A stretch of 64,000 nucleotides of DNA from an uncultured Chitinophagales bacterium. Its GTDB lineage: Bacteria; Bacteroidota; Bacteroidia; Chitinophagales; JAHDHT01. The stretch is from positions 1 to 64,000 of the forward strand of contig CALHDG010000034.1 of assembly GCA_938023075.1 (NCBI GenBank), read 5' to 3'. Positions 1-64,000 of this stretch are shown here, piece after piece (position 1 is the stretch's first letter; the number at the start of each line of letters is the position of its first letter). The translations under genes and the position numbers were made by a program. The notes beneath the pieces are model-generated. The model saw only the letters and a program-made list of their open reading frames with translations. It had not been told where the DNA came from and searched no databases.

Positions 1-83
1 GTTTGGGCATAGTTAATTTCTGCAATCAATAACATAGTTATTAAAGCCAAAAGTTGGTAACTGTTTGATTTTTTCATTTTCAT
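1..83 (-). CDS. 5' end of a truncated gene for an exported protein (runs off left edge)
   Basis: Reverse strand reads MKMKKSNSYQLLALITMLLIAEINYAQ..., a signal peptide with an AQ-like cleavage site. Confidence 0.6.
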   Translation of the reverse strand, partial: MKMKKSNSYQLLALITMLLIAEINYAQ

Positions 84-266
84 TTATTTCTATTAAATAA
101 TATATGTAAACGTAGTATCAAATAAATTTAATCGCAAGTACAAAAATTTTAGTTTTTGGAAATCCAAAATCTAAAGCTTCTTATTAAATCCGATTAATCA
201 TCAGTCAAAGAGTTTTTTAAAGTTGATATGTTGAAACATAAAATTCAAAAGTATGGGCTAAATATA

Positions 267-295
267 AAAGCCTAAGCAACGAGACTTAGGCTTTT
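267..295. terminator. Putative bidirectional intrinsic terminator
   Basis: AAAAGCCTAAG-caacgaga-CTTAGGCTTTT inverted repeat just downstream of the 343..939 minus-strand ORF. Confidence 0.6.
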
Positions 296-342
296 GATGA
301 CTTTAAAATCCATTATATATCCATCAAACACCAAAAAAGGTA

Positions 343-939
343 TTATAAATTTAAACTCTGATTTAAACTTACATCAAAACAATTGGTTAAAGTACCTATA
401 TAATAGTCAAACGCATTTGATGCATTGTTTTGATATGCATTACTTGATGGATTTGTAAGAAAGTTGTTTAAATGACACTGAAAAAATTCTAAAGAGCTGA
501 TTGCCGCTGAACCATTAAAGCAAGAACCCGGTGTAAATGTACAGTTAGTAGCTACTCCAGTATAAACAAAAGGTGGTACTACAACCCTTGCCGGTAAACA
601 AGGTTCTAAAACACTTAATCTGTAGTAGTCAAATTGAATGATTATTCTTTGCCTGTTATTGACAGTCGGATTTGCAGCAAAGTCCTCAATTGTAATGACC
701 AAATTATTAAGAGCTTGATTTACTAAATTATTGAAATTACTACATCGTATTCTTAGGTTTGTTTTATCAGTTTCAAGCTGCTTTTCATTTTTTGCATTTA
801 AATCATCTTCCATAAGAGATAAATTCTGACGGATTGGTTCGTCTTGAATTATATCTTTATCGCAAGAAGTTAGTAAAATACTTACTATTGCAAATGTAAT
901 TAACATGTTAAAAAATTGATTCAATCTTAAAATATTCAT
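343..939 (-). CDS. Hypothetical lipoprotein
   Basis: 198-aa ORF; signal peptide with lipobox SILLTSC; no recognised domain. Confidence 0.7.
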   Translation of the reverse strand: MNILRLNQFFNMLITFAIVSILLTSCDKDIIQDEPIRQNLSLMEDDLNAKNEKQLETDKTNLRIRCSNFNNLVNQALNNLVITIEDFAANPTVNNRQRIIIQFDYYRLSVLEPCLPARVVVPPFVYTGVATNCTFTPGSCFNGSAAISSLEFFQCHLNNFLTNPSSNAYQNNASNAFDYYIGTLTNCFDVSLNQSLNL

Positions 940-963
940 AATAATATAATTTATTTTTTTATT

Positions 964-1006
964 AAGTGCCTACTCTATTTTGGCTTTTCAGCATGCCGCC
1001 GTTTAT
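964..1006 (-). repeat. Conserved upstream element, copy 1
   Basis: GTGCCTACTCTATTTTGGCTTTTCAGCA shared with 1569-1608, each about 26 nt upstream of a lipoprotein ORF. Confidence 0.6.
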
Positions 1007-1028
1007 GATTTATGATTGGACTTTTAGT

Positions 1029-1544
1029 TTAGCAATTACAACTAAGAAGTGCGAAACACATAATATCTATATCTTGGGCACTTATAGTTCCACCAGATGA
1101 TGAACATATATTGCCATTGCCATTTAATGTTTCTATTCCTCCAGCTCTCCAGGAAAATTGATTTGGTGGATCTAAGCCACGTCTGACTCTGTCTGCTAAA
1201 ATCAGATCAGTAATACTAAACCTTCTGTCGTTATTTATATCACCCCTTGAACTTACAGCCCATCTATTACATTGACAGTTATTTAAAAATGGACCAATGT
1301 CACAAATTGTTCTGCTTTCAATTTCAGAGTTTGAAATATCTAAAGGTTCTAAACCATTGCCTATAAATGCTTGGTTAATTTCTTCTAAAGTGGCATATTC
1401 AATTTCTACATTATTCTCATCTATTTTAACTCCATCTATATCCTCCTCAATAATAATCTCCCGTTCACAAGAAGTAACCAAAACACCCACAACAGCAAGT
1501 ATAATAAATAAATAAAAAAATCTTTTTAATTTTAACATTTTCAT
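1029..1544 (-). CDS. Lipoprotein with dockerin-like Ca-binding motif
   Basis: Lipobox GVLVTSC; GDINNDRRFSITDLILADRV resembles a dockerin type I calcium loop. Confidence 0.7.
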   Translation of the reverse strand: MKMLKLKRFFYLFIILAVVGVLVTSCEREIIIEEDIDGVKIDENNVEIEYATLEEINQAFIGNGLEPLDISNSEIESRTICDIGPFLNNCQCNRWAVSSRGDINNDRRFSITDLILADRVRRGLDPPNQFSWRAGGIETLNGNGNICSSSGGTISAQDIDIMCFALLSCNC

Positions 1545-1568
1545 AATAATGAAATTTATTGTTTGTTA

Positions 1569-1608
1569 TGTGCTTACTCTATTTTGGCTTTTCAGCAAAT
1601 CGCCGTTT
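1569..1608 (-). repeat. Conserved upstream element, copy 2
   Basis: GTGCTTACTCTATTTTGGCTTTTCAGCA, near-identical to 964-1006. Confidence 0.6.
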
Positions 1609-1853
1609 GGTTATAAATAATTATTTAAACTTGATGCCAAATTTAAGAGAGGAAGGAACATCTGTCAAATACAGGAAATATGGATTTTGGACTTGCAATA
1701 AGGGGCTTTAACAATAAAGATATATCAGTTAATAAATTAATGCTATGTGTAAAATAATGTCTTTTATATAGTTAGAAGTGTTTATTATATATGGACAGAA
1801 ATTTTCATTTTAGCAATTTCAATCCTTAACTTTAAGCTAATTTTAATTTTGAT

Positions 1854-3314
1854 ATGTCGATAATAGAACTTGTAAATTCATTGTCTGTTGCTGAAAAAAG
1901 GCATTTTACCTTATATACTGATATTAAGGGAAAAGGCAATACACCTAAGTATATTAAGCTCTTTGCGCTAATTAATAAAAGCGTAACTATAACCAATACA
2001 GAAATAGGCGAAGCAGGTTTTAAAGCTGATGATAAAACTTTTTTAAAAGAAAAAATTGAAGAATCTTTACACGGCTTATATTTAGGCAAATCAGTTGTAA
2101 GTAAGTTAAAATGGCTAACTGAAAGCATGGAGCGTTATTTCAATAAGCAGCAATGGACAGATCTTAGCAAATGCATTTCCAAAACAAAAAAAATAGCCTG
2201 TAAATATGAGAAATACCTGGATTGGCTTCAGGCTATATATTGGGAAAAGGAAATGTTAGTAGCTCAACCAGAAAGTAAACAACGTCTTGAAAAGATTGAA
2301 AAACTTATAGAAGAAGAACAAGATGTAAAAGGTAATTTTGATGAAGAGATGGATTATTACAATTTAAGGATTTCTTTAGATTCTTTATTAATAAAAGACA
2401 TTAAGCTAATTGATAAAGAAAATAAAAAAAAATTTGTACGGATAATATCTACCAAGCTTTTGAGTGAACATGCAAAACCTGTTTCTAAAAAATCTAAAGT
2501 CAATTATTATCATGTAAAAACTAGAACAGCATATTATGAAGGTGAAAAACAAAAATCTTATACCATGGCTAAAAAGTTAGTGGGAGTTTTTGAAAATAAC
2601 AGGCTGTTTATGGATGAACATATGGATTGGTATAAAAAAAGTATTTGCCTGCTTAGTGGTGTTTGTATTTTTTCAGGTCAGGTTGAAGAGATTCCCAAAC
2701 TTATCAAAATAGTTGGCAACGACGATGCTCACTTCAAAATCGCTTGTTTACATGGTTTAAGATATTCAATTATAAAATTAGATAAAGACCGTGGCATATC
2801 TTACCTAAAAAGAATTAGGACTATAATTGAAAATCCAAACCATCAAATACGACCAGGCAGACAATTGGCAATTTTTTATAATGGGGCAGTCTTTTGTAGT
2901 TTTTTTGGTAATTGGCAAGAGATGCATTATTGGATAGAAAAAATATTCAATGCTAAAAGAACTGATGATCGACATGACATACAATACTGTGCTCGTATTT
3001 TGAATCTTATCAATCAATTTGAGTTACAATCCGATGATATGGATAATCAAATTCAAGCTACAGAAAAGTATTTTACACGAAAAGATCAATATACAAGAAC
3101 CAACAGGCATATTATTCAAGCTTTCCGTCATTTATATAGAGCCATTAACCGGAAAGAAATGATATCAATATGGAATGACTTATGGCAATATTTACAACCT
3201 AAAGTGGTTAATAATAATGCGTCTACCCAACAACTCGGCTTAGGAGAACTTTTCATCTGGTGTACTTCAAAAATTGAAAATGTTTCTATGGGAGAAGTGT
3301 ATAAAAAATCATGA
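1854..3314 (+). CDS. Hypothetical 486-aa protein
   Basis: Long ORF with ATG start; size and N-terminus (ELxxxLSxxEKRHFTLY) resemble the 15374..16822 product. Confidence 0.7.
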   Translation: MSIIELVNSLSVAEKRHFTLYTDIKGKGNTPKYIKLFALINKSVTITNTEIGEAGFKADDKTFLKEKIEESLHGLYLGKSVVSKLKWLTESMERYFNKQQWTDLSKCISKTKKIACKYEKYLDWLQAIYWEKEMLVAQPESKQRLEKIEKLIEEEQDVKGNFDEEMDYYNLRISLDSLLIKDIKLIDKENKKKFVRIISTKLLSEHAKPVSKKSKVNYYHVKTRTAYYEGEKQKSYTMAKKLVGVFENNRLFMDEHMDWYKKSICLLSGVCIFSGQVEEIPKLIKIVGNDDAHFKIACLHGLRYSIIKLDKDRGISYLKRIRTIIENPNHQIRPGRQLAIFYNGAVFCSFFGNWQEMHYWIEKIFNAKRTDDRHDIQYCARILNLINQFELQSDDMDNQIQATEKYFTRKDQYTRTNRHIIQAFRHLYRAINRKEMISIWNDLWQYLQPKVVNNNASTQQLGLGELFIWCTSKIENVSMGEVYKKS

Positions 3315-3319
3315 ATACC

Positions 3320-5698
3320 TCACGGCGAAATAGTCCCCAAATTATAATTAACAAAATTAGTAGTAATGTTAAACACAAAAATATTCTGACTGGCAGTATA
3401 GGTACATCCGTTTTCGGTGTAGGTATAAGTGATGGTATGAATACCTGCCCCAGCCAAAGAAGGATTAAAGGCATTAAAAATAATACCGGTTCCACTAAAG
3501 GTACCGCCTGCCGGTGAACCCGTTAAATTAATTGGACTAAAAGAGGAGGTATTAGCCGGCAAACCAGAAATTTGCGGAGTGATGCCTCCACAAGAGGAAC
3601 TACAATCATCCGATTGAATAACTAAATTGTCTAAAGTCCATTCAGCGGTACCTGGTGGATTGCCATTGGCACTACCACCGGTAGCTATATGTTTAATACC
3701 CAAATAAAAAGCGGCGCGTTCGGCTGCTGACAAACTACTCATTAAATTCACACTAATGTTCGTATCATCTGCCAAATTGATTACCGGATTCCAGGTTGCC
3801 GCGTTTACTGCCGCAGCCGTATTTGCTCCGCTATAGTTTGTTGAATATAAAATTTCTAAATCTGGTCCGTTAAAATTTTCAACACCATCCAAAGAAAAAC
3901 TTAAAATACTGGAATTGGTATAACTTAACATGGGAGAAATTAACCATTGTTCGCTGGCTTCGTTACAAGATGCCCCGCAAAATGGATTGATTTGATAACT
4001 TCCATTGTTGCAAAGCCAGGTATTAGCTGCGCTGGTATTGGTTACAACGGCAACCGGTGTAAAGTTACAAGCATCGCTTAAACAAGTATTTAGAGCAACA
4101 TTACACGGATTGCTATCCCAAATTAAGGCTACATATTCCGGGTGATCAACAAAAGGGTTCCGGTTTCCCTGAATATTGAAAATGGCTTCATTTCTATCAA
4201 TTTCTAATTGACTAACCGGGTCATCTTGATGCCATTGTAAAACGATATTCATTAAGCACGTTTCATATGGTATAAACGAATTATTAGTTAATGCTTCATC
4301 GCCTACATTATTTTGGGTTTCCCAACTGGCAATTACATCTTCATAACGGGTTGCCATATACAAAAAGGCGCGGGCAAAATCTCCTTTATAAATATTTGTT
4401 GGTTCGAACACATTAGCTGCAATACAATTGGGAGAATCTGAACCTACTTGCGTACCATTGGTAGAGGTGAAATTTGCATTACCCACATTGCCTAATGGAT
4501 AGTTATTTTTAGCACTGTTTGCCGAAGCATCTGAGGGAAAGAGGTTAAACAAATCGGTATACTGGGGAGCACCACTTGAACCACCCCACCAAGAACTGGG
4601 TAATATGTGATCGCGATTCATACCATTAGGCAAATTGCCATTGGAGCAAGTGCCTTGGCTGTCGTTAGTGTAGCGGTCGAGTACTGTTCCATTTGCTGCC
4701 ATATCGTTCGCACACATAAAGTTGAGTACATCGTAACTTCCAGAAGAAGTATAGGGTATTACGGTATGATTATCGATTAAATTATGCAAAGCCGTTTTTA
4801 AGGTGGCACAACGGTTTCCATTACTTATTGCCGACTCTATATTTTGATAGTAATTGCTACAACGCGAATTAGAAATAGTGCCCTGTACACCCAAACTATT
4901 ACAATCTGAATCGATAAATTGAATTGAAAAGGCATCACCTTCAAAGGCATAAAAAGACATGACCCCGTTAGCTATTTGAGCAGGATCATCACTTACATTT
5001 AAAACCGGATTATTGTTCACTAATATTTCAGTTATGGCATTGTCGTCTAAACCGGTATAGGGTACATCAATAATTAACTCATCACTTGAAGGGGTGTTAC
5101 TTAAGCATATATAAACGGGGTCGCTTAATACTAAGCTGCAACTGTTATTGCCAACTACTTCGCTGGCACAGGGTGTAGTGGTTGATGAAAAAGCACTTGG
5201 CTCAATTGTCCATTCGCTCAAATTAAAAATTGAAGAGGCTTGTGTAACATTAAAATTGCGGAATACTCTCGAATCCTCATAATCCCAAGTTCCGCCATTT
5301 TCTCCTATTACACCATAAATATCAATTGAATTGATTCCATCATTCAATTCGTACACATCATTTCCGTTGCCAGAAACACAAATGATATCATTAACAATGT
5401 TAGAACAAGTTGTTGTGTTTTGAGGTGGAGTAGAGTGATAAAATATAAAACAATCATCTTTCATTAAAATGGTGCCTGCTTGAACATTTTTACTACACGT
5501 ACTATTTATAGAACCGTTTGAATATTTATTGAGATAATAGTTACTTATATCTACGGCAGTTGAACCAATATTGCAGATTTCTACGTAGCGTTTGGTATAA
5601 TCATCAACCGGATCTACCACTTCTGTAATTAATACATTTGCTTGAAGTGTATACAAAAGAGAAAACACTGCTAAAGTAGTTGTTATGATTCTTTTCAA
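3320..5698 (-). CDS. Secreted endonuclease I family protein with N-terminal lamin-tail domain
   Basis: Signal peptide; [34 protein letters not shown] (lamin-tail-like); [16 protein letters not shown]...[22 protein letters not shown] (endonuclease I core). Confidence 0.85.
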
Positions 5699-5910
5699 AA
5701 TTCTTAGTTTTAATTATACTGCAAAAGTGCACAAAGAAAATGATTATTGTTGCATTATCTTAATAAAATGTCATTTATAAAACTATAAATGTATAATACA
5801 TATAATTGATATTTTTTATTTTTCAATCGTTGTGCTCAAATTCTATCATTTTAATAGTTGTTTTGGAGTTGTACTGTTTTTTTTCTTTCTACGAAGAACT
5901 GACGGTTTTA

Positions 5911-6025
5911 AACTAGCCCCGATTGTAGCGGTTATGCTGCCTGAAGCGTTGGCATTGGTGCGTTGGCGCAGCATTTGAGCGGAAAGCGGGACTACCGTTA
6001 TTATCATGCTCCATGGTTTCGCTTC
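5911..6025 (-). ncRNA. Structured intergenic repeat family A, copy 1
   Basis: AGCCCCGAT-n-TAGCGGTTATGCTGC...GCAGCATTTGAGCGGAAAGCGGGA...GTTTCGCTTC on the plus strand; minus-strand orientation lies immediately 3' of hflX. Confidence 0.55.
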
Positions 6026-6036
6026 AAAAAAAATAT

Positions 6037-7233
6037 TTAATACTGAAAAACTCTATAAGGATAGCGCTGCTGATATAATTTTTTGATGCGTTCCATCATT
6101 TCAAAACGGAGTTGTTCAAAATTTTCTTTGTTAATTGCCGAAACAAAAACGGCATTGTCTTGACTCTTTTTTTTCCAACTTTGTACCAACTGTCTTTCTA
6201 AATCCTGTTTTTCTTCGGGCATCAAAAACTCATCGAAGTGGCGCTTTCGGTATACATCTAATTTATTAAACACCATTAAACAAGGTTTGTCGGTTACGTC
6301 CATATCCACCAACAATTGGTTAACCGCTGCAATTTGATCTTCGTATTGTGGATGCGCAATGTCAACTACATGCAATAGCAAATCGCTCTCACGCACTTCA
6401 TCTAAGGTTGATTTGAAACTTTCAATTAAATGGGTGGGCAACTTGCGAATAAAGCCAACGGTATCAGACAATAAAAAGGGTATATTTTGATACACTACTT
6501 TACGAACGGTGGTATCTAAAGTAGCAAACAGTTTGTTTTCAGCCAATACATCCGATTTGCTTAGCGCATTCATTATAGTGGATTTACCTACATTGGTATA
6601 GCCCACAAAAGATACGCGAATCATATCGCCCCGGTTTTTACGGCGTGTAATGTTTTGCTTTTCTATTTTAACCAACTTGTCTTTGAGTACTTTAATTTTG
6701 CGTTGAATAATCCGGCGATCCGTTTCAATTTCTTGCTCACCGGGTCCGCGCATGCCAATACCTCCTCGTTGACGTTCTAAGTGAGTCCACATACCCCGCA
6801 AGCGAGGTAAAATGTATTGCAGTTGTGCCATTTCAACCTGCGTTTTTGCTTGGGCTGTTTTGGCGTGACGAGCAAAAATGTCTAAAATCAAGTTGCTTCG
6901 ATCTAATACTTTTATCTTTAGGGCTTCTTCAATATGTGCCTGTTGTTTTGGTGATATTTCATCATCAAAAATAATCAGATCAATTTCTTTTATTTGAACG
7001 TACTCTTGAATTTCTTCTAATTTACCCTTGCCCACAAAGCTGCGCACATCCGGATGCGGTAATTTTTGAGTGAAGCGTTTTAACACGTTGGCACCGGCAG
7101 TGTTGGTTAAAAACTCTAACTCATCCATAAATTCAATCAACTGATCTTCGGTTTGTTCACCATAAATCAGCCCCACTAAAATGGCTTTTTCAAAAGTTGT
7201 TTTGCCTTGTATATTGGTTTCGAAACTTTGCAT
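6037..7233 (-). CDS. hflX: GTPase HflX
   Basis: LRGMWTHLERQRGGIGMRGPGEQEIETDRR; G1 VGYTNVGKST; DTVGFIRKLPTHLIESFKSTL. Confidence 0.97.
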   Translation of the reverse strand: MQSFETNIQGKTTFEKAILVGLIYGEQTEDQLIEFMDELEFLTNTAGANVLKRFTQKLPHPDVRSFVGKGKLEEIQEYVQIKEIDLIIFDDEISPKQQAHIEEALKIKVLDRSNLILDIFARHAKTAQAKTQVEMAQLQYILPRLRGMWTHLERQRGGIGMRGPGEQEIETDRRIIQRKIKVLKDKLVKIEKQNITRRKNRGDMIRVSFVGYTNVGKSTIMNALSKSDVLAENKLFATLDTTVRKVVYQNIPFLLSDTVGFIRKLPTHLIESFKSTLDEVRESDLLLHVVDIAHPQYEDQIAAVNQLLVDMDVTDKPCLMVFNKLDVYRKRHFDEFLMPEEKQDLERQLVQSWKKKSQDNAVFVSAINKENFEQLRFEMMERIKKLYQQRYPYRVFQY

Positions 7234-7301
7234 AATTCAATTTGTTTTTTAGTTAAAGAAATATCTTAAAAGGGAGATAACTTGTATCACTACAAAATAG
7301 T

Positions 7302-7514
7302 TCAAAAAAATCTTCTAATTAACCACATCATAAATGAAGCTATTACACTAAACAAAATCATGGTAGTAATCGGAAAAAAGATTTTGGTGTTGTCCTTATC
7401 AATTTTAATGTCGCCCGGTAAGTTGCCAATCCAACTCAATTTATCTCCAAAAAAGTGCCAAATTAACCCAATGAGGATTAGGGTGATACCGATGTAAATA
7501 ATTAATTTAGCCAA
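7302..7514 (-). CDS. DUF2905-family small membrane protein
   Basis: MAKLIIYIGITLILIGLIWHFF...WIGNLPGDIKIDKDNTKIFFPITTMILFSV. Confidence 0.85.
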   Translation of the reverse strand: MAKLIIYIGITLILIGLIWHFFGDKLSWIGNLPGDIKIDKDNTKIFFPITTMILFSVIASFMMWLIRRFF

Positions 7515-7523
7515 AATATTGCT

Positions 7524-8120
7524 TTACATTTCTTGAGCTACCACATCCTTCACTGTACCTTCTGGCAACATGCGTTCCAACAAACCTTGTATGCCATTTT
7601 TTAAAGTGATGGTAGAAGAAGGACAACCACTACAGGCACCTTGCATGCCTAAAGTTACTACTCCGTCATCAAATGATTTAAAAACGATAGAGCCTCCGTC
7701 CATTTCAACAGCAGGTTGAACGTAAGTCTGAATCAACTCTATAATTTGCTGTTCAATTTCACTATGATCACCAGTATGGACCAAGCTTTTTTGTTTGATG
7801 CTTTCTAAAGCAGCTTCTGTAAAAATTGCTTTTTCTCTTGATAAATAAGTTCTGATAAACTCGCGAATTTCAGGAATCACTTCTTGCCAATCTTTATCTT
7901 CAGTTTTGGCAATGGTTACAAAATTATTTTTGATGAAGACACCGGTAATATAATCAAAGCCAAAAAGTGAAGCAGCAAACGGCGCACCTTCTGTATCGTT
8001 GATGCTGGTATAATCTACAGTTACCCCTTTCAGCAATATGCGATTGACTACAAACTTCATGGTTGCCGGATTGGGTGTCGATTCAGTATATAATGAAACT
8101 ATCGATTTTACATTTTCCAT
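7524..8120 (-). CDS. Nfu/NifU-type Fe-S scaffold protein
   Basis: Nfu N-terminal TPNPATMKFVVNR plus C-terminal QGACSGCPSSTITLKNGIQGLL. Confidence 0.93.
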   Translation of the reverse strand: MENVKSIVSLYTESTPNPATMKFVVNRILLKGVTVDYTSINDTEGAPFAASLFGFDYITGVFIKNNFVTIAKTEDKDWQEVIPEIREFIRTYLSREKAIFTEAALESIKQKSLVHTGDHSEIEQQIIELIQTYVQPAVEMDGGSIVFKSFDDGVVTLGMQGACSGCPSSTITLKNGIQGLLERMLPEGTVKDVVAQEM

Positions 8121-8150
8121 ATATAGTATTTGTCTAATTTTTAATTTTCT

Positions 8151-8159
8151 CCAAAGATA
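8151..8159 (-). promoter_or_regulatory. Bacteroidota -7-like box upstream of the Nfu gene
   Basis: TATCTTTGG on the minus strand (TAnnTTTG), about 31 nt upstream of the ORF start. Confidence 0.4.
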
Positions 8160-8255
8160 AGTCTATTTCTATTAGTATGAAAACTATTGAGGAAGTGGAT
8201 GTTGTTTACTAAAAATGAGTAATATAAAACAACAATCAATCAAACTTAATAGAAA

Positions 8256-9170
8256 TTATAGATCCTTTTCACCGAGCTTTTTCTTTAGGTTATTTAATTC
8301 TTTCAATAGTTCCGCATTTTCATCAGATAGTTCAGAGTTCTTATCGGATAGTTCAGTATTCTTATCGGATAATTCAGTGTTCTTATCAGATAACTTTTCA
8401 ACTTCTTCAAACAAGTCTTGTTTCTCACGTATATGTTCTTCTATTTCGCTTTCTACCTGATCTAATAATTCTGCTTGATTTAATTTTTCTTCATCGGCAG
8501 CTGCATTTCTAAGTCGCTCTGCCATTAAACGCAATAACTCATGTTCATTTAATTCCGATTCTTTTATTTCTAAAATTTTGTGATCATCATTCGCTACATA
8601 AGTTTGATTAAAAATCTGTAAAACGCGTTCTAATTCAGTTCGGATAGGAGCTTTAAGCCTTCGTATTTGAATAATAAAACTATTGTGACTTAAATTTTCA
8701 ACAAATTCTTCTTTTGCGTGAATAATTTTAGAAGTACTTAAATCTACATAAGTTCTGTTCACTTTTAAAATAGCACTTTTTATGTTTTGTAAATTAAAGC
8801 CTAAAAAATAGATGGTTAATAAAGGGAGACTTACTTTTTTTTGTTTTCCGTTCTCCATTATAACATCTTCTTTTAAATAATTATCGCCTAAATATTTTCG
8901 GAAACGGGTAATATCTTTTGGATTCTTTCCTTTCTGAAGTTCGATTAAAATTTTCTTTTGCTCACCGTTTGATAGTTTTATTATTGCCTTGAAATCTAAC
9001 CTTAAAATAATGATTTCAAATTTTTCTGACCGGCTTATTTGCTCTTGCGGATGTATATGTAGTTCTACAATATCTTCACCAATAATAGTAGACAGTAAAC
9101 GACGGGCGATTTCTATATCGTCCATCAAATATTTAAAAAAAACATCATAAATTGGATTCGCTATTCTCAT
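8256..9170 (-). CDS. Rpn / PD-(D/E)XK nuclease family transposase-like protein with C-terminal coiled-coil repeat
   Basis: MRIANPIYDVFFKYLMDDIEIARRLLSTIIGEDI...; C-terminal (LSDKNTE)n heptads. Confidence 0.8.
   Translation of the reverse strand: MRIANPIYDVFFKYLMDDIEIARRLLSTIIGEDIVELHIHPQEQISRSEKFEIIILRLDFKAIIKLSNGEQKKILIELQKGKNPKDITRFRKYLGDNYLKEDVIMENGKQKKVSLPLLTIYFLGFNLQNIKSAILKVNRTYVDLSTSKIIHAKEEFVENLSHNSFIIQIRRLKAPIRTELERVLQIFNQTYVANDDHKILEIKESELNEHELLRLMAERLRNAAADEEKLNQAELLDQVESEIEEHIREKQDLFEEVEKLSDKNTELSDKNTELSDKNSELSDENAELLKELNNLKKKLGEKDL
8318..8398. repeat. 21-bp tandem repeat encoding SDKNTEL heptads
   Basis: ttcagagttcttatcggatag / ttcagtattcttatcggataa / ttcagtgttcttatcagataa. Confidence 0.75.
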
Positions 9171-9191
9171 AATTTTAATAATACTCTATCT

Positions 9192-9434
9192 TCAAATATA
9201 GCAAAAATTTGGCAGTTTATGTTTGTCTTTATGCCGAAGCGAATAGTTACATTTAGGATGACTTTCAAAATCCATTTTATAATCGCTTTCTTCTATCGGA
9301 ATATTATTCGATCCATCATCGGTATTAACAAATGGTAAATAATTTGAACCGTAAAGGTGAGGATATCCTTCAATTATAGCTTTTGCAATATCAAATTCAA
9401 TTGGTTTATAGGTATGTTTTTTATATAATAGCAA
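9192..9434 (-). pseudogene. Possible gene remnant
   Basis: Reading frame extends upstream without an ATG (RWLLSASHFESNWLKEDLLLLYKKH...) to a stop; no recognised domain. Confidence 0.3.
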
Positions 9435-9553
9435 TAGGTCTTCTTTTAGCCAATTCGATTCAAAATGGCTTGCCGATAGTAGCCAGCGTAAAAATAATTT
9501 TTGTTAAATCACTTCTTACGAAAGCATAGTAGCATATAAAAGTAACACCAAGT

Positions 9554-9592
9554 AAAAAGCCAGATAATTAACGATATTATCTGGCTTTTTTA
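9554..9592. terminator. Bidirectional intrinsic terminator
   Basis: AAAAAGCCAGATAAT...ATTATCTGGCTTTTTTA just downstream of 9617..12451. Confidence 0.75.
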
Positions 9593-9616
9593 TGTTGATT
9601 AATAAGAGGTGGTTTT

Positions 9617-12451
9617 TTATTCTATGATTAATTTTTGGATGATTTGTTGGTCTTCACTTTGTAAAGCCATTAAATACATGCCTTTTGGAAAGCCTTGTAC
9701 ATTAATTTCAATGGTTGATGTATCTGTGTCACTTTCTATCTCTTTTATCATCTTACCTGAAACATCCATTAAACGAATTTGATAAATCGCTTCGTCTGGC
9801 ATTTCAACAAATACTTTATCTGTAGTTGGATTTGGGTACATGTTGAAAGTTGGTTTGGCTATTTTTTGAGTTTGTGTTTGGGAAGTTGCCTTTGCCGGAT
9901 TGCATGGCATAACAATTACTAAAAAGGTAGTTTGCGTAATGGGTCCCTCAGGCCCGGCCGGACCTGGTGGAAAGCAACCGGTACTACCATAAGTTACAGA
10001 TTCTGCTAATGATGTATAAACGCTAGTGCTTGAAGGGCTAACGGTGGTTGAAAAACAATTGTTATTTGGGCAAGCATTTAGGGGCATCCAAGTAGCAATG
10101 GGTGGTGCTGGCGGACCAACTGGTGCACAAGGTGGACAAATACAAGAGATGAAATTTGTTGTATAATCTGGACGCAGGGTAACTTCATCACCGGCACAAA
10201 TTGTATAGGTGTAATCAAAGTTTTGAAATATACCATTGCCGCAAGTCCACGTTGTAGTTGCATCGGTTAAGTTGTAGTTGTTTAAACAGCTTTGCCCATC
10301 CTCATCTGAACAATAAAAAACGCCATCGTTACGATATAAGGAGCCGCCATTGACTGTTTTGACATATATAAAAGCGTAGTTGCCAAAATCATATTCAGTT
10401 ACCATAGGTTGCTGGCTGCAATTAATTGGATTAACCAGCGTGTTTAACCACGGGTATTTGGTAAAATCGTAATTTGTTGATGGGCTGTATGTGCAAGAAC
10501 CATCGTTGATGTTTGCTAAAGGATTATAGTTGTCTGCTGTTGAATCTGTGCAACCCAACACATCGTTTGGTAATTCAGCACAAATCCAAGTATCTTTCAC
10601 ATTACTTAAATTGTAAGCCTCTATACAAGAATACCCTGGAGCATCTGAACAATAAAAGGTTCCATTTTGATAATATAAATCTGTACCTGAAGTGCTTTGT
10701 ATACTGATGAAATCATAACTGCCTGCATCGTAAACCCTAAGGCTTGTGCCATCGCAATTTGCTTGGTCAACAATATTACTTAGCCAAGGATATACCTCAA
10801 ATACATTGCCGCTTACTTCTTCAATACACGTAATGGTTATGGGAGCTTCTGAAACTGAACAAGGGGTGCTTACTTCGGTATTATACACAAAATCAAAATT
10901 GACTTGTTGTCCTTCAAATGGAATAAAGCTAATGTCATCTGCAAAGTAAGGATCAAATATTCTTCCATCTTCTAATTGAATGAAGTAATAGTTAGTGCCT
11001 CCGCAATCTTCAAAAAAGAAAGTACCGTTGTAGTTGTTGCAATCGGCTTGGTAGATACAAGAACCATCATTTTCTGTTGCAGTTGGGTTATAATTTATTG
11101 CAGCCGGGTCCGTACATCCTAATACCGAATTGTTGGTATTTCCACAACTCCAAGTTGCTGCTACATTAGTTAAACTATACGCAGCAGCACATGAATAACC
11201 AGGAGCATCGGCACAATAGTATGTACCATTTTGAAAATACAATTCGGTACTTGTGGCACTTTTTATTTCAAGAAAATTGTAACTGCCAGCATCATACAAA
11301 GTAATGCTTTCGTTTGTGCAATTGTTTGCATTAATTAAGGTGCTTAGCCATGGGTAATCTGAAAAAAGAGAACTTTCAATTGGATCGTATTCGCACATAC
11401 CATCATCTTCGGTAGCAGAAGGATCGTAATTGGAAGCATTCGGATCGGTACAACCAGGAGTTGACGAATTGTTACACCTAAAAGAATCATCTACAATGTT
11501 GGTTAAATTATAAGCATTTACACAAGAATAGCCGGGTTGATCTCTACAGTAAAAAGTACCATTTTCAAAATATAGAACACCTTCATCTGAGGTTTTTATA
11601 TAGATGAAATTATAACTGCCTGCATCGTACTCAATAATGGAAGTGCCTGCACATCCGGCTGGGCTTAGGTCTACTATATTACTTAGCCAAGGATACTTAA
11701 TTAGAATTAGTGGTTCTTCAGTGGGATCACAATTCTCAGTTACTTCTATTTTATAGGTTTTAGTGTAAGATCTGTAAGGAACGGGAAGTACAGCACCTGG
11801 CGGAAGACAAGAAGGGTCTAAAATTCCGCAATCCGAAAAAACGGAAACATTGCCTTCATAAAATGAAGTTTGCATTGGGCTGATGGTAAGTGATTCTTCA
11901 TTAGAAATATTTTGTCCATTTTGTATCCAAGTGATGTTTTCAAAATTAACTCCATTGCAATAGGTGCAGCCATCATTATAACTAAACTCATTAACATCAA
12001 GGCTAATAGTTGTTTCCTCACCTTTGCAGATAGTAATTGTTTCAGCTGCTCCACAATCTTCCATCACTTCTACATGATAAATTTTAGTAGCCGTTATTGT
12101 AGGTGGAAATGATTTAGGAGGCTGGCAGATAGGTCCCAATGTGCAATTTACATTTATAGTTAATTGCACTTCATAAATTGTAGTTTCAGTAGGGCTAACA
12201 GTAATTGATTCTTCGCTTGATACATTTAGGTTGTTGGCATACCATTCTGTAGCTTCAAAACTAATCGCATCACAAAAAACACAGGAATCGCCAATATCAA
12301 ACTCATTTATATCAAGATTTAAAGTGACTTCCTCGCCATTACAAATGGTAATAGTTTCATCGGCTTGACTGTAGCCGGCATTTACTAATAAGCAAAAACA
12401 CAGTAATAGACTGCATTTAGCTAATTGGGTTTTAAATGTTCTTGTCATCAT
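9617..12451 (-). CDS. Large secreted repeat protein with T9SS type A sorting domain
   Basis: Signal peptide; four ~75-aa YPWLS..YDAGSYNF..NGTFYC.D.PGYSC..YNLTN repeats; three GCTDPxAxNYxPxAxxxDGSC motifs; C-terminal FNMYPNPTTDKVFVEMP...GMYLMAL...QKLIIE. Confidence 0.9.
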   Translation of the reverse strand: MMTRTFKTQLAKCSLLLCFCLLVNAGYSQADETITICNGEEVTLNLDINEFDIGDSCVFCDAISFEATEWYANNLNVSSEESITVSPTETTIYEVQLTINVNCTLGPICQPPKSFPPTITATKIYHVEVMEDCGAAETITICKGEETTISLDVNEFSYNDGCTYCNGVNFENITWIQNGQNISNEESLTISPMQTSFYEGNVSVFSDCGILDPSCLPPGAVLPVPYRSYTKTYKIEVTENCDPTEEPLILIKYPWLSNIVDLSPAGCAGTSIIEYDAGSYNFIYIKTSDEGVLYFENGTFYCRDQPGYSCVNAYNLTNIVDDSFRCNNSSTPGCTDPNASNYDPSATEDDGMCEYDPIESSLFSDYPWLSTLINANNCTNESITLYDAGSYNFLEIKSATSTELYFQNGTYYCADAPGYSCAAAYSLTNVAATWSCGNTNNSVLGCTDPAAINYNPTATENDGSCIYQADCNNYNGTFFFEDCGGTNYYFIQLEDGRIFDPYFADDISFIPFEGQQVNFDFVYNTEVSTPCSVSEAPITITCIEEVSGNVFEVYPWLSNIVDQANCDGTSLRVYDAGSYDFISIQSTSGTDLYYQNGTFYCSDAPGYSCIEAYNLSNVKDTWICAELPNDVLGCTDSTADNYNPLANINDGSCTYSPSTNYDFTKYPWLNTLVNPINCSQQPMVTEYDFGNYAFIYVKTVNGGSLYRNDGVFYCSDEDGQSCLNNYNLTDATTTWTCGNGIFQNFDYTYTICAGDEVTLRPDYTTNFISCICPPCAPVGPPAPPIATWMPLNACPNNNCFSTTVSPSSTSVYTSLAESVTYGSTGCFPPGPAGPEGPITQTTFLVIVMPCNPAKATSQTQTQKIAKPTFNMYPNPTTDKVFVEMPDEAIYQIRLMDVSGKMIKEIESDTDTSTIEINVQGFPKGMYLMALQSEDQQIIQKLIIE

Positions 12452-12523
12452 ACAATAATAAATTTTTAATGTTTAATAAAATAGTTTTTGGATAAATTGA
12501 TCTATCAACTTTTGATTACAGGC

Positions 12524-12532
12524 GCAAATGTA
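12524..12532 (-). promoter_or_regulatory. Bacteroidota -7-like box
   Basis: TACATTTGC on the minus strand upstream of 12451. Confidence 0.45.
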
Positions 12533-12809
12533 TGATGGAAAACGTGAAAAAAAAGAAACACTTTTTAGCATTTGTCGGATGTTTATTTAGTTTTATTACT
12601 CAGCAAATATTATCAAGTTACTGATAATCATATATTTATAATTTTTCTAAATTTAATAATTTGATGAGATTTAATAATTCCAGTATAGTATTGCTTTCTA
12701 TTTTTGATCAAGTCCATAAACCCTCGCCTATATTCTATAAACGCGTTCTTTATCTTCAACCGCTATAGAGTTTAGCTACAAAGTTTTACATTAGCAAAAA
12801 ATTGATTAG

Positions 12810-14099
12810 ATGAAAAATTGGTCACAAAAAATTAAGTGGTCACCATCTGAAATACATGCTCCAAAAAATGAAGCAGACATTATTCGTTTAGTTCAGCAAG
12901 CAGCTGATACCAAAAAGAACATACGGGTAATTGGCAGCCTTCATTCATTTAACCCACTTTGGGTTACTAATGACCTAGTGCTGAATTTAGAAAACTATCA
13001 AGGCATCATTAAAATTGATAAAGAAAATTTAACCACTACCGTTAAAGCCGGAACTACTTTAAATCTACTGGGCGATTTACTTTTTCAACAAGGTATGGCA
13101 ATGGAAAATTTGGGCGATATTGACCAGCAAACTATTGCCGGTTCAATCAGCACAGCTACGCATGGTACCGGCTTACAGTTGGGTACGATCTCTACTCAGG
13201 TAATTGCACTTCGTTTTATCAATGGCAAAGGTGAAGCAGTCTATTGTTCCAATCAAGAAAATACCGATTTGTTTAAAGCCGCTCAAGTCTCTTTGGGTGC
13301 ACTCGGTATTATTACAGAAATTACCCTGCAATGTATCCCCGCTTATAGACTAAAGTTATCTAACCGAAAAGAAGATTTACACACCGTAATCAATTCTTTT
13401 ACCGAGCGCATTACCAACAACCGGAATTTTGAGTTTTATTGGTTCCCCAAATCAAATACGGCGTGGACCAAAACTTCTAATTTGGTTCAAGATGAACCGG
13501 ATAAAGTTGGCGTGCTGAACTATTTAACCGAGTACGTTTTAGAAAATTATGCCTATCAAGTAATTTGTGAAACCGCCCGAACTATACCGGCTTTAAGCGA
13601 CCGGCTTTCCAGATTTTCTGCCGCTCTTGTTTCTACCGTTGATAAAACCTATCATAGTCATAAAGTATATGCCACTCCACGCTTGGTCCGTTTTAGCGAA
13701 ATGGAATACAATGTTCCGTTAGAGGTCTATCCAACCGTAATTAATGAAATTATGGACCTTATTAATCGCAATAAATTCAACGTCATTTTACCAATTGAAA
13801 ACCGGATTGTTCAGGCAGATGATGCTTACTTAAGCCCGGCTTATCAAAGAAACGCTGTTTATATTGCTTGTCATGTTTATTATAAAAAAGATTATGTACC
13901 TTATTTTAAGGCTCTTGAAGAAATCTTTCTACAATACGATGGCAGACCGCATTGGGCAAAACTACATACCCTAACTGCCAAAGAACTTGCCATGAAATAT
14001 CCAAAATTTGAAGCCTTTAATCAACACAGAATGGAGCAAGACCCCAATGGAATTTTTATGAATGCCTATTTAAAGAAACTATTAATTCTACCAGATTAA
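12810..14099 (+). CDS. FAD-linked oxidase, D-arabinono-1,4-lactone oxidase-like
   Basis: VIGSLHSFNPLWVTNDLVLNLENYQGI; GDIDQQTIAGSISTATHGTG; C-terminal QDPNGIFMNAYLKKLL. Confidence 0.9.
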   Translation: MKNWSQKIKWSPSEIHAPKNEADIIRLVQQAADTKKNIRVIGSLHSFNPLWVTNDLVLNLENYQGIIKIDKENLTTTVKAGTTLNLLGDLLFQQGMAMENLGDIDQQTIAGSISTATHGTGLQLGTISTQVIALRFINGKGEAVYCSNQENTDLFKAAQVSLGALGIITEITLQCIPAYRLKLSNRKEDLHTVINSFTERITNNRNFEFYWFPKSNTAWTKTSNLVQDEPDKVGVLNYLTEYVLENYAYQVICETARTIPALSDRLSRFSAALVSTVDKTYHSHKVYATPRLVRFSEMEYNVPLEVYPTVINEIMDLINRNKFNVILPIENRIVQADDAYLSPAYQRNAVYIACHVYYKKDYVPYFKALEEIFLQYDGRPHWAKLHTLTAKELAMKYPKFEAFNQHRMEQDPNGIFMNAYLKKLLILPD

Positions 14100-14101
14100 G
14101 C

Positions 14102-15295
14102 ATGAACAATCAATCGACGTATTTCAAACAACTAAATTCAACACTAAAAAATTATAAAAGAGCGATTCCATGCTTGTTAATTGATTTAGACATGTTAGAT
14201 GAAAATCTTCAGCTTTTACAAAATAGTCTTGCTCAAAAAAAAGATTTTAGAATTGTAGTGAAATCTTTACCATGTATTGAACTGATTCAATATATCATGA
14301 AAAAAACAGCCACCAAAAAATTGATGGTTTTTCACCAACCCTTTCTATCACATTTAAGTGAATTTGTTGAGCAAGATGTCGATATTCTTTTAGGTAAGCC
14401 TATGCCCATACAAACGGTTGCCTATTTCTATAAAAGTTTGAAAGGGAATTTCAATCCCGATAAACAACTTCAATGGTTAGTAGATACTGCGGATAGGGTA
14501 CGCCAATATGTTGATTTAGCGCAATCCCTATCAACCAAAATGAAGTTGAACATTGAATTAGATGTGGGCTTGCACCGGGGTGGAATCGGCAAACTATCCA
14601 ACTTAAAAAAGATGTTAGCTATAATTCAACAACATCCTAATCATCTGAAATTTAGTGGCTTTATGGGCTACGATCCGCATATTCCAAAATTACCTAATGT
14701 CATCATATCACAAAAAAAAGCCCTTAACAAAGCGAATGCCTTTTATCAAGATTGTATTGATTTGGTCAAGCATGAATTTAACTCCCTTTGGCACGAGCAA
14801 TTAATTTTTAATGGTTCAGGCAGCCCAACTTTTCATTTGCACCTTGAAAATAATTCACCCTTAAATGAAGTAGCCGTTGGTTCATGTTTAGTGAAACCCA
14901 CCGATTTTGATTTGAACAGTCTTCAGCAATACCAAGCCTGTTGTTTTATTGCTACACCCGTTTTAAAGCAATTTAAAGGCACCACTTTGCCCGGCACCGA
15001 AAAATTTAAAGGTCTCTTAAACACCGTAAACCCCAACTTTAAACAAAGCTATTTTGTTTACGGCGGCTATTGGAAAGCCAATTATTGTTACCCACCTGCC
15101 TTAAAGGAAAACAGTGTATTCAAAAGCACCAACCAAACCATGTTAACAACCTCCAAAACCAATCAATTAAAGGTTGATGACTTTGTGTTTTTGCGCCCCC
15201 ATCAAAGCGAATTTGTCTTGCTGCAATTTGGCAATATTTTAACCTTGCGACATGGTGCAATTGACAATGATTGGTCGCTATTGAGGAATTATTGA
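14102..15295 (+). CDS. PLP-dependent alanine racemase-fold / D-threonine aldolase-like protein
   Basis: AIPCLLIDLDMLDENL...VKSLPC; LDVGLHRGGIG; C-terminal DDFVFLRPHQSEFVLLQFGNILTLRHGAI; starts 2 nt after the oxidase. Confidence 0.8.
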   Translation: MNNQSTYFKQLNSTLKNYKRAIPCLLIDLDMLDENLQLLQNSLAQKKDFRIVVKSLPCIELIQYIMKKTATKKLMVFHQPFLSHLSEFVEQDVDILLGKPMPIQTVAYFYKSLKGNFNPDKQLQWLVDTADRVRQYVDLAQSLSTKMKLNIELDVGLHRGGIGKLSNLKKMLAIIQQHPNHLKFSGFMGYDPHIPKLPNVIISQKKALNKANAFYQDCIDLVKHEFNSLWHEQLIFNGSGSPTFHLHLENNSPLNEVAVGSCLVKPTDFDLNSLQQYQACCFIATPVLKQFKGTTLPGTEKFKGLLNTVNPNFKQSYFVYGGYWKANYCYPPALKENSVFKSTNQTMLTTSKTNQLKVDDFVFLRPHQSEFVLLQFGNILTLRHGAIDNDWSLLRNY

Positions 15296-15373
15296 CCACG
15301 ACTCCAAAATTTGAGCTATGTCAGTCCTGAAAGTTTCTAAAACCTGTCAAGTTGAAGGTTAGAATGCTCAATC

Positions 15374-16822
15374 TTAGTTATCTTGTTCTTCAATCTTTTC
15401 CAACAACCAACTTTTGTTGCTGTTTAGCTTTTGTACTACCAACTTTTGTTTAACGTTCTCCAATTGCATTTTGGTAACGTTATGTTTTATTCGATACAAA
15501 TTAATTAGGGTGCGGATGAAGTTTTTGTAAGATGTTTTGCTTTTGCTGGTTAGGCTTTTGTGTTCTCTAATGTATTTTTCGAAGGAGCGGAAAAGGGTGT
15601 GGGTGGTTTCTTTATAGTCACTGTCTAATTCATAAAAAGATTTAATCATTATAGAACGGCGATTGATATCGTGGGAAAGATTGATGGTGGGTAAAGGGAA
15701 TAAATAATCAATCGCTTGTTGGTATTTTTTTTTATAATAGGCAATGGTTCCGAGATTAAAATTTTTAACTGCTGATCGAATATTTTCAGGAATAAAGGAT
15801 TCATATTTATGCAACATATTAATTGCCCAATCAAACTCGTTTACCCGGCAACTCAAGTTTACAATATTTCTTAAATTTCCAATCAACATTTGATTCTCAA
15901 TAATAAGCAAATTCTTTTCATCCATTGATTGATATAAATCGAATTGATAACGATTATACTCCGCTTTTCCTTTTCTAATTTGAAGTATACAGAAATTGCT
16001 CATCGTATTATAAAAATTAATTAAGTTATCAATTGGTATTTCTGCATGATGAGTCTCCAGATCGGCTCTTAAATTAGCGAAAGCCAAATCTGTTTTTTTG
16101 CTGATTAAATGAATTAAAGATTGATAAACTTTTACTAAAGGATGATTAGCAAATTGAGGCAACTGTAATAAGGGTTGTATAGCCTCAAAAATTGTATTAT
16201 CCGTTTGATGAATGGCTGCAAACTCTTCCAACGACAATTCTATTAAATGAAAATCTAATTGATGAAGTAAATAATACAAGCCTAAACTATGCTTAATTTC
16301 GAAGGAATTATTTTTCTTAACTAAAGTTCCGTTTTGCTGAGCATATTGAAAGGCACCACTCTCTAACACATATTGTTGTTTATAAAACTCCGCACTTTTT
16401 ATAGTTTCTTGCGATTGCCTTTGCTGCTTTTTAAAAAATTGTTGGTATAACCGGTGTTGTTTTCTGCTCAGTAAAATTTCTTGTATTATCTCAGTTTGCA
16501 AAGTTTCCTTTTCCAATAAATAATCAATCATTAAAAATTGTTTGGCATACTTTAGCAGCAAACTCATTTTTACATATAACCAATTATGTTGCAAGTCAGT
16601 TAAATGTTTTACTTCTATACCAAATAATTCACCATAAATTAAAGCAAGACTAAGCTGCTCAACCTTTCCTTTTTTTAGATGCTTTAACAAAACATCTAAA
16701 AGATTGGCAACAGCTTCGCCGGCACCAAAAAAGGAAGCAGCAACAAACTTTTGAAATCGTTTCTTTTCATTTTTATCAAAATTTTGTAGCAATTCTAACA
16801 GAAGGTATCCATTTTTTTTCAT
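15374..16822 (-). CDS. Hypothetical 482-aa protein
   Basis: Long ORF; LLLELLQNFDKNEKKRFQKFV N-terminus, helix-rich. Confidence 0.7.
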   Translation of the reverse strand: MKKNGYLLLELLQNFDKNEKKRFQKFVAASFFGAGEAVANLLDVLLKHLKKGKVEQLSLALIYGELFGIEVKHLTDLQHNWLYVKMSLLLKYAKQFLMIDYLLEKETLQTEIIQEILLSRKQHRLYQQFFKKQQRQSQETIKSAEFYKQQYVLESGAFQYAQQNGTLVKKNNSFEIKHSLGLYYLLHQLDFHLIELSLEEFAAIHQTDNTIFEAIQPLLQLPQFANHPLVKVYQSLIHLISKKTDLAFANLRADLETHHAEIPIDNLINFYNTMSNFCILQIRKGKAEYNRYQFDLYQSMDEKNLLIIENQMLIGNLRNIVNLSCRVNEFDWAINMLHKYESFIPENIRSAVKNFNLGTIAYYKKKYQQAIDYLFPLPTINLSHDINRRSIMIKSFYELDSDYKETTHTLFRSFEKYIREHKSLTSKSKTSYKNFIRTLINLYRIKHNVTKMQLENVKQKLVVQKLNSNKSWLLEKIEEQDN

Positions 16823-17008
16823 AAGTTTTTAAGTCCTATTTTTAAAATAAAACATTGATTATCAATAGATAAATTACATAAAGTATTGTAAAATAGCCAA
16901 AAGTTAATCAAATAAAAGTAAAACAAAATCTGTAATACATCAACTAATATTGCACTACAAACACATTAATTTTATGATGAATTAGATGAAATAAAGATCA
17001 ATAAAGAT

Positions 17009-17101
17009 GGTAAAGCCGGACTAATTCCCCTTCAATTGTTGAAGAGCCTGTACCGGCAAATCGGTAGGTGGGCTTTTTCGCAAGAAAAAGGTCGGGGTAG
17101 T
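17009..17101 (-). repeat. Structured intergenic repeat family B, copy 1
   Basis: Reverse complement ACTACCCCGACCTTTTTCTTGCGAAAAAGCCCACCTACCGATTTGCCGGTACAGGCTCTTCAACAATTGAAGGGGAATTAGTCCGGC; matches 36328-36418. Confidence 0.75.
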
Positions 17102-17192
17102 CTAAAAACCAAAGACTGATCCGAATGTAACCATCATTAAAAAGACAGTAGAGTTTTATATAAACATTTAACCAAATAAAAAACAATTAAAC

Positions 17193-20100
17193 ATGAACAA
17201 GATCAAGAAAATGAGCAGTAGCTTAGTTTGTATTATCACCTTAATATCAGCACTAACCTTACAAGCTCAAAACACGCAAAACCCTCAGACGGCAGATTTT
17301 ATTCCCGGTCAAATTCTCATCAAATTAAAAGAAAGTGCCAAGGCTCAAAAAACAAGCCTAAGCACCCAAATGAAAGCGACCACTTTAAAAAGCTATTTCA
17401 AATTAGACATGGAGTTATGGGAACTGAATCTGAATACCCAAAACACCCCTGATGGAAAGCAAACCACCTTAGCTCTAATTGAACAATACAAAAACCACCC
17501 TGATGTAGAATTTGTAGAACCCAACTATTTATTGGAAGCAATAGGCGGTACAGAACCTAACGACCCTTCATTTCCACAACTATGGGGCTTGCACAACACC
17601 GGGCAAAACGGCGGAATAGCAGATGCCGACATTGATGCGCCCGAAGCTTATTGTTTACCTATTTCCGCTATTGATGTGATAGTGGGCATCGTTGATACAG
17701 GTATTGATTATGGGCACGAAGATCTCGCCCCAAATATGTGGCAAAACCTGGGCGAAGATGCCAATGGCAACGGCAAAGTTTTAATACAAAGCGGCAACAC
17801 CTGGATTTTTGACCCCGGCGACGAAAACGGAATTGACGATGATGGCAACGGATACATAGATGATTTTGTAGGATGGGATTTTGTTTATAATGATAACGAT
17901 CCGATGGATTTGAACTCACATGGCACCCATTGTGCCGGCACTATTGGAGCGGTAATGAATAACAATATTGGTATTAATGGAGTAGCACCCAATGCAAAAC
18001 TGGCAGCCTTAAAATTTTTAAATGATAGTGGCACTGGTTCAACTGCCGATGCAATTGATGCATTAAACTATGCGGTAACAATGGGCATACCTATTACTAA
18101 CAACAGTTGGGGCGGTGGACCATTTTCTGCCGCTTTATATCAAGCCATACAAAACGCCGAAGCGAACAATCATTTGTTTGTTGCGGCAGCAGGTAATAAT
18201 AAAATAAACAATGATGTATATCCGCATTATCCTTCCTCTTATGATAATAACAATATAATTTCAGTAGCTGGAACAAATAGAAATGATGATCTTTATGATA
18301 CTGGTTTTTATGGTACAAATTATGGTGCTACTTCTGTTGACATAGGTGCTCCCGGGCAACAAATTTATAGCTGTATACCAGGCCATAGTTATCGCAATAA
18401 AAGTGGTACTTCTATGGCAACACCACATATAGCAGGTGTTTGTGCTTTTGTATTGGGTGCTAACCCGGGTAGCAGTTACCATACCATCAAAAGTGCTTTA
18501 ATGAATGCCGATAATAACCTGCCTGCCTTAAGTGGAAAATGTGTAAGTGAGGGCAAAGTAAATTTGCACGATGCTTTGGTGGCGATGGGCGCACCGCCAA
18601 ACCCTTGTGAGGACCCACCCCTACCGCCAACTATAGAACCACCTTTTGAAACTTGCGATAGAAATAGAGACTCACTGGCATTGGTTGCTTTTTACAACGC
18701 TACCAATGGAGATAACTGGACAATTTCATGGGATTTAAATCAATCAATGCATACTTGGCATAGGGTATCTTTTAATGAACATGGTTGTGTTGGTGGACTC
18801 TCAATAGTTGGAAATAATTTAATTGGCAGTATACCTGCTGATTTGGGCAATTTAAGCCAATTAACTTTTTTACAACTTCAAGGTAACAAATTGACCGGCA
18901 GCATACCTCCAGAATTAGGTAATCTACACTTTCTAAAAGTGTTGCAATTAGCTGCTAATCAATTAACTGGCAATATACCTGCGGAATTAGGTAATTTGTC
19001 AAATTTGGAAAGTTTATGGTTACATGGCAATTTGCTAACTGGAAGTATACCAGCCCAAATTGGAAATCTATTTAGTTTAATTGATTTGTTTTTACATACT
19101 AATCAATTGACTGGTAGTATACCAGCAGAATTAGGTAACCTAACAAATTTGAAAGGTCTGTCTTTTGCAAGTAATCGGCTTACAGGTAATATACCCCATG
19201 AATTCGGGAATTTAATTAATTTACAATTATTGCAATTTCAAGGAAACAATCTAACTGGAAATATTCCTCCAGAATTAGGTAATCTTTCTTTATTACATAC
19301 ATTACTAATAGCAGCCAATCAATTAACTGGAAATATACCAGCTGAATTAGGTAATTTGACAAACTTGGAAAGTTTATGGTTACATGGCAATTTGCTAACT
19401 GGAAGTATACCTCCCCAAATTGGAAATCAAATTTATTTAATTGATTTGTTTTTATATAATAATCAATTGACGGGTAATATCCCACGAGAATTAGGTAATT
19501 TAACAAAGTTGAAAGGCCTGTCTTTAGCAGGTAATCAGCTTACAGGTAATATACCTTCAGAATTAGGGAATCTAATTAATTTACATATATTGCAACTCCA
19601 AGGAAACAATTTAACTGGAAACATTCCTCCACAATTAGGTAATCTATCTTTATTACATACATTACAATTAGCAGCCAATCAATTAACTGGTAATATACCA
19701 GCAGAATTAGGTAATTTGACAAATTTGGAAAGTTTATGGCTACAAACCAACTTGCTAACTGGAAGTATACCTCCCCAAATTGGAAATCTAATTTCTTTAA
19801 CTGGTATGCTTTTATCATCTAATCAATTAACTGGTAATATCCCAGCAGAATTAGGGGATTTGACAAATTTGAAAACCCTGACTATAGGATCTAATCAGCT
19901 TACGGGTAATATACCTCCTGAATTTGGCAATTTAACTAATTTAGAGCATTTACAACTTCAAGGAAACCATTTAACTGGCACCATACCTTCTGAAATGGGC
20001 AATTTGACTATGTTAACAGCATTGGCAGTTAACTCAAACAATCTTAGTGGTTGTCACGATCTTAATTTACTTAATCTCTGCGATCAATTAATAAATGATG

Positions 20101-21377
20101 GTATAAGTGGAGGCAACAACTTCGATGCCACTTGGGAAGATTTTTGTGCAACAGAAGCCGGAAGTTGCGGCCCTATAGTCAGCCAGGTTTGGCCTGGCGA
20201 TTTTGATAGCAACGGTATTGCCGAATTTAATGACCTACTGTATTGGGGTGCTGCTTATAACAATACAGGTGCTATCCGCCCTAATGCAACTACAAATTGG
20301 GTAGGGCAAGATTGTGAAGATTGGTCAACAGAAGTAAATGGCATTAACAGCAAACATCAGGATGGTAATGGTGACGGTGTAGTGAACAATGCAGATGTAA
20401 CCGTTTTAACGAACAACCTCGGGAATACCCACAGCTTTACCGCACCCATAGGTTTAAGCAGCAGCATGCAGTTTAACTTAAGTCCTGATTTTGCAGCCAA
20501 CATCACCAATAGCAATAACACATTTGTCTACGATTTTTTTGTGGAAGATGAAGGCAATACCGTTACGGCGCACGGTATTAGTGCCTCAGTTTTCTTTGGT
20601 GGCTTAAATGTGGTGAATGCATCTATTGATATAAGCAACTCTTCGTTAAATCCACAAAAATATATAGAACGCTTTGATGCTGAAACCAATACCTTACATT
20701 TCAGCATCACCAAAACCAACGGTAGTAACAGTACTTTAAACGGGGCGGTCTGCAAAATGGTTGTCCAAATTTTAGAGATTGATACTGGAGAATCTTTTGC
20801 GTTAAACATCAATTCTGGTGGCGTAATGCAAGCCGATGGAACTATGCACGAAGTTGCCAGAACTACTGTGTACGATGTGTACCATGAAAATGGAATATTA
20901 GGGGCCAATGTACTTGCGCTAAATGCCTCCGCCGCTCACGCCTCTTGCGAAAATGGTGGATCAGCTTTAGTAAACGCTTTCGGCGGCAACGGCAACTATT
21001 GCTACGATTGGAACACCGGCGAAACCACCCAACAAATCACCGATTTAAGCCCGGGCATCTACTCGGTTTTAGTTTGTGATGATAATGGAGTGTCTAACAG
21101 CATTGAGGTAGAAGTGCAAGGGCAATTCATTCCGGTATATGATGAGAATGGTGACATCATCCCTTGCAATACTTTTGCAACTTGTCCAACCATCATTGAT
21201 TTTGAAGGCTATGTTCCCAATGGTTCGCATCAAGCAAAAAGTGCCATCCATACCAAAGCCGATTTAGAAAATGGTTATAATGTTGAGTTAAAAGCCAGCA
21301 ACTTAATTCGCTTGACTTCCGGTTTTTCCACCCGTGGCAGCCAAAGTTTTAAGGTGCGGATGGAGGATTGTGAGTAG
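17193..21377 (+). CDS. Secreted S8 (subtilisin-like) protease with plant-type LRR array, dockerin-like region, SprB-like region and C-terminal beta module
   Basis: VDTGIDYGHEDL (Asp), NSHGTHCAGTIGA (His), NKSGTSMATPHIAGV (Ser); 17 GNLxxLxxLxLxxNxLTGxIPxEL units; WPGDFDSNGIAEFNDLLYWGAAY. Confidence 0.95.
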   Translation: MNKIKKMSSSLVCIITLISALTLQAQNTQNPQTADFIPGQILIKLKESAKAQKTSLSTQMKATTLKSYFKLDMELWELNLNTQNTPDGKQTTLALIEQYKNHPDVEFVEPNYLLEAIGGTEPNDPSFPQLWGLHNTGQNGGIADADIDAPEAYCLPISAIDVIVGIVDTGIDYGHEDLAPNMWQNLGEDANGNGKVLIQSGNTWIFDPGDENGIDDDGNGYIDDFVGWDFVYNDNDPMDLNSHGTHCAGTIGAVMNNNIGINGVAPNAKLAALKFLNDSGTGSTADAIDALNYAVTMGIPITNNSWGGGPFSAALYQAIQNAEANNHLFVAAAGNNKINNDVYPHYPSSYDNNNIISVAGTNRNDDLYDTGFYGTNYGATSVDIGAPGQQIYSCIPGHSYRNKSGTSMATPHIAGVCAFVLGANPGSSYHTIKSALMNADNNLPALSGKCVSEGKVNLHDALVAMGAPPNPCEDPPLPPTIEPPFETCDRNRDSLALVAFYNATNGDNWTISWDLNQSMHTWHRVSFNEHGCVGGLSIVGNNLIGSIPADLGNLSQLTFLQLQGNKLTGSIPPELGNLHFLKVLQLAANQLTGNIPAELGNLSNLESLWLHGNLLTGSIPAQIGNLFSLIDLFLHTNQLTGSIPAELGNLTNLKGLSFASNRLTGNIPHEFGNLINLQLLQFQGNNLTGNIPPELGNLSLLHTLLIAANQLTGNIPAELGNLTNLESLWLHGNLLTGSIPPQIGNQIYLIDLFLYNNQLTGNIPRELGNLTKLKGLSLAGNQLTGNIPSELGNLINLHILQLQGNNLTGNIPPQLGNLSLLHTLQLAANQLTGNIPAELGNLTNLESLWLQTNLLTGSIPPQIGNLISLTGMLLSSNQLTGNIPAELGDLTNLKTLTIGSNQLTGNIPPEFGNLTNLEHLQLQGNHLTGTIPSEMGNLTMLTALAVNSNNLSGCHDLNLLNLCDQLINDGISGGNNFDATWEDFCATEAGSCGPIVSQVWPGDFDSNGIAEFNDLLYWGAAYNNTGAIRPNATTNWVGQDCEDWSTEVNGINSKHQDGNGDGVVNNADVTVLTNNLGNTHSFTAPIGLSSSMQFNLSPDFAANITNSNNTFVYDFFVEDEGNTVTAHGISASVFFGGLNVVNASIDISNSSLNPQKYIERFDAETNTLHFSITKTNGSNSTLNGAVCKMVVQILEIDTGESFALNINSGGVMQADGTMHEVARTTVYDVYHENGILGANVLALNASAAHASCENGGSALVNAFGGNGNYCYDWNTGETTQQITDLSPGIYSVLVCDDNGVSNSIEVEVQGQFIPVYDENGDIIPCNTFATCPTIIDFEGYVPNGSHQAKSAIHTKADLENGYNVELKASNLIRLTSGFSTRGSQSFKVRMEDCE
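18796..20052 (+). repeat. 72-bp tandem LRR repeats with 360-bp higher-order unit
   Basis: Near-identical 120-bp segments at about 18951, 19311 and 19671, spaced 360 bp. Confidence 0.9.
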
Positions 21378-21388
21378 GTAACTTTTTA

Positions 21389-21420
21389 GATATGACATTT
21401 CTCAAAGAAATGTCATATCT
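21389..21420. terminator. Hairpin downstream of the S8 protease gene
   Basis: GATATGACATTTCT-caaag-AAATGTCATATCT; same stem recurs at 46038. Confidence 0.5.
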
Positions 21421-21527
21421 CATTTTACCCGTCATGCCAGATAAATACTTCCGCTATGCTCTACCATTTTCCAGCATGACAGAGTTTCAAAGCACTTATT
21501 TTTTTGAACTTTTAAAACGATAATACA

Positions 21528-21953
21528 ATGAATCATACAATAGCTTCTATATTTCCCCAAATACAAAATAATATTTTAACAAGCATGTCAACTTCTATTG
21601 AGGATTACAAAAACAATGATTTGTCGAAGGGCATTTTACTTTCTGTTAGTAAACTCCATAGAACCATTTGTTTGAATAACATAATTCGCTTGGAAGCAGC
21701 TTCAAGTTACACTTTGTTATATGTTAACGGAATTCCAAAACCCATCATCAAATCAAAGCCTTTAAAATACTACAGTAATCAATTGGGTACAAACCAATTT
21801 ATTCGAGTTCATCAATCGCATTTGATCAACAAGAAGTATATTCAAAGTTATCGATTTAAAAGTAGTCCATCGGTTACCTTAATAGACGGCTCCACAATTA
21901 ATATTAGTCGAAGGAAGTTAAGCTCCATTAAAAGAGAATTCCTGATACTTTGA
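21528..21953 (+). CDS. Stand-alone LytTR DNA-binding domain protein
   Basis: NIIRLEAASSYTLLYVNG...KPLKYYSNQLGTNQFIRVHQSHLINKKYI...LIDGSTINISRRK. Confidence 0.85.
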   Translation: MNHTIASIFPQIQNNILTSMSTSIEDYKNNDLSKGILLSVSKLHRTICLNNIIRLEAASSYTLLYVNGIPKPIIKSKPLKYYSNQLGTNQFIRVHQSHLINKKYIQSYRFKSSPSVTLIDGSTINISRRKLSSIKREFLIL

Positions 21954-21956
21954 GCG

Positions 21957-23480
21957 TTATTTCGAGAATTTGATTAACGCTTTCTTGAAAGCATTAAGTT
22001 CTTCTGCTTGACTTTCCATGAGCTTTTGTTGTTTATGCAACTGCTTATCTTGTTCTATGATATACAAGGTCAACTCTTCAATTTTTTGTAATAGTTTTGA
22101 TTGTATTTCGCCAACATTAATTCCATGTTCAGCTACTTCTTCTGCCGAAGGGATATCTTTCAAATGCCCGTTTTCGTTAATATGATTTTCAACTTCACTA
22201 AGGCTGGGTAAATCATAATCATCTTTAAACACAAAGTCTGCCCAACCGGTTTCTACTTTTACTTCTTTGGCGCGTATCTTGCCGTTTACGGATAATTTCC
22301 AATCGGCTGCCGGACTTGAACCGATGCCTACGTTGCCGCCATTATAAATTAGGTTGTCATTTTCTTTGCTCCATAAACCGGATTTTAATAAGCCTTCGTA
22401 AGGGCTAACGGCTTCTGGATGGAGGTAGAACAATTCGGAAATGCCGAGCCAGCCATTGGCATCGTTGGTGGTGTAAAAGCTGAAGCGCAATTTGGTATAC
22501 CTGCCACTGGGTACTTTTATATTGAAATAAGTTCCTCCAGTATAGTTTTCACTTGAATAATCAGCCATCGTTTTCCATCCTTCAACCTGGTTGGCATTCT
22601 CATAGGTATTATAGCCTTCAATTTTAAAACGTACCGGTGGCCTGCCTCGTGTTGACCAACCTATCCAAGCACCGCGTTGAACGTGAATGTTTGGTAAATC
22701 TTCAATTAACACGACCGTAGGATCAGAAAAAGAAGGGGCGGCTTTGGTGTAAGAAGGTACAAACTTGCCATCAAATAAACGATCTAATATTAAATTGGCA
22801 CTGCCCGTTTGGCTTACGGTAAATTGTTGGGTGGCATTAAACAGTACATTGTGTTCTAAACCTGTGGGTGATATGTTGGTGGTAATGGCTGGTGCATTGG
22901 TTTCTACTTCGTTGCTTACAGCCGATTGAATTAAGTTTTGATAAGGCGTTACTGCCTCTGGATGAATATAAAATAATTCTGAAACCCCCAAACGTCCATC
23001 TTTACCCCTGGCTGCATAAAAGGTAAAGCGAATTTTAGTAAATGATCCGCCTTTCATTTTCATATTAAAATTAGCCCCGCCAGCATAATCTTCATTCGAG
23101 TAATCGGCAACCGTTAGCCATTCTTCTGTTTGATGCGTATTGTAGGCTTCAATTTTAAAACGAGTGGCTTGCCAATAGCGGGTTGACCAACCGATCCAAA
23201 CGCCTCTTTGTGCATGGCTATTAGGTAAATCTTCAATCAGTATTACTGTTGGATCATTTGCAGTTGGTGCAGTTGCGGTGTATGATGGCGCAAACTTACC
23301 ATCAAACAAGGCATTGATGTTTAGTGCTGCACTACCGGTTTGAGTTACTTTAAAATTAGTACTCGCATTAAATAATACATTGTGCTCTAAGCCTACCGGT
23401 GTATCGTTGGTAGTTAGGGTTTGGGCTTGGATGTTAAAGGCAACAATTATGATTGTAATTATTAATATAGTATTCTTCAT
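21957..23480 (-). CDS. Exported protein with two repeated domains and tail-fibre-like C-terminus
   Basis: Two copies of GLEHNVLFNAxxxFxVxQTGSAxLxxxxLFDGKFxPSYT; GNVGIGSSPAADWKLSVNGKIRAKEVKV...LLQKIEELTLYII. Confidence 0.8.
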   Translation of the reverse strand: MKNTILIITIIIVAFNIQAQTLTTNDTPVGLEHNVLFNASTNFKVTQTGSAALNINALFDGKFAPSYTATAPTANDPTVILIEDLPNSHAQRGVWIGWSTRYWQATRFKIEAYNTHQTEEWLTVADYSNEDYAGGANFNMKMKGGSFTKIRFTFYAARGKDGRLGVSELFYIHPEAVTPYQNLIQSAVSNEVETNAPAITTNISPTGLEHNVLFNATQQFTVSQTGSANLILDRLFDGKFVPSYTKAAPSFSDPTVVLIEDLPNIHVQRGAWIGWSTRGRPPVRFKIEGYNTYENANQVEGWKTMADYSSENYTGGTYFNIKVPSGRYTKLRFSFYTTNDANGWLGISELFYLHPEAVSPYEGLLKSGLWSKENDNLIYNGGNVGIGSSPAADWKLSVNGKIRAKEVKVETGWADFVFKDDYDLPSLSEVENHINENGHLKDIPSAEEVAEHGINVGEIQSKLLQKIEELTLYIIEQDKQLHKQQKLMESQAEELNAFKKALIKFSK

Positions 23481-23610
23481 TTTTTTTTGAATTATAAATT
23501 TTATATGATGAAATTGATTTTATGCATGTATTCGTGCCACAACTGTTTGCTACACTTACAAGTAGTGGGGTGAATTTTTTGGATAAAAAAATTGACCCAG
23601 CAAAGCCAGC

Positions 23611-23732
23611 AAACTAGCCCCGATTGCAGCGGTTATGCCGTTTTTCAATGGGTTGGAAACCCATTGGAGAAAAAACGGCATTTGAGCGGAAAGCGGGACC
23701 CAAAGTTTGCACGAGTTGTGCAGTGTCGCTTC
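23611..23732 (-). ncRNA. Structured intergenic repeat family A, copy 2 (divergent stem)
   Basis: AGCCCCGATTGCAGCGGTT then ATGCCGTTTTTC...GAAAAAACGGCAT hairpin then TTGAGCGGAAAGCGGGA; about 15 nt 3' of the DUF1501 gene. Confidence 0.55.
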
Positions 23733-23746
23733 TAATAAACACATTG

Positions 23747-25633
23747 CTATTGCTTAAGCACTTTAATGGTTTTACGTCTTTTTTCGGAAAAGAAGACGAC
23801 ATAATAAACGCCCTTTGCCAAATTAGACCCATCGAAAATTAAGTTATAATATCCAGAATAGCTGTAAGAATGAACAATGGGTATGCGTATGAGTTTACCA
23901 ACATTATCGGTTATTTGTACATTGATATTTTTCTCATCGTTGTTCGGCTTAAAGCTGGCAGTGATGCTATCAATAAATGGATTCGGATAGGCTTCAATCT
24001 CTCCAAAATCGTCGTGTTCATTGAGTATGGCTTCAAACTCAATTTTCGGATCGCGCAATTGTTGACCGTCGAAGGTTTCGGTACAAAGCGATGGAAAGAT
24101 ACGAAGATTGGAGCCTTCGGGTGCGTGGAAACCGGGTGCGAGTACTACATAATCGCAATCAGTTAGTTCCATTGCCGGTGCGTTGGTTACCCCTGCTGGA
24201 TGTTCTGGTATCGGAACGGTTACTGAAAAAGTATGCGGATCATCGGCATTGGCAAAAACGGAATTTTCGTGTTGCGTTGGTAAAGGGCAAGCTTCGGCAG
24301 CTATTTTTTGGCTGGCAATTAATGGTAGCGCTGTAGCTGCCCAAGGTGTAAAGCCGGTAGCCATTAAAGTATCATCGCCCACACCAAGCCAATCGCGTAA
24401 TAAGCCCGTAAAAACTCGCCGGTAATCATATTGAAAACCAGTTGGTGCACGATTATCCAATTCAGAAAGGTTGATATTAGTACCGGTTACGCCCGGCGAA
24501 ATATTTTTACCGAAAACAAACATTGGCGATACCGTTCCGTGGTCGGTTCCTCTACTTTCGTTTTGATCTGCTGTTCTGCCAAACTCGCTAAAAGTTACAA
24601 TGGCAGCACGTTCGGCAAGACCCATCGCTTCCAAATCATCCATAAAGAATTTTACGCCATCGGAAAGTTGTTCTAACAAGCGTTGGTGAGCACCCGTCGC
24701 AGTGTTATCGGCATCGGTTTGATTAACGTGATTATCAAAGCCCGTCATATCAACCAAATAAACTTTCGTTTTACAGCCGCCATGCATTAAGCGGGCAACG
24801 GTTTTCAATTGATTTGCCAAATAGGTATCAGGATAATCAATATCTGAATTTCTGCCGCAGTTAAACACATCTGAAATGCGCTTGGCATAGGTGTTGGTGT
24901 CGTTTTCTACGCCGAGTATATGATTCAGCTTGTCGCCATAATCGGAGTTGGGTATTTGCATGGGTGCCTGTTGCCCCACTTCAGAAATTAAAGTGAAAAA
25001 ACCGGCAGGGTCTTGACCACTCATACTAATTGCCGCAGCGTGTTCGTGAAAGGTATGAAAACCCAAAGATGGTTTTTTGTTACCAAACTGTAAGCCTACC
25101 GGATCTTGCATAAACCGCTGAGGGTGTGCTATAATTTGTTCGTATACATGAGTTAGGTATTTACCCATCCAGCCTTCTTGTAAATTGAAGCGTTCGGGTC
25201 TGGAGTCGCCACCGGTTAAATACAAATCGGTTGATTTAAAGTGTGAACGGTTGTGGCTGGCATAGCCTGTACCTTGAATAATGTTCGCATAGCCGCTATC
25301 GTACAAACTTTTTATACCGGTCATAGATGGATGCAAAGCCACTTGGTCGGCTAAAGGAAGCGTGCTGTCTAATGGAATATAATCTTGTTGTCTTATTCTG
25401 ATATCGGGGCGTAAATTGCTATAAGTATCGTACTGCTCAATGGGGATGATGGTGTTGATACCATCGTTACCGCCCCGCATTTGAATAACGACCAAAATCC
25501 GGTCTCTTACGGTATCGCAATCTACTGCCTGCAATAAATCTAAGGGTTGAAAAACACCTACCGGAACCGACCCTAACACTAATGGAGTTGCCGATAGCTT
25601 TGCTGATATATTTAAAAATTCTCTACGTTTCAT
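23747..25633 (-). CDS. DUF1501 family protein with Tat-like signal and T9SS sorting domain
   Basis: MKRREFLNISAKLSATPLVLG; VVIQMRGGNDGINTIIPIEQYDTY; EFGRTADQNESRGTDHG; C-terminal IEAYPNPFIDSITASF...KTIKVLKQ. Confidence 0.92.
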   Translation of the reverse strand: MKRREFLNISAKLSATPLVLGSVPVGVFQPLDLLQAVDCDTVRDRILVVIQMRGGNDGINTIIPIEQYDTYSNLRPDIRIRQQDYIPLDSTLPLADQVALHPSMTGIKSLYDSGYANIIQGTGYASHNRSHFKSTDLYLTGGDSRPERFNLQEGWMGKYLTHVYEQIIAHPQRFMQDPVGLQFGNKKPSLGFHTFHEHAAAISMSGQDPAGFFTLISEVGQQAPMQIPNSDYGDKLNHILGVENDTNTYAKRISDVFNCGRNSDIDYPDTYLANQLKTVARLMHGGCKTKVYLVDMTGFDNHVNQTDADNTATGAHQRLLEQLSDGVKFFMDDLEAMGLAERAAIVTFSEFGRTADQNESRGTDHGTVSPMFVFGKNISPGVTGTNINLSELDNRAPTGFQYDYRRVFTGLLRDWLGVGDDTLMATGFTPWAATALPLIASQKIAAEACPLPTQHENSVFANADDPHTFSVTVPIPEHPAGVTNAPAMELTDCDYVVLAPGFHAPEGSNLRIFPSLCTETFDGQQLRDPKIEFEAILNEHDDFGEIEAYPNPFIDSITASFKPNNDEKNINVQITDNVGKLIRIPIVHSYSYSGYYNLIFDGSNLAKGVYYVVFFSEKRRKTIKVLKQ

Positions 25634-25654
25634 GTTTATATTTGCTTTTTAATT

Positions 25655-27310
25655 TTACATTAATTGAAATTCGGGTGTGCCCAATAAAGCAACAATTAAA
25701 GCATCGGTTGGAATGCGGACATCACTATCGTTGTTGGTATCCAAATATTTTATCCATTCAAATTTCCAATTGAACACCGATAAGCCTTCTAAAAAAATGT
25801 CGTTTAGAAAAAATTCTACTCTGTCGGGCGAAGGGTATTCTGGAAATAGATATTCCATCATTTCTTCTACCACCACGGTCGCATCTTCCGCATTGGAAAT
25901 ATTTGCTGGATTTTGGATGTAAGCAATCGAATCTAATTGTGTTCCTAATGTTCCCCCTGTTAACACTCTTCTGTTGGTTGTAAACATTTGTCCTACTTTG
26001 TAGCGTGGAATAATAGTGGATGAAATAAACCAATTACAATCCCACTGCGGTGCTTGATGATATGCCGGGTAGCTGGCAACCGTATCGGGAGCGTTTAGCA
26101 TAAAGCCGGTCAGGTCAAAAAATGTATTTCTCAAAAAGCCTGAAGTAAAGGTCTTATAAAAAGCATTGCTGTCGGTTTGCTGATCGGGCAATTGCACATC
26201 AAAAAAGCGAATGGTATGTGCCAGAATTTCTAGCGGCGATTTAATCATACCACCTATAACTTGAATGGTACTACCATAATCATCTTCATTATAAAAATGT
26301 TGACTTTTTAAAAGCCTTGCCATCACCGGAGCCAATTCGTAGTTATTGTTTTTGAATGTATTGGCTAATGGAATGATGATATCTCTTTCAATTTCATCGT
26401 TAATATCGGCGTGTACAAAATGCCGGTATAGTTTTCTGCAAATATGGCGGGCAGTTTCTACCTGATCAAAAATCATATCGAGAAAATCATCTAATTCTCT
26501 ATACATATCCGCCTTAGAAGTTGCACCCGTAATTACCGTGTTGTTGAAAGCGGAACTAAAGGTTTTATCTCCCGTATCGTGTAATGATAATGCTGATCTG
26601 CCTGCATACAAGCCTGTGTCAGAATCAATATATTGTGCTTCTCTATTGGCATACAAGAATCCGGTTAAGACTCTGGCAGCTTCTTTTACATCATCTTCGG
26701 TGTAGTTGGTGTAGTCGCCATCACCAATTTGCGGACCTTTACCAATGGTAAACAATTCTAATAATTCGCGAGCGTAATTTTCATTGGGTGCTTGTTTTCT
26801 GTTTTGATGATTGTTTAGATAGAGTAACATCAGATTATCTAAGGTTATTTTTTTGGTTAAGGTTTTAAAGTTACCTAAGGCAAATTGCCGCAATAATTGA
26901 TGATGATCAAATGAATTTTCGTTTCTACCGGTATTCAACCAACTTGTCGAGAAATTGGTATGCAGAAAAAAAGCCATTTTCATATTGATGGTGTTATCGT
27001 GAATTAACTCATTAAACCAATAGCCCATTACATATATTTTTTTTGAAAAGCCAGATGAAAGACAATCCAAATCATCAGGATCGCAAATGGTTTCGGGCGT
27101 ATTAATCCAAGGTCGACCGGTTTCAGGATCTATCGGCTCTGTCAATTGTAAAGGTGGCGGTGCTGCCATTAATTCATTTAATGCTTGATTGGGTGTTTTA
27201 GTTGCTAATTCATCAACGCGTTGTTTGGTATAGTTAAAACATGTGCGACGTAATAAATGCGCCGCCAACCGTTTACCTAAAACGCTGGTTTTAGGAGTTA
27301 ATGATGCCAT
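25655..27310 (-). CDS. DUF1800 family protein
   Basis: HLLRRTCFNYTKQRVDELA; NENYARELLELFTIG; KEAARVLTGF. Confidence 0.93.
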   Translation of the reverse strand: MASLTPKTSVLGKRLAAHLLRRTCFNYTKQRVDELATKTPNQALNELMAAPPPLQLTEPIDPETGRPWINTPETICDPDDLDCLSSGFSKKIYVMGYWFNELIHDNTINMKMAFFLHTNFSTSWLNTGRNENSFDHHQLLRQFALGNFKTLTKKITLDNLMLLYLNNHQNRKQAPNENYARELLELFTIGKGPQIGDGDYTNYTEDDVKEAARVLTGFLYANREAQYIDSDTGLYAGRSALSLHDTGDKTFSSAFNNTVITGATSKADMYRELDDFLDMIFDQVETARHICRKLYRHFVHADINDEIERDIIIPLANTFKNNNYELAPVMARLLKSQHFYNEDDYGSTIQVIGGMIKSPLEILAHTIRFFDVQLPDQQTDSNAFYKTFTSGFLRNTFFDLTGFMLNAPDTVASYPAYHQAPQWDCNWFISSTIIPRYKVGQMFTTNRRVLTGGTLGTQLDSIAYIQNPANISNAEDATVVVEEMMEYLFPEYPSPDRVEFFLNDIFLEGLSVFNWKFEWIKYLDTNNDSDVRIPTDALIVALLGTPEFQLM

Positions 27311-27341
27311 AAAATTATCAGATTAATAATGTGATTAAAAA

Positions 27342-29243
27342 TTAGTTTTTCTTTTTGTTGATTTGCTTTTTCAGCTGATTGTTCGCCTTGTTTAAATCAT
27401 TAATACGTTTGTTCATATCAATTACATACAAGGTTAATTCTTCTACTTTTTGGAGTAGCTTGATGTTCATTTCTGCCAAGTGAATGCCTTCTGTAATCAT
27501 TTCTTTTTCGGGTGGAATATCCGGTAAGTGTTTGTTTTTAGATATGAATTTTTCGAGTGTATGAAGATTTGGAAGATCATAATCTTTATCAAACACAAAA
27601 TCGGCACCCGCATCGGTAAATACTTTTACTTCTTTGGCATGAATGTGTCCGTTAACCGTTAATTCGGCAGATAAGTTATCCGTTCCAATACCTACCTTAC
27701 CATCTGGATTAGGATAAAACACATCGTTATTCGCATTTTGCCAAATTGCCGAACCTGATGAAACTGGTAAGGTGTTGGTTATTGTTCTTTTAACCTGATT
27801 AGCAAAACTTAAGGTATCTAAATCAAGTTCCCAACCTCTGTTCCATTTATCTATCTCTATATTGCCATGTGCAGCTTGTACCTCAGAAATCCGTACTTTT
27901 AAATATTTCCACTCACTGTCTGGTTCGCCAATCCATACAATTGTATTGGTACCATCATCTCCAAAATAAACTTTGTGCGCATTATCTAAAGAAGAAGCAA
28001 CAATTTGTGCCGAACAATTATACCAGTTTTCCGCAGGTTCGTAATTGTAACCACCTATGGTTGCCGAAAAACTTTTATCGGTTATATAATTAAATACTTC
28101 AACCCGAAAACGGAGCATGGTATTGGTATAATAAACGGGTAATTTAATTTTAATGGCGCCTTTAACATCGGTTCCATTTTTTACAAAAGAGCCACCCTCG
28201 GGTGCATAAATTTGGGTGATGCCTTTTTCCGAAACTCCCATTCCCGAGCCCGACGAAACTGGTAAAGTATTTTTAACTGTTCTGTTTACCTGCCCCGAAA
28301 AATCTTCATTAATTAAGCTGATTCCCCAATTTTTGCTCCAGGTATCAACCTCTTTATTACCGTGCGAAACCTGAACTTCTGCAATACTAATTTTTACGTG
28401 TTGCCATTTTGTATCCTCTTCTCCTATCCATACCATCGCATTTGTTCCATCGTCTCCAAAATAAACGGTGTGTGCATTGTCTATTGAAGTGGCTAAAATT
28501 TGTGCGGAGCAATTTATCCATGTGCTGTTACCTTCATAATTAAAACCGCCAATAATTGCCGTAAAGCTTTTATCCGTTAGATAATTAAACACTTCTACCC
28601 TAAACTTGACCATACTATTGGTGTACAACACCGGTAGTTTAATTTGTATGGCGCCGGTAATGTCTTTATCATAACTTACAAAAGACCCACCTTGCGGTGC
28701 AAAAATTTGTGTTAAGCCATTTTCAAAAGTACCAACCGGCAACTCTGCATCATAGGGTACTAAAACTTGTTGTCCATCTGGCAAGTTGGTTGTTAGCGGT
28801 TCGTCAATGTGTGTCCAGCCGGTAAACCAGGCAGCTTCTTCGTATAAATCGGCATGGGCTCTAATACTAAATCGGGTAAAATACGATTGGTCATCCAAAA
28901 AAACAACAACCTTTCCATTTTCATTTGACAAATAAATATCAGGTTTATAGCTGGTTGAACTGCTGGCTTTGTATTTTATAAATTTGTCTTGATAAACATA
29001 GTAAACCAACTTGATATCAATTGGCGTTGTGCTGCCATAATCGTAACCTTCCAACATAATAGTTGGCATTTGCTTGTTACTAACAAAAGGAATATTAGTT
29101 TCAATTTTGATGCCGTGTACCGGCGTACCGTTTAGTTTGTAGGAGAGTATATCGTTGTAATATTGGGCAATACAATTTAGTGAAACTGCAATTAAAAACA
29201 ATAGGAATCCTGTTCTTTTCAAGGATCGAAAAAGAGTTTTCAT
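27342..29243 (-). CDS. Exported protein with two repeated domains and tail-fibre-like C-terminus
   Basis: Two copies of FVxxxxDVxGAIxIKLPVxYTNTMxxFRVEVFNYxTDKSFxAxIGGxNYE; GKVGIGTDNLSAELTVNGHIHAKEVKV...LLQKVEELTLYVI. Confidence 0.8.
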   Translation of the reverse strand: MKTLFRSLKRTGFLLFLIAVSLNCIAQYYNDILSYKLNGTPVHGIKIETNIPFVSNKQMPTIMLEGYDYGSTTPIDIKLVYYVYQDKFIKYKASSSTSYKPDIYLSNENGKVVVFLDDQSYFTRFSIRAHADLYEEAAWFTGWTHIDEPLTTNLPDGQQVLVPYDAELPVGTFENGLTQIFAPQGGSFVSYDKDITGAIQIKLPVLYTNSMVKFRVEVFNYLTDKSFTAIIGGFNYEGNSTWINCSAQILATSIDNAHTVYFGDDGTNAMVWIGEEDTKWQHVKISIAEVQVSHGNKEVDTWSKNWGISLINEDFSGQVNRTVKNTLPVSSGSGMGVSEKGITQIYAPEGGSFVKNGTDVKGAIKIKLPVYYTNTMLRFRVEVFNYITDKSFSATIGGYNYEPAENWYNCSAQIVASSLDNAHKVYFGDDGTNTIVWIGEPDSEWKYLKVRISEVQAAHGNIEIDKWNRGWELDLDTLSFANQVKRTITNTLPVSSGSAIWQNANNDVFYPNPDGKVGIGTDNLSAELTVNGHIHAKEVKVFTDAGADFVFDKDYDLPNLHTLEKFISKNKHLPDIPPEKEMITEGIHLAEMNIKLLQKVEELTLYVIDMNKRINDLNKANNQLKKQINKKKN

Positions 29244-29600
29244 TTTAATTATGGTTTATATGGTTGATTAAATATTTATTATTTTATTCGACTTGCATTT
29301 TATTGAATTTATTTTTTTTTGCGCTTATTGTATGAAATTTATAAATGCCATACAATGTTTTATTAGATGTTAAAAAATGAATTATGGTTGCATTTTGCTT
29401 TTCATTTTCAACTTAAATTTGAGTAGATAAAAACAGTTAGTTTTAAAAATTGGTTTTTTTTATAATTAAGAGTAGATCAAATTGTGTGAGAACTATTTAT
29501 TAATTAAATCTATAAAAATTGAATTTAGTGAACTTTCACTCACTAAATCCAATTCAAATTATTCATCCCAAATTTATATTTTAATTTAATTTTTATATAT

Positions 29601-30353
29601 TTATCCTACTCCTAATCCATCATTATCGGTCCATCCCGTATCATCCATACCAGGACTTGAATTTCTGTCAGCTTCTTCTTGTCTTTCATCGGCAGTTGAT
29701 TTATGATCATCTGGTTGACTGGTTGTGTTTGTTGCAGGTTCGTTTATAGTCATACCAGTTGGGGTTGTAACTGACCTAGTAGTTTTGGTGCCATCGGCTA
29801 AGGTTGTAGTTGAAACATTTGAAACTGGTCCATTAGCAGCATTGGTATCTGGGGTGCTCACTGTCTCAGTTCGTGAAACTACATCGCCACGACTATCGGT
29901 TGTTATAGACAAACTTGTTGCAGGTGCTGATTCTGTCGCTGGTCTTGACATAGTTGTCGTGTTTGTTCCATCAGGATTTCGTTGCACTTGCCTTGTAACT
30001 GTTGGGTTATCATTTTCCTCTGGAACAATGTCAACACTACCAGCAAAACCTGCACCAGCTCCAATAAGCCCTACCCCTAAAGCTGCCAGTGCTGGTCCAA
30101 TTGGTCCTGCCGCTAAAGCTGGGGTGGACGTGTTCATAGTTGTTAATGCAGCGCCAGTGGCTCCGGCAATGCCCCATATTTGTGCTTGATTTATTGTATC
30201 TGCCCAACTTTCATTTGGAACAATATCAACAAACGGAATGTCAAAAAATTCCTTAGCAGCAGAAGTCCTATTAGCTCTAGAAACAGCAATTTTACTTTTT
30301 GCTGTTTGTACAATACTTAATGCAGATGATAATTTTCCATTAATGTCACTCAT
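29601..30353 (-). CDS. Hypothetical protein with central Gly/Ala-rich hydrophobic segment
   Basis: 250-aa ORF, no signal peptide; IAGATGAALTTMNTSTPALAAGPIGPALAALGVGLIGAGAGFAG; Thr/Asp-rich tail. Confidence 0.6.
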   Translation of the reverse strand: MSDINGKLSSALSIVQTAKSKIAVSRANRTSAAKEFFDIPFVDIVPNESWADTINQAQIWGIAGATGAALTTMNTSTPALAAGPIGPALAALGVGLIGAGAGFAGSVDIVPEENDNPTVTRQVQRNPDGTNTTTMSRPATESAPATSLSITTDSRGDVVSRTETVSTPDTNAANGPVSNVSTTTLADGTKTTRSVTTPTGMTINEPATNTTSQPDDHKSTADERQEEADRNSSPGMDDTGWTDNDGLGVG

Positions 30354-30552
30354 TTTTTTAATTTTTTAAAGATTAATTTATTAATTATTTTTATGTGATT
30401 AATTCTATGTTAATATTAAGATCGATTGCAAACTTAGTTAGTTGGGAGAGTAGCGTGGGGTATTTCCTACTTGTTTCCGGCTTATTTCTCCTAAAATAAA
30501 TCAATTAAAATATTGGAGATTGGCAGATGACACACCTTAGCCAATATGAAGC

Positions 30553-30715
30553 ATATACTTGATTAGGCTGAATTTTAAACTTTTTTACCAAGGCTTTTGC
30601 ACTTATACTTCTTTAAAAAATAGCTCCATAGCACCACTATGAAGCGATTTTTTGAATCGCCTAAGCACAAAATCCAGAAGTAAAAAAGCCCAAAACTCAA
30701 CCTAAACAAGTATAT
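30553..30715. repeat. 163-bp imperfect palindrome (MITE-like or long-hairpin RNA)
   Basis: Ends ATATACTTG...CAAGTATAT; arms align for about 75 nt around a CATAG-caccA-CTATG loop. Confidence 0.65.
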
Positions 30716-30901
30716 CTCTAAATCATGGTGTAGTGGAAAAGTGAAATAATTTCTAACTCATTTTAAAACAACGCCTGCTAATTACCATACAAGGCGAAAC
30801 CTGCCCAATAGTAAGGATGGATTTGACCTCAAAAAATGAATTAACCCAAAAAATAACTTTATCATCATTCCTAAAATTATTTTCTCATTGTTCAACACCT
30901 A

Positions 30902-30931
30902 TTATTAGTGATCAAAATAATTTTGATCTAC
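30902..30931. terminator. Hairpin downstream of the 30951..32117 gene
   Basis: TTAGT-GATCAAAA-TAA-TTTTGATC-TACTAA. Confidence 0.45.
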
Positions 30932-30950
30932 TAAGAAAATGTGCTGAATA

Positions 30951-32117
30951 TTAGCTAGCCAACCAAGCTAAACCACCGGGCAAATCTATTGTAGCAAAAT
31001 CTAACTGTAATAAATGAACGGATTGGGTTTCAAAAACTTTGCTGAAGGCTTGTAATACTAAAGGTTTTACAATGTGAATATCGCCGCCTTCTAAACTATA
31101 TATTTGAGGATTGATATTTTCAATAATCTGGTTACGCTCCTGTATGTTTAATATTTTTTTATGAGAACCCGGTAAAATTTGAAGTGCACCATTTGTTTCA
31201 TTAGAAGGAGATAAATGTATATAGATAGAAATGGACTGTCTCAACAAATCTATCGGTGCCATTACGCTGGTAATGCCCTCTTTTTTTGACCAACCAGAAA
31301 AACCATCTACCGGCATTTTTTCCTTTACCGGTATCGTAATATTTTGATGTAAGGTAGTAAACCAATTAGCCATCGGTATTTGATGATAATATTTGGAAGA
31401 AGTGAGTATCAACTGATCATCAAAATTGCTTAACAATTGTTGCAAATTTGGATTAAATAGTTTTCGTTCCAATTCAGGCATCGTATTTAAAGAAAAATAG
31501 GTTCCGTTTTCATTGAGGTTTTGATGAGCAAATACCTCCGTTAAGATATTGACTATTTCAGCAACTTCATAATCCATATATATCTTTGGAACAATATGGC
31601 TGCCTTGCTGTTCAAGTATATGTGTATTAATCAGTTTAGTAGGTGGTGGTGTTGTTACAGTAGGTATAAATGGCTTCTCCTCAATCGGTTGTTCATTTTC
31701 AAATCGATTGTTGGTATCTGTTGTTAATATTGATTCCAATTCATCTACCACCTTATCATACAATTCAAAATGATCAAAGTCTTGTAGTTGTTTCATAAAA
31801 TCAACTGCTTCTTTTATCATCCCTTCATCTTGTTTTGATATGGGTTGCTTGGTTATACTGTAATTGGCATCTGCATAAGTATAATACTTTTTTGCGATTA
31901 CCGTAATAGGGGCATGGTAACCCATTACCGGATCGCGCATCAGTTGTAAATCACCTTGCACCGTTCTTTTACTGGCTCCTTTATTGGTTCCTTCAATGTT
32001 ATTGACTGCTACGGAGCACGCCTCAATTAAATCTTCTAAAGTCCAATTACGGCTGCGATCACGCAAACACCGGTCAATTGTTTTGTAGCGAATTAATGCA
32101 ATTTTATTTAAAGGCAT
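30951..32117 (-). CDS. WYL-regulator-type N-terminal HTH fused to a phytanoyl-CoA dioxygenase-like domain
   Basis: N-term LIRYKTIDRCLRDRSRNWTLEDLIEAC...GASKRTVQGDLQLMRDPVMGYHAPI; C-term HQNITIPVKEKMPVDGFSGWSKKEG...IYIHLSPSNETNGALQILPGSHKKI...LPGGLAWL. Confidence 0.8.
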   Translation of the reverse strand: MPLNKIALIRYKTIDRCLRDRSRNWTLEDLIEACSVAVNNIEGTNKGASKRTVQGDLQLMRDPVMGYHAPITVIAKKYYTYADANYSITKQPISKQDEGMIKEAVDFMKQLQDFDHFELYDKVVDELESILTTDTNNRFENEQPIEEKPFIPTVTTPPPTKLINTHILEQQGSHIVPKIYMDYEVAEIVNILTEVFAHQNLNENGTYFSLNTMPELERKLFNPNLQQLLSNFDDQLILTSSKYYHQIPMANWFTTLHQNITIPVKEKMPVDGFSGWSKKEGITSVMAPIDLLRQSISIYIHLSPSNETNGALQILPGSHKKILNIQERNQIIENINPQIYSLEGGDIHIVKPLVLQAFSKVFETQSVHLLQLDFATIDLPGGLAWLAS

Positions 32118-32190
32118 GGACTTGTTTGTTATATTACCATCACAAAAAAATGAAAATTATTTCGACTCCACAAATACTATGCTTTAATTG

Positions 32191-33051
32191 TTAGGATAAA
32201 AAAAATAATGCGCCCAATAAAAGAATACATAGCAAAATCATTAAACCATCAATATAAAACAAATAGAAAAAATTATTTTTAGTTTGAGCAGATTCTATAA
32301 TATAATACGCTGAAATACAATAGGTAAGCGCATAAGCAAATTGTACAGAAAAATTAGTGGTACTATTCATAACCATTATATAAGATAGTATTAAACAAAG
32401 CAAGGCAATAATGATAGCTCCTACAATGCCAAATCGAATAGGTAAGGTTTTAACCCCAACTGAGGCATCATATTGCATGTCTCTAATATCAAATGGAATG
32501 GTAATAGCGATGATGTATGAAAATTTTTCAAAAAAAACGGTTATGTGATTGGTTAGACTGAAAGAATCTTCTGCTTGTATTAAGGGTAAATTTCCACAAA
32601 CCCATGCCCAAGTAAAAGCAATTAAGCCAATTTTTAAATAACCAATATCTCTTAGCCGTTTTTTATGTGTGCTGGTTTTAATAATTGGGATAGAATACAA
32701 TAGCGTTATTAAAGCCAGTAAACACAAACTCAATTGGGTGGCGATTTTCATCTTTAAAAACGTAATGCCTAATAATAATAAACAGACCACAAAAGTGATG
32801 GTTAAAAATTTTAAGTGCTCAATAGTCCATTGAAAAATAACATTGGGGTGTGCAGTATATTGATAATAATAAACCGGAAAAGCCCTATGAAAAATATAAT
32901 TAGATAAGGTTGCTGTAAATATCAAAATAAGTAAAGCCACATCTATCGAATCAATTTGGTAAACAAAATACGTACTCCATGTATAACAGCATGCTGCCGT
33001 TGCAATATTAAGGTTAGAATATGCCCAATTTTTTAAAATGCTCTTGTTCAA
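32191..33051 (-). CDS. UbiA-family prenyltransferase-like membrane protein
   Basis: Multiple TM helices; IPFDIRDMQYDASVGVKTLPIRFG. Confidence 0.7.
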   Translation of the reverse strand: MNKSILKNWAYSNLNIATAACCYTWSTYFVYQIDSIDVALLILIFTATLSNYIFHRAFPVYYYQYTAHPNVIFQWTIEHLKFLTITFVVCLLLLGITFLKMKIATQLSLCLLALITLLYSIPIIKTSTHKKRLRDIGYLKIGLIAFTWAWVCGNLPLIQAEDSFSLTNHITVFFEKFSYIIAITIPFDIRDMQYDASVGVKTLPIRFGIVGAIIIALLCLILSYIMVMNSTTNFSVQFAYALTYCISAYYIIESAQTKNNFFYLFYIDGLMILLCILLLGALFFLS

Positions 33052-33232
33052 CTATAACTCCATTAATGGAATGGTAATGTACCATTTATTTCTATACTTT
33101 GATTGTCAAAACTATCGACATTCATTCTTGTATACCTTAATTATAAAACTTAAATAAAGTTAATTCACGGCGTATATGTCCTAATTAAATATAATAAAGT
33201 GTCAAGTTTTATTTTTCTATGTTCTCAATTCT

Positions 33233-33241
33233 TAAATTTGC
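33233..33241 (+). promoter_or_regulatory. Bacteroidota -7-like box for the M16 gene
   Basis: TAAATTTGC about 23 nt upstream of the likely ATG at 33264. Confidence 0.45.
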
Positions 33242-33263
33242 TATTGAATCAAAAATCACAAGA

Positions 33264-36215
33264 ATGAATTTATACAAATTCTCTACACTGTGTAGCTTAG
33301 TGCTGCTTATTTTAATTTCTGCTTGTTCTCGCAAACAGACACTCGTAAAAACAGATGCAACAACCACTGCTGCGGAAAGCGAAATGCAAGAGCAGGCTGA
33401 AGAAGTTAAAGAAACCTTTGAGGAAGCGGTAAAAGAAAAGGCTGCGGAAGCGGTTGAAATGCCGGTAATCTCAAAAAAAATTCCGGTGGATGAACGTTTA
33501 GTACAAGGTAAATTGGCGAACGGCATGCATTATTACATTCAGGCAAACAAAAAGCCTGAAAAGCGGGCAGAACTTCGTTTGGCAGTTAATGCCGGTTCTG
33601 TTTTAGAAGACGAAGACCAAAAAGGCTTAGCCCATTTTGTGGAGCACATGGCTTTTAACGGTACCAAAAATTTTGAGAAAAGCGAATTGGTTGATTATTT
33701 AGAAAGTATCGGTACCCAATTTGGACCAGATTTAAATGCTTACACTTCTTTTGATGAAACGGTATATATGCTACAAGTTAGAACTGATAGTACTGAGTTG
33801 TTTGACAAAGGCATGCTGGTTTTGCGCGATTGGGCTAACGATGTAACTTTTGATCATGAAGAAATTGATAAAGAACGTGGAGTAGTGGAAGCCGAATGGA
33901 GAACCCGCTTAAGTGCCGACCAACGGATGCAAAACAAATATTTTCCGATATACTATCAAGGTTCGCAATATGCTGAACGATTACCGATTGGGGATATGGA
34001 CATCGTTAGAAATGCGGATTATGAAGCCTTTAAACGCTATTATAGAGATTGGTACAGACCTGATTTAATGGCTGTAGTGGTTGTTGGTGATATTGATGTT
34101 GCTCAAGTAGAAAATCAAATTAAAACCTTATTTGGTGATATAAAACCGGTGGAAGAACCCAGAGAACGTACCAAATTTAAAGTACCAGCACACGAAGAAA
34201 CGTTAATTAGCGTAGCCTCAGATGCCGAAGCTGCCTTTACCAATGTGCGTATAGCCTATAAGCATCCAAAAAAATATTCTAGAAATTTAGCGGACTATAG
34301 AAGCTCGTTGGTTAGACAAACCTTTAATAATATGATGAGTGCCCGATTAGAAGAATTAACCAAAGCTGCCGATCCGCCATTTATGTTTGCCAATACCAGC
34401 TATGGTGCCGATGTTGGCGATATAGATGCTTACCGCTCTTTTGCTTTTGTACCAGAAGGTAAAGCCCCTGCTGCTTTAGAAGCCTTACTCACTGAAAATA
34501 AAAGAGTGTTACAGCATGGCTTTACCGCAGGCGAACTAGACCGGGCAAAAAAACGCATGATAGAAAATGCCGAAAAATCTTTTAAAGAAATGGACAAAAC
34601 CGAATCGCGCAGAATAGTGATGCGATATGTGTACAAATACTTAGATCAAGACCCCACACCAAGCCCTAAACAAACTTTAGGGTTGTATAACAAGCATTTA
34701 CCAACCATTACTTTAGAAGAAGTTAATGCGCTACCAGAAAAATGGATTAAAGAGGAAAACAGAGTTGTAGTTATTACAGGTCCTGAAAAAGAAGAAAGTC
34801 CTTTACCCAATGAAGCTGAGGTTAGTGCCATGCTCGCAGATGTTGCTGCTAAAGATGTGGCTGCTTATGAAGATGAAGTGATTGAAACCCCTTTTTTCAC
34901 CAAAGAATTGGTTCCAGCAGAAATTACCAAAACAGAAATGTATGAAGATGCCGGTGTAGAATATATAGAGTTAGCCAACGGTGTAGAAGTGTATTTAAAG
35001 CATACCACTTTTAAAAATGATGAGATCAGAATGAGTGCGACCAGCCCAGGCGGGTCTTCATTGTATGATGATGATGTTTATTTTGATGCTCAAAGTGCTT
35101 CTAATATTATTAATGAAGCGGGTTTAGGCGAATTTAACACTACTCAAATGGAAAAGATGATGAGTGGCAAAACTGCCAGTGTACAAGCAACTATAGGCTC
35201 ACTTTCTGAAGGTTTTAGAGGCTCTGCGTCTCCCAAAGATGCGGAATTGATGTTTCAAATGATCCATAAATATTTTTATGAGCCTCGTCTTGATGAAGAA
35301 GCTTTTACCTCATACATCAATAAACAAAAGGGAATTTATAAAAACCTAATGTCCGATCCACGTTATTATTTTTCTGATTATGTAACCGATAAAAAATTCA
35401 ATAATCATCCTCGTCGTGGTTTCCCCAGTGAAGAAAAATTTGATAATGTTCAGTTTGACAGAGCTATGGAATTTTACAAAGAGCGTTTTGCAGATGCTTC
35501 AGATTTTACCTTCTTTTTTGTAGGTAATTATGATAAGGAAACTATGATAGATTTGATTCAGAAGTATTTGGGCGATTTACCTTCTATTAACAGAGAAGAA
35601 GTGTGGAAAGATACTGGTGACAAAGCTGTACGTGGCGGACTGACTGACAGGATAAAAAAAGGTGTGGCTCCAAAAACTAACGTGCATATGTATTATCACG
35701 GTGATTACGAATATAACAAAGATAACAACTATATAATGCAATCGATGATCGCTTATTTACGCATTAAATTAAGAGAAACCATGCGCGAAGATATGGGCGG
35801 TGTTTATGGAGTTAGATTATCAGGTAATGGCATGAAAAAACCAAGAGAGCAATATGGTATTACAGTATCATTTAATGCCGATCCACCAAAAACAGACGAG
35901 TTGATTGCAGCCGCTAAAACCGTAATTGAAACTGCTATTGCCGACGGACCAAGTGAAGAAGACATGACTAAAGTAAAAGAAACGCAACGGCAAAAGAGAA
36001 TTAAAGATTTAGAAGAAAACCGCTATTGGCAACGGGCTATTGCACGAGAGCATGAAGATGGAAAAGCATTTGATGAATTGTTACTACCCGCTTTGGAAAA
36101 ACGGATTGAAAGTTTAACTGCCACTCAAATACAAGAAGCTATTAAAAAATATTTTAGTAAAGATAATTACATAGAAATTGTAATGGAACCTGAAGAAGTG
36201 AAAGAAGAAGAATAA
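33264..36215 (+). CDS. M16 family zinc metallopeptidase (lipoprotein)
   Basis: HFVEHMAFNGTKNF (HxxEH); lipobox LILISAC after MNLYKFSTLCSLVL, so start moved from ORF-track 33219 to 33264. Confidence 0.93.
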   Translation: MNLYKFSTLCSLVLLILISACSRKQTLVKTDATTTAAESEMQEQAEEVKETFEEAVKEKAAEAVEMPVISKKIPVDERLVQGKLANGMHYYIQANKKPEKRAELRLAVNAGSVLEDEDQKGLAHFVEHMAFNGTKNFEKSELVDYLESIGTQFGPDLNAYTSFDETVYMLQVRTDSTELFDKGMLVLRDWANDVTFDHEEIDKERGVVEAEWRTRLSADQRMQNKYFPIYYQGSQYAERLPIGDMDIVRNADYEAFKRYYRDWYRPDLMAVVVVGDIDVAQVENQIKTLFGDIKPVEEPRERTKFKVPAHEETLISVASDAEAAFTNVRIAYKHPKKYSRNLADYRSSLVRQTFNNMMSARLEELTKAADPPFMFANTSYGADVGDIDAYRSFAFVPEGKAPAALEALLTENKRVLQHGFTAGELDRAKKRMIENAEKSFKEMDKTESRRIVMRYVYKYLDQDPTPSPKQTLGLYNKHLPTITLEEVNALPEKWIKEENRVVVITGPEKEESPLPNEAEVSAMLADVAAKDVAAYEDEVIETPFFTKELVPAEITKTEMYEDAGVEYIELANGVEVYLKHTTFKNDEIRMSATSPGGSSLYDDDVYFDAQSASNIINEAGLGEFNTTQMEKMMSGKTASVQATIGSLSEGFRGSASPKDAELMFQMIHKYFYEPRLDEEAFTSYINKQKGIYKNLMSDPRYYFSDYVTDKKFNNHPRRGFPSEEKFDNVQFDRAMEFYKERFADASDFTFFFVGNYDKETMIDLIQKYLGDLPSINREEVWKDTGDKAVRGGLTDRIKKGVAPKTNVHMYYHGDYEYNKDNNYIMQSMIAYLRIKLRETMREDMGGVYGVRLSGNGMKKPREQYGITVSFNADPPKTDELIAAAKTVIETAIADGPSEEDMTKVKETQRQKRIKDLEENRYWQRAIAREHEDGKAFDELLLPALEKRIESLTATQIQEAIKKYFSKDNYIEIVMEPEEVKEEE

Positions 36216-36247
36216 TAAAAACTTACTGACAAATTTTTATTAGAAAG

Positions 36248-36282
36248 AAGGGAAGCTGATTAGGTTAGTTTCCCTTTTTTTA
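36248..36282 (+). terminator. Intrinsic terminator of the M16 gene
   Basis: AAGGGAA...TTTCCCTTTTTTT. Confidence 0.7.
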
Positions 36283-36327
36283 TTTGATTCTACTATAAAT
36301 TTAATGAGAATTTTTATGTGAGTTTAT

Positions 36328-36418
36328 ACTACCCCGACCTTTTTCTTTCGAAAAGCCCAACTACCGATGTGTCGGTACAGGCTCTTCAACAATTGAAGGG
36401 AAATTAGTCCGGCTTACC
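36328..36418 (+). repeat. Structured intergenic repeat family B, copy 2
   Basis: ACTACCCCGACCTTTTTCTTTCGAAAAGCCCAACTACCGATGTGTCGGTACAGGCTCTTCAACAATTGAAGGGAAATTAGTCCGGC; inverted relative to 17009-17101. Confidence 0.75.
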
Positions 36419-36484
36419 TTACACAACAACATCTAATGCTTCCATTAAAATGGTAGTAAAACGTTTTATTTTAATGATAATTGT

Positions 36485-37657
36485 TTAGTCGTCACAAGCT
36501 TCAATATTCATTAAAAAATCAGCCCCTTTTTGTACTTCAAAATTTTTAAGCAATGCAATTTCATTACCTGCATTAAACTCAATGGTCAAATCAGCATCAA
36601 TCATATTATCTGAAGTTAACACCAAATTGGCAGCATACAAACCATTTGCCAGTGAGCTTGTATTTAAGGTTAAAGTATCAATACAAGCAGCAATGCCAAC
36701 GCAAGCACAAGCAGTATCACTCCATGTTAAATTACCCGTGCAAGGGAGCGGATGAACCGGTTGAATTATGATAGTTGTGTAGGTATATGAAGTTTGAGGG
36801 GCATCTTCAATACCTGACACAGTAACGGTATAGCGTACATCTTTAGGATTGTTCAATACAATATTTTCAGGTTCCCAAACAATAGTTGGTTCAGGATAAC
36901 CGCCTACTTTATGAACAATGACTAAAGGAACTGTATTACCGTTTTCATCCATCATCTGTACATCTGCATTACCAAAAAAAGCATCCGGTATGGTAAAAGA
37001 CCATCTTGGAAAAACTATTGGTGCGGGCATATAACCCTCGGTAGGGTAAGCAATAAAGTCTTTTTGATTAGTTGAAGGATTACCAGAATTGCCTAACACA
37101 TACAGTACATTTCTATTTTCAGTTAGGGCATTGCCAAATACTTTTGCTTTGCTATAAAACAACCAGCGCCTATGGCTTACCGCAGTATTTACAGCGCCAC
37201 CATCATACACAAACATTTCTACCGGGTCAAAATAATTCCAATTGGCAAAAGCTAATAAAGACCCTTGCGATGCTTCAATTGCTGCTGCTGAAGTACATTG
37301 CCAAGTATTGCAAGGAGCATTGTTTTCGCCATAACAGTGGTTGATGATTCTATTAGCTTCTTGCATAACTGCGGCTGTTAAACATCGTTCACTTAAAGCC
37401 GGATCAAAAACTACATCATCGCTCACTTGAACCAACCGGCGTAAATAATTAATTCTGTCTAACATTTTTTGATCAATATCAGCTGCATAACTTCCGGTAA
37501 TACACGCATTTATATCCCCAGTAAAAGCCAATTCTTCAAGATCAAAATCGTTAGATTCGTAGTTTGTTAAATAATCATTTACCGCAATTTCACGAGGACA
37601 TTGCGCTAGTGTTATTAATGAACAAATGCATAAAAGAAAAGTTAATTGTATATTCAT
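36485..37657 (-). CDS. Secreted CAP (SCP/PR1)-like protein with C-terminal beta module
   Basis: MLDRINYLRRLVQVSDDVVFDPALSERCLTAAVMQEANRIINH...; C-terminal FNAGNEIALLKNFEVQKGADFLMNIEACDD. Confidence 0.75.
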   Translation of the reverse strand: MNIQLTFLLCICSLITLAQCPREIAVNDYLTNYESNDFDLEELAFTGDINACITGSYAADIDQKMLDRINYLRRLVQVSDDVVFDPALSERCLTAAVMQEANRIINHCYGENNAPCNTWQCTSAAAIEASQGSLLAFANWNYFDPVEMFVYDGGAVNTAVSHRRWLFYSKAKVFGNALTENRNVLYVLGNSGNPSTNQKDFIAYPTEGYMPAPIVFPRWSFTIPDAFFGNADVQMMDENGNTVPLVIVHKVGGYPEPTIVWEPENIVLNNPKDVRYTVTVSGIEDAPQTSYTYTTIIIQPVHPLPCTGNLTWSDTACACVGIAACIDTLTLNTSSLANGLYAANLVLTSDNMIDADLTIEFNAGNEIALLKNFEVQKGADFLMNIEACDD

Positions 37658-38116
37658 GTTGGAATGAAGAATTTGATACGGTTAGTAAATAGTTTGTGGG
37701 AAAGACCGAACTAACAAGAGGTTTTAAAGCAGATCAATCAGTAGAAATGCAATATTATCATTAAACGTATTTATGAATAAAGGGTTGCCAATTTTTAATC
37801 TTTTTTCGATTAAACAAGCTGTTGCAATTTAACCTAACTCTAATTTTGTTAAGCTAACAAACGGATTATCAAAGCTTCAGTGCACCTAAAAATGTCAAAT
37901 ACCTGCTGGCTCTTTATGCTTAAAAATATTGTTTCGAGGTTACTTATCTCATTAAAATCATTTTTAGCAAGCTAATTTTATCGTTACTCTTCAAGCTGCA
38001 ATAGGTCTCCCAATATTAAAACTGAATTTGTGTTTCGATTTATGGTCAATTTGGTATCAGTTACCTCCTTAAATTAACTTAACACTGTATGAAACCTATT
38101 TTTAGATAGTATTTAT

Positions 38117-38125
38117 TACTTTTGC
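38117..38125 (+). promoter_or_regulatory. Bacteroidota -7-like box
   Basis: TACTTTTGC about 27 nt upstream of the ATG at 38152. Confidence 0.45.
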
Positions 38126-38151
38126 ACTTTAAAAGAAAAAAATAAATCATC

Positions 38152-38838
38152 ATGAGATACTTACTTTTACTTTTTAGTACGATCTTTATAATTAGTTGTG
38201 CAGATAATGCTGTAAAAACAGAAACTAAAGTGCCAGAAGCTAGCGCTGTTAAAGCAAAAGCGAATAAAGTAAACGGGCAAAATCAAATTGCACAAAACAG
38301 TCAACAAAAAAATGAGTCGGCGCAAGAGCTTCAACGAAAAAAGATACAAGAACAAATACAACAACAGTTAAAGCAACGTCAACAGCAGCAACAACAGCAA
38401 ACTAAAAGCCAACCTGTTGCTAATGGACCAGAAATAGAATGGGTTAAAATTGGCAATGTAGAATCTTTAATAAAAAAGCAACCTAAAAAAGTGGTAGTTG
38501 ATGTTTACACCAGTTGGTGTGGACCTTGTAAAATGTTAGATCGAACCACCTTTAGAGATCCTGAAATTGTGAAGTTAATGACGGATAAATTTTACCCGGT
38601 GAAATTTAATGCCGAAGGACCTGATCCAGTAACTTTTAAAGGAAAGCAATATTCAAATCCAAGATATAATCCTGCCAAAACCAGAGGTAGAAATGGACAA
38701 CATACCTTAACACCAACTTTTGGTATTCGAGGCTATCCTTCTATTATAATTATGGATGAAAATATGAAGATTATTGACAAAGCTTCCGGTTATTTAAAAC
38801 CGGCACAAATGAAGGCTTTCTTAAGTAAGCACGTTTAA
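38152..38838 (+). CDS. Thioredoxin-fold lipoprotein
   Basis: Lipobox IFIISC; VDVYTSWCGPCKMLDRTTF; Gln-rich linker. Confidence 0.9.
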   Translation: MRYLLLLFSTIFIISCADNAVKTETKVPEASAVKAKANKVNGQNQIAQNSQQKNESAQELQRKKIQEQIQQQLKQRQQQQQQQTKSQPVANGPEIEWVKIGNVESLIKKQPKKVVVDVYTSWCGPCKMLDRTTFRDPEIVKLMTDKFYPVKFNAEGPDPVTFKGKQYSNPRYNPAKTRGRNGQHTLTPTFGIRGYPSIIIMDENMKIIDKASGYLKPAQMKAFLSKHV

Positions 38839-38861
38839 AATTATAGAGATCCCTTCAAACT

Positions 38862-39818
38862 TTGTTAAAAAAAATTCTCTTTGGTTTTATAGTTCTACTT
38901 GCAGCAATTATTGCGAGTAGTTGCGAAAAAGAAATCAGCAATGAACTTCCTGAACAGGAAAGCCAAATTGTTGTAGAGGGTTCTATCGAAAATGGGCAAG
39001 CTCCCATCATATTTTTAAGCCAAAGTTTTTCTTTTTTTAGTAGTCTTAATTTTGAAGATATTGTTAATAATTTTATCAGTGGGGCTTCGGTAAGCATAAC
39101 GGTAGATAATAAAACCATTGACATCAATGAAATTTGCTACTCCGATCTAAATGATTTTTCTAAGAGCCTGCTTTTAAAAAGTTTGGGTGTTGCCAATGAA
39201 GATAGCCTGAGCAATGAATTTGATTTTTGTGTATACACGCCAATAAAAAGTGATAACATTTTTGAACTACCTTATTTATTGGGAGAAGCCGGTAAAACCT
39301 ATCAACTACATGTAGAATACGAAGGTAAGAAGCTGCAATCTAGCACCACTATTCCCAACATTGTTCCATTAGATTCTGTGTACGTTCAGGTGCATCCAAA
39401 CATTGATACCTTATTTCGTTTATTTGCTGTTTTAGATGAACCCCCTGAATTGGGTAATTTTTACAGGTATTTCACACAACAAAATAACAATCCGATGTAT
39501 CCAGGCTTATCCTCTGTTTTTGATGATCTGTTTACCAATGGACGAGAATTTTTCTTTCCGTTAGATAAAGCACAACCAAGAAGTGAAGAATTTATACTAG
39601 ATACTTATGGATATTTTACTTTGCACGACACAATTACTCTAAAATTCTGTTCTATTGATAAGCCGCATTATGATTTTTGGCGCACCCTTGAGTTTAGTGC
39701 CGATGCTGTTGGACCATTTTCTGGTGCCATTGATGTTGCTTTCAATATTGAAGGTGAAGGGGGTATTGGCAATTGGGGAGGTTATGCAGCATATGAAACG
39801 CAGATAGTTGCAAAGTGA
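38862..39818 (+). CDS. DUF4249-like lipoprotein
   Basis: AAIIASSCEKEISNELPEQESQIVVEGSIENGQAPIIFLSQS...; TTG start. Confidence 0.75.
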   Translation: MLKKILFGFIVLLAAIIASSCEKEISNELPEQESQIVVEGSIENGQAPIIFLSQSFSFFSSLNFEDIVNNFISGASVSITVDNKTIDINEICYSDLNDFSKSLLLKSLGVANEDSLSNEFDFCVYTPIKSDNIFELPYLLGEAGKTYQLHVEYEGKKLQSSTTIPNIVPLDSVYVQVHPNIDTLFRLFAVLDEPPELGNFYRYFTQQNNNPMYPGLSSVFDDLFTNGREFFFPLDKAQPRSEEFILDTYGYFTLHDTITLKFCSIDKPHYDFWRTLEFSADAVGPFSGAIDVAFNIEGEGGIGNWGGYAAYETQIVAK

Positions 39819-39976
39819 ACGGGACCGTAAATAATATGGTTCCTCAATAAATTTATTGTCGTACAATCTTTTCTTTTTTACTATCTTTACCAGTTAAATA
39901 TAAAATTAAGTTTTGTTACGATCTCAAATACATAGCTTATGAACTTTTTAACAAAACAAACCGTTAATTTAGTTGC

Positions 39977-40768
39977 GTGAAATTGTTTAAATTGAATATA
40001 AAGCAAAGCATAATTATTATTGGATGCTGTTTTTGGGCTTCAATAATGTTTGCTCAGGGTCCACCAATAATAACCGACAAACCCATTATGATTGGCGAAA
40101 AGCGATTTGTATTGAAGACTTTAAGCCGGGTAGAAGTAAGGGAAAATGCTACGTTTTACAAAATACCTATAATGGGCCACTACGTAATTAAGCCAAACTT
40201 ATTGGTGGTTGCTCATATACCCTTTGCCGGCTATACCTCTAATGTTGGTGAAGGTTTTAAAAAAAATGGGCTTGGCGATGTGAATATTCAAATGAAATAT
40301 CAATTTTTTAGGTGGGATGAAAGCCGGAAAACCGCTAGAGCAGCCGTAAAAGTTCAACAGTTTTTTCCAACAGGCATACAAACCGGCAATTATGAAATAA
40401 GTATACACGAATGGCAAACTTTTGCAGGGCTAACTTTTGGCTATGAGGCTTTGCGCTATGGTCTTGGGGCTAATATTGGCTATCATTATGTAGCTAATCA
40501 AGCCGATTTTTTTCATTATAAAATAAGCACCGGAGTACCTTTAATGCCATTAGTTTATCCGCCCAAGCAAATTAATTTGTATTTTGAGTACGATGGTGAA
40601 GTTAATTTAAGCGAAGGACATCATGCCTTGTTTATGGCTCAAGGCATACAATATGCTATTAAACGGCTCACCTTCGAAATGGCTGTTAGGTTTCCCATCA
40701 TTCAAAATATGCCAGCTATTGAACGACAAAAATATACCTTACTTTTTGGCACGCGTTTTATTATTTAA
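39977..40768 (+). CDS. Predicted outer-membrane beta-barrel/transporter-like protein
   Basis: Signal peptide ending MFAQGPP; alternating amphipathic strands; VQQFFPTGIQTGNYEISIHEWQTFAGLTFG. Confidence 0.6.
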   Translation: MKLFKLNIKQSIIIIGCCFWASIMFAQGPPIITDKPIMIGEKRFVLKTLSRVEVRENATFYKIPIMGHYVIKPNLLVVAHIPFAGYTSNVGEGFKKNGLGDVNIQMKYQFFRWDESRKTARAAVKVQQFFPTGIQTGNYEISIHEWQTFAGLTFGYEALRYGLGANIGYHYVANQADFFHYKISTGVPLMPLVYPPKQINLYFEYDGEVNLSEGHHALFMAQGIQYAIKRLTFEMAVRFPIIQNMPAIERQKYTLLFGTRFII

Positions 40769-40865
40769 ATTTGTGGCATCCATATTAAAATTTGACTTAG
40801 AAAACAGCTAAACTTCTGTTACAAAAAAACATCTAACCAAAAGAAATAAATAAAAATTAACAAAT

Positions 40866-41582
40866 ATGAAGCATATAATAAAGTTAAGTTTATTCATCGT
40901 ATTAAGTGTGTTTATCGGAATCCCGATGAATGCCCAAAACAAAAAAAACAAAGATAAAAAAGATGGTATTGTAGATAAATTTACGGTTCAGGTAGATGGC
41001 TTAGGCTGCCCATTTTGTGCCTATGGTTTAGAAAAGAAAATGCAGGAAATGAAAGGAGTGAAAAAATTTAAAATTGAAATGGAAAGCGGTTTAACCAGCT
41101 TTACTTATCCTGCTGAAAAAATGCTAAGTTTAGCAGAGGTGAAAGCCCAAGTAGACAAAGCCGGCTATACGCCAATGGATTTAAAAGTAGAACGTGCGGA
41201 TGGCACCCTTGAACACGAATCGTTAGAAACACCTGAAATTGATTATGAAGCTAACCAAAGTATAGATTTTGCCGTAAATGGAAACTGCAATATGTGTGAA
41301 GGACGTATCGAACGGGCGGCTTTGGCTTTATATGGGGTTTCTTCGGCAGAGTGGTCGAAAAAGAAAAAGCGTCTTAAAGTTAAATATTTGGATACCGAAG
41401 TGGACGAAAAAGCCATACATTTTGCCATTAACCAGGCAGGCTACGATACCGAAAAAGCCAAAGCCACTCAAGAGGCATACGATAAATTGCCAGGCTGTTG
41501 TCAATACGAGCGGATGAAAGTGGACGTTCAATTTAAACCTATCAACAATAATGCGAAAGAAGAGGCTAATACGCCAGAATAG
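40866..41582 (+). CDS. Exported protein with two heavy-metal-associated (HMA) domains
   Basis: VDGLGCPFCAYGLEKKM and VNGNCNMCEGRIERAAL, each followed by HMA-like ...AGY. Confidence 0.85.
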   Translation: MKHIIKLSLFIVLSVFIGIPMNAQNKKNKDKKDGIVDKFTVQVDGLGCPFCAYGLEKKMQEMKGVKKFKIEMESGLTSFTYPAEKMLSLAEVKAQVDKAGYTPMDLKVERADGTLEHESLETPEIDYEANQSIDFAVNGNCNMCEGRIERAALALYGVSSAEWSKKKKRLKVKYLDTEVDEKAIHFAINQAGYDTEKAKATQEAYDKLPGCCQYERMKVDVQFKPINNNAKEEANTPE

Positions 41583-42390
41583 TCTGTCAATTTATGTTTT
41601 GCTGTTTACGTTGAGTATATGCTTGGTAACTTGCAATACTAATACGGAATGGCAGTTGGAAGAAACGATTCCTTTAGGCGACATTACTCCAATTGGTATT
41701 GCTTATGATGGAGCCCATTTTTGGATGAGTGACGGAGACCATAATCAAGTAGTAAAAGTAAATAAAACAGGAAAAGTTTTGGAAACTTTAAATAACTTCC
41801 GCCGGCCTATGCATATTGCTTTTGATCAGCAGAAATTATACATACCAGAATATGGTAAAGATAGCATTGCCGTTATTGATGGGAAAAAGACCGGCTTTCT
41901 TAATGTTGCCTTTGAATTAGATGCGCCTGCAGGTATTGCGCTTTCTGAAACGGGAGATGTGGCAGTTGCTGATTTTTATAATCATCGATTATTATTAAGA
42001 CGCGAAGGTACTTGGAAAAGTGTGGGTAAAAAAGGAAGAAATGCTGCTGGCGAATTTCATTATCCTACCGATGTTCATTTTACCAGCAATGCGCTATACG
42101 TTGCCGACGCTTACAATAACCGCATTCAGGTTTTTGATTTGGAGGGTACTCATCAACTAACCTTTGGACGACCTGATAAAATGAATGCCGCCACCGGTAT
42201 TTATGTTTGGAACGATCAGGTTTTTGTTACCGATTTTGAAAATGACCGTGTCTTGATTTATGATACCGAAGGCACACTGCTACAAACCTTAACCGAAGGC
42301 TTTAGTAATCCCACTGATTTAATTGTGGTAGATAACCAGTTGTATGTGATTAATTATAAGGGGCGGAATATGGTTCGGTTTGGGATGTGA
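41551..42390 (+). CDS. NHL-repeat beta-propeller lipoprotein
   Basis: Lipobox SICLVTC; ALYVADAYNNRIQVFD, QVFVTDFENDRVLIYD; overlaps the HMA gene by 32 nt. Confidence 0.85.
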   Translation: MRKKRLIRQNSLSIYVLLFTLSICLVTCNTNTEWQLEETIPLGDITPIGIAYDGAHFWMSDGDHNQVVKVNKTGKVLETLNNFRRPMHIAFDQQKLYIPEYGKDSIAVIDGKKTGFLNVAFELDAPAGIALSETGDVAVADFYNHRLLLRREGTWKSVGKKGRNAAGEFHYPTDVHFTSNALYVADAYNNRIQVFDLEGTHQLTFGRPDKMNAATGIYVWNDQVFVTDFENDRVLIYDTEGTLLQTLTEGFSNPTDLIVVDNQLYVINYKGRNMVRFGM

Positions 42391-42502
42391 ATGTTCAAAA
42401 TTTTTCTATTGAATTGAGAATTGCCGAAATTCAGGTTTTAACATTATGGTCGTTAGCGTGTAAAAATTTCAATATTTTTTTGTATCTTAAAAAAATGTGA
42501 TG

Positions 42503-42510
42503 TATATTTG
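42503..42510 (+). promoter_or_regulatory. Bacteroidota -7-like box before a 32-aa ORF
   Basis: TATATTTG (TAnnTTTG). Confidence 0.3.
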
Positions 42511-42541
42511 TATAAATTAAAGTAAAATAAACACTGTTGAA

Positions 42542-42640
42542 ATGAAAAAATTCTATACAATCCGTCACTACCTTTTAAGTCTTTTCATTTTTGAACTTTC
42601 TTCGAAAGTTCTTATATATCCAATATTATTTTTTAGATAA
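42542..42640 (+). CDS. Possible small ORF (32 aa)
   Basis: MKKFYTIRHYLLSLFIFELSSKVLIYPILFFR; signal-like, but may be a gene remnant. Confidence 0.25.
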   Translation: MKKFYTIRHYLLSLFIFELSSKVLIYPILFFR

Positions 42641-43060
42641 GAAACTGAAGAATGCGGAAAAAATAATTTATCTATTTGGGTAGATTATTGTTTCTTGTCT
42701 TGGCGAAAACCAAGAACTCCAGAAACTTGGAGAAATCCAAAGTTTTTAAAAAAATCTGGAGAGAAAGATCTATACAGATATTAAATTATTTTTATAGCAT
42801 TCTTCATAGAGGTCAATTACATTAAATGACTGTTAAACGTATTCATATTATGTATCAAATACTATTGATACTATATTATCTATTATAATACTTTCTTATC
42901 AATCATTTAAAAAACTCAAATAATCAATTTTCATAAAATATGTTTATATACAATGTATTGATTTAGAAGTAACTTTCATCTCACATAAAAATAAATAATC
43001 AATTTGTTGGAGAAAATTCTCCTTTATTTTAAAATTTAATTCATTAAAAATTATTTAATT

Positions 43061-46009
43061 ATGTTAAAAATCATTTACACAAAAATTATTGTAATAACAA
43101 TAATTTTACTATCAAATGTTGATCTTCAAGCTACTCATTTTAGATATGGTCATATCACTTGGGAAATAGTTGATTCTACCCAGGCAGGAATTGAGGTAAA
43201 GTTTACAGTACAAACAGCCTGGAGGATAACCTATTTTACAGAAGATCTTTATAGCTATGGTTATTTCGATTATAATACCCTTAGCTTGGGTCAAAAGTTC
43301 GTTTCAGGTGATTTCTTCTTCGGAGATGGAGAAGAATTACCCTTGGTACTAACAGTTACATCACTGAATTCAGCTGATGATTGGGTATATGGAGTGGCTG
43401 AATTTACCCACATCTACACCGAAAGTTCGCCATATACAGCTTACATTGAAGGCTGTTGCCGGTTAGAAAATGTGAACAACATTAATTACTATAATCCTGA
43501 TTATCTCGTTTCAACCTTATTAGATTTATCTATCAATAATCGTCCGCCAATAAGTAATTTGCCGGCTATTGTTAATGTTCCATCCAACCAAGACTCTATT
43601 AGTTTTTACATAACCGCTTTTGATGAAGATGCTGATCCCATTCGGTTTAGGTTAGCAACCCCAGCTGAAGTGGGTACTTACACCTATTCAGTTCCACCAA
43701 ATTTAACACTTGATAGTAATACAGGTTTGGTAACATGGAATCCCTTACCGGGGGGCGAAAGCTCACTATGGACATTGTCGGTTATCATAGAAGACCTAGA
43801 CGAATATGGAGATCCAAAAAGCTTTACCCAATTAGATTTTTTTGTAAATGTAACCGGCGAATCATTCCCACCTCAATTTGTTGGAGCTACACCCCCCAAT
43901 AATATTGTATACGAACTTTTACCTGGAGATACTATAAATTTTGTTATTGAGGCATTGGATGCTGATACCATATTTAACAATGTAACAATTAATGCAACTG
44001 GTATACCAGAAAGTGCCATATTTAGTTTTGAACCTTTGCTTCCCACTCCAGGCTCAAACCCTGTTTCCACAGAATTTACCTGGATTCCTACTACAGATGA
44101 CCTGGGTACTTATGCCATAAATTTTACTGCTACCGACGAAACTGGTAGCCAAGCCTTAACTGTAATAAACATTGATGTTGGCTTTGAGCCGGTTTTCATT
44201 GAACCTACGCCAGGTAACAATAGCCTCTTTTGCTACTCTGATGGAGATTATTTCAATCAAGAATATATAATTATAGATTTGGACTCTACCGATCAAGTTA
44301 ATCTTCAATTAAGTTTAGATACCAATTTGGTTAACACAACGAACCCACCTCCGTTCACCCCTGGAGGCGGTTTTCCGCTAACCGATGTATTCCCAAGTTC
44401 ACTTACTTTTAATCCTTCTTTACCACTATCCTTTGGTAATCCGGTATCTACCAATTTAACCGGTACAATAAATGAAAGGGATTGGGGTATTTACATTTTA
44501 AACTTCGTTTCAACCGACACCGATAACGACAAGACCTTTTTAACCAATTACTTAATTATTGATCAAGCCCCCTATTTCACTACCCAAGTTCCAAATGTTA
44601 TAAACTGGCCTGTTGGTATTCCATTTGATATTGTTATTTCGGCAAATGATGATGATCTTATTTATGGAGATAGAATTGCCTTTGCAGATTCATCTAAATC
44701 TTACGTAACCATTCCAAAATGGTTAAATGTCGTAGATGATTTAAATGGTAATCTAAACTTAACTGGCACCCCAGCGTTATCTCAACAAGGATTTCATAAT
44801 GTAAGAATAGAGCTTCATGATAGAACCACGCATTTTTTACATCAACATTGTACACAAGAATTTCTTGAATTCAGGATTAACGTGAGGCCAATTAGATTAT
44901 TAGTTGAACCCGGTCCGCCAAATCTTGTTGTTGGAACAGAATTGTGTACTACCATAACGGTTACAGATGATGAAAATAATGTTTTAGAAGGAATTGAAGT
45001 AAACATATCTAGTGCTGCCGATAATCCGAACGCATATAGTGAAACCTTAACTACTAATGCAGATGGACAGGTAGAATTTTGCTATACGGGTACTATGGTT
45101 GGTTATGACGAATGTATTATAACAGCCGGTGATCAAAGTCAAACATATGGAGTAAACTGGACGAGTACAGGCTCTACCGATTGTAATAATGTTGCCGGTT
45201 TAATGCAAACCTCCCATTCTTTTGTTTGCCACGAAAACTCTTTATATGTTGGCTCAGCATTTTCTAATGTTGATGCAAATTCGGTAAAAGCTTATGTATT
45301 ACACGAAGGAGAAGAATTTGATGGTTTAACTTTTCTTACCATAAATAAAAGTGGAATTTTTGAAAGTTTAGGTGAGGGCTATACAAACAGACCTTTATAC
45401 ATTTCGGCTGTTATTGGTGTGCCAGATGCTTCCGGCTATCCAAATTTTGATGATGCTTGCACAGTATGGACTCCCTACGGAGCTTATGTTGTATTTTTTG
45501 ATCCGCTTAGCATTAATATTGTAGAAGATAGATGTGAAAGCGGTCAATACTATATAGATTTAACTATAACAGGCGGCGTTGGTGGTATTTCGTCTGGTTA
45601 TGCCTATCCAGTAGTATCAGATGGACAAACAGAACATCAAAAAGTCTTTCCCAATGAAGTGATTACTTTTGGACCGTATACGGGCAATGGTGTATTTACT
45701 ATAGAAACTGCTGGAGTAAAAAATTGTAAGAGTAGTTTAACAAACAGCTATTCTTGCGAAGCGGTATTTCAGGTTTCAGCATCAAAATCAAATACTTATC
45801 AAATAATTTATCCAGAACCATTTAAGCAAGCTATTGAAATACTAGCAGTAAAAATTTATAATGCTAATGCTCAGGTAATTCCGGGTAATATATTAGTTGA
45901 TAAAAACAGTTGCGAAATTGAAGTTAACCAAGAGGTAACTGGTATTTTACTTGTTGAGTTAATATTTTCAAACAATCAAAAAGACTACGTAAAAATTTTA
46001 AAACAATAA
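43061..46009 (+). CDS. Large secreted protein with Ig/cadherin-like repeats and probable C-terminal sorting domain
   Basis: ATHFRYGHITWEIVD N-terminus; repeated YSVPPNLTLDSNTGLVTWNP-type strands; C-terminal ...KDYVKILKQ. Confidence 0.8.
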   Translation: MLKIIYTKIIVITIILLSNVDLQATHFRYGHITWEIVDSTQAGIEVKFTVQTAWRITYFTEDLYSYGYFDYNTLSLGQKFVSGDFFFGDGEELPLVLTVTSLNSADDWVYGVAEFTHIYTESSPYTAYIEGCCRLENVNNINYYNPDYLVSTLLDLSINNRPPISNLPAIVNVPSNQDSISFYITAFDEDADPIRFRLATPAEVGTYTYSVPPNLTLDSNTGLVTWNPLPGGESSLWTLSVIIEDLDEYGDPKSFTQLDFFVNVTGESFPPQFVGATPPNNIVYELLPGDTINFVIEALDADTIFNNVTINATGIPESAIFSFEPLLPTPGSNPVSTEFTWIPTTDDLGTYAINFTATDETGSQALTVINIDVGFEPVFIEPTPGNNSLFCYSDGDYFNQEYIIIDLDSTDQVNLQLSLDTNLVNTTNPPPFTPGGGFPLTDVFPSSLTFNPSLPLSFGNPVSTNLTGTINERDWGIYILNFVSTDTDNDKTFLTNYLIIDQAPYFTTQVPNVINWPVGIPFDIVISANDDDLIYGDRIAFADSSKSYVTIPKWLNVVDDLNGNLNLTGTPALSQQGFHNVRIELHDRTTHFLHQHCTQEFLEFRINVRPIRLLVEPGPPNLVVGTELCTTITVTDDENNVLEGIEVNISSAADNPNAYSETLTTNADGQVEFCYTGTMVGYDECIITAGDQSQTYGVNWTSTGSTDCNNVAGLMQTSHSFVCHENSLYVGSAFSNVDANSVKAYVLHEGEEFDGLTFLTINKSGIFESLGEGYTNRPLYISAVIGVPDASGYPNFDDACTVWTPYGAYVVFFDPLSINIVEDRCESGQYYIDLTITGGVGGISSGYAYPVVSDGQTEHQKVFPNEVITFGPYTGNGVFTIETAGVKNCKSSLTNSYSCEAVFQVSASKSNTYQIIYPEPFKQAIEILAVKIYNANAQVIPGNILVDKNSCEIEVNQEVTGILLVELIFSNNQKDYVKILKQ

Positions 46010-46037
46010 TTACTTAATATTAAAATATTTTATTATT

Positions 46038-46075
46038 GATATGACATTTCATCGAAGAAATGTCATATTTTTTTA
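46038..46075 (+). terminator. Intrinsic terminator
   Basis: GATATGACATTTC-atcgaa-GAAATGTCATATTTTTTTA. Confidence 0.8.
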
Positions 46076-46132
46076 TTGAATAAACCTTATATTAAAACTG
46101 GAAGACTGCTACTTTTTACGAGTAATTTGGTA

Positions 46133-46141
46133 TAAATTTGC
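46133..46141 (+). promoter_or_regulatory. Bacteroidota -7-like box
   Basis: TAAATTTGC about 20 nt upstream of the ATG at 46162. Confidence 0.45.
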
Positions 46142-46161
46142 ACTTTAATTCAATCTATCAA

Positions 46162-46803
46162 ATGAAATTATATTTTAGTATTGGGAGCTTACTTGCCCTG
46201 CTTATTTTATCTGGTTGCTATCGCGGTCCGGAAGATTTACCGAAGCTGAAAAAGAAGTTCCGCTCACAAATCAATCAATTTGAAAATCAAAAAGAAAATA
46301 CCGATGATAAAGTGGAGGTTGCGGTTGAGAAATTAACTTCCTTTCAACAGGCGATTGCCAATGCTGAAAATGCCGATAGTGAGTTTAAACGGGTATATAA
46401 TCAATGGCATAAAGTAAACAAAGAAGTAGAAGATTTAAATAATGAATACAATAAGCTAAAGGAAGACGCCGACAATTTGTTTAACGCCATGCAAGCTCAA
46501 ACCGAAGGCTTAAAAGATGCTACTACCAAAGGAGAGCTGATGGGAGCCATCAACAAAACGCGTAACAGCTACAGCAAAACTTTGCTTAACACACAAAAAG
46601 CAGTAGAAAGTTTGAATGGTTTACATGGTGAAGCCTTAGAAATTATTAAAGCCTTAGAAGTTGCGGTAGCCGTTGGTGAAATTGCCAACATTAATACCGG
46701 CTTAAAAAACATTGAAAGCCGGGTTGATAAAATTATGAATGAACTTAATGTGACTATTGCCGAAAGTAAAGACTTATACGAAACTCGTATTGGGGCGTTT
46801 TGA
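46162..46803 (+). CDS. Coiled-coil lipoprotein
   Basis: MKLYFSIGSLLALLILSGCYRG; ORF-track TTG start at 46138 overlaps the promoter, so ATG 46162 preferred. Confidence 0.75.
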   Translation: MKLYFSIGSLLALLILSGCYRGPEDLPKLKKKFRSQINQFENQKENTDDKVEVAVEKLTSFQQAIANAENADSEFKRVYNQWHKVNKEVEDLNNEYNKLKEDADNLFNAMQAQTEGLKDATTKGELMGAINKTRNSYSKTLLNTQKAVESLNGLHGEALEIIKALEVAVAVGEIANINTGLKNIESRVDKIMNELNVTIAESKDLYETRIGAF

Positions 46804-46880
46804 AATTATTAATTCAACTCTTATACTAACCTATTGGCAATGTATTTGGAAGGTATTTAAAAAGCGATGAGGTTGGAAGT

Positions 46881-47002
46881 TTAGCCCCGATAGGGGTGTT
46901 TGAGTGGTTATGCTGCTTGAAGCGTTTGCCCTTGTGCATTGGCGCAGCATTTGAACGGATAGCGGGAAGCCCCTTTCTAAATGGTTTCCACCGTTTCGCT
47001 GC
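46881..47002 (-). ncRNA. Structured intergenic repeat family A, copy 3
   Basis: AGCCCCGATAGGGGTGTTTGAGTGGTTATGCTGC...GCAGCATTTGAACGGATAGCGGGA...GTTTCGCTGC; 3' of the RluD-like gene. Confidence 0.55.
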
Positions 47003-47077
47003 AAAAAAAATAGTTATTTATACGCCAAGTTAATAAGTTGTATTATAGTATAACTTGGTGTTGAGTAGGTCAATCAA

Positions 47078-48106
47078 TTACTTTACATTTCTATATTGAA
47101 TATAATGCTCCCACTTATCTAATACGGTTTGCATATCATTGGGTAGGTCAGAGTTAAAGTGCATGTCTTCATTGGTTTCAGGGTGAATAAAGCCTAGGGT
47201 TTTAGCATGTAATGCCTGTCGGGGAATGATTTTAAAACAGTTATCAATGTATTGTTTGTATTTGGTAAAAACGGTGCCTTTCACAATTTTATCACCGCCA
47301 TATAGCGCATCTCCAAACAAGGGATGTTTAATATATGAAAAATGCACTCGTATCTGATGCGTCCTTCCGGTTTCTAATTTACATTCTACTAAGGTAACGT
47401 AACCAAAACGTTTTAAAACGGTATAATGCGTAACCGAATGTTTGCCATAATCCTCATCGGTAAACACGTGCATTTTTTTACGGTTCTTTAAATTTCTACC
47501 AATGTTGCCTTCAATAGTGCCATCTTCACTTAAATCGCCCCATACCAAAGCATAGTAGCGACGGTTGACTGTTCGATCAAAAAATTGTTTTGCCAAATGA
47601 CTCATGGCATATTCGGTTTTGGCAGCTACCATTAAGCCGGTGGTTAACTTATCTAAACGGTGCACCAAACCCGGTCGACTATCAAAATCTTTATTTTGCG
47701 GTAAATTTTTAAAATGATAAATCAATCCATTTACCAAGGTGCCTGTGTAGTTTCCATGTCCCGGATGTACCACTAAGCCTGCTTGTTTATTCACTACAAT
47801 TACAGTATCATCTTCATAAACAATATCTAAGGGGATGTCTTCGGCAATTAATTCTAAAGTTCTAGGCTCATTAGGTAATAGCACCTTTACCGTATCGCCC
47901 GGTTTAATTTTATAATTGGGTTTAACGGCTTTTTTATTTACTACAACACAACCCGCACGCGCCGCATTTTGAATTTTGTTTCTACTCGTCTTTTCAAGTT
48001 TGTTCATTAAAAACTTATCCACACGTAATATCTCTTGTCCTTTATCTACGGTAATAGTAAAATGTTCAAACAACTGGTCTTTATCTAATGGTGTATCCAT
48101 TGGCAC
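47078..48106 (-). CDS. rluD: RluA-family pseudouridine synthase (RluD-type)
   Basis: S4 domain VDKFLMNKLEKTSRNKIQNAARAGCVVVN; DSRPGLVHRLDKLTTGLMVAAKT; ETGRTHQIRVH. Confidence 0.95.
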   Translation of the reverse strand: MPMDTPLDKDQLFEHFTITVDKGQEILRVDKFLMNKLEKTSRNKIQNAARAGCVVVNKKAVKPNYKIKPGDTVKVLLPNEPRTLELIAEDIPLDIVYEDDTVIVVNKQAGLVVHPGHGNYTGTLVNGLIYHFKNLPQNKDFDSRPGLVHRLDKLTTGLMVAAKTEYAMSHLAKQFFDRTVNRRYYALVWGDLSEDGTIEGNIGRNLKNRKKMHVFTDEDYGKHSVTHYTVLKRFGYVTLVECKLETGRTHQIRVHFSYIKHPLFGDALYGGDKIVKGTVFTKYKQYIDNCFKIIPRQALHAKTLGFIHPETNEDMHFNSDLPNDMQTVLDKWEHYIQYRNVK

Positions 48107-48336
48107 AAAGCTACATAACTAATGTAAGTAAAGCGAACATTAACCCATATTCCAAACAACAGCATTTATAAAGTCAGCATTTCATTACATGGTAGAATTT
48201 ATGAAGAAGGAAAATAAATCAATTACAAAATGGCTTTAGAGCCACGTATGGCATTGCCTAATGGCATTTTTAAAAAATTTTTGACAAGTTTATCTAAACG
48301 ATAAAGTAGTTGACACTTTTGTATAGATTTTTTTTT

Positions 48337-48450
48337 GAAGCGAAACATTTTAACTTTATAAAACATCTGTCCCGCTTTTCGCTCAAATGCTGCGGCTGCG
48401 CTTCAAAATCTAACGCTTCAGGCAGCATAACCACTGCAATCGGGGCTAGA
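48337..48450 (+). ncRNA. Structured intergenic repeat family A, copy 4 (opposite orientation)
   Basis: GAAGCGAAAC...TCCCGCTTTTCGCTCAAATGCTGC...GCAGCATAACCACTGCAATCGGGGCTAG. Confidence 0.55.
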
Positions 48451-48539
48451 TTGGTCAATTTGCTCCTTCGTTAGCTGGCTATTTTTTGTGCGTTACAAGC
48501 GCACTTCTTGGGCAGTCTCGTTGCAAACGAGGATGAGGG

Positions 48540-49241
48540 TTATTCTTGGTAGTTTTCAATAATTAGTTTTTTATCAGTAAAGGGGAAGGTGACTAAACCC
48601 CATATAATAATACCAACCGATAAGGTAACTCCCATAAACATTAAAATAGTATTAAATAGTGTGACAATGTACTTAGCAGTGTCGCCTAAGGTGCCCACTT
48701 CTAACCAACCATGCCGGTTTACTTCGGTTACAAAACGTATCCAAAAACGGAATAATATAAAGAGGTTAAATAAAGCCAAACCGACCAATAACATTACAGC
48801 TTTTTTGCCCCAAGCCTTTGGGCTTTTCCAATTGATTGGGGTGGCTAAAATTAAAGCCATTAAAAATATCATAGGTATTACAGCATATTGCCATGTGTTG
48901 ACATAAAATTCGGCATGACCAACGTTAACACTTCTCAATTTACGGCGTTTAGCGTCCGCAACAGCATTATCAATTTGCTGTTGATTCATCATTTTGATCA
49001 ACACATCATCATCATATTTTTTAAATGGATGACGTTGATAGGTACTGGTATTACTTTTGGCTTCTAAAAATTCGACTTTACCATGGTTGCCGTAATCTTT
49101 GTATAACGATTGATTTATGCTAATAAAAGTTTTATAGTAACTCCTATCTAAACCGGTTGTTGGTAAAAACCAAGTTAAAAAAATATAGAAGATGAAAAAT
49201 AGAGCAACTGATATAATTAAATTTTTGGTATTTAAGATCAT
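48540..49241 (-). CDS. Multi-TM hypothetical protein paired with the exosortase-family gene
   Basis: N-terminal TM plus three further TM segments; 16 nt downstream of 49257..49895. Confidence 0.65.
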   Translation of the reverse strand: MILNTKNLIISVALFFIFYIFLTWFLPTTGLDRSYYKTFISINQSLYKDYGNHGKVEFLEAKSNTSTYQRHPFKKYDDDVLIKMMNQQQIDNAVADAKRRKLRSVNVGHAEFYVNTWQYAVIPMIFLMALILATPINWKSPKAWGKKAVMLLVGLALFNLFILFRFWIRFVTEVNRHGWLEVGTLGDTAKYIVTLFNTILMFMGVTLSVGIIIWGLVTFPFTDKKLIIENYQE

Positions 49242-49256
49242 TTATTGAACCCTCCT

Positions 49257-49895
49257 TTATTGTTGTGCTTTTGCTTTTTGTAAACTATTTATCCATACGG
49301 CTAACAAAATTAAGGCACAGATAATTACCACCGCTTGCCAAAATTCTTCGTGAAAAAACTCAAAATAATTTGGCATATACACACCAGAAATATATAAATG
49401 GACTACTCTAATAATGTTTAATACAAACAATGAACCGATGCCAAACAACAAGCCTTTAAATTTATTTACTAACGGCGCAGTGTAGGCAATTACGCCTGAG
49501 CCAAATATCGCCATAGCCTCTAAACCATCGCAACCGGTTTTTACATTTAAGGTCATCGCATCTGAGGAGATTTGATAACCTTTTGTTACCGTTCCCCAAC
49601 CAAAAATATTTAAGATGATACTGGCAATTTTAGCATCAAGTTGAGTAATAAATGCCACAAAATATTCGTGAAACCAATTGGTTGTCCATAAAAAGAGATA
49701 GAAGGCACCGATTAATAGGGCAAATGTTAACACAAAACGCGTTACCTGTGAAAGGCTTTTCCATCTTTTGATAGGATTAAAGCCCCCACCTTCACCACTA
49801 CTTGTTGAATTTTTTCTGGTTTCTGGAGCAGCAGCCTGTTGTGATTGCTCCTTTTGGGCTTTAGCTTGATTCTTTTTTCTTGATTTTTTCCCCAT
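49257..49895 (-). CDS. Exosortase/archaeosortase family protein
   Basis: KTGCDGLEAMAIFGSGVIAYTAP (Cys), LNIIRVVHLY (Arg), FEFFHEEFWQAVVI (His); multi-TM. Confidence 0.8.
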   Translation of the reverse strand: MGKKSRKKNQAKAQKEQSQQAAAPETRKNSTSSGEGGGFNPIKRWKSLSQVTRFVLTFALLIGAFYLFLWTTNWFHEYFVAFITQLDAKIASIILNIFGWGTVTKGYQISSDAMTLNVKTGCDGLEAMAIFGSGVIAYTAPLVNKFKGLLFGIGSLFVLNIIRVVHLYISGVYMPNYFEFFHEEFWQAVVIICALILLAVWINSLQKAKAQQ

Positions 49896-50098
49896 AGCGT
49901 GGAATAACTAATTGTATTATGGTTTGATGACAAATTTGCCTAAAAAATGGCAGTTTTTAAAACTTTTGCGAAATAATAAGTTTGAAGATGTCGAAAAATA
50001 CAACTTATACACTTGACTTTTGAAACTATTATGTAAATAGCTAAAGGCAAGTTCACTCGGAATATGAACAAGTTTTTAAACCCGGGCGAGGTTGGCAA

Positions 50099-50212
50099 AC
50101 TAGCCCCGATGGTAGCGGTTATGCTGCCTGAAGCGTTGGCATTGAAGCCAAGCAGCAGCATTTGAGTGGACAGCGGGCAGCCCATTTGAAAACACGGCAA
50201 GGGTTTCGCTTC
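50099..50212 (-). ncRNA. Structured intergenic repeat family A, copy 5
   Basis: AGCCCCGATGGTAGCGGTTATGCTGCCTGAAGCG...GCAGCATTTGAGTGGACAGCGGGC...GTTTCGCTTC; 3' of 50266..51987. Confidence 0.55.
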
Positions 50213-50265
50213 TAAAAAATTTAAATGTGCTTATTCTGGGTAAAAAATTCGTCTATAATTTACTT

Positions 50266-51987
50266 CTATTTTTTTGCCAGGTTTTTAGCTTGCCCTACCC
50301 AATTGTCTCGCTTAATTCTGCCAGGAAAAAATTCAATAGCGTCATTCACTTTATCAATATCATCTCCTGATAAATTAGCGACCTGCCCGAAATTGTAAAT
50401 GCCCAATGCATTCAGCTTTTTCTCTACAAACTCGCCAATGCCTTTTATTTGCTTTAAGTCATCCTTTTTTGTTGGATCTCCCTTACCTATTTTGGTAAAG
50501 TTGATGTTGGCAGCTTTGCTTTTAATTCTTTCCATAATGTCGTGAGAAGAATCGACCGGCGTACTTTTTTGTTTTTGTATGTCGGCTGCTTGTTTGGCTT
50601 TTAATTCGGCTGCCTTTTTCAATTCTGCTTCTTGCTTGGCTCTTAATTCTTGGGCGGCTTTGGCTTGCGCAGTTTGCTTGGCTTTTTCTTCAGCTAATCG
50701 TTTTGCTTCGGTTTCTTGCTTGGCTTTTTCTTCGGTTATTTTTTTGGCTTCTGCTGCTTTTTTAGCTTCCTGTTGGGCTTTTTCTTCCGCTAATCGTTTT
50801 GCTTCGGCTTCTTGTTTGGCTTTTTCTTCGCCTATTTTTTTGGCTTCCGCAGCTTTGCGCTCTGCCGCTAATTTTTCTTTTTCTGCAGCTTCTTTTGCTT
50901 GTGCTTCTTTTAATTGTTGGGTTGCTTTTTCGTTCCGGTTTTCAATTTGTTTTGCCAGCGTGTTTAGCTTATCTTCTAATATCGTTTTCTCTTTCGTACA
51001 ATCTGCCAACAAAGCCGTTTTGTTTTTTAACTCCGCCTCAAAAGTATCTTTTTTTGCTGTCGAAACTAAACTTTGTATTTCGGCAGAGAGTTTGTTGTTT
51101 TTAATTTCAACTTGTTCAAATTTAGCGGCTAAATCAGTGTACTGAACCTTAAAATCTCCATTGCTTTTCAATTTGGTCTGTAAAGTACTCCTTCGTGTAT
51201 TGGCTTCTTCTAATTGCTTGATAATTTTACCATTGTATACTTCTAATTCTTGAATGCGCTTTAATAAATCTTGTCCGGTTATGCGCGCTTCGGTTAACGA
51301 TTGGGTATATTTTTCAGCCTCGCTCTTATTCACTACTATGGTTTCGGCAGGCTTTTCTACAACTGTTTTTACTTCAACCGGTTTGTTTTCTAGTTCAATT
51401 ACTTTATTTTTTAAAGATAAATTTTCGTCTTCTAATTTTTCATTACTGCTTAACAATCGATCGACTAAATTATTGGTAGCTTTCAGCTTCTCTTCTATGC
51501 TAATGGACTGCACTTCTGCCAATCCAACTTCTTCACCAATGGGTTGCTTGGTGCTAAATACATCTCTAATTTTATCAATCCATCTTTTGTTCGTAATCGC
51601 TTCACCATCAACTTCTCCTTCGGTTAATACAAGTGCTTCTGCTGATTCTTCTGCCATAACGGCTCCATCATTTTTATTATTCGCCAGTTTTAATTTAAGG
51701 CTTTCCACTTCATCGCTCAGGCTTCTTATCTTATTGTTAAAAATGGCTTCTTCTTCTTCTCTTGATGAAAGTAAATTTAAATTATTTTTATAATTAGTAT
51801 TTAACCGTTTATACTCTGCATCTTTTTCAGCCAATAAATTTCGTAAGCTACGTACTTTAAACGATCGCAATATCCATCCGATGATAAAGCTCAGTAAGCT
51901 TGCTACGCCCAACAAAATTAAAATTTCACTCCAGTCTTGCTTAGTCAATTCGCTAAATGAACCCCAAAATTCTTGAATTATTTCCAT
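50266..51987 (-). CDS. Membrane-anchored coiled-coil protein with C-terminal helix-hairpin-helix domain
   Basis: N-terminal TM; (AEEKAKQEAEAKRL)n; LKQIKGIGEFVEKKLNALGIYNFGQVANLSGDDID. Confidence 0.8.
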   Translation of the reverse strand: MEIIQEFWGSFSELTKQDWSEILILLGVASLLSFIIGWILRSFKVRSLRNLLAEKDAEYKRLNTNYKNNLNLLSSREEEEAIFNNKIRSLSDEVESLKLKLANNKNDGAVMAEESAEALVLTEGEVDGEAITNKRWIDKIRDVFSTKQPIGEEVGLAEVQSISIEEKLKATNNLVDRLLSSNEKLEDENLSLKNKVIELENKPVEVKTVVEKPAETIVVNKSEAEKYTQSLTEARITGQDLLKRIQELEVYNGKIIKQLEEANTRRSTLQTKLKSNGDFKVQYTDLAAKFEQVEIKNNKLSAEIQSLVSTAKKDTFEAELKNKTALLADCTKEKTILEDKLNTLAKQIENRNEKATQQLKEAQAKEAAEKEKLAAERKAAEAKKIGEEKAKQEAEAKRLAEEKAQQEAKKAAEAKKITEEKAKQETEAKRLAEEKAKQTAQAKAAQELRAKQEAELKKAAELKAKQAADIQKQKSTPVDSSHDIMERIKSKAANINFTKIGKGDPTKKDDLKQIKGIGEFVEKKLNALGIYNFGQVANLSGDDIDKVNDAIEFFPGRIKRDNWVGQAKNLAKK

Positions 51988-52010
51988 TATATTTAGTCTG
52001 TATTTTTTTA

Positions 52011-52979
52011 TTAAAATGATATGTCTACCCGGCGATTTCTCTTTCTGCCTTCGGTGGTATTATTATCAGCAATAGGTTTGTCGGGTCCTTCTGAACTTGC
52101 CCTTACCTGATTTTGGTTAATGCCATTTCCGGTAAGATACTCTTTTACATAAATAGCCCGCTTTAAACCCAACTCTTTATTTTTTATAGGACTACCAATA
52201 TTATCCGTATGTCCAATTACTCTTATTTTTTTGCCGGGGTTGGCTTTTAAGTATACTTTTAAGTTTTCAACGTACTGCTTCAAATCAGCCGTTTTGATGA
52301 TTTTACTGCTGTTGGTTTGAAAATAAACCGTTTTTGGCGCCGCTTTAATTTGATCTTCAATGTCTTTTAATGCCACTTCTTTTTCTTTAACGGCAGGTTT
52401 AGGCAACTCCGTGATCTTCGCAGCAATTACGCCGGTCAATTTATCTTCAAAAGTAGCTAAAGCACGATTTGATAACTGACCTTTTGTAAGAACTTGCGCT
52501 TCTTTTACCCCTACCTTTAATAACTGCAATTTCGTATTTTCTGCCCTTGCCACACCCAAATTATCATAAGATGACGGTTTGTCATCAGCAGCCGTATACA
52601 AACCGGTTACTTCAATGGCTTTGTTGGGGTTTTTGTCTAAATACGTTTTAATTTCTTGAAATTGATTTCTTAAAGCCTCTGGAACAACCGGAAAAGCTGC
52701 ATTTCTTCCACTCTGATTAAAGTAAAAATTTTCACCTGATTTGTTGATAAAAGGCATCCCCGCAATACTAAATGGAACCGAATTTTTAGGTGCAGGTTTA
52801 ACCGGCTTGGGTTCCACTATTTTTTTGGGTGCTTTGGGTACCGGTTTTTCTTTAACGACTACCGTTTGTTCGGCACATTTATTTTTAATTTTACAAACAT
52901 ACCAATAGCCAGAGACGGCATACCACAAACCCAATAAAAGCAATAGCAAAAAAAGAAAACCACGCATAACCTTAAACAA
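52011..52979 (-). CDS. OmpA-family protein (C-terminal OmpA domain; possibly a second degenerate one)
   Basis: VYFQTNSSKI...IRVIGHTDNIGSPIKNKELGLKRAIYVKEYL...GRKRNRRVDISF. Confidence 0.9.
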   Translation of the reverse strand: MFKVMRGFLFLLLLLLGLWYAVSGYWYVCKIKNKCAEQTVVVKEKPVPKAPKKIVEPKPVKPAPKNSVPFSIAGMPFINKSGENFYFNQSGRNAAFPVVPEALRNQFQEIKTYLDKNPNKAIEVTGLYTAADDKPSSYDNLGVARAENTKLQLLKVGVKEAQVLTKGQLSNRALATFEDKLTGVIAAKITELPKPAVKEKEVALKDIEDQIKAAPKTVYFQTNSSKIIKTADLKQYVENLKVYLKANPGKKIRVIGHTDNIGSPIKNKELGLKRAIYVKEYLTGNGINQNQVRASSEGPDKPIADNNTTEGRKRNRRVDISF

Positions 52980-53348
52980 TTAAAAATAGCTTGAAATGAA
53001 AATCAACCAAGTGCATTAATAACGATCTTTTGACTAATGCCAAAACATCAAGTCACTAAAAACACGGCGAAGTTACGGGAGTTTGCTTGAATTACCAATT
53101 GTGGGGGAACTTGCTTATGAAAGCCATAAAATCCCTCAATTTCATGAGATGGTGAAATAATTTCCAATCCAATATCCATTAAAGGTAGTTTTCGGCTGAT
53201 GAACTGCACCATTAAAATGATGAACCGTTTGAATAACTACAACATATGTGTTATTTTGGGATGGTTAAATTGTGCTAAACGACCATAATGTTAACCATCA
53301 AAGTCCTTTCATAATCGGAAAGACGACCACGAACAAAAACGAAATACC

Positions 53349-54074
53349 GTGAAAATATTTATTTCATACGCCCACGAAGATGAGTACTACAAAGATGAAT
53401 TGCTTAAAAGGCTGAAACCTTTTGAGAGTAAAGGGAAGATTAAATGTTGGCATGATAAATTAATTGATCCTGGAGAAAATAGAATAAATTGTATCATTAA
53501 GGCAATTAACGATTGTGAACTAATCCTGTTTTTAGTTAGTCCTGACTTTTTAAGTTCTGACCATATTGAAAACATAGAAAAAAAGATTGCTCTTGAAAGA
53601 AATAATGAAGGAGAAGTGCGCATTATACCTGTAATTTTGCGGCATTGTACTTTAACTGATTCGGGGTTAAGCAAATTTCAAGCTTTGCCAAAAAATGGAA
53701 AAGTCTTGTCTACATTGGAATCTTTGGACGAGGGATTATTCAATATTGTTGAAGAAATCGCCAAACTTGTCAAAATAAATAATAAAAAAGCTATTGAAAA
53801 AAATCAAAAAATATGGGCATCAGGATTAAGATATGCACTACTTAAGCATCCTATCGCTGTAAAAAATAATGCTACAGCCATATATCAACATTTTGGCTGG
53901 TTAATAGAAATCTTTTTACAAAAAATGAGCACTGATGTTGGCATGGATAAAACGCTTCGTCGACTATCATTTATGGCAGAAGTTTTTCAAAGCAGCATGC
54001 GCTATTTATGCTACATACAAATTGCCCAAATATTAAAAAATAAAAAACAAACAGAAATACTTAACTCCAATTAA
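53349..54074 (+). CDS. TIR-domain protein (GTG start), ends at an in-frame TAA
   Basis: MKIFISYAHEDEYYKDELLKRLKPFESKGKIKCWHDKLIDPGENRINCIIKAINDCELILFLVSPDFLSSDHIENIEKKI...RIIPVILRHC. Confidence 0.9.
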   Translation: MKIFISYAHEDEYYKDELLKRLKPFESKGKIKCWHDKLIDPGENRINCIIKAINDCELILFLVSPDFLSSDHIENIEKKIALERNNEGEVRIIPVILRHCTLTDSGLSKFQALPKNGKVLSTLESLDEGLFNIVEEIAKLVKINNKKAIEKNQKIWASGLRYALLKHPIAVKNNATAIYQHFGWLIEIFLQKMSTDVGMDKTLRRLSFMAEVFQSSMRYLCYIQIAQILKNKKQTEILNSN

Positions 54075-54872
54075 AATTTTTTTGAGTTAAGCAAAACAGA
54101 TTTAGCTGCTTTTAATTGGCTTGATTTTTTGAAGAATAATGATTTAATCAAACGTGATGAAAATTTTGTGTCCGAAATATCCAATCTCGTAAACAAACTC
54201 AAACAACCAGGTAGCGACTTATATCGTTCGGCTTCCTTTTTAAAAGAAAAACGTTTACAACTATTAAATGGCGAACTTCCCGAAGATGAACAATTCAATC
54301 AATTATTAGAAGAATATTTGAAAGAATTGGGTTGTTGGTTAAAAGAAATTAGTTTTTTGGCAAATTACCGTTTAGCATCAATTAAAGGAATCGATCTGGA
54401 CTATTGGCTCGGGTCGGCTAAAAATTTTGTACATACCTATGGTGAATTACACGGTGTTTACAATCAACATAATAGCGAACAAAAAGACTTAATGACTCAA
54501 TCTATTAAGGATGTTTTTACTTACAGTAGAAGTGTGTTGTTCTTTAAAGGTAATAATATTGCTGATTGCTTGAATCAAATTAAAGGTAACACTGAGGATG
54601 AAAATAAGCATTTCCTGTCTTTATCTCCTTTAATTATTGACCATAGTGTACTTGTTGAAAAAGAAGAAACAAAGAAGCAAACTCCAGAGATCTACTATTA
54701 TACTGGTTATGAAAGTAATACCTATCATTTTAGCTATTATAAAAATGAATTAGTTTATAAAACTTGTGGAGAACTCAGTTCAAACAAAAGTATAGTAGTA
54801 AAAAAACAAAATGATAACCTACCTAAATTTGATGAGTTATTTGCCCAATTAGAACAAATTAGAACAAATTAG
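54075..54872 (+). CDS. Helical C-terminal part, same frame as the TIR ORF (continuation after a single stop, or separate ORF from TTG 54129)
   Basis: Frame-0 reading after TAA: NFFELSKTDLAAFNWLDFLKNNDLIKRDENFVSEIS...; no ATG until far inside. Confidence 0.65.
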   Translation, partial: NFFELSKTDLAAFNWLDFLKNNDLIKRDENFVSEISNLVNKLKQPGSDLYRSASFLKEKRLQLLNGELPEDEQFNQLLEEYLKELGCWLKEISFLANYRLASIKGIDLDYWLGSAKNFVHTYGELHGVYNQHNSEQKDLMTQSIKDVFTYSRSVLFFKGNNIADCLNQIKGNTEDENKHFLSLSPLIIDHSVLVEKEETKKQTPEIYYYTGYESNTYHFSYYKNELVYKTCGELSSNKSIVVKKQNDNLPKFDELFAQLEQIRTN

Positions 54873-54881
54873 AACAAATTA
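54847..54881 (+). repeat. 10-bp tandem repeat across the ORF's stop codon
   Basis: (AATTAGAACA)x3 + AATTA. Confidence 0.85.
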
Positions 54882-54905
54882 TACGACCAAATAAAGTAGT
54901 TTACT

Positions 54906-56762
54906 ATGAAAGAACATAGTCCATTTAAGTTTTTAGATGCCTACCAAAAAGACGACTACCAAGTTTTTTTTGGAAGGGAAAAAGAAACCGAAAGATTGTA
55001 TAAGGCTCTTAGCGGAGTAAAACACTTGTTGGTTTATGGACCTTCGGGAGCAGGTAAAACCAGCTTAATTGAATGTGGATTGCGTAATCAATTTTCGGAT
55101 GCTGATTGGTTTGCATTGAGCATAAGGCGGGGTGATAATATTAATGAATCCGTCTTTTCGTGCATCAATGAAGTTTTGGAACAAAAAATAATCCTTGATC
55201 CCGCAAGTCGTCTGCCAGAAGATAAAAGTATAAAGTTTGGACAGGCTATTGAACAGCTTTTTGAAGAACGTTTTCAACCAGTTTATTTATTATTTGATCA
55301 ATTTGAAGAACTGCTCATTTTAGGTAAAGAATCTGAACAAGAATCCTTTTTTAGCAATTTAGAAAAATTGATAAGTTACAAAATTCCGTGTCGAATTTTG
55401 CTTATTATGCGGGAGGAGTTTATTGGACATTTATCTGAATTTGAAAACATTTGCCCTACTATTTTTAAACATCGCTTTCGTTTGGAGAAGATGCGTAAAC
55501 ATAAAGTTGGTGAAGTAATTGAACAAATATTGGAAGCACCTGTATATTCTAGTTTTTATATTATGAAAGATTGTAAAGCTCTTTCGAAAGCTATTCATAG
55601 AAATTTACCTGATGAAAAACATGAAATAGAATTGACACATGTACAAGTCTTTTTGAGTGAGCTTTGGTATTGTGCTAAGAAGGAAACTAAAGACCTTCAA
55701 AAACCGTTATTACATCTTGATTTGGTAAATCAAATTGGTAATTTGAAAGTTATATTGAATAATTTCCTAAAAAAACAATTGCATGCACTAGACAAGAAAT
55801 ATGGAAAAAATAATGCTTTAGAAGTTTTGGAATCTATGATTTCTGAAAAACACACTAAACTGCAAATGAGTGACCTTCTTATTTCCAAAGAATTACATTA
55901 TAAGAAAATAACAGTCGAACTCCCGTATTTATTAAAAGATTTGGAACAATATCGTATAATTCGTTCTAAGAAGGCGGGTGGACAAATTCAATATGAAATT
56001 AGTCACGATCTTTTGGCGCAAGCAGTTGGGCAAAATTTGTCTGAAGAAATGCAATTGCGTAAAAAAGCAGAGGAAGTTTACAAAGTTTATGAAGAAGGAA
56101 AGAGTATGTTTAATCAAGATGATATTGACTACTTGAATCGATTTAAAGAATATAAAGATTATCCAACAACACTAAAAGATAAGATTAGAAGCAGTGAAGT
56201 GTTTTTAAAAAAGAAACAAGATCAAAAATTAGACGAGGCAGAAGAAATAGCAGAAAAAGAACGACAATTGCGGAACAAGGCAGAGTTAAATACTAAAAAA
56301 GCAAAACATAGAACTAATATTGCTTACTTCATTACACTAATTGCTGTATTTACGGCCGCAGCGGCTTTTAATTACTATAGAGAAGCCCAAGAACAATTTA
56401 AGAATGCCGAACAAAAAGAATTAGAAGCATTAGAAGCCAAACATAAAGAAGAACAGGAAAGAAAAAAGTCGGATAGCCTTCTTGTAATTAAAGAAAATAT
56501 ATTAAAAGATTTACAAAATCAAATCATTCTTACAGAAGAAAAAGAAATTGAACGACAAAAAGAAGAAAAAAAGCGTAAAGCTTCAGAAGTTGGTAGAAAA
56601 AATGAAAAAATAGTTCAAAAAATAAATCTTGCCAAGAGTTATATGAATAATGAAGGCTACGACTTAGCTTTAAAAGAGCTAAAAAAATTATTAAAATTAG
56701 CTCCAAATCATGTTGAAGCTATAGAATTAATTCAAAATTGTGAAGATAAACTTAAACGATAA
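54906..56762 (+). CDS. STAND NTPase (nSTAND1-like) with one TM helix and C-terminal coiled coil plus TPR-like region
   Basis: SPFKFLDAYQKDDYQVFFGREKETERL; Walker A GPSGAGKTS; Walker B PVYLLFDQFEEL; ILLIMREEFIG; TM NIAYFITLIAVFTAAAAFNYY; C-term LAKSYMNNEGYDLALKELKKLLKLAPNH. Confidence 0.88.
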   Translation: MKEHSPFKFLDAYQKDDYQVFFGREKETERLYKALSGVKHLLVYGPSGAGKTSLIECGLRNQFSDADWFALSIRRGDNINESVFSCINEVLEQKIILDPASRLPEDKSIKFGQAIEQLFEERFQPVYLLFDQFEELLILGKESEQESFFSNLEKLISYKIPCRILLIMREEFIGHLSEFENICPTIFKHRFRLEKMRKHKVGEVIEQILEAPVYSSFYIMKDCKALSKAIHRNLPDEKHEIELTHVQVFLSELWYCAKKETKDLQKPLLHLDLVNQIGNLKVILNNFLKKQLHALDKKYGKNNALEVLESMISEKHTKLQMSDLLISKELHYKKITVELPYLLKDLEQYRIIRSKKAGGQIQYEISHDLLAQAVGQNLSEEMQLRKKAEEVYKVYEEGKSMFNQDDIDYLNRFKEYKDYPTTLKDKIRSSEVFLKKKQDQKLDEAEEIAEKERQLRNKAELNTKKAKHRTNIAYFITLIAVFTAAAAFNYYREAQEQFKNAEQKELEALEAKHKEEQERKKSDSLLVIKENILKDLQNQIILTEEKEIERQKEEKKRKASEVGRKNEKIVQKINLAKSYMNNEGYDLALKELKKLLKLAPNHVEAIELIQNCEDKLKR

Positions 56763-56764
56763 AT

Positions 56765-58144
56765 ATGCAACACTTGCTTACAACGGTTTTAGTTATTTTA
56801 TTTGGTTATGTGCTAATACAAGCACAAGATTGTGAAGCCTACAGTCGCTTAATTAAAGAAGCCAAAAGTGCTCGCAAAAGCCAAGACTACAAAACTGCCA
56901 TAAAAAAATATAATCTTGCAATGCTAAATTGTCCAGATAGTCTAAAGCTAATTCAACAAGAATTTTTAACAACGTTTAATAAAATTGATAGTATAAAAGA
57001 AAAAGCCGAACGTGAAAAAACGAAAGCCGACAGTGCCTTAGTTATGCTTTTGAATGAACAAAGTAAAAATAAGAAATTCATTGATGAGATTTATTTCTAT
57101 AAAGATCAGTTTGCATTATCTTATAAAGACGGAAAATACGGACTTGTCAATAAATTTGATGAAGCTCCGATAAAATACAAATACTCAAGCGCAGAACAAT
57201 TTGATACAACCGGTTTTGCAAAAGTAAAAATTAAAGATCAAAATTATACAATAGACTATCTAATAGATACCGCAGGAAAAGAATACACAGTCGCTTACAA
57301 CATCGAAAATTTAAATAATAGTACCGAGGTGTTAGATTTAAGATCAGATAAATCGACCCATTTCCCAGTTGAAATTTTCAAACATAAACAACTTCAAGAT
57401 GTGATATTAGGTAGTAATATGAACTCTCTTGAACTAAGAGGCAACAAAAGTAAAAAACTGAGTAGCTTACCAAAAAGGCTTGTACAATTCAACAACTTAG
57501 TGGAGCTAAATGTAAGCAATAATGAACTCAGTAGTTTACCAGAAAAATTTGGTGAATTGAGTAATTTAAAAATACTTAATTTAAGTAAAAATGAACTAAG
57601 CAGTTTGCCAAAGACACTTGAAAATTTACAAAACTTACAGATTTTGGATTTAAGCCATAATAAATTAGAAACCTTAAATGAAGCATTTGGTAAATTTAAA
57701 CTCTTAGTAACTCTAAATTTAAGTAATAATAAAATGGGCAAGCTGCCAAATATATTCGAGCATCTAGATAGTTTAAAAAATATAAACTTAAGTAATAATC
57801 AGTTAAACGATTTACCATCTACATTTAGTAAATTAATCAACCTAACAAATCTTAATTTAATAGGCAACCAATTCAATACTTTACCAAAATCAATTAGTCA
57901 ATTAAAAAACTTAACCGAACTTAGCTTAAATGGAAATCAATTAGTCAACTTACCTCCATCTATCGGGAGATTAAAAAACTTAGAATACCTTAACTTAAGC
58001 AACAACAAGAAATTAACGAATCTACCTTCTGAAATAGATCAGCTAAAAAATTTAGTGTTACTTGATTTGAGTGGAACACGCATTAATGCATTTAAAGTTA
58101 AGCAATTACAAAATAAACTTCCAGACTGCTCAATTAGATGGTAG
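56765..58144 (+). CDS. Exported leucine-rich repeat protein with N-terminal TPR-like segment
   Basis: Signal peptide MQHLLTTVLVILFGYVLIQAQ; ARKSQDYKTAIKKYNLAMLNCPDS; about 9-10 LxxLPxxxxxLxNLxxLxLSxN repeats. Confidence 0.88.
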   Translation: MQHLLTTVLVILFGYVLIQAQDCEAYSRLIKEAKSARKSQDYKTAIKKYNLAMLNCPDSLKLIQQEFLTTFNKIDSIKEKAEREKTKADSALVMLLNEQSKNKKFIDEIYFYKDQFALSYKDGKYGLVNKFDEAPIKYKYSSAEQFDTTGFAKVKIKDQNYTIDYLIDTAGKEYTVAYNIENLNNSTEVLDLRSDKSTHFPVEIFKHKQLQDVILGSNMNSLELRGNKSKKLSSLPKRLVQFNNLVELNVSNNELSSLPEKFGELSNLKILNLSKNELSSLPKTLENLQNLQILDLSHNKLETLNEAFGKFKLLVTLNLSNNKMGKLPNIFEHLDSLKNINLSNNQLNDLPSTFSKLINLTNLNLIGNQFNTLPKSISQLKNLTELSLNGNQLVNLPPSIGRLKNLEYLNLSNNKKLTNLPSEIDQLKNLVLLDLSGTRINAFKVKQLQNKLPDCSIRW

Positions 58145-58773
58145 TTTGTTATTTCAAATTGATCATGTAAGTTTTCTGAAAGTACCAATTATGCCAAAAT
58201 AAATTTTTGTAGCAAATTGTGAAAATCAGAACTCTGAACCAATAAAATGAAGTGCCACATCAAACAGATTCATCAGAGTCTTCTGCTAGGGATTTAGACA
58301 GGGGGAGGTGAGATTTTTTGGAAAAGGTGTCATCTCTAAAATCAAAATATAAGCGTGTTCACTTTATGAAAGCAACGGTTGTAACTGTTGATTTTCTGGT
58401 TGGAATTGGAGTTTTTGACCTTTGACAATCAAGCTCGGCGAGATGTGCAATCTCGTTGTATCTTTATTCTAAAAAATGAATGCAAGCATTTTTAATGCGG
58501 AAAGTTTGCATTATAGTATTATTGATTATCCCTATTCTTTCGGAAATGCATAAGTATTTAAATCCTCAGAATCATCAATCTACTTCAACTTCAATTGATA
58601 TAACCAACACACTTTTTCAATCCAACAGATTCTGAGCAAGCTGCTTCACTGCGTTTAGCATCTTCTCAGAATGACGGTTTTTGTTTGAGGGGTAATCTGC
58701 TTTGAATTTAAATGATTTCAAAATAGTTGAACCTTTTAAATCAGGTCATCCTAAACCATTTTAAAACAAACCT

Positions 58774-60120
58774 CTAGCCACCAAAATCATCAAAAGCAAT
58801 ATTCTCATCGGGCACGCCCAAATCATCTAAGGCTTTTATAACGGAGGCATTCATTAAGGGTGGACCGCAAAAATAGTATTCAATTTCTTCTGGTTCTGGA
58901 TGATGCTTTAAATACATATCATAACAAACCGGCATAATGAAGCCTTTAAAACCATCGCCTTCCTCGTTAAGGGCTTTCTTTTCTTGCCAGTTATCTTCAG
59001 GTAAAGGATTATCTAAAGCTACGTGAAATTTAAAGTTGGGAAACTCTCTTTCTAAAGCTCTAAATTCATCTATATAGAACAACTCGCGTTTGGTTCTACC
59101 ACCATACCAGTAAGAAATTTTACGGTCGGATGTGCGCAATGTTTGTAACAAATGAAACAAATGAGAACGAAGTGGCGCCATACCAGCACCGCCGCCAATA
59201 TACACCATTTCTTTTTTGGTATCCTTAATAAAAAATTCTCCATATGGACCAGAAACGACAACCTTATCGCCCGGCTTACAATCGAAAATATAAGAAGAAC
59301 AAATACCAGGGTTCACATCCATCCAACCGTTTTTGGCTCTGTCCCAAGGCGGTGTGGCTACACGAATGTTCAGTTTTACAATGTTACCTTCGGCAGGGTG
59401 GTTAGCCATAGAATAGGCTCTAAAAATGGGTTCTTCATTCACCATCTTCAAATCCCATAGTTGAAACTTATCCCATTCCGATTGGTATTTATCTTTCCCC
59501 GCCGGATCGTTTGGCAAAGGCGCAATATCAATATTTTTATAATCAACAGTACACTCCGGCACATCAATTTGTATGTAACCTCCCGATTCAAAATCTAACT
59601 CCTCCCCTTCTGGTAGCTTTACTACAAACTCTTTAATAAAGGAAGCAACATTATAGTTAGAAACTACTTCACACTCCCATTTTTTGATACCAAATACTTC
59701 TTCCGGTACCGCTAAAACCATATCGTTTTTCACCTTAACCTGACAAGCGAGTCGCCAATTTTCTTTGGCTTCTTTGCGGCTCAAGTGGTTCATTTCGGTA
59801 GGTAGTACATCCCCTCCCCCATCAAAAATCTGACATTTACACATGGCACATGTGCCACCGCCACCACAGGCAGAAGGCAAAAACAAATCGTTTTCTGATA
59901 AAGCCGTTAACAAGTTAGCACCGGGTTTGGTTATGATGGGTTTTGCTTCATCTCCATTAACAATTAAAGAAACATCACCTGAAGGAACCAAACGAGATTT
60001 TGCCAACATTAATGATCCTACCAAAAATAAAATGATGGTTAAGAAAGCCATTACAGCTGCCATAACCAAGGTGCCGGTAGCAACCCACAATAAAATACTA
60101 CACGTGATTATTGATATCAT
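58774..60120 (-). CDS. nqrF: Na+-translocating NADH:quinone reductase subunit F
   Basis: 2Fe-2[24 protein letters not shown] domains [28 protein letters not shown]. Confidence 0.97.
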
Positions 60121-60129
60121 AATTTAATT

Positions 60130-60741
60130 TTAGAGTTTAATACCCATAAAGCTCATAAAGGCAACGCCCATTAAGCCGGTTATAATAAAAGCAATACCCA
60201 AACCTCTTAAAGGAGCCGGTACGGCACTGTAACGTAATTTTTCGCGAATAGCTGCTAAGGCAACAATGGCAAGAAAGAAACCAAAACCGCTACCCAAACC
60301 ATAAGGAATACTTTCGGCAAAGTTGTAATCTTTTGAGATCATAAATAAAGTACCGCCCAAAATGGCGCAGTTTACCGTTATTAAAGGTAAGAAAATACCC
60401 AGCGAGGTATATAAAGGTGGAAAGAATTTTTCAATCACCATTTCTACCAATTGCACAAAAGAAGCAATTACCGCGATGTATACTATTAAGCCGAGAAAAG
60501 TCAAATCGACCTCCGCAAAAGAAGGACTGATCCAAGCTAAGGCTCCTTCGTTTAATAAATTGGTTTTAATAATATAATTGATGGGTGTAGTTAAAGCCAA
60601 TACGAAAATGACGGCTAAACCTAAACCAAAGGCTGTTTTTACCGTTTTGGAAACCGCCAAAAAAGAGCACATCCCCAAAAAATAGGCAAGTACCATATTT
60701 TCGATAAAAGCTGATTGTACAAATATATTTAAATAATGCAT
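60130..60741 (-). CDS. nqrE: Na+-translocating NADH:quinone reductase subunit E
   Basis: [35 protein letters not shown]. Confidence 0.97.
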
Positions 60742-60764
60742 TATTGTTTTATTTTATAAGATGT

Positions 60765-61454
60765 TTACGAAATGTCAATTAATTCAGGTTTGCGGGCACG
60801 TTGCCACCAAATAAAAATACCAATTAAAAACATAGCGGCTGCTGGTGTAAGCATTAAACCGTTGTTTACATAACCCAAATCATATACAAATTGTGGTATT
60901 AGTTGTACTTTAAATAAAGAACCTGAACCGAACAACTCACGAGCTACTGCCACAAAAATTAAAATTACTCCGTAGCCTACTCCGTTACCAAGACCATCGA
61001 GAAAAGATTGCCATGGTTTGTTTGCCATCGCAAAGGCTTCTAAGCGCCCCATAACCATGCAGTTGGTAATGATTAAACCAATGTAAACTGATAATTCTTT
61101 ACTTAATGCATATTGGTAGGCTTTTAAAACCTCAGAAACTACGGTAACCAAACTGGCAATTACAACCAATTGAACAATCATCCGAATGCTGGAAGGAATG
61201 GTGTTACGCAATAAAGAGATGACCAGATTAGCAAAACCACAAACGAATATTACACACAAAGTCATTACAAAAGCAGGTTTAACTTGTGTAGTTACCGCCA
61301 ATGCCGAGCAGATTCCAAGAACCTGTACGGTAATTGGATTCGATTCGTCTAATGGATCGGTTAATACTTTTCTATCTTTTTTTGATAGAAAGGGTTTCCG
61401 CTTTTTGGGAATATTTTTTACTTCTTCAGAAACTTCTGCTGTAGCAGTACTCAT
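60765..61454 (-). CDS. nqrD: Na+-translocating NADH:quinone reductase subunit D
   Basis: VQVLGICSALAVTTQVKPAFVMTLCVIFV; YIGLIITNCMVMGRLEAFAM. Confidence 0.97.
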   Translation of the reverse strand: MSTATAEVSEEVKNIPKKRKPFLSKKDRKVLTDPLDESNPITVQVLGICSALAVTTQVKPAFVMTLCVIFVCGFANLVISLLRNTIPSSIRMIVQLVVIASLVTVVSEVLKAYQYALSKELSVYIGLIITNCMVMGRLEAFAMANKPWQSFLDGLGNGVGYGVILIFVAVARELFGSGSLFKVQLIPQFVYDLGYVNNGLMLTPAAAMFLIGIFIWWQRARKPELIDIS

Positions 61455-61489
61455 AATATATTATTTAATTTCTGTTTATTATTTTAATA

Positions 61490-62566
61490 TTAATTCAGCA
61501 ATTCAAATTCAATTCTGTCACTCGTATCTCTATCTTTAATGCCATTGAAACTCAATTGATTTTCATTGGCTCCGTGTTGTAAAGCATAGGTATACAAAGC
61601 TTGTGCTCTTCTTGCCGAAAGGGCATCATCTTTCCGGTCGTTTACTATAATCTTCACTTTTTTAGCAGGTGATCCATTTAAAAAAGAAACCAACGATTGT
61701 ATTTGTGCTAAAGAAGCATCCGATACAATAGAGGTTCTACCTTGAAATTCAATTTGGTTTGCCAGTTTATTTTTGCCGAGCTTAAAAAAGCCTTTTGCTT
61801 TTTCCATCGCCTCTGTACTCCAAAGGTTAGTTAAGCCATTCGATTTTTTTGTCGGGCGGCTTTCCATTTGCTGTTTTTCTGTCTTATTAAAATATTGTGT
61901 ATATCCTCCAATATCTTCTGACATCATCGCATTTACACCATCGCAGGTTATGGTTGAACCGGTTATGCCATCTACGGTATAATCGTTTAATGAATTACCA
62001 ACACCTTTCAATACTTTAAACGCAAATTTGCCGGTAGCATCTTTAATACTTTTATTTTTAAATTGACTCTGAAACCAATCGGCAGTAATCTCTGCGCCAA
62101 GCCCCGGCGTTTCACCTACGTGGGTGAAAGTCGCTCCATCAACGGTATTAAAATCATCTTTTATAGCAATAAAGCCACCTATCTGATCCCAAAGTCCCAT
62201 TCCGTTCATCGGGATAATGAATTTTTCCTTCTTGGTATCGGCAGTGTACACATAAAGCGGATACAGTCGTTCTTCAACCGGCTTTTTCCCTTCTTTATAC
62301 AAATCAATATCAAAAGCTTTCTTACCCTCAACAGCTTCACCTTTAGCATTGATAACGATTTCTTTTATCCGTTCGGCATATTCTGCTTCAGGGTCCATAT
62401 CATCATTATACTCTACTGCTTTTAAAATGTTTACTTTTTTATCGCGGTCTTCTTGTACCTTTTGAATAGGTCGAAGAAACGAAGTTAAGGTAGCCAATAC
62501 TAAGGCTACTATTAAAGTCATTACCGCTGCATATAGTATAGTTTTAATGTTATCCGACACGAGCAA
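61490..62566 (-). CDS. nqrC: Na+-translocating NADH:quinone reductase subunit C with OmpA-like C-terminal extension
   Basis: FMN-binding domain VGETPGLGAEITADWFQSQF, DGITGSTITCDGV; ~95-aa OmpA-like tail. Confidence 0.92.
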   Translation of the reverse strand: MLVSDNIKTILYAAVMTLIVALVLATLTSFLRPIQKVQEDRDKKVNILKAVEYNDDMDPEAEYAERIKEIVINAKGEAVEGKKAFDIDLYKEGKKPVEERLYPLYVYTADTKKEKFIIPMNGMGLWDQIGGFIAIKDDFNTVDGATFTHVGETPGLGAEITADWFQSQFKNKSIKDATGKFAFKVLKGVGNSLNDYTVDGITGSTITCDGVNAMMSEDIGGYTQYFNKTEKQQMESRPTKKSNGLTNLWSTEAMEKAKGFFKLGKNKLANQIEFQGRTSIVSDASLAQIQSLVSFLNGSPAKKVKIIVNDRKDDALSARRAQALYTYALQHGANENQLSFNGIKDRDTSDRIEFELLN

Positions 62567-63815
62567 CCCTCCTTTTTATATTTCTGTTTATAATTACATG
62601 GTCAATTAATGGTGCAAACACGTTCAATAATAAAATTGCCAACATCCATCCTTCTGGATAAGCTGGGTTTAATACTCTGATAATCATACCACTCACCCCA
62701 ATTAAAAAACCGTAGACCCATTTACCGGCATCGGTTTGCGCACCCGTAACCGGATCGGTTGCCATAAAAGCCATCGCAAACAAAAAACTACCCATAATAA
62801 TGTGATAATACCAAGGCACTTGTAAGAAAAGATTATCAGCAAATTGACCACCTAAGGCATTAATAATAATACCCATCACAATGGCTCCTATTAACATACT
62901 CAACATAATTCTCCAACTGGCAATACCCGATATGGCTAAAAAAAATGCTCCAATTACAATAATGATCTTATTCATTTCGCCCACCGAACCTGGTATGAAA
63001 CCAACAATCATATCTTTAATGGTATAATGTTGCAAGACTGACTCCCAACCACCTTTGGCAGCTAAACCAAGCGGGGTAGCTCCTGTAAATCCATCGACAA
63101 TTAAAGATTTCCAACCACCTTCATACGGTACTCTATCTAAACCAAGTGCATCTAAGGTGTGCGCTTTTACACCTGCTAAAGTATGTAATAAATTATAATC
63201 TTGCGAAACCCAACATTCATCGCCCGACATAAAAGTAGGATGGGCAAAGAACACAAACACTCTGGCAGTTAAGGCAATGTTTAAGATGTTCATTCCGGTT
63301 CCACCAAATGCTTCTTTGGCTATAATTACTGCAAAGGCTGTTGCCACGGCAACCATCCACAACGGGATATCTGGCGGCATAATTAAGGGAATTAAAAAGC
63401 CGGATACCAGAAAACCTTCTTCAATCGCGTGCCCTTTTTTAGCGGCGAAAAAGAATTCTATACCGAGACCTACCAAGTGCACCACTACAAAAACGGGTAT
63501 AAACTGACAGATACCATACAGTGCTTTCCAAAGCAAACCATCGGTTAAGTTAGGGTATAAACCCAATGCATTATAATGTTGATGCCCAATATTGAAAATA
63601 CCGTGTAAAGCACACAAAGTCATACCCAACACCACATATACCATCGTACGTTTTAAATCAATACCATCCTTAATATGTGTTCGGGAAGCTGTTGTTTCAT
63701 CGGGTGCAAACAAAAAAGTATCAAATCCATCAAACACGGTATGTAGCAATTTATTATTTTCTACATACGGTTTTAATTTATCTACTTGCTTTCGTAAAAA
63801 ACTCGCTTTTCGCAT
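62550..63815 (-). CDS. nqrB: Na+-translocating NADH:quinone reductase subunit B
   Basis: VDGFTGATPLGLAAKGG; LTARVFVFFAHPTFMSGDECWVSQDYNLLHTLAGVKA; FLFAMAFMATDPVTGAQTDAGKWVYG. Confidence 0.97.
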   Translation of the reverse strand: MRKASFLRKQVDKLKPYVENNKLLHTVFDGFDTFLFAPDETTASRTHIKDGIDLKRTMVYVVLGMTLCALHGIFNIGHQHYNALGLYPNLTDGLLWKALYGICQFIPVFVVVHLVGLGIEFFFAAKKGHAIEEGFLVSGFLIPLIMPPDIPLWMVAVATAFAVIIAKEAFGGTGMNILNIALTARVFVFFAHPTFMSGDECWVSQDYNLLHTLAGVKAHTLDALGLDRVPYEGGWKSLIVDGFTGATPLGLAAKGGWESVLQHYTIKDMIVGFIPGSVGEMNKIIIVIGAFFLAISGIASWRIMLSMLIGAIVMGIIINALGGQFADNLFLQVPWYYHIIMGSFLFAMAFMATDPVTGAQTDAGKWVYGFLIGVSGMIIRVLNPAYPEGWMLAILLLNVFAPLIDHVIINRNIKRRVARVG

Positions 63816-63897
63816 TTATATTCTTAAATTCCAATTATTAAAAATCCAAATTCCAACCATAATTAATATCTTATATAATTAATCAGTTGAAAATTCA

Positions 63898-64000
63898 TTA
63901 GCCTTGTTCTCTCATATAATTTAAGCCCTCGCGTAGAGTATCTTGCACATCAAATTTTGAAGTACAAACAAACTCGCATAAAGCAAGATCTTCTTCTACT
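63898..64000 (-). CDS. nqrA: Na+-translocating NADH:quinone reductase subunit A, C-terminal fragment (truncated by window edge)
   Basis: Reverse strand reads ...VEEDLALCEFVCTSKFDVQDTLREGLNYMREQG*, immediately upstream of nqrB. Confidence 0.9.
   Translation of the reverse strand, partial: VEEDLALCEFVCTSKFDVQDTLREGLNYMREQG

Follow-up and report, generated by a model that had tools for sequence, protein, structure and literature searches.

A Bacteroidota HTH-PhyH fusion protein with a degenerate iron site and its HTH-WYL-WCX-PhyH relatives

The fusion gene and its two halves

The window analyzed here, a stretch of 64,000 nucleotides from an uncultured Chitinophagales bacterium (contig CALHDG010000034.1), carries on its reverse strand an open reading frame with an ATG start and 388 codons that contain no internal stops or frameshifts. 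The features of this gene and its product are as follows.

30951..32117 (-), HTH-PhyH fusion gene, 388 aa
31698..32117 (-), N-terminal HTH half as in WYL regulators, aa 1-140; WYL proteins of the order, whether fused or not, share 45-57% identity with it
31935..31973 (-), predicted recognition helix SKRTVQGDLQLMR, aa 49-61 (by alignment; the model has a helix at aa 50-61)
31626..31712 (-), disordered linker, aa 136-164 (by alignment and model; pLDDT <50 for aa 136-158)
30954..31625 (-), PhyH-type double-stranded beta-helix domain, aa 165-388 (Pfam, homologues, AF2, Foldseek)
31341..31349 (-), HQN in place of the HxD iron ligands, aa 257-259 (homologue alignment)
31050..31052 (-), Gln356 in place of the distal iron-ligand His (homologue alignment)
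31014..31019 (-), Val367-His368 in place of an Arg-Arg pair that includes the 2OG-binding Arg (homologue alignment)

Comparison of the first 140 residues with the first half of WYL regulators of ~340 aa gave identities of 45-56% (E down to 1e-41), and the recognition helix SKRTVQGDLQLMR was conserved in the alignment with RNA-repair-linked WYL regulators. This identity and the conserved helix place an N-terminal HTH of the WYL-regulator type in the protein, as the first-pass annotation had proposed from the window alone. The HTH is more diverged than that of the other degenerate members of the family described below (0.52 identity to intact fusions vs 0.73). The WYL (PF13280) and WCX (PF25583) domains were not detected by Pfam searches even at E<=1, and CARF and sigma54-type AAA+ domains, which are traits of the RtcR family, gave no Pfam matches in the protein. 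The place that WYL and WCX (~200 aa) occupy in the relatives is taken by the linker, in which a few alignable residues at most could be recognized as a WYL remnant. In agreement with the alignment, the AlphaFold2 model of the whole protein, built with homologues, consists of two ordered parts separated by a disordered stretch (aa 136-158).

The C-terminal half matches Pfam PhyH (PF05721) with E 5e-5, above the gathering score, and residues ~165-386 align with standalone PhyH proteins of ~240 aa at 28-34% identity (E 1e-32); identity to the PhyH domains fused to WYL reaches 41%. The domain modelled alone was predicted to form a double-stranded beta-helix (pLDDT 92.0, pTM 0.90), and its best PDB matches in Foldseek were all Fe/2OG dioxygenases (E to 7e-11, TM up to 0.72), including TlxI, AviO1, MysH, SnoK and PHYHD1; a phmmer search of the protein against PDB chains returned no matches. 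The PhyH-like nature claimed earlier for this half is thus borne out by Pfam, homologues, model and structural matches, and the HTH-PhyH architecture supports the further idea of an enzyme fold joined to a transcription factor.

In the homologue alignment, the metal ligands H257/D259/H356 are represented by H, N and Q, and the R367-R368 pair, the first residue of which is the 2OG-binding position, by V-H; the HQN and distal Gln motifs had been quoted correctly in the first-pass annotation. Profile alignments to solved PhyH-type enzymes gave the same HxD column with MysH and the same distal His and Arg region with human PhyH. Since the first metal His, H257, is retained, the iron site is degenerate rather than erased. 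Nevertheless, with the 2OG-binding Arg and two of the three iron ligands gone, catalysis is unlikely, and so is the 2OG sensing suggested earlier for this protein; any metal or 2OG sensor, if one exists, would be found among the intact relatives.

Among the highly conserved PhyH columns, 22/42 survive in the window protein, and the catalytic residues were not lost in excess of the other conserved columns (hypergeometric p 0.27); targeted inactivation is therefore not claimed. The fairest statement is that the active-site region appears to have been under relaxed constraint while the fold was retained. The recognition helix, the hydrophobic core and an NGALxxxPGSH motif are all kept, and the PhyH domain is better conserved than that of other degenerate fusions (identity 0.34 vs 0.28). 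An open frame of 388 codons together with 22/42 columns, on a very long branch, argues for continuing selection on the fold.

Could the fusion be an artifact of the assembly, which consists of 288 contigs, produced by joining HTH and PhyH genes or by dropping a WYL domain? The frame is continuous with a plausible new linker, both halves are diverged from all known copies, and a second PhyH copy of this kind is absent from the genome, so that we regard such an error as extremely improbable.

The HTH-WYL-WCX-PhyH family and the fate of its iron site

Homologue scans and Pfam searches around the window protein revealed a family of Bacteroidota regulators of ~575 aa with the domain order HTH-WYL-WCX-PhyH. 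In genomes of the same order, open frames of 525-593 aa were found with the same HTH, WYL and WCX domains and a C-terminal PhyH-like domain, and the three-domain fusions of the order number about ten. When the window PhyH domain was used to scan GTDB species genomes, 80 loci were obtained, a list ranked by similarity to the query and not a census, in which 61/80 encode three-domain proteins of ~575 aa; their hosts include Fulvivirgaceae, Hymenobacteraceae, Flavobacteriaceae, Crocinitomicaceae and others. In an even sample of the phylum (393 genomes), a full-length fusion was found once besides the window. The fusion family is widespread but patchy in Bacteroidota. In Sporocytophaga (L112, 2875-4606), WYL-WCX and PhyH occupy adjacent separate frames beside RtcB, representing either a split gene or a frameshift.

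The first-pass annotation had placed the PhyH domain where a WYL domain is expected. This part of the reading has to be revised: the usual architecture contains both, and WYL-WCX was most likely lost since.

The iron site has very different fates in the two parts of this family. HxD...H and the 2OG Arg are kept in 41/41 non-redundant fusions of the GTDB scan, which include one locus (L168, Saprospiraceae) from the window's order, so that the set lies not strictly outside that order; in the non-redundant set of standalone PhyH proteins, they are kept in 34/36. Retention of HxD...H by enzymatically active homologues had been named earlier as an argument against a degenerate sensor; the retention is found, apart from any question of activity. 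Within the window's order, the site is gone in 9/10 fusions, some of these nine being truncated at contig edges, and is intact only in G498, which lies on the same contig as L168. The states of loss differ among these fusions (HQG/T, HQM/T, HQQ/K, deleted strands and others). Pairwise identities of the HTH, WYL+WCX and PhyH parts are 0.74/0.55/0.54 between intact fusions and 0.79/0.50/0.23 between degenerate ones; in the order's degenerate fusions, PhyH diverges approximately twice as fast as WYL. Iron-site loss accompanies fast change of the PhyH domain alone.

These data bear on the possibility that the window protein is an active PhyH enzyme that uses the altered ligands HQN/Q, with the HTH as a passenger. 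The fold and one metal His persist, and a few enzymes of the 2OG-dioxygenase fold operate with an altered triad; against this, the 2OG-binding Arg has been lost along with two of the three metal ligands, and the WYL-fused relatives in the order have lost the site in many different ways. We consider this possibility very improbable.

RNA-repair genes and a shared upstream palindrome

The surroundings of the relatives, invisible from the window alone, provide a second line of evidence on the family. At 36/61 fusion loci, a gene for RtcB, TROVE/Ro60, RlaP or slipin lies divergently within ~3 kb upstream (Pfam RtcB, TROVE, RlaP, Band_7), while no RNA-repair genes were found beside standalone PhyH genes at the 14 such loci of the same GTDB scan. 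Such neighbours are retained by degenerate fusions of the order: TROVE lies beside those of G098, G446 and G122, slipin beside that of G052, and RtcB 5-6 kb upstream of those of G302 and G384. Unfused WYL proteins of the order also adjoin RtcB or TROVE, and in one genus of the order, five genomes have standalone PhyH genes next to RlaP. In five loci (L041, L044, L045, L048, L049), the standalone PhyH and RlaP nucleotidyltransferase genes lie on the same strand, apparently as operons. This pairing is a second link of the PhyH subfamily with RNA repair.

Two further associations were observed. In G384 and G302, a gene for a protein of ~723 aa lies divergent to that of the WYL-PhyH fusion (L175:7213-9381 and L174:6275-8452 (-)), and the L175 copy gave no Pfam match. 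In many Flavobacteriaceae loci (L107-L152), a convergent ABC ATPase gene and a prolyl oligopeptidase-like gene lie just downstream of the fusion.

A palindrome, ACTGCGCA-N7-TGCGTAGT, is common to the sequences upstream of the fusion genes. Its core, CGCA-N7-TGCG, is present in 46/64 upstream regions vs 0.2 expected, with a density of 3.3 per kb upstream vs 0.08 elsewhere in the same loci, and it nearly always lies 38-46 bp ahead of the start codon. Of the matches elsewhere, most fit the complete motif and are situated farther upstream, in the part of the locus occupied by the divergent genes. The palindrome also precedes unfused WYL genes, which were not used in the motif definition, and rtcB in G302, G384 and G052. 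This distribution makes it possible to suggest that the palindrome is the operator of the WYL subfamily, with rtcB in the regulon, and its position ~40 bp upstream of the regulator's own gene would point to autoregulation.

The window gene does not share the divergent RNA-repair neighbours of its family, and there are no RNA-repair genes in the 64-kb window. Two features lie immediately upstream of the fusion gene.

32165..32187 (-), possible decayed operator TTAAAGCATAGTATTTGTGGAGT, which ends 47 bp before the ATG and ranks 46 of 127,956 window positions
32191..33051 (-), neighbouring gene on the same strand as the fusion, with a weak Pfam match to UbiA prenyltransferase

We found no evidence of a functional link between the UbiA-like gene and the fusion. 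An intact operator was found neither in the window nor near the genome's rtcB (contig C84) or its unfused WYL gene (contig C86), and the genome-wide scan gave two core-broken matches, approximately the level of the reversed-pattern control, which were not counted. The sequence TTAAAGCATAGTATTTGTGGAGT, a weak match close to where an operator would be expected, has the best motif score upstream of the fusion gene, and its interpretation as a decayed operator is suggestive only. Palindromes near the gene suggested no other operator.

The only RtcB gene of the window genome is located on contig C84 (L192, 9238-11833) with a release-factor-like gene (PrfH-like, as judged by eye) and a TPR gene, without a WYL gene beside it; the TPR gene also neighbours fusions in Flavobacteriaceae. 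Elsewhere in the window (53331-56759, (+)), genes for a TIR protein, a 265-aa protein and an nSTAND1 NTPase stand in a row and resemble a TIR-STAND conflict or defence cluster.

Origin, probable role and relation to known systems

A key question is whether the window protein descends from a three-domain regulator or arose separately, when an HTH half was joined to a standalone PhyH gene and WYL-WCX never stood between them. The window PhyH domain scores 202 bits with an HMM of fusion PhyH domains vs 153 with one of standalone PhyH proteins, a difference of 49 bits, and between GSHKK and GG it carries the fusion-type segment. Phylogeny was less decisive: the branches of both the PhyH domain and the HTH are very long (divergence >2 changes/site), one free search of the PhyH trees ended 46.6 log units worse than a constrained one, and the careful tree rejects neither placement, the grouping with standalones having AU p 0.47. 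No close relative of the exact window protein was found in our searches. This AU value and a linker almost devoid of WYL residues speak for a separate fusion; in addition to the HMM scores and the segment type, the occurrence of about ten three-domain fusions in the same order and the unlikely repeat coincidence of the same HTH and PhyH subfamilies speak against it, and we hold it to be improbable. Descent from an HTH-WYL-WCX-PhyH protein with the loss of ~200 aa is the simplest account and the most likely one.

A protein that has lost WYL-WCX, the iron site, the operator and its RNA-repair neighbours may also be a decaying paralogue without a regulatory role. Such decay would fit the very long branches of both domains, the absence of the canonical operator from the window genome and the loss of iron-site residues no faster than other conserved columns. 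On the other hand, the 388 codons have stayed open, with no stop or frameshift, at >2 changes per site; the recognition helix, hydrophobic core and NGALxxxPGSH motif are kept; and the PhyH domain is better conserved than in other degenerate fusions. Decay thus appears unlikely, though it carries appreciable weight.

We moderately favour a derived regulator in which the PhyH fold serves as a non-catalytic ligand-binding or dimerization module. Against this reading stand the missing intact operator and RNA-repair neighbours, the more diverged HTH, the insecure tree placement and the absence of excess loss at the iron site, which would also fit a general relaxation. Its ancestor would have been a one-component regulator of Bacteroidota with the HTH-WYL-WCX-PhyH architecture, the Fe/2OG site of which is intact in most relatives. 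In the window's order, the iron site would have been lost repeatedly with HTH and WYL still constrained, and in the window lineage WYL-WCX would afterwards have been deleted and the gene moved out of the RNA-repair neighbourhood. The product would be an HTH with a conserved recognition helix, a flexible linker and a non-catalytic PhyH fold, and it most likely still binds DNA. Because WYL and WCX are missing, the protein must either act on DNA as a monomer or dimerize by other means, for which the PhyH fold is the chief candidate left; it may supply this function, which is that of WCX in PafBC, and/or bind a small ligand. The old pocket could possibly accommodate another ligand.

For the intact relatives, analogy offers a lead. 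PhyH-family enzymes demethylate 2'-O-methyl nucleosides (PMC12709175), and broken tRNAs induce the RNA-repair operon of Salmonella (PMC7790460); taken together, these findings make a response to an RNA-derived signal a reasonable guess. A bolder and doubtful extension is that WYL-PhyH proteins are Fe/2OG-dependent sensors of RNA damage, in which WYL would bind RNA-derived ligands and PhyH would bind or oxidatively remove a mark (e.g., 2'-O-methyl, carried by a nucleoside or an RNA end), thereby controlling an RtcB/Ro60/RlaP regulon via ACTGCGCA-N7-TGCGTAGT; in Chitinophagales, the site would have decayed to a pseudo-enzyme sensor, which alone would have taken over sensing in the window organism.

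The RNA-repair loci of the relatives hold a WYL regulator, not RtcR, and an oxygenase-fused regulator with a predicted operator and regulon provides a handle on the signal that induces RNA repair in Bacteroidota. Moreover, the series from an intact site through a lost site to a lost WYL domain offers a view of an enzyme domain becoming a non-catalytic regulatory part. Taken singly, WYL regulators, PhyH folds and RNA-repair neighbourhoods are known kinds; their combination, the predicted operator and the graded iron-site loss appear to be new. None of the searchable papers joins WYL and phytanoyl-CoA dioxygenase, and priority is not claimed; a dioxygenase is likewise absent from the main texts of two WYL surveys (PMC6789036, PMC4012209).

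With WYL factors of the HTH-WYL-WCX type (PafBC class A), the window protein shares the N-terminal HTH half, and its relatives share WYL and WCX as well; the window protein lacks both domains, and its family adds a C-terminal PhyH. WCX domains hold PafB and PafC together (PMC6789036), and nucleic acids or nucleotides are the proposed signals of WYL regulators (PMC6789036, PMC4012209). With the PhyH family (PF05721; PHYHD1 and the FJS 2'-O-methyl-nucleoside demethylases), the fold and several motifs are common and the intact relatives keep HxD...H and the Arg, whereas the window domain lacks the D, the distal H and the Arg and is joined to a DNA-binding module. RtcR, which binds tRNA halves, is an activator built on CARF and AAA+ domains (PMC7790460). 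The relatives resemble RtcR and its rsr-yrlBA-rtcBA operon at the system level, in that a divergent one-component regulator lies beside RtcB and a Ro60 protein, but the sensor parts are not homologous. RlaP/RtcB RNA-repair neighbourhoods were reportedly described by Burroughs and Aravind in 2016 (gkw722, cited in PMC7824862), and the same genes, for RtcB, RlaP, TROVE and Band-7 proteins, also adjoin the fusions.
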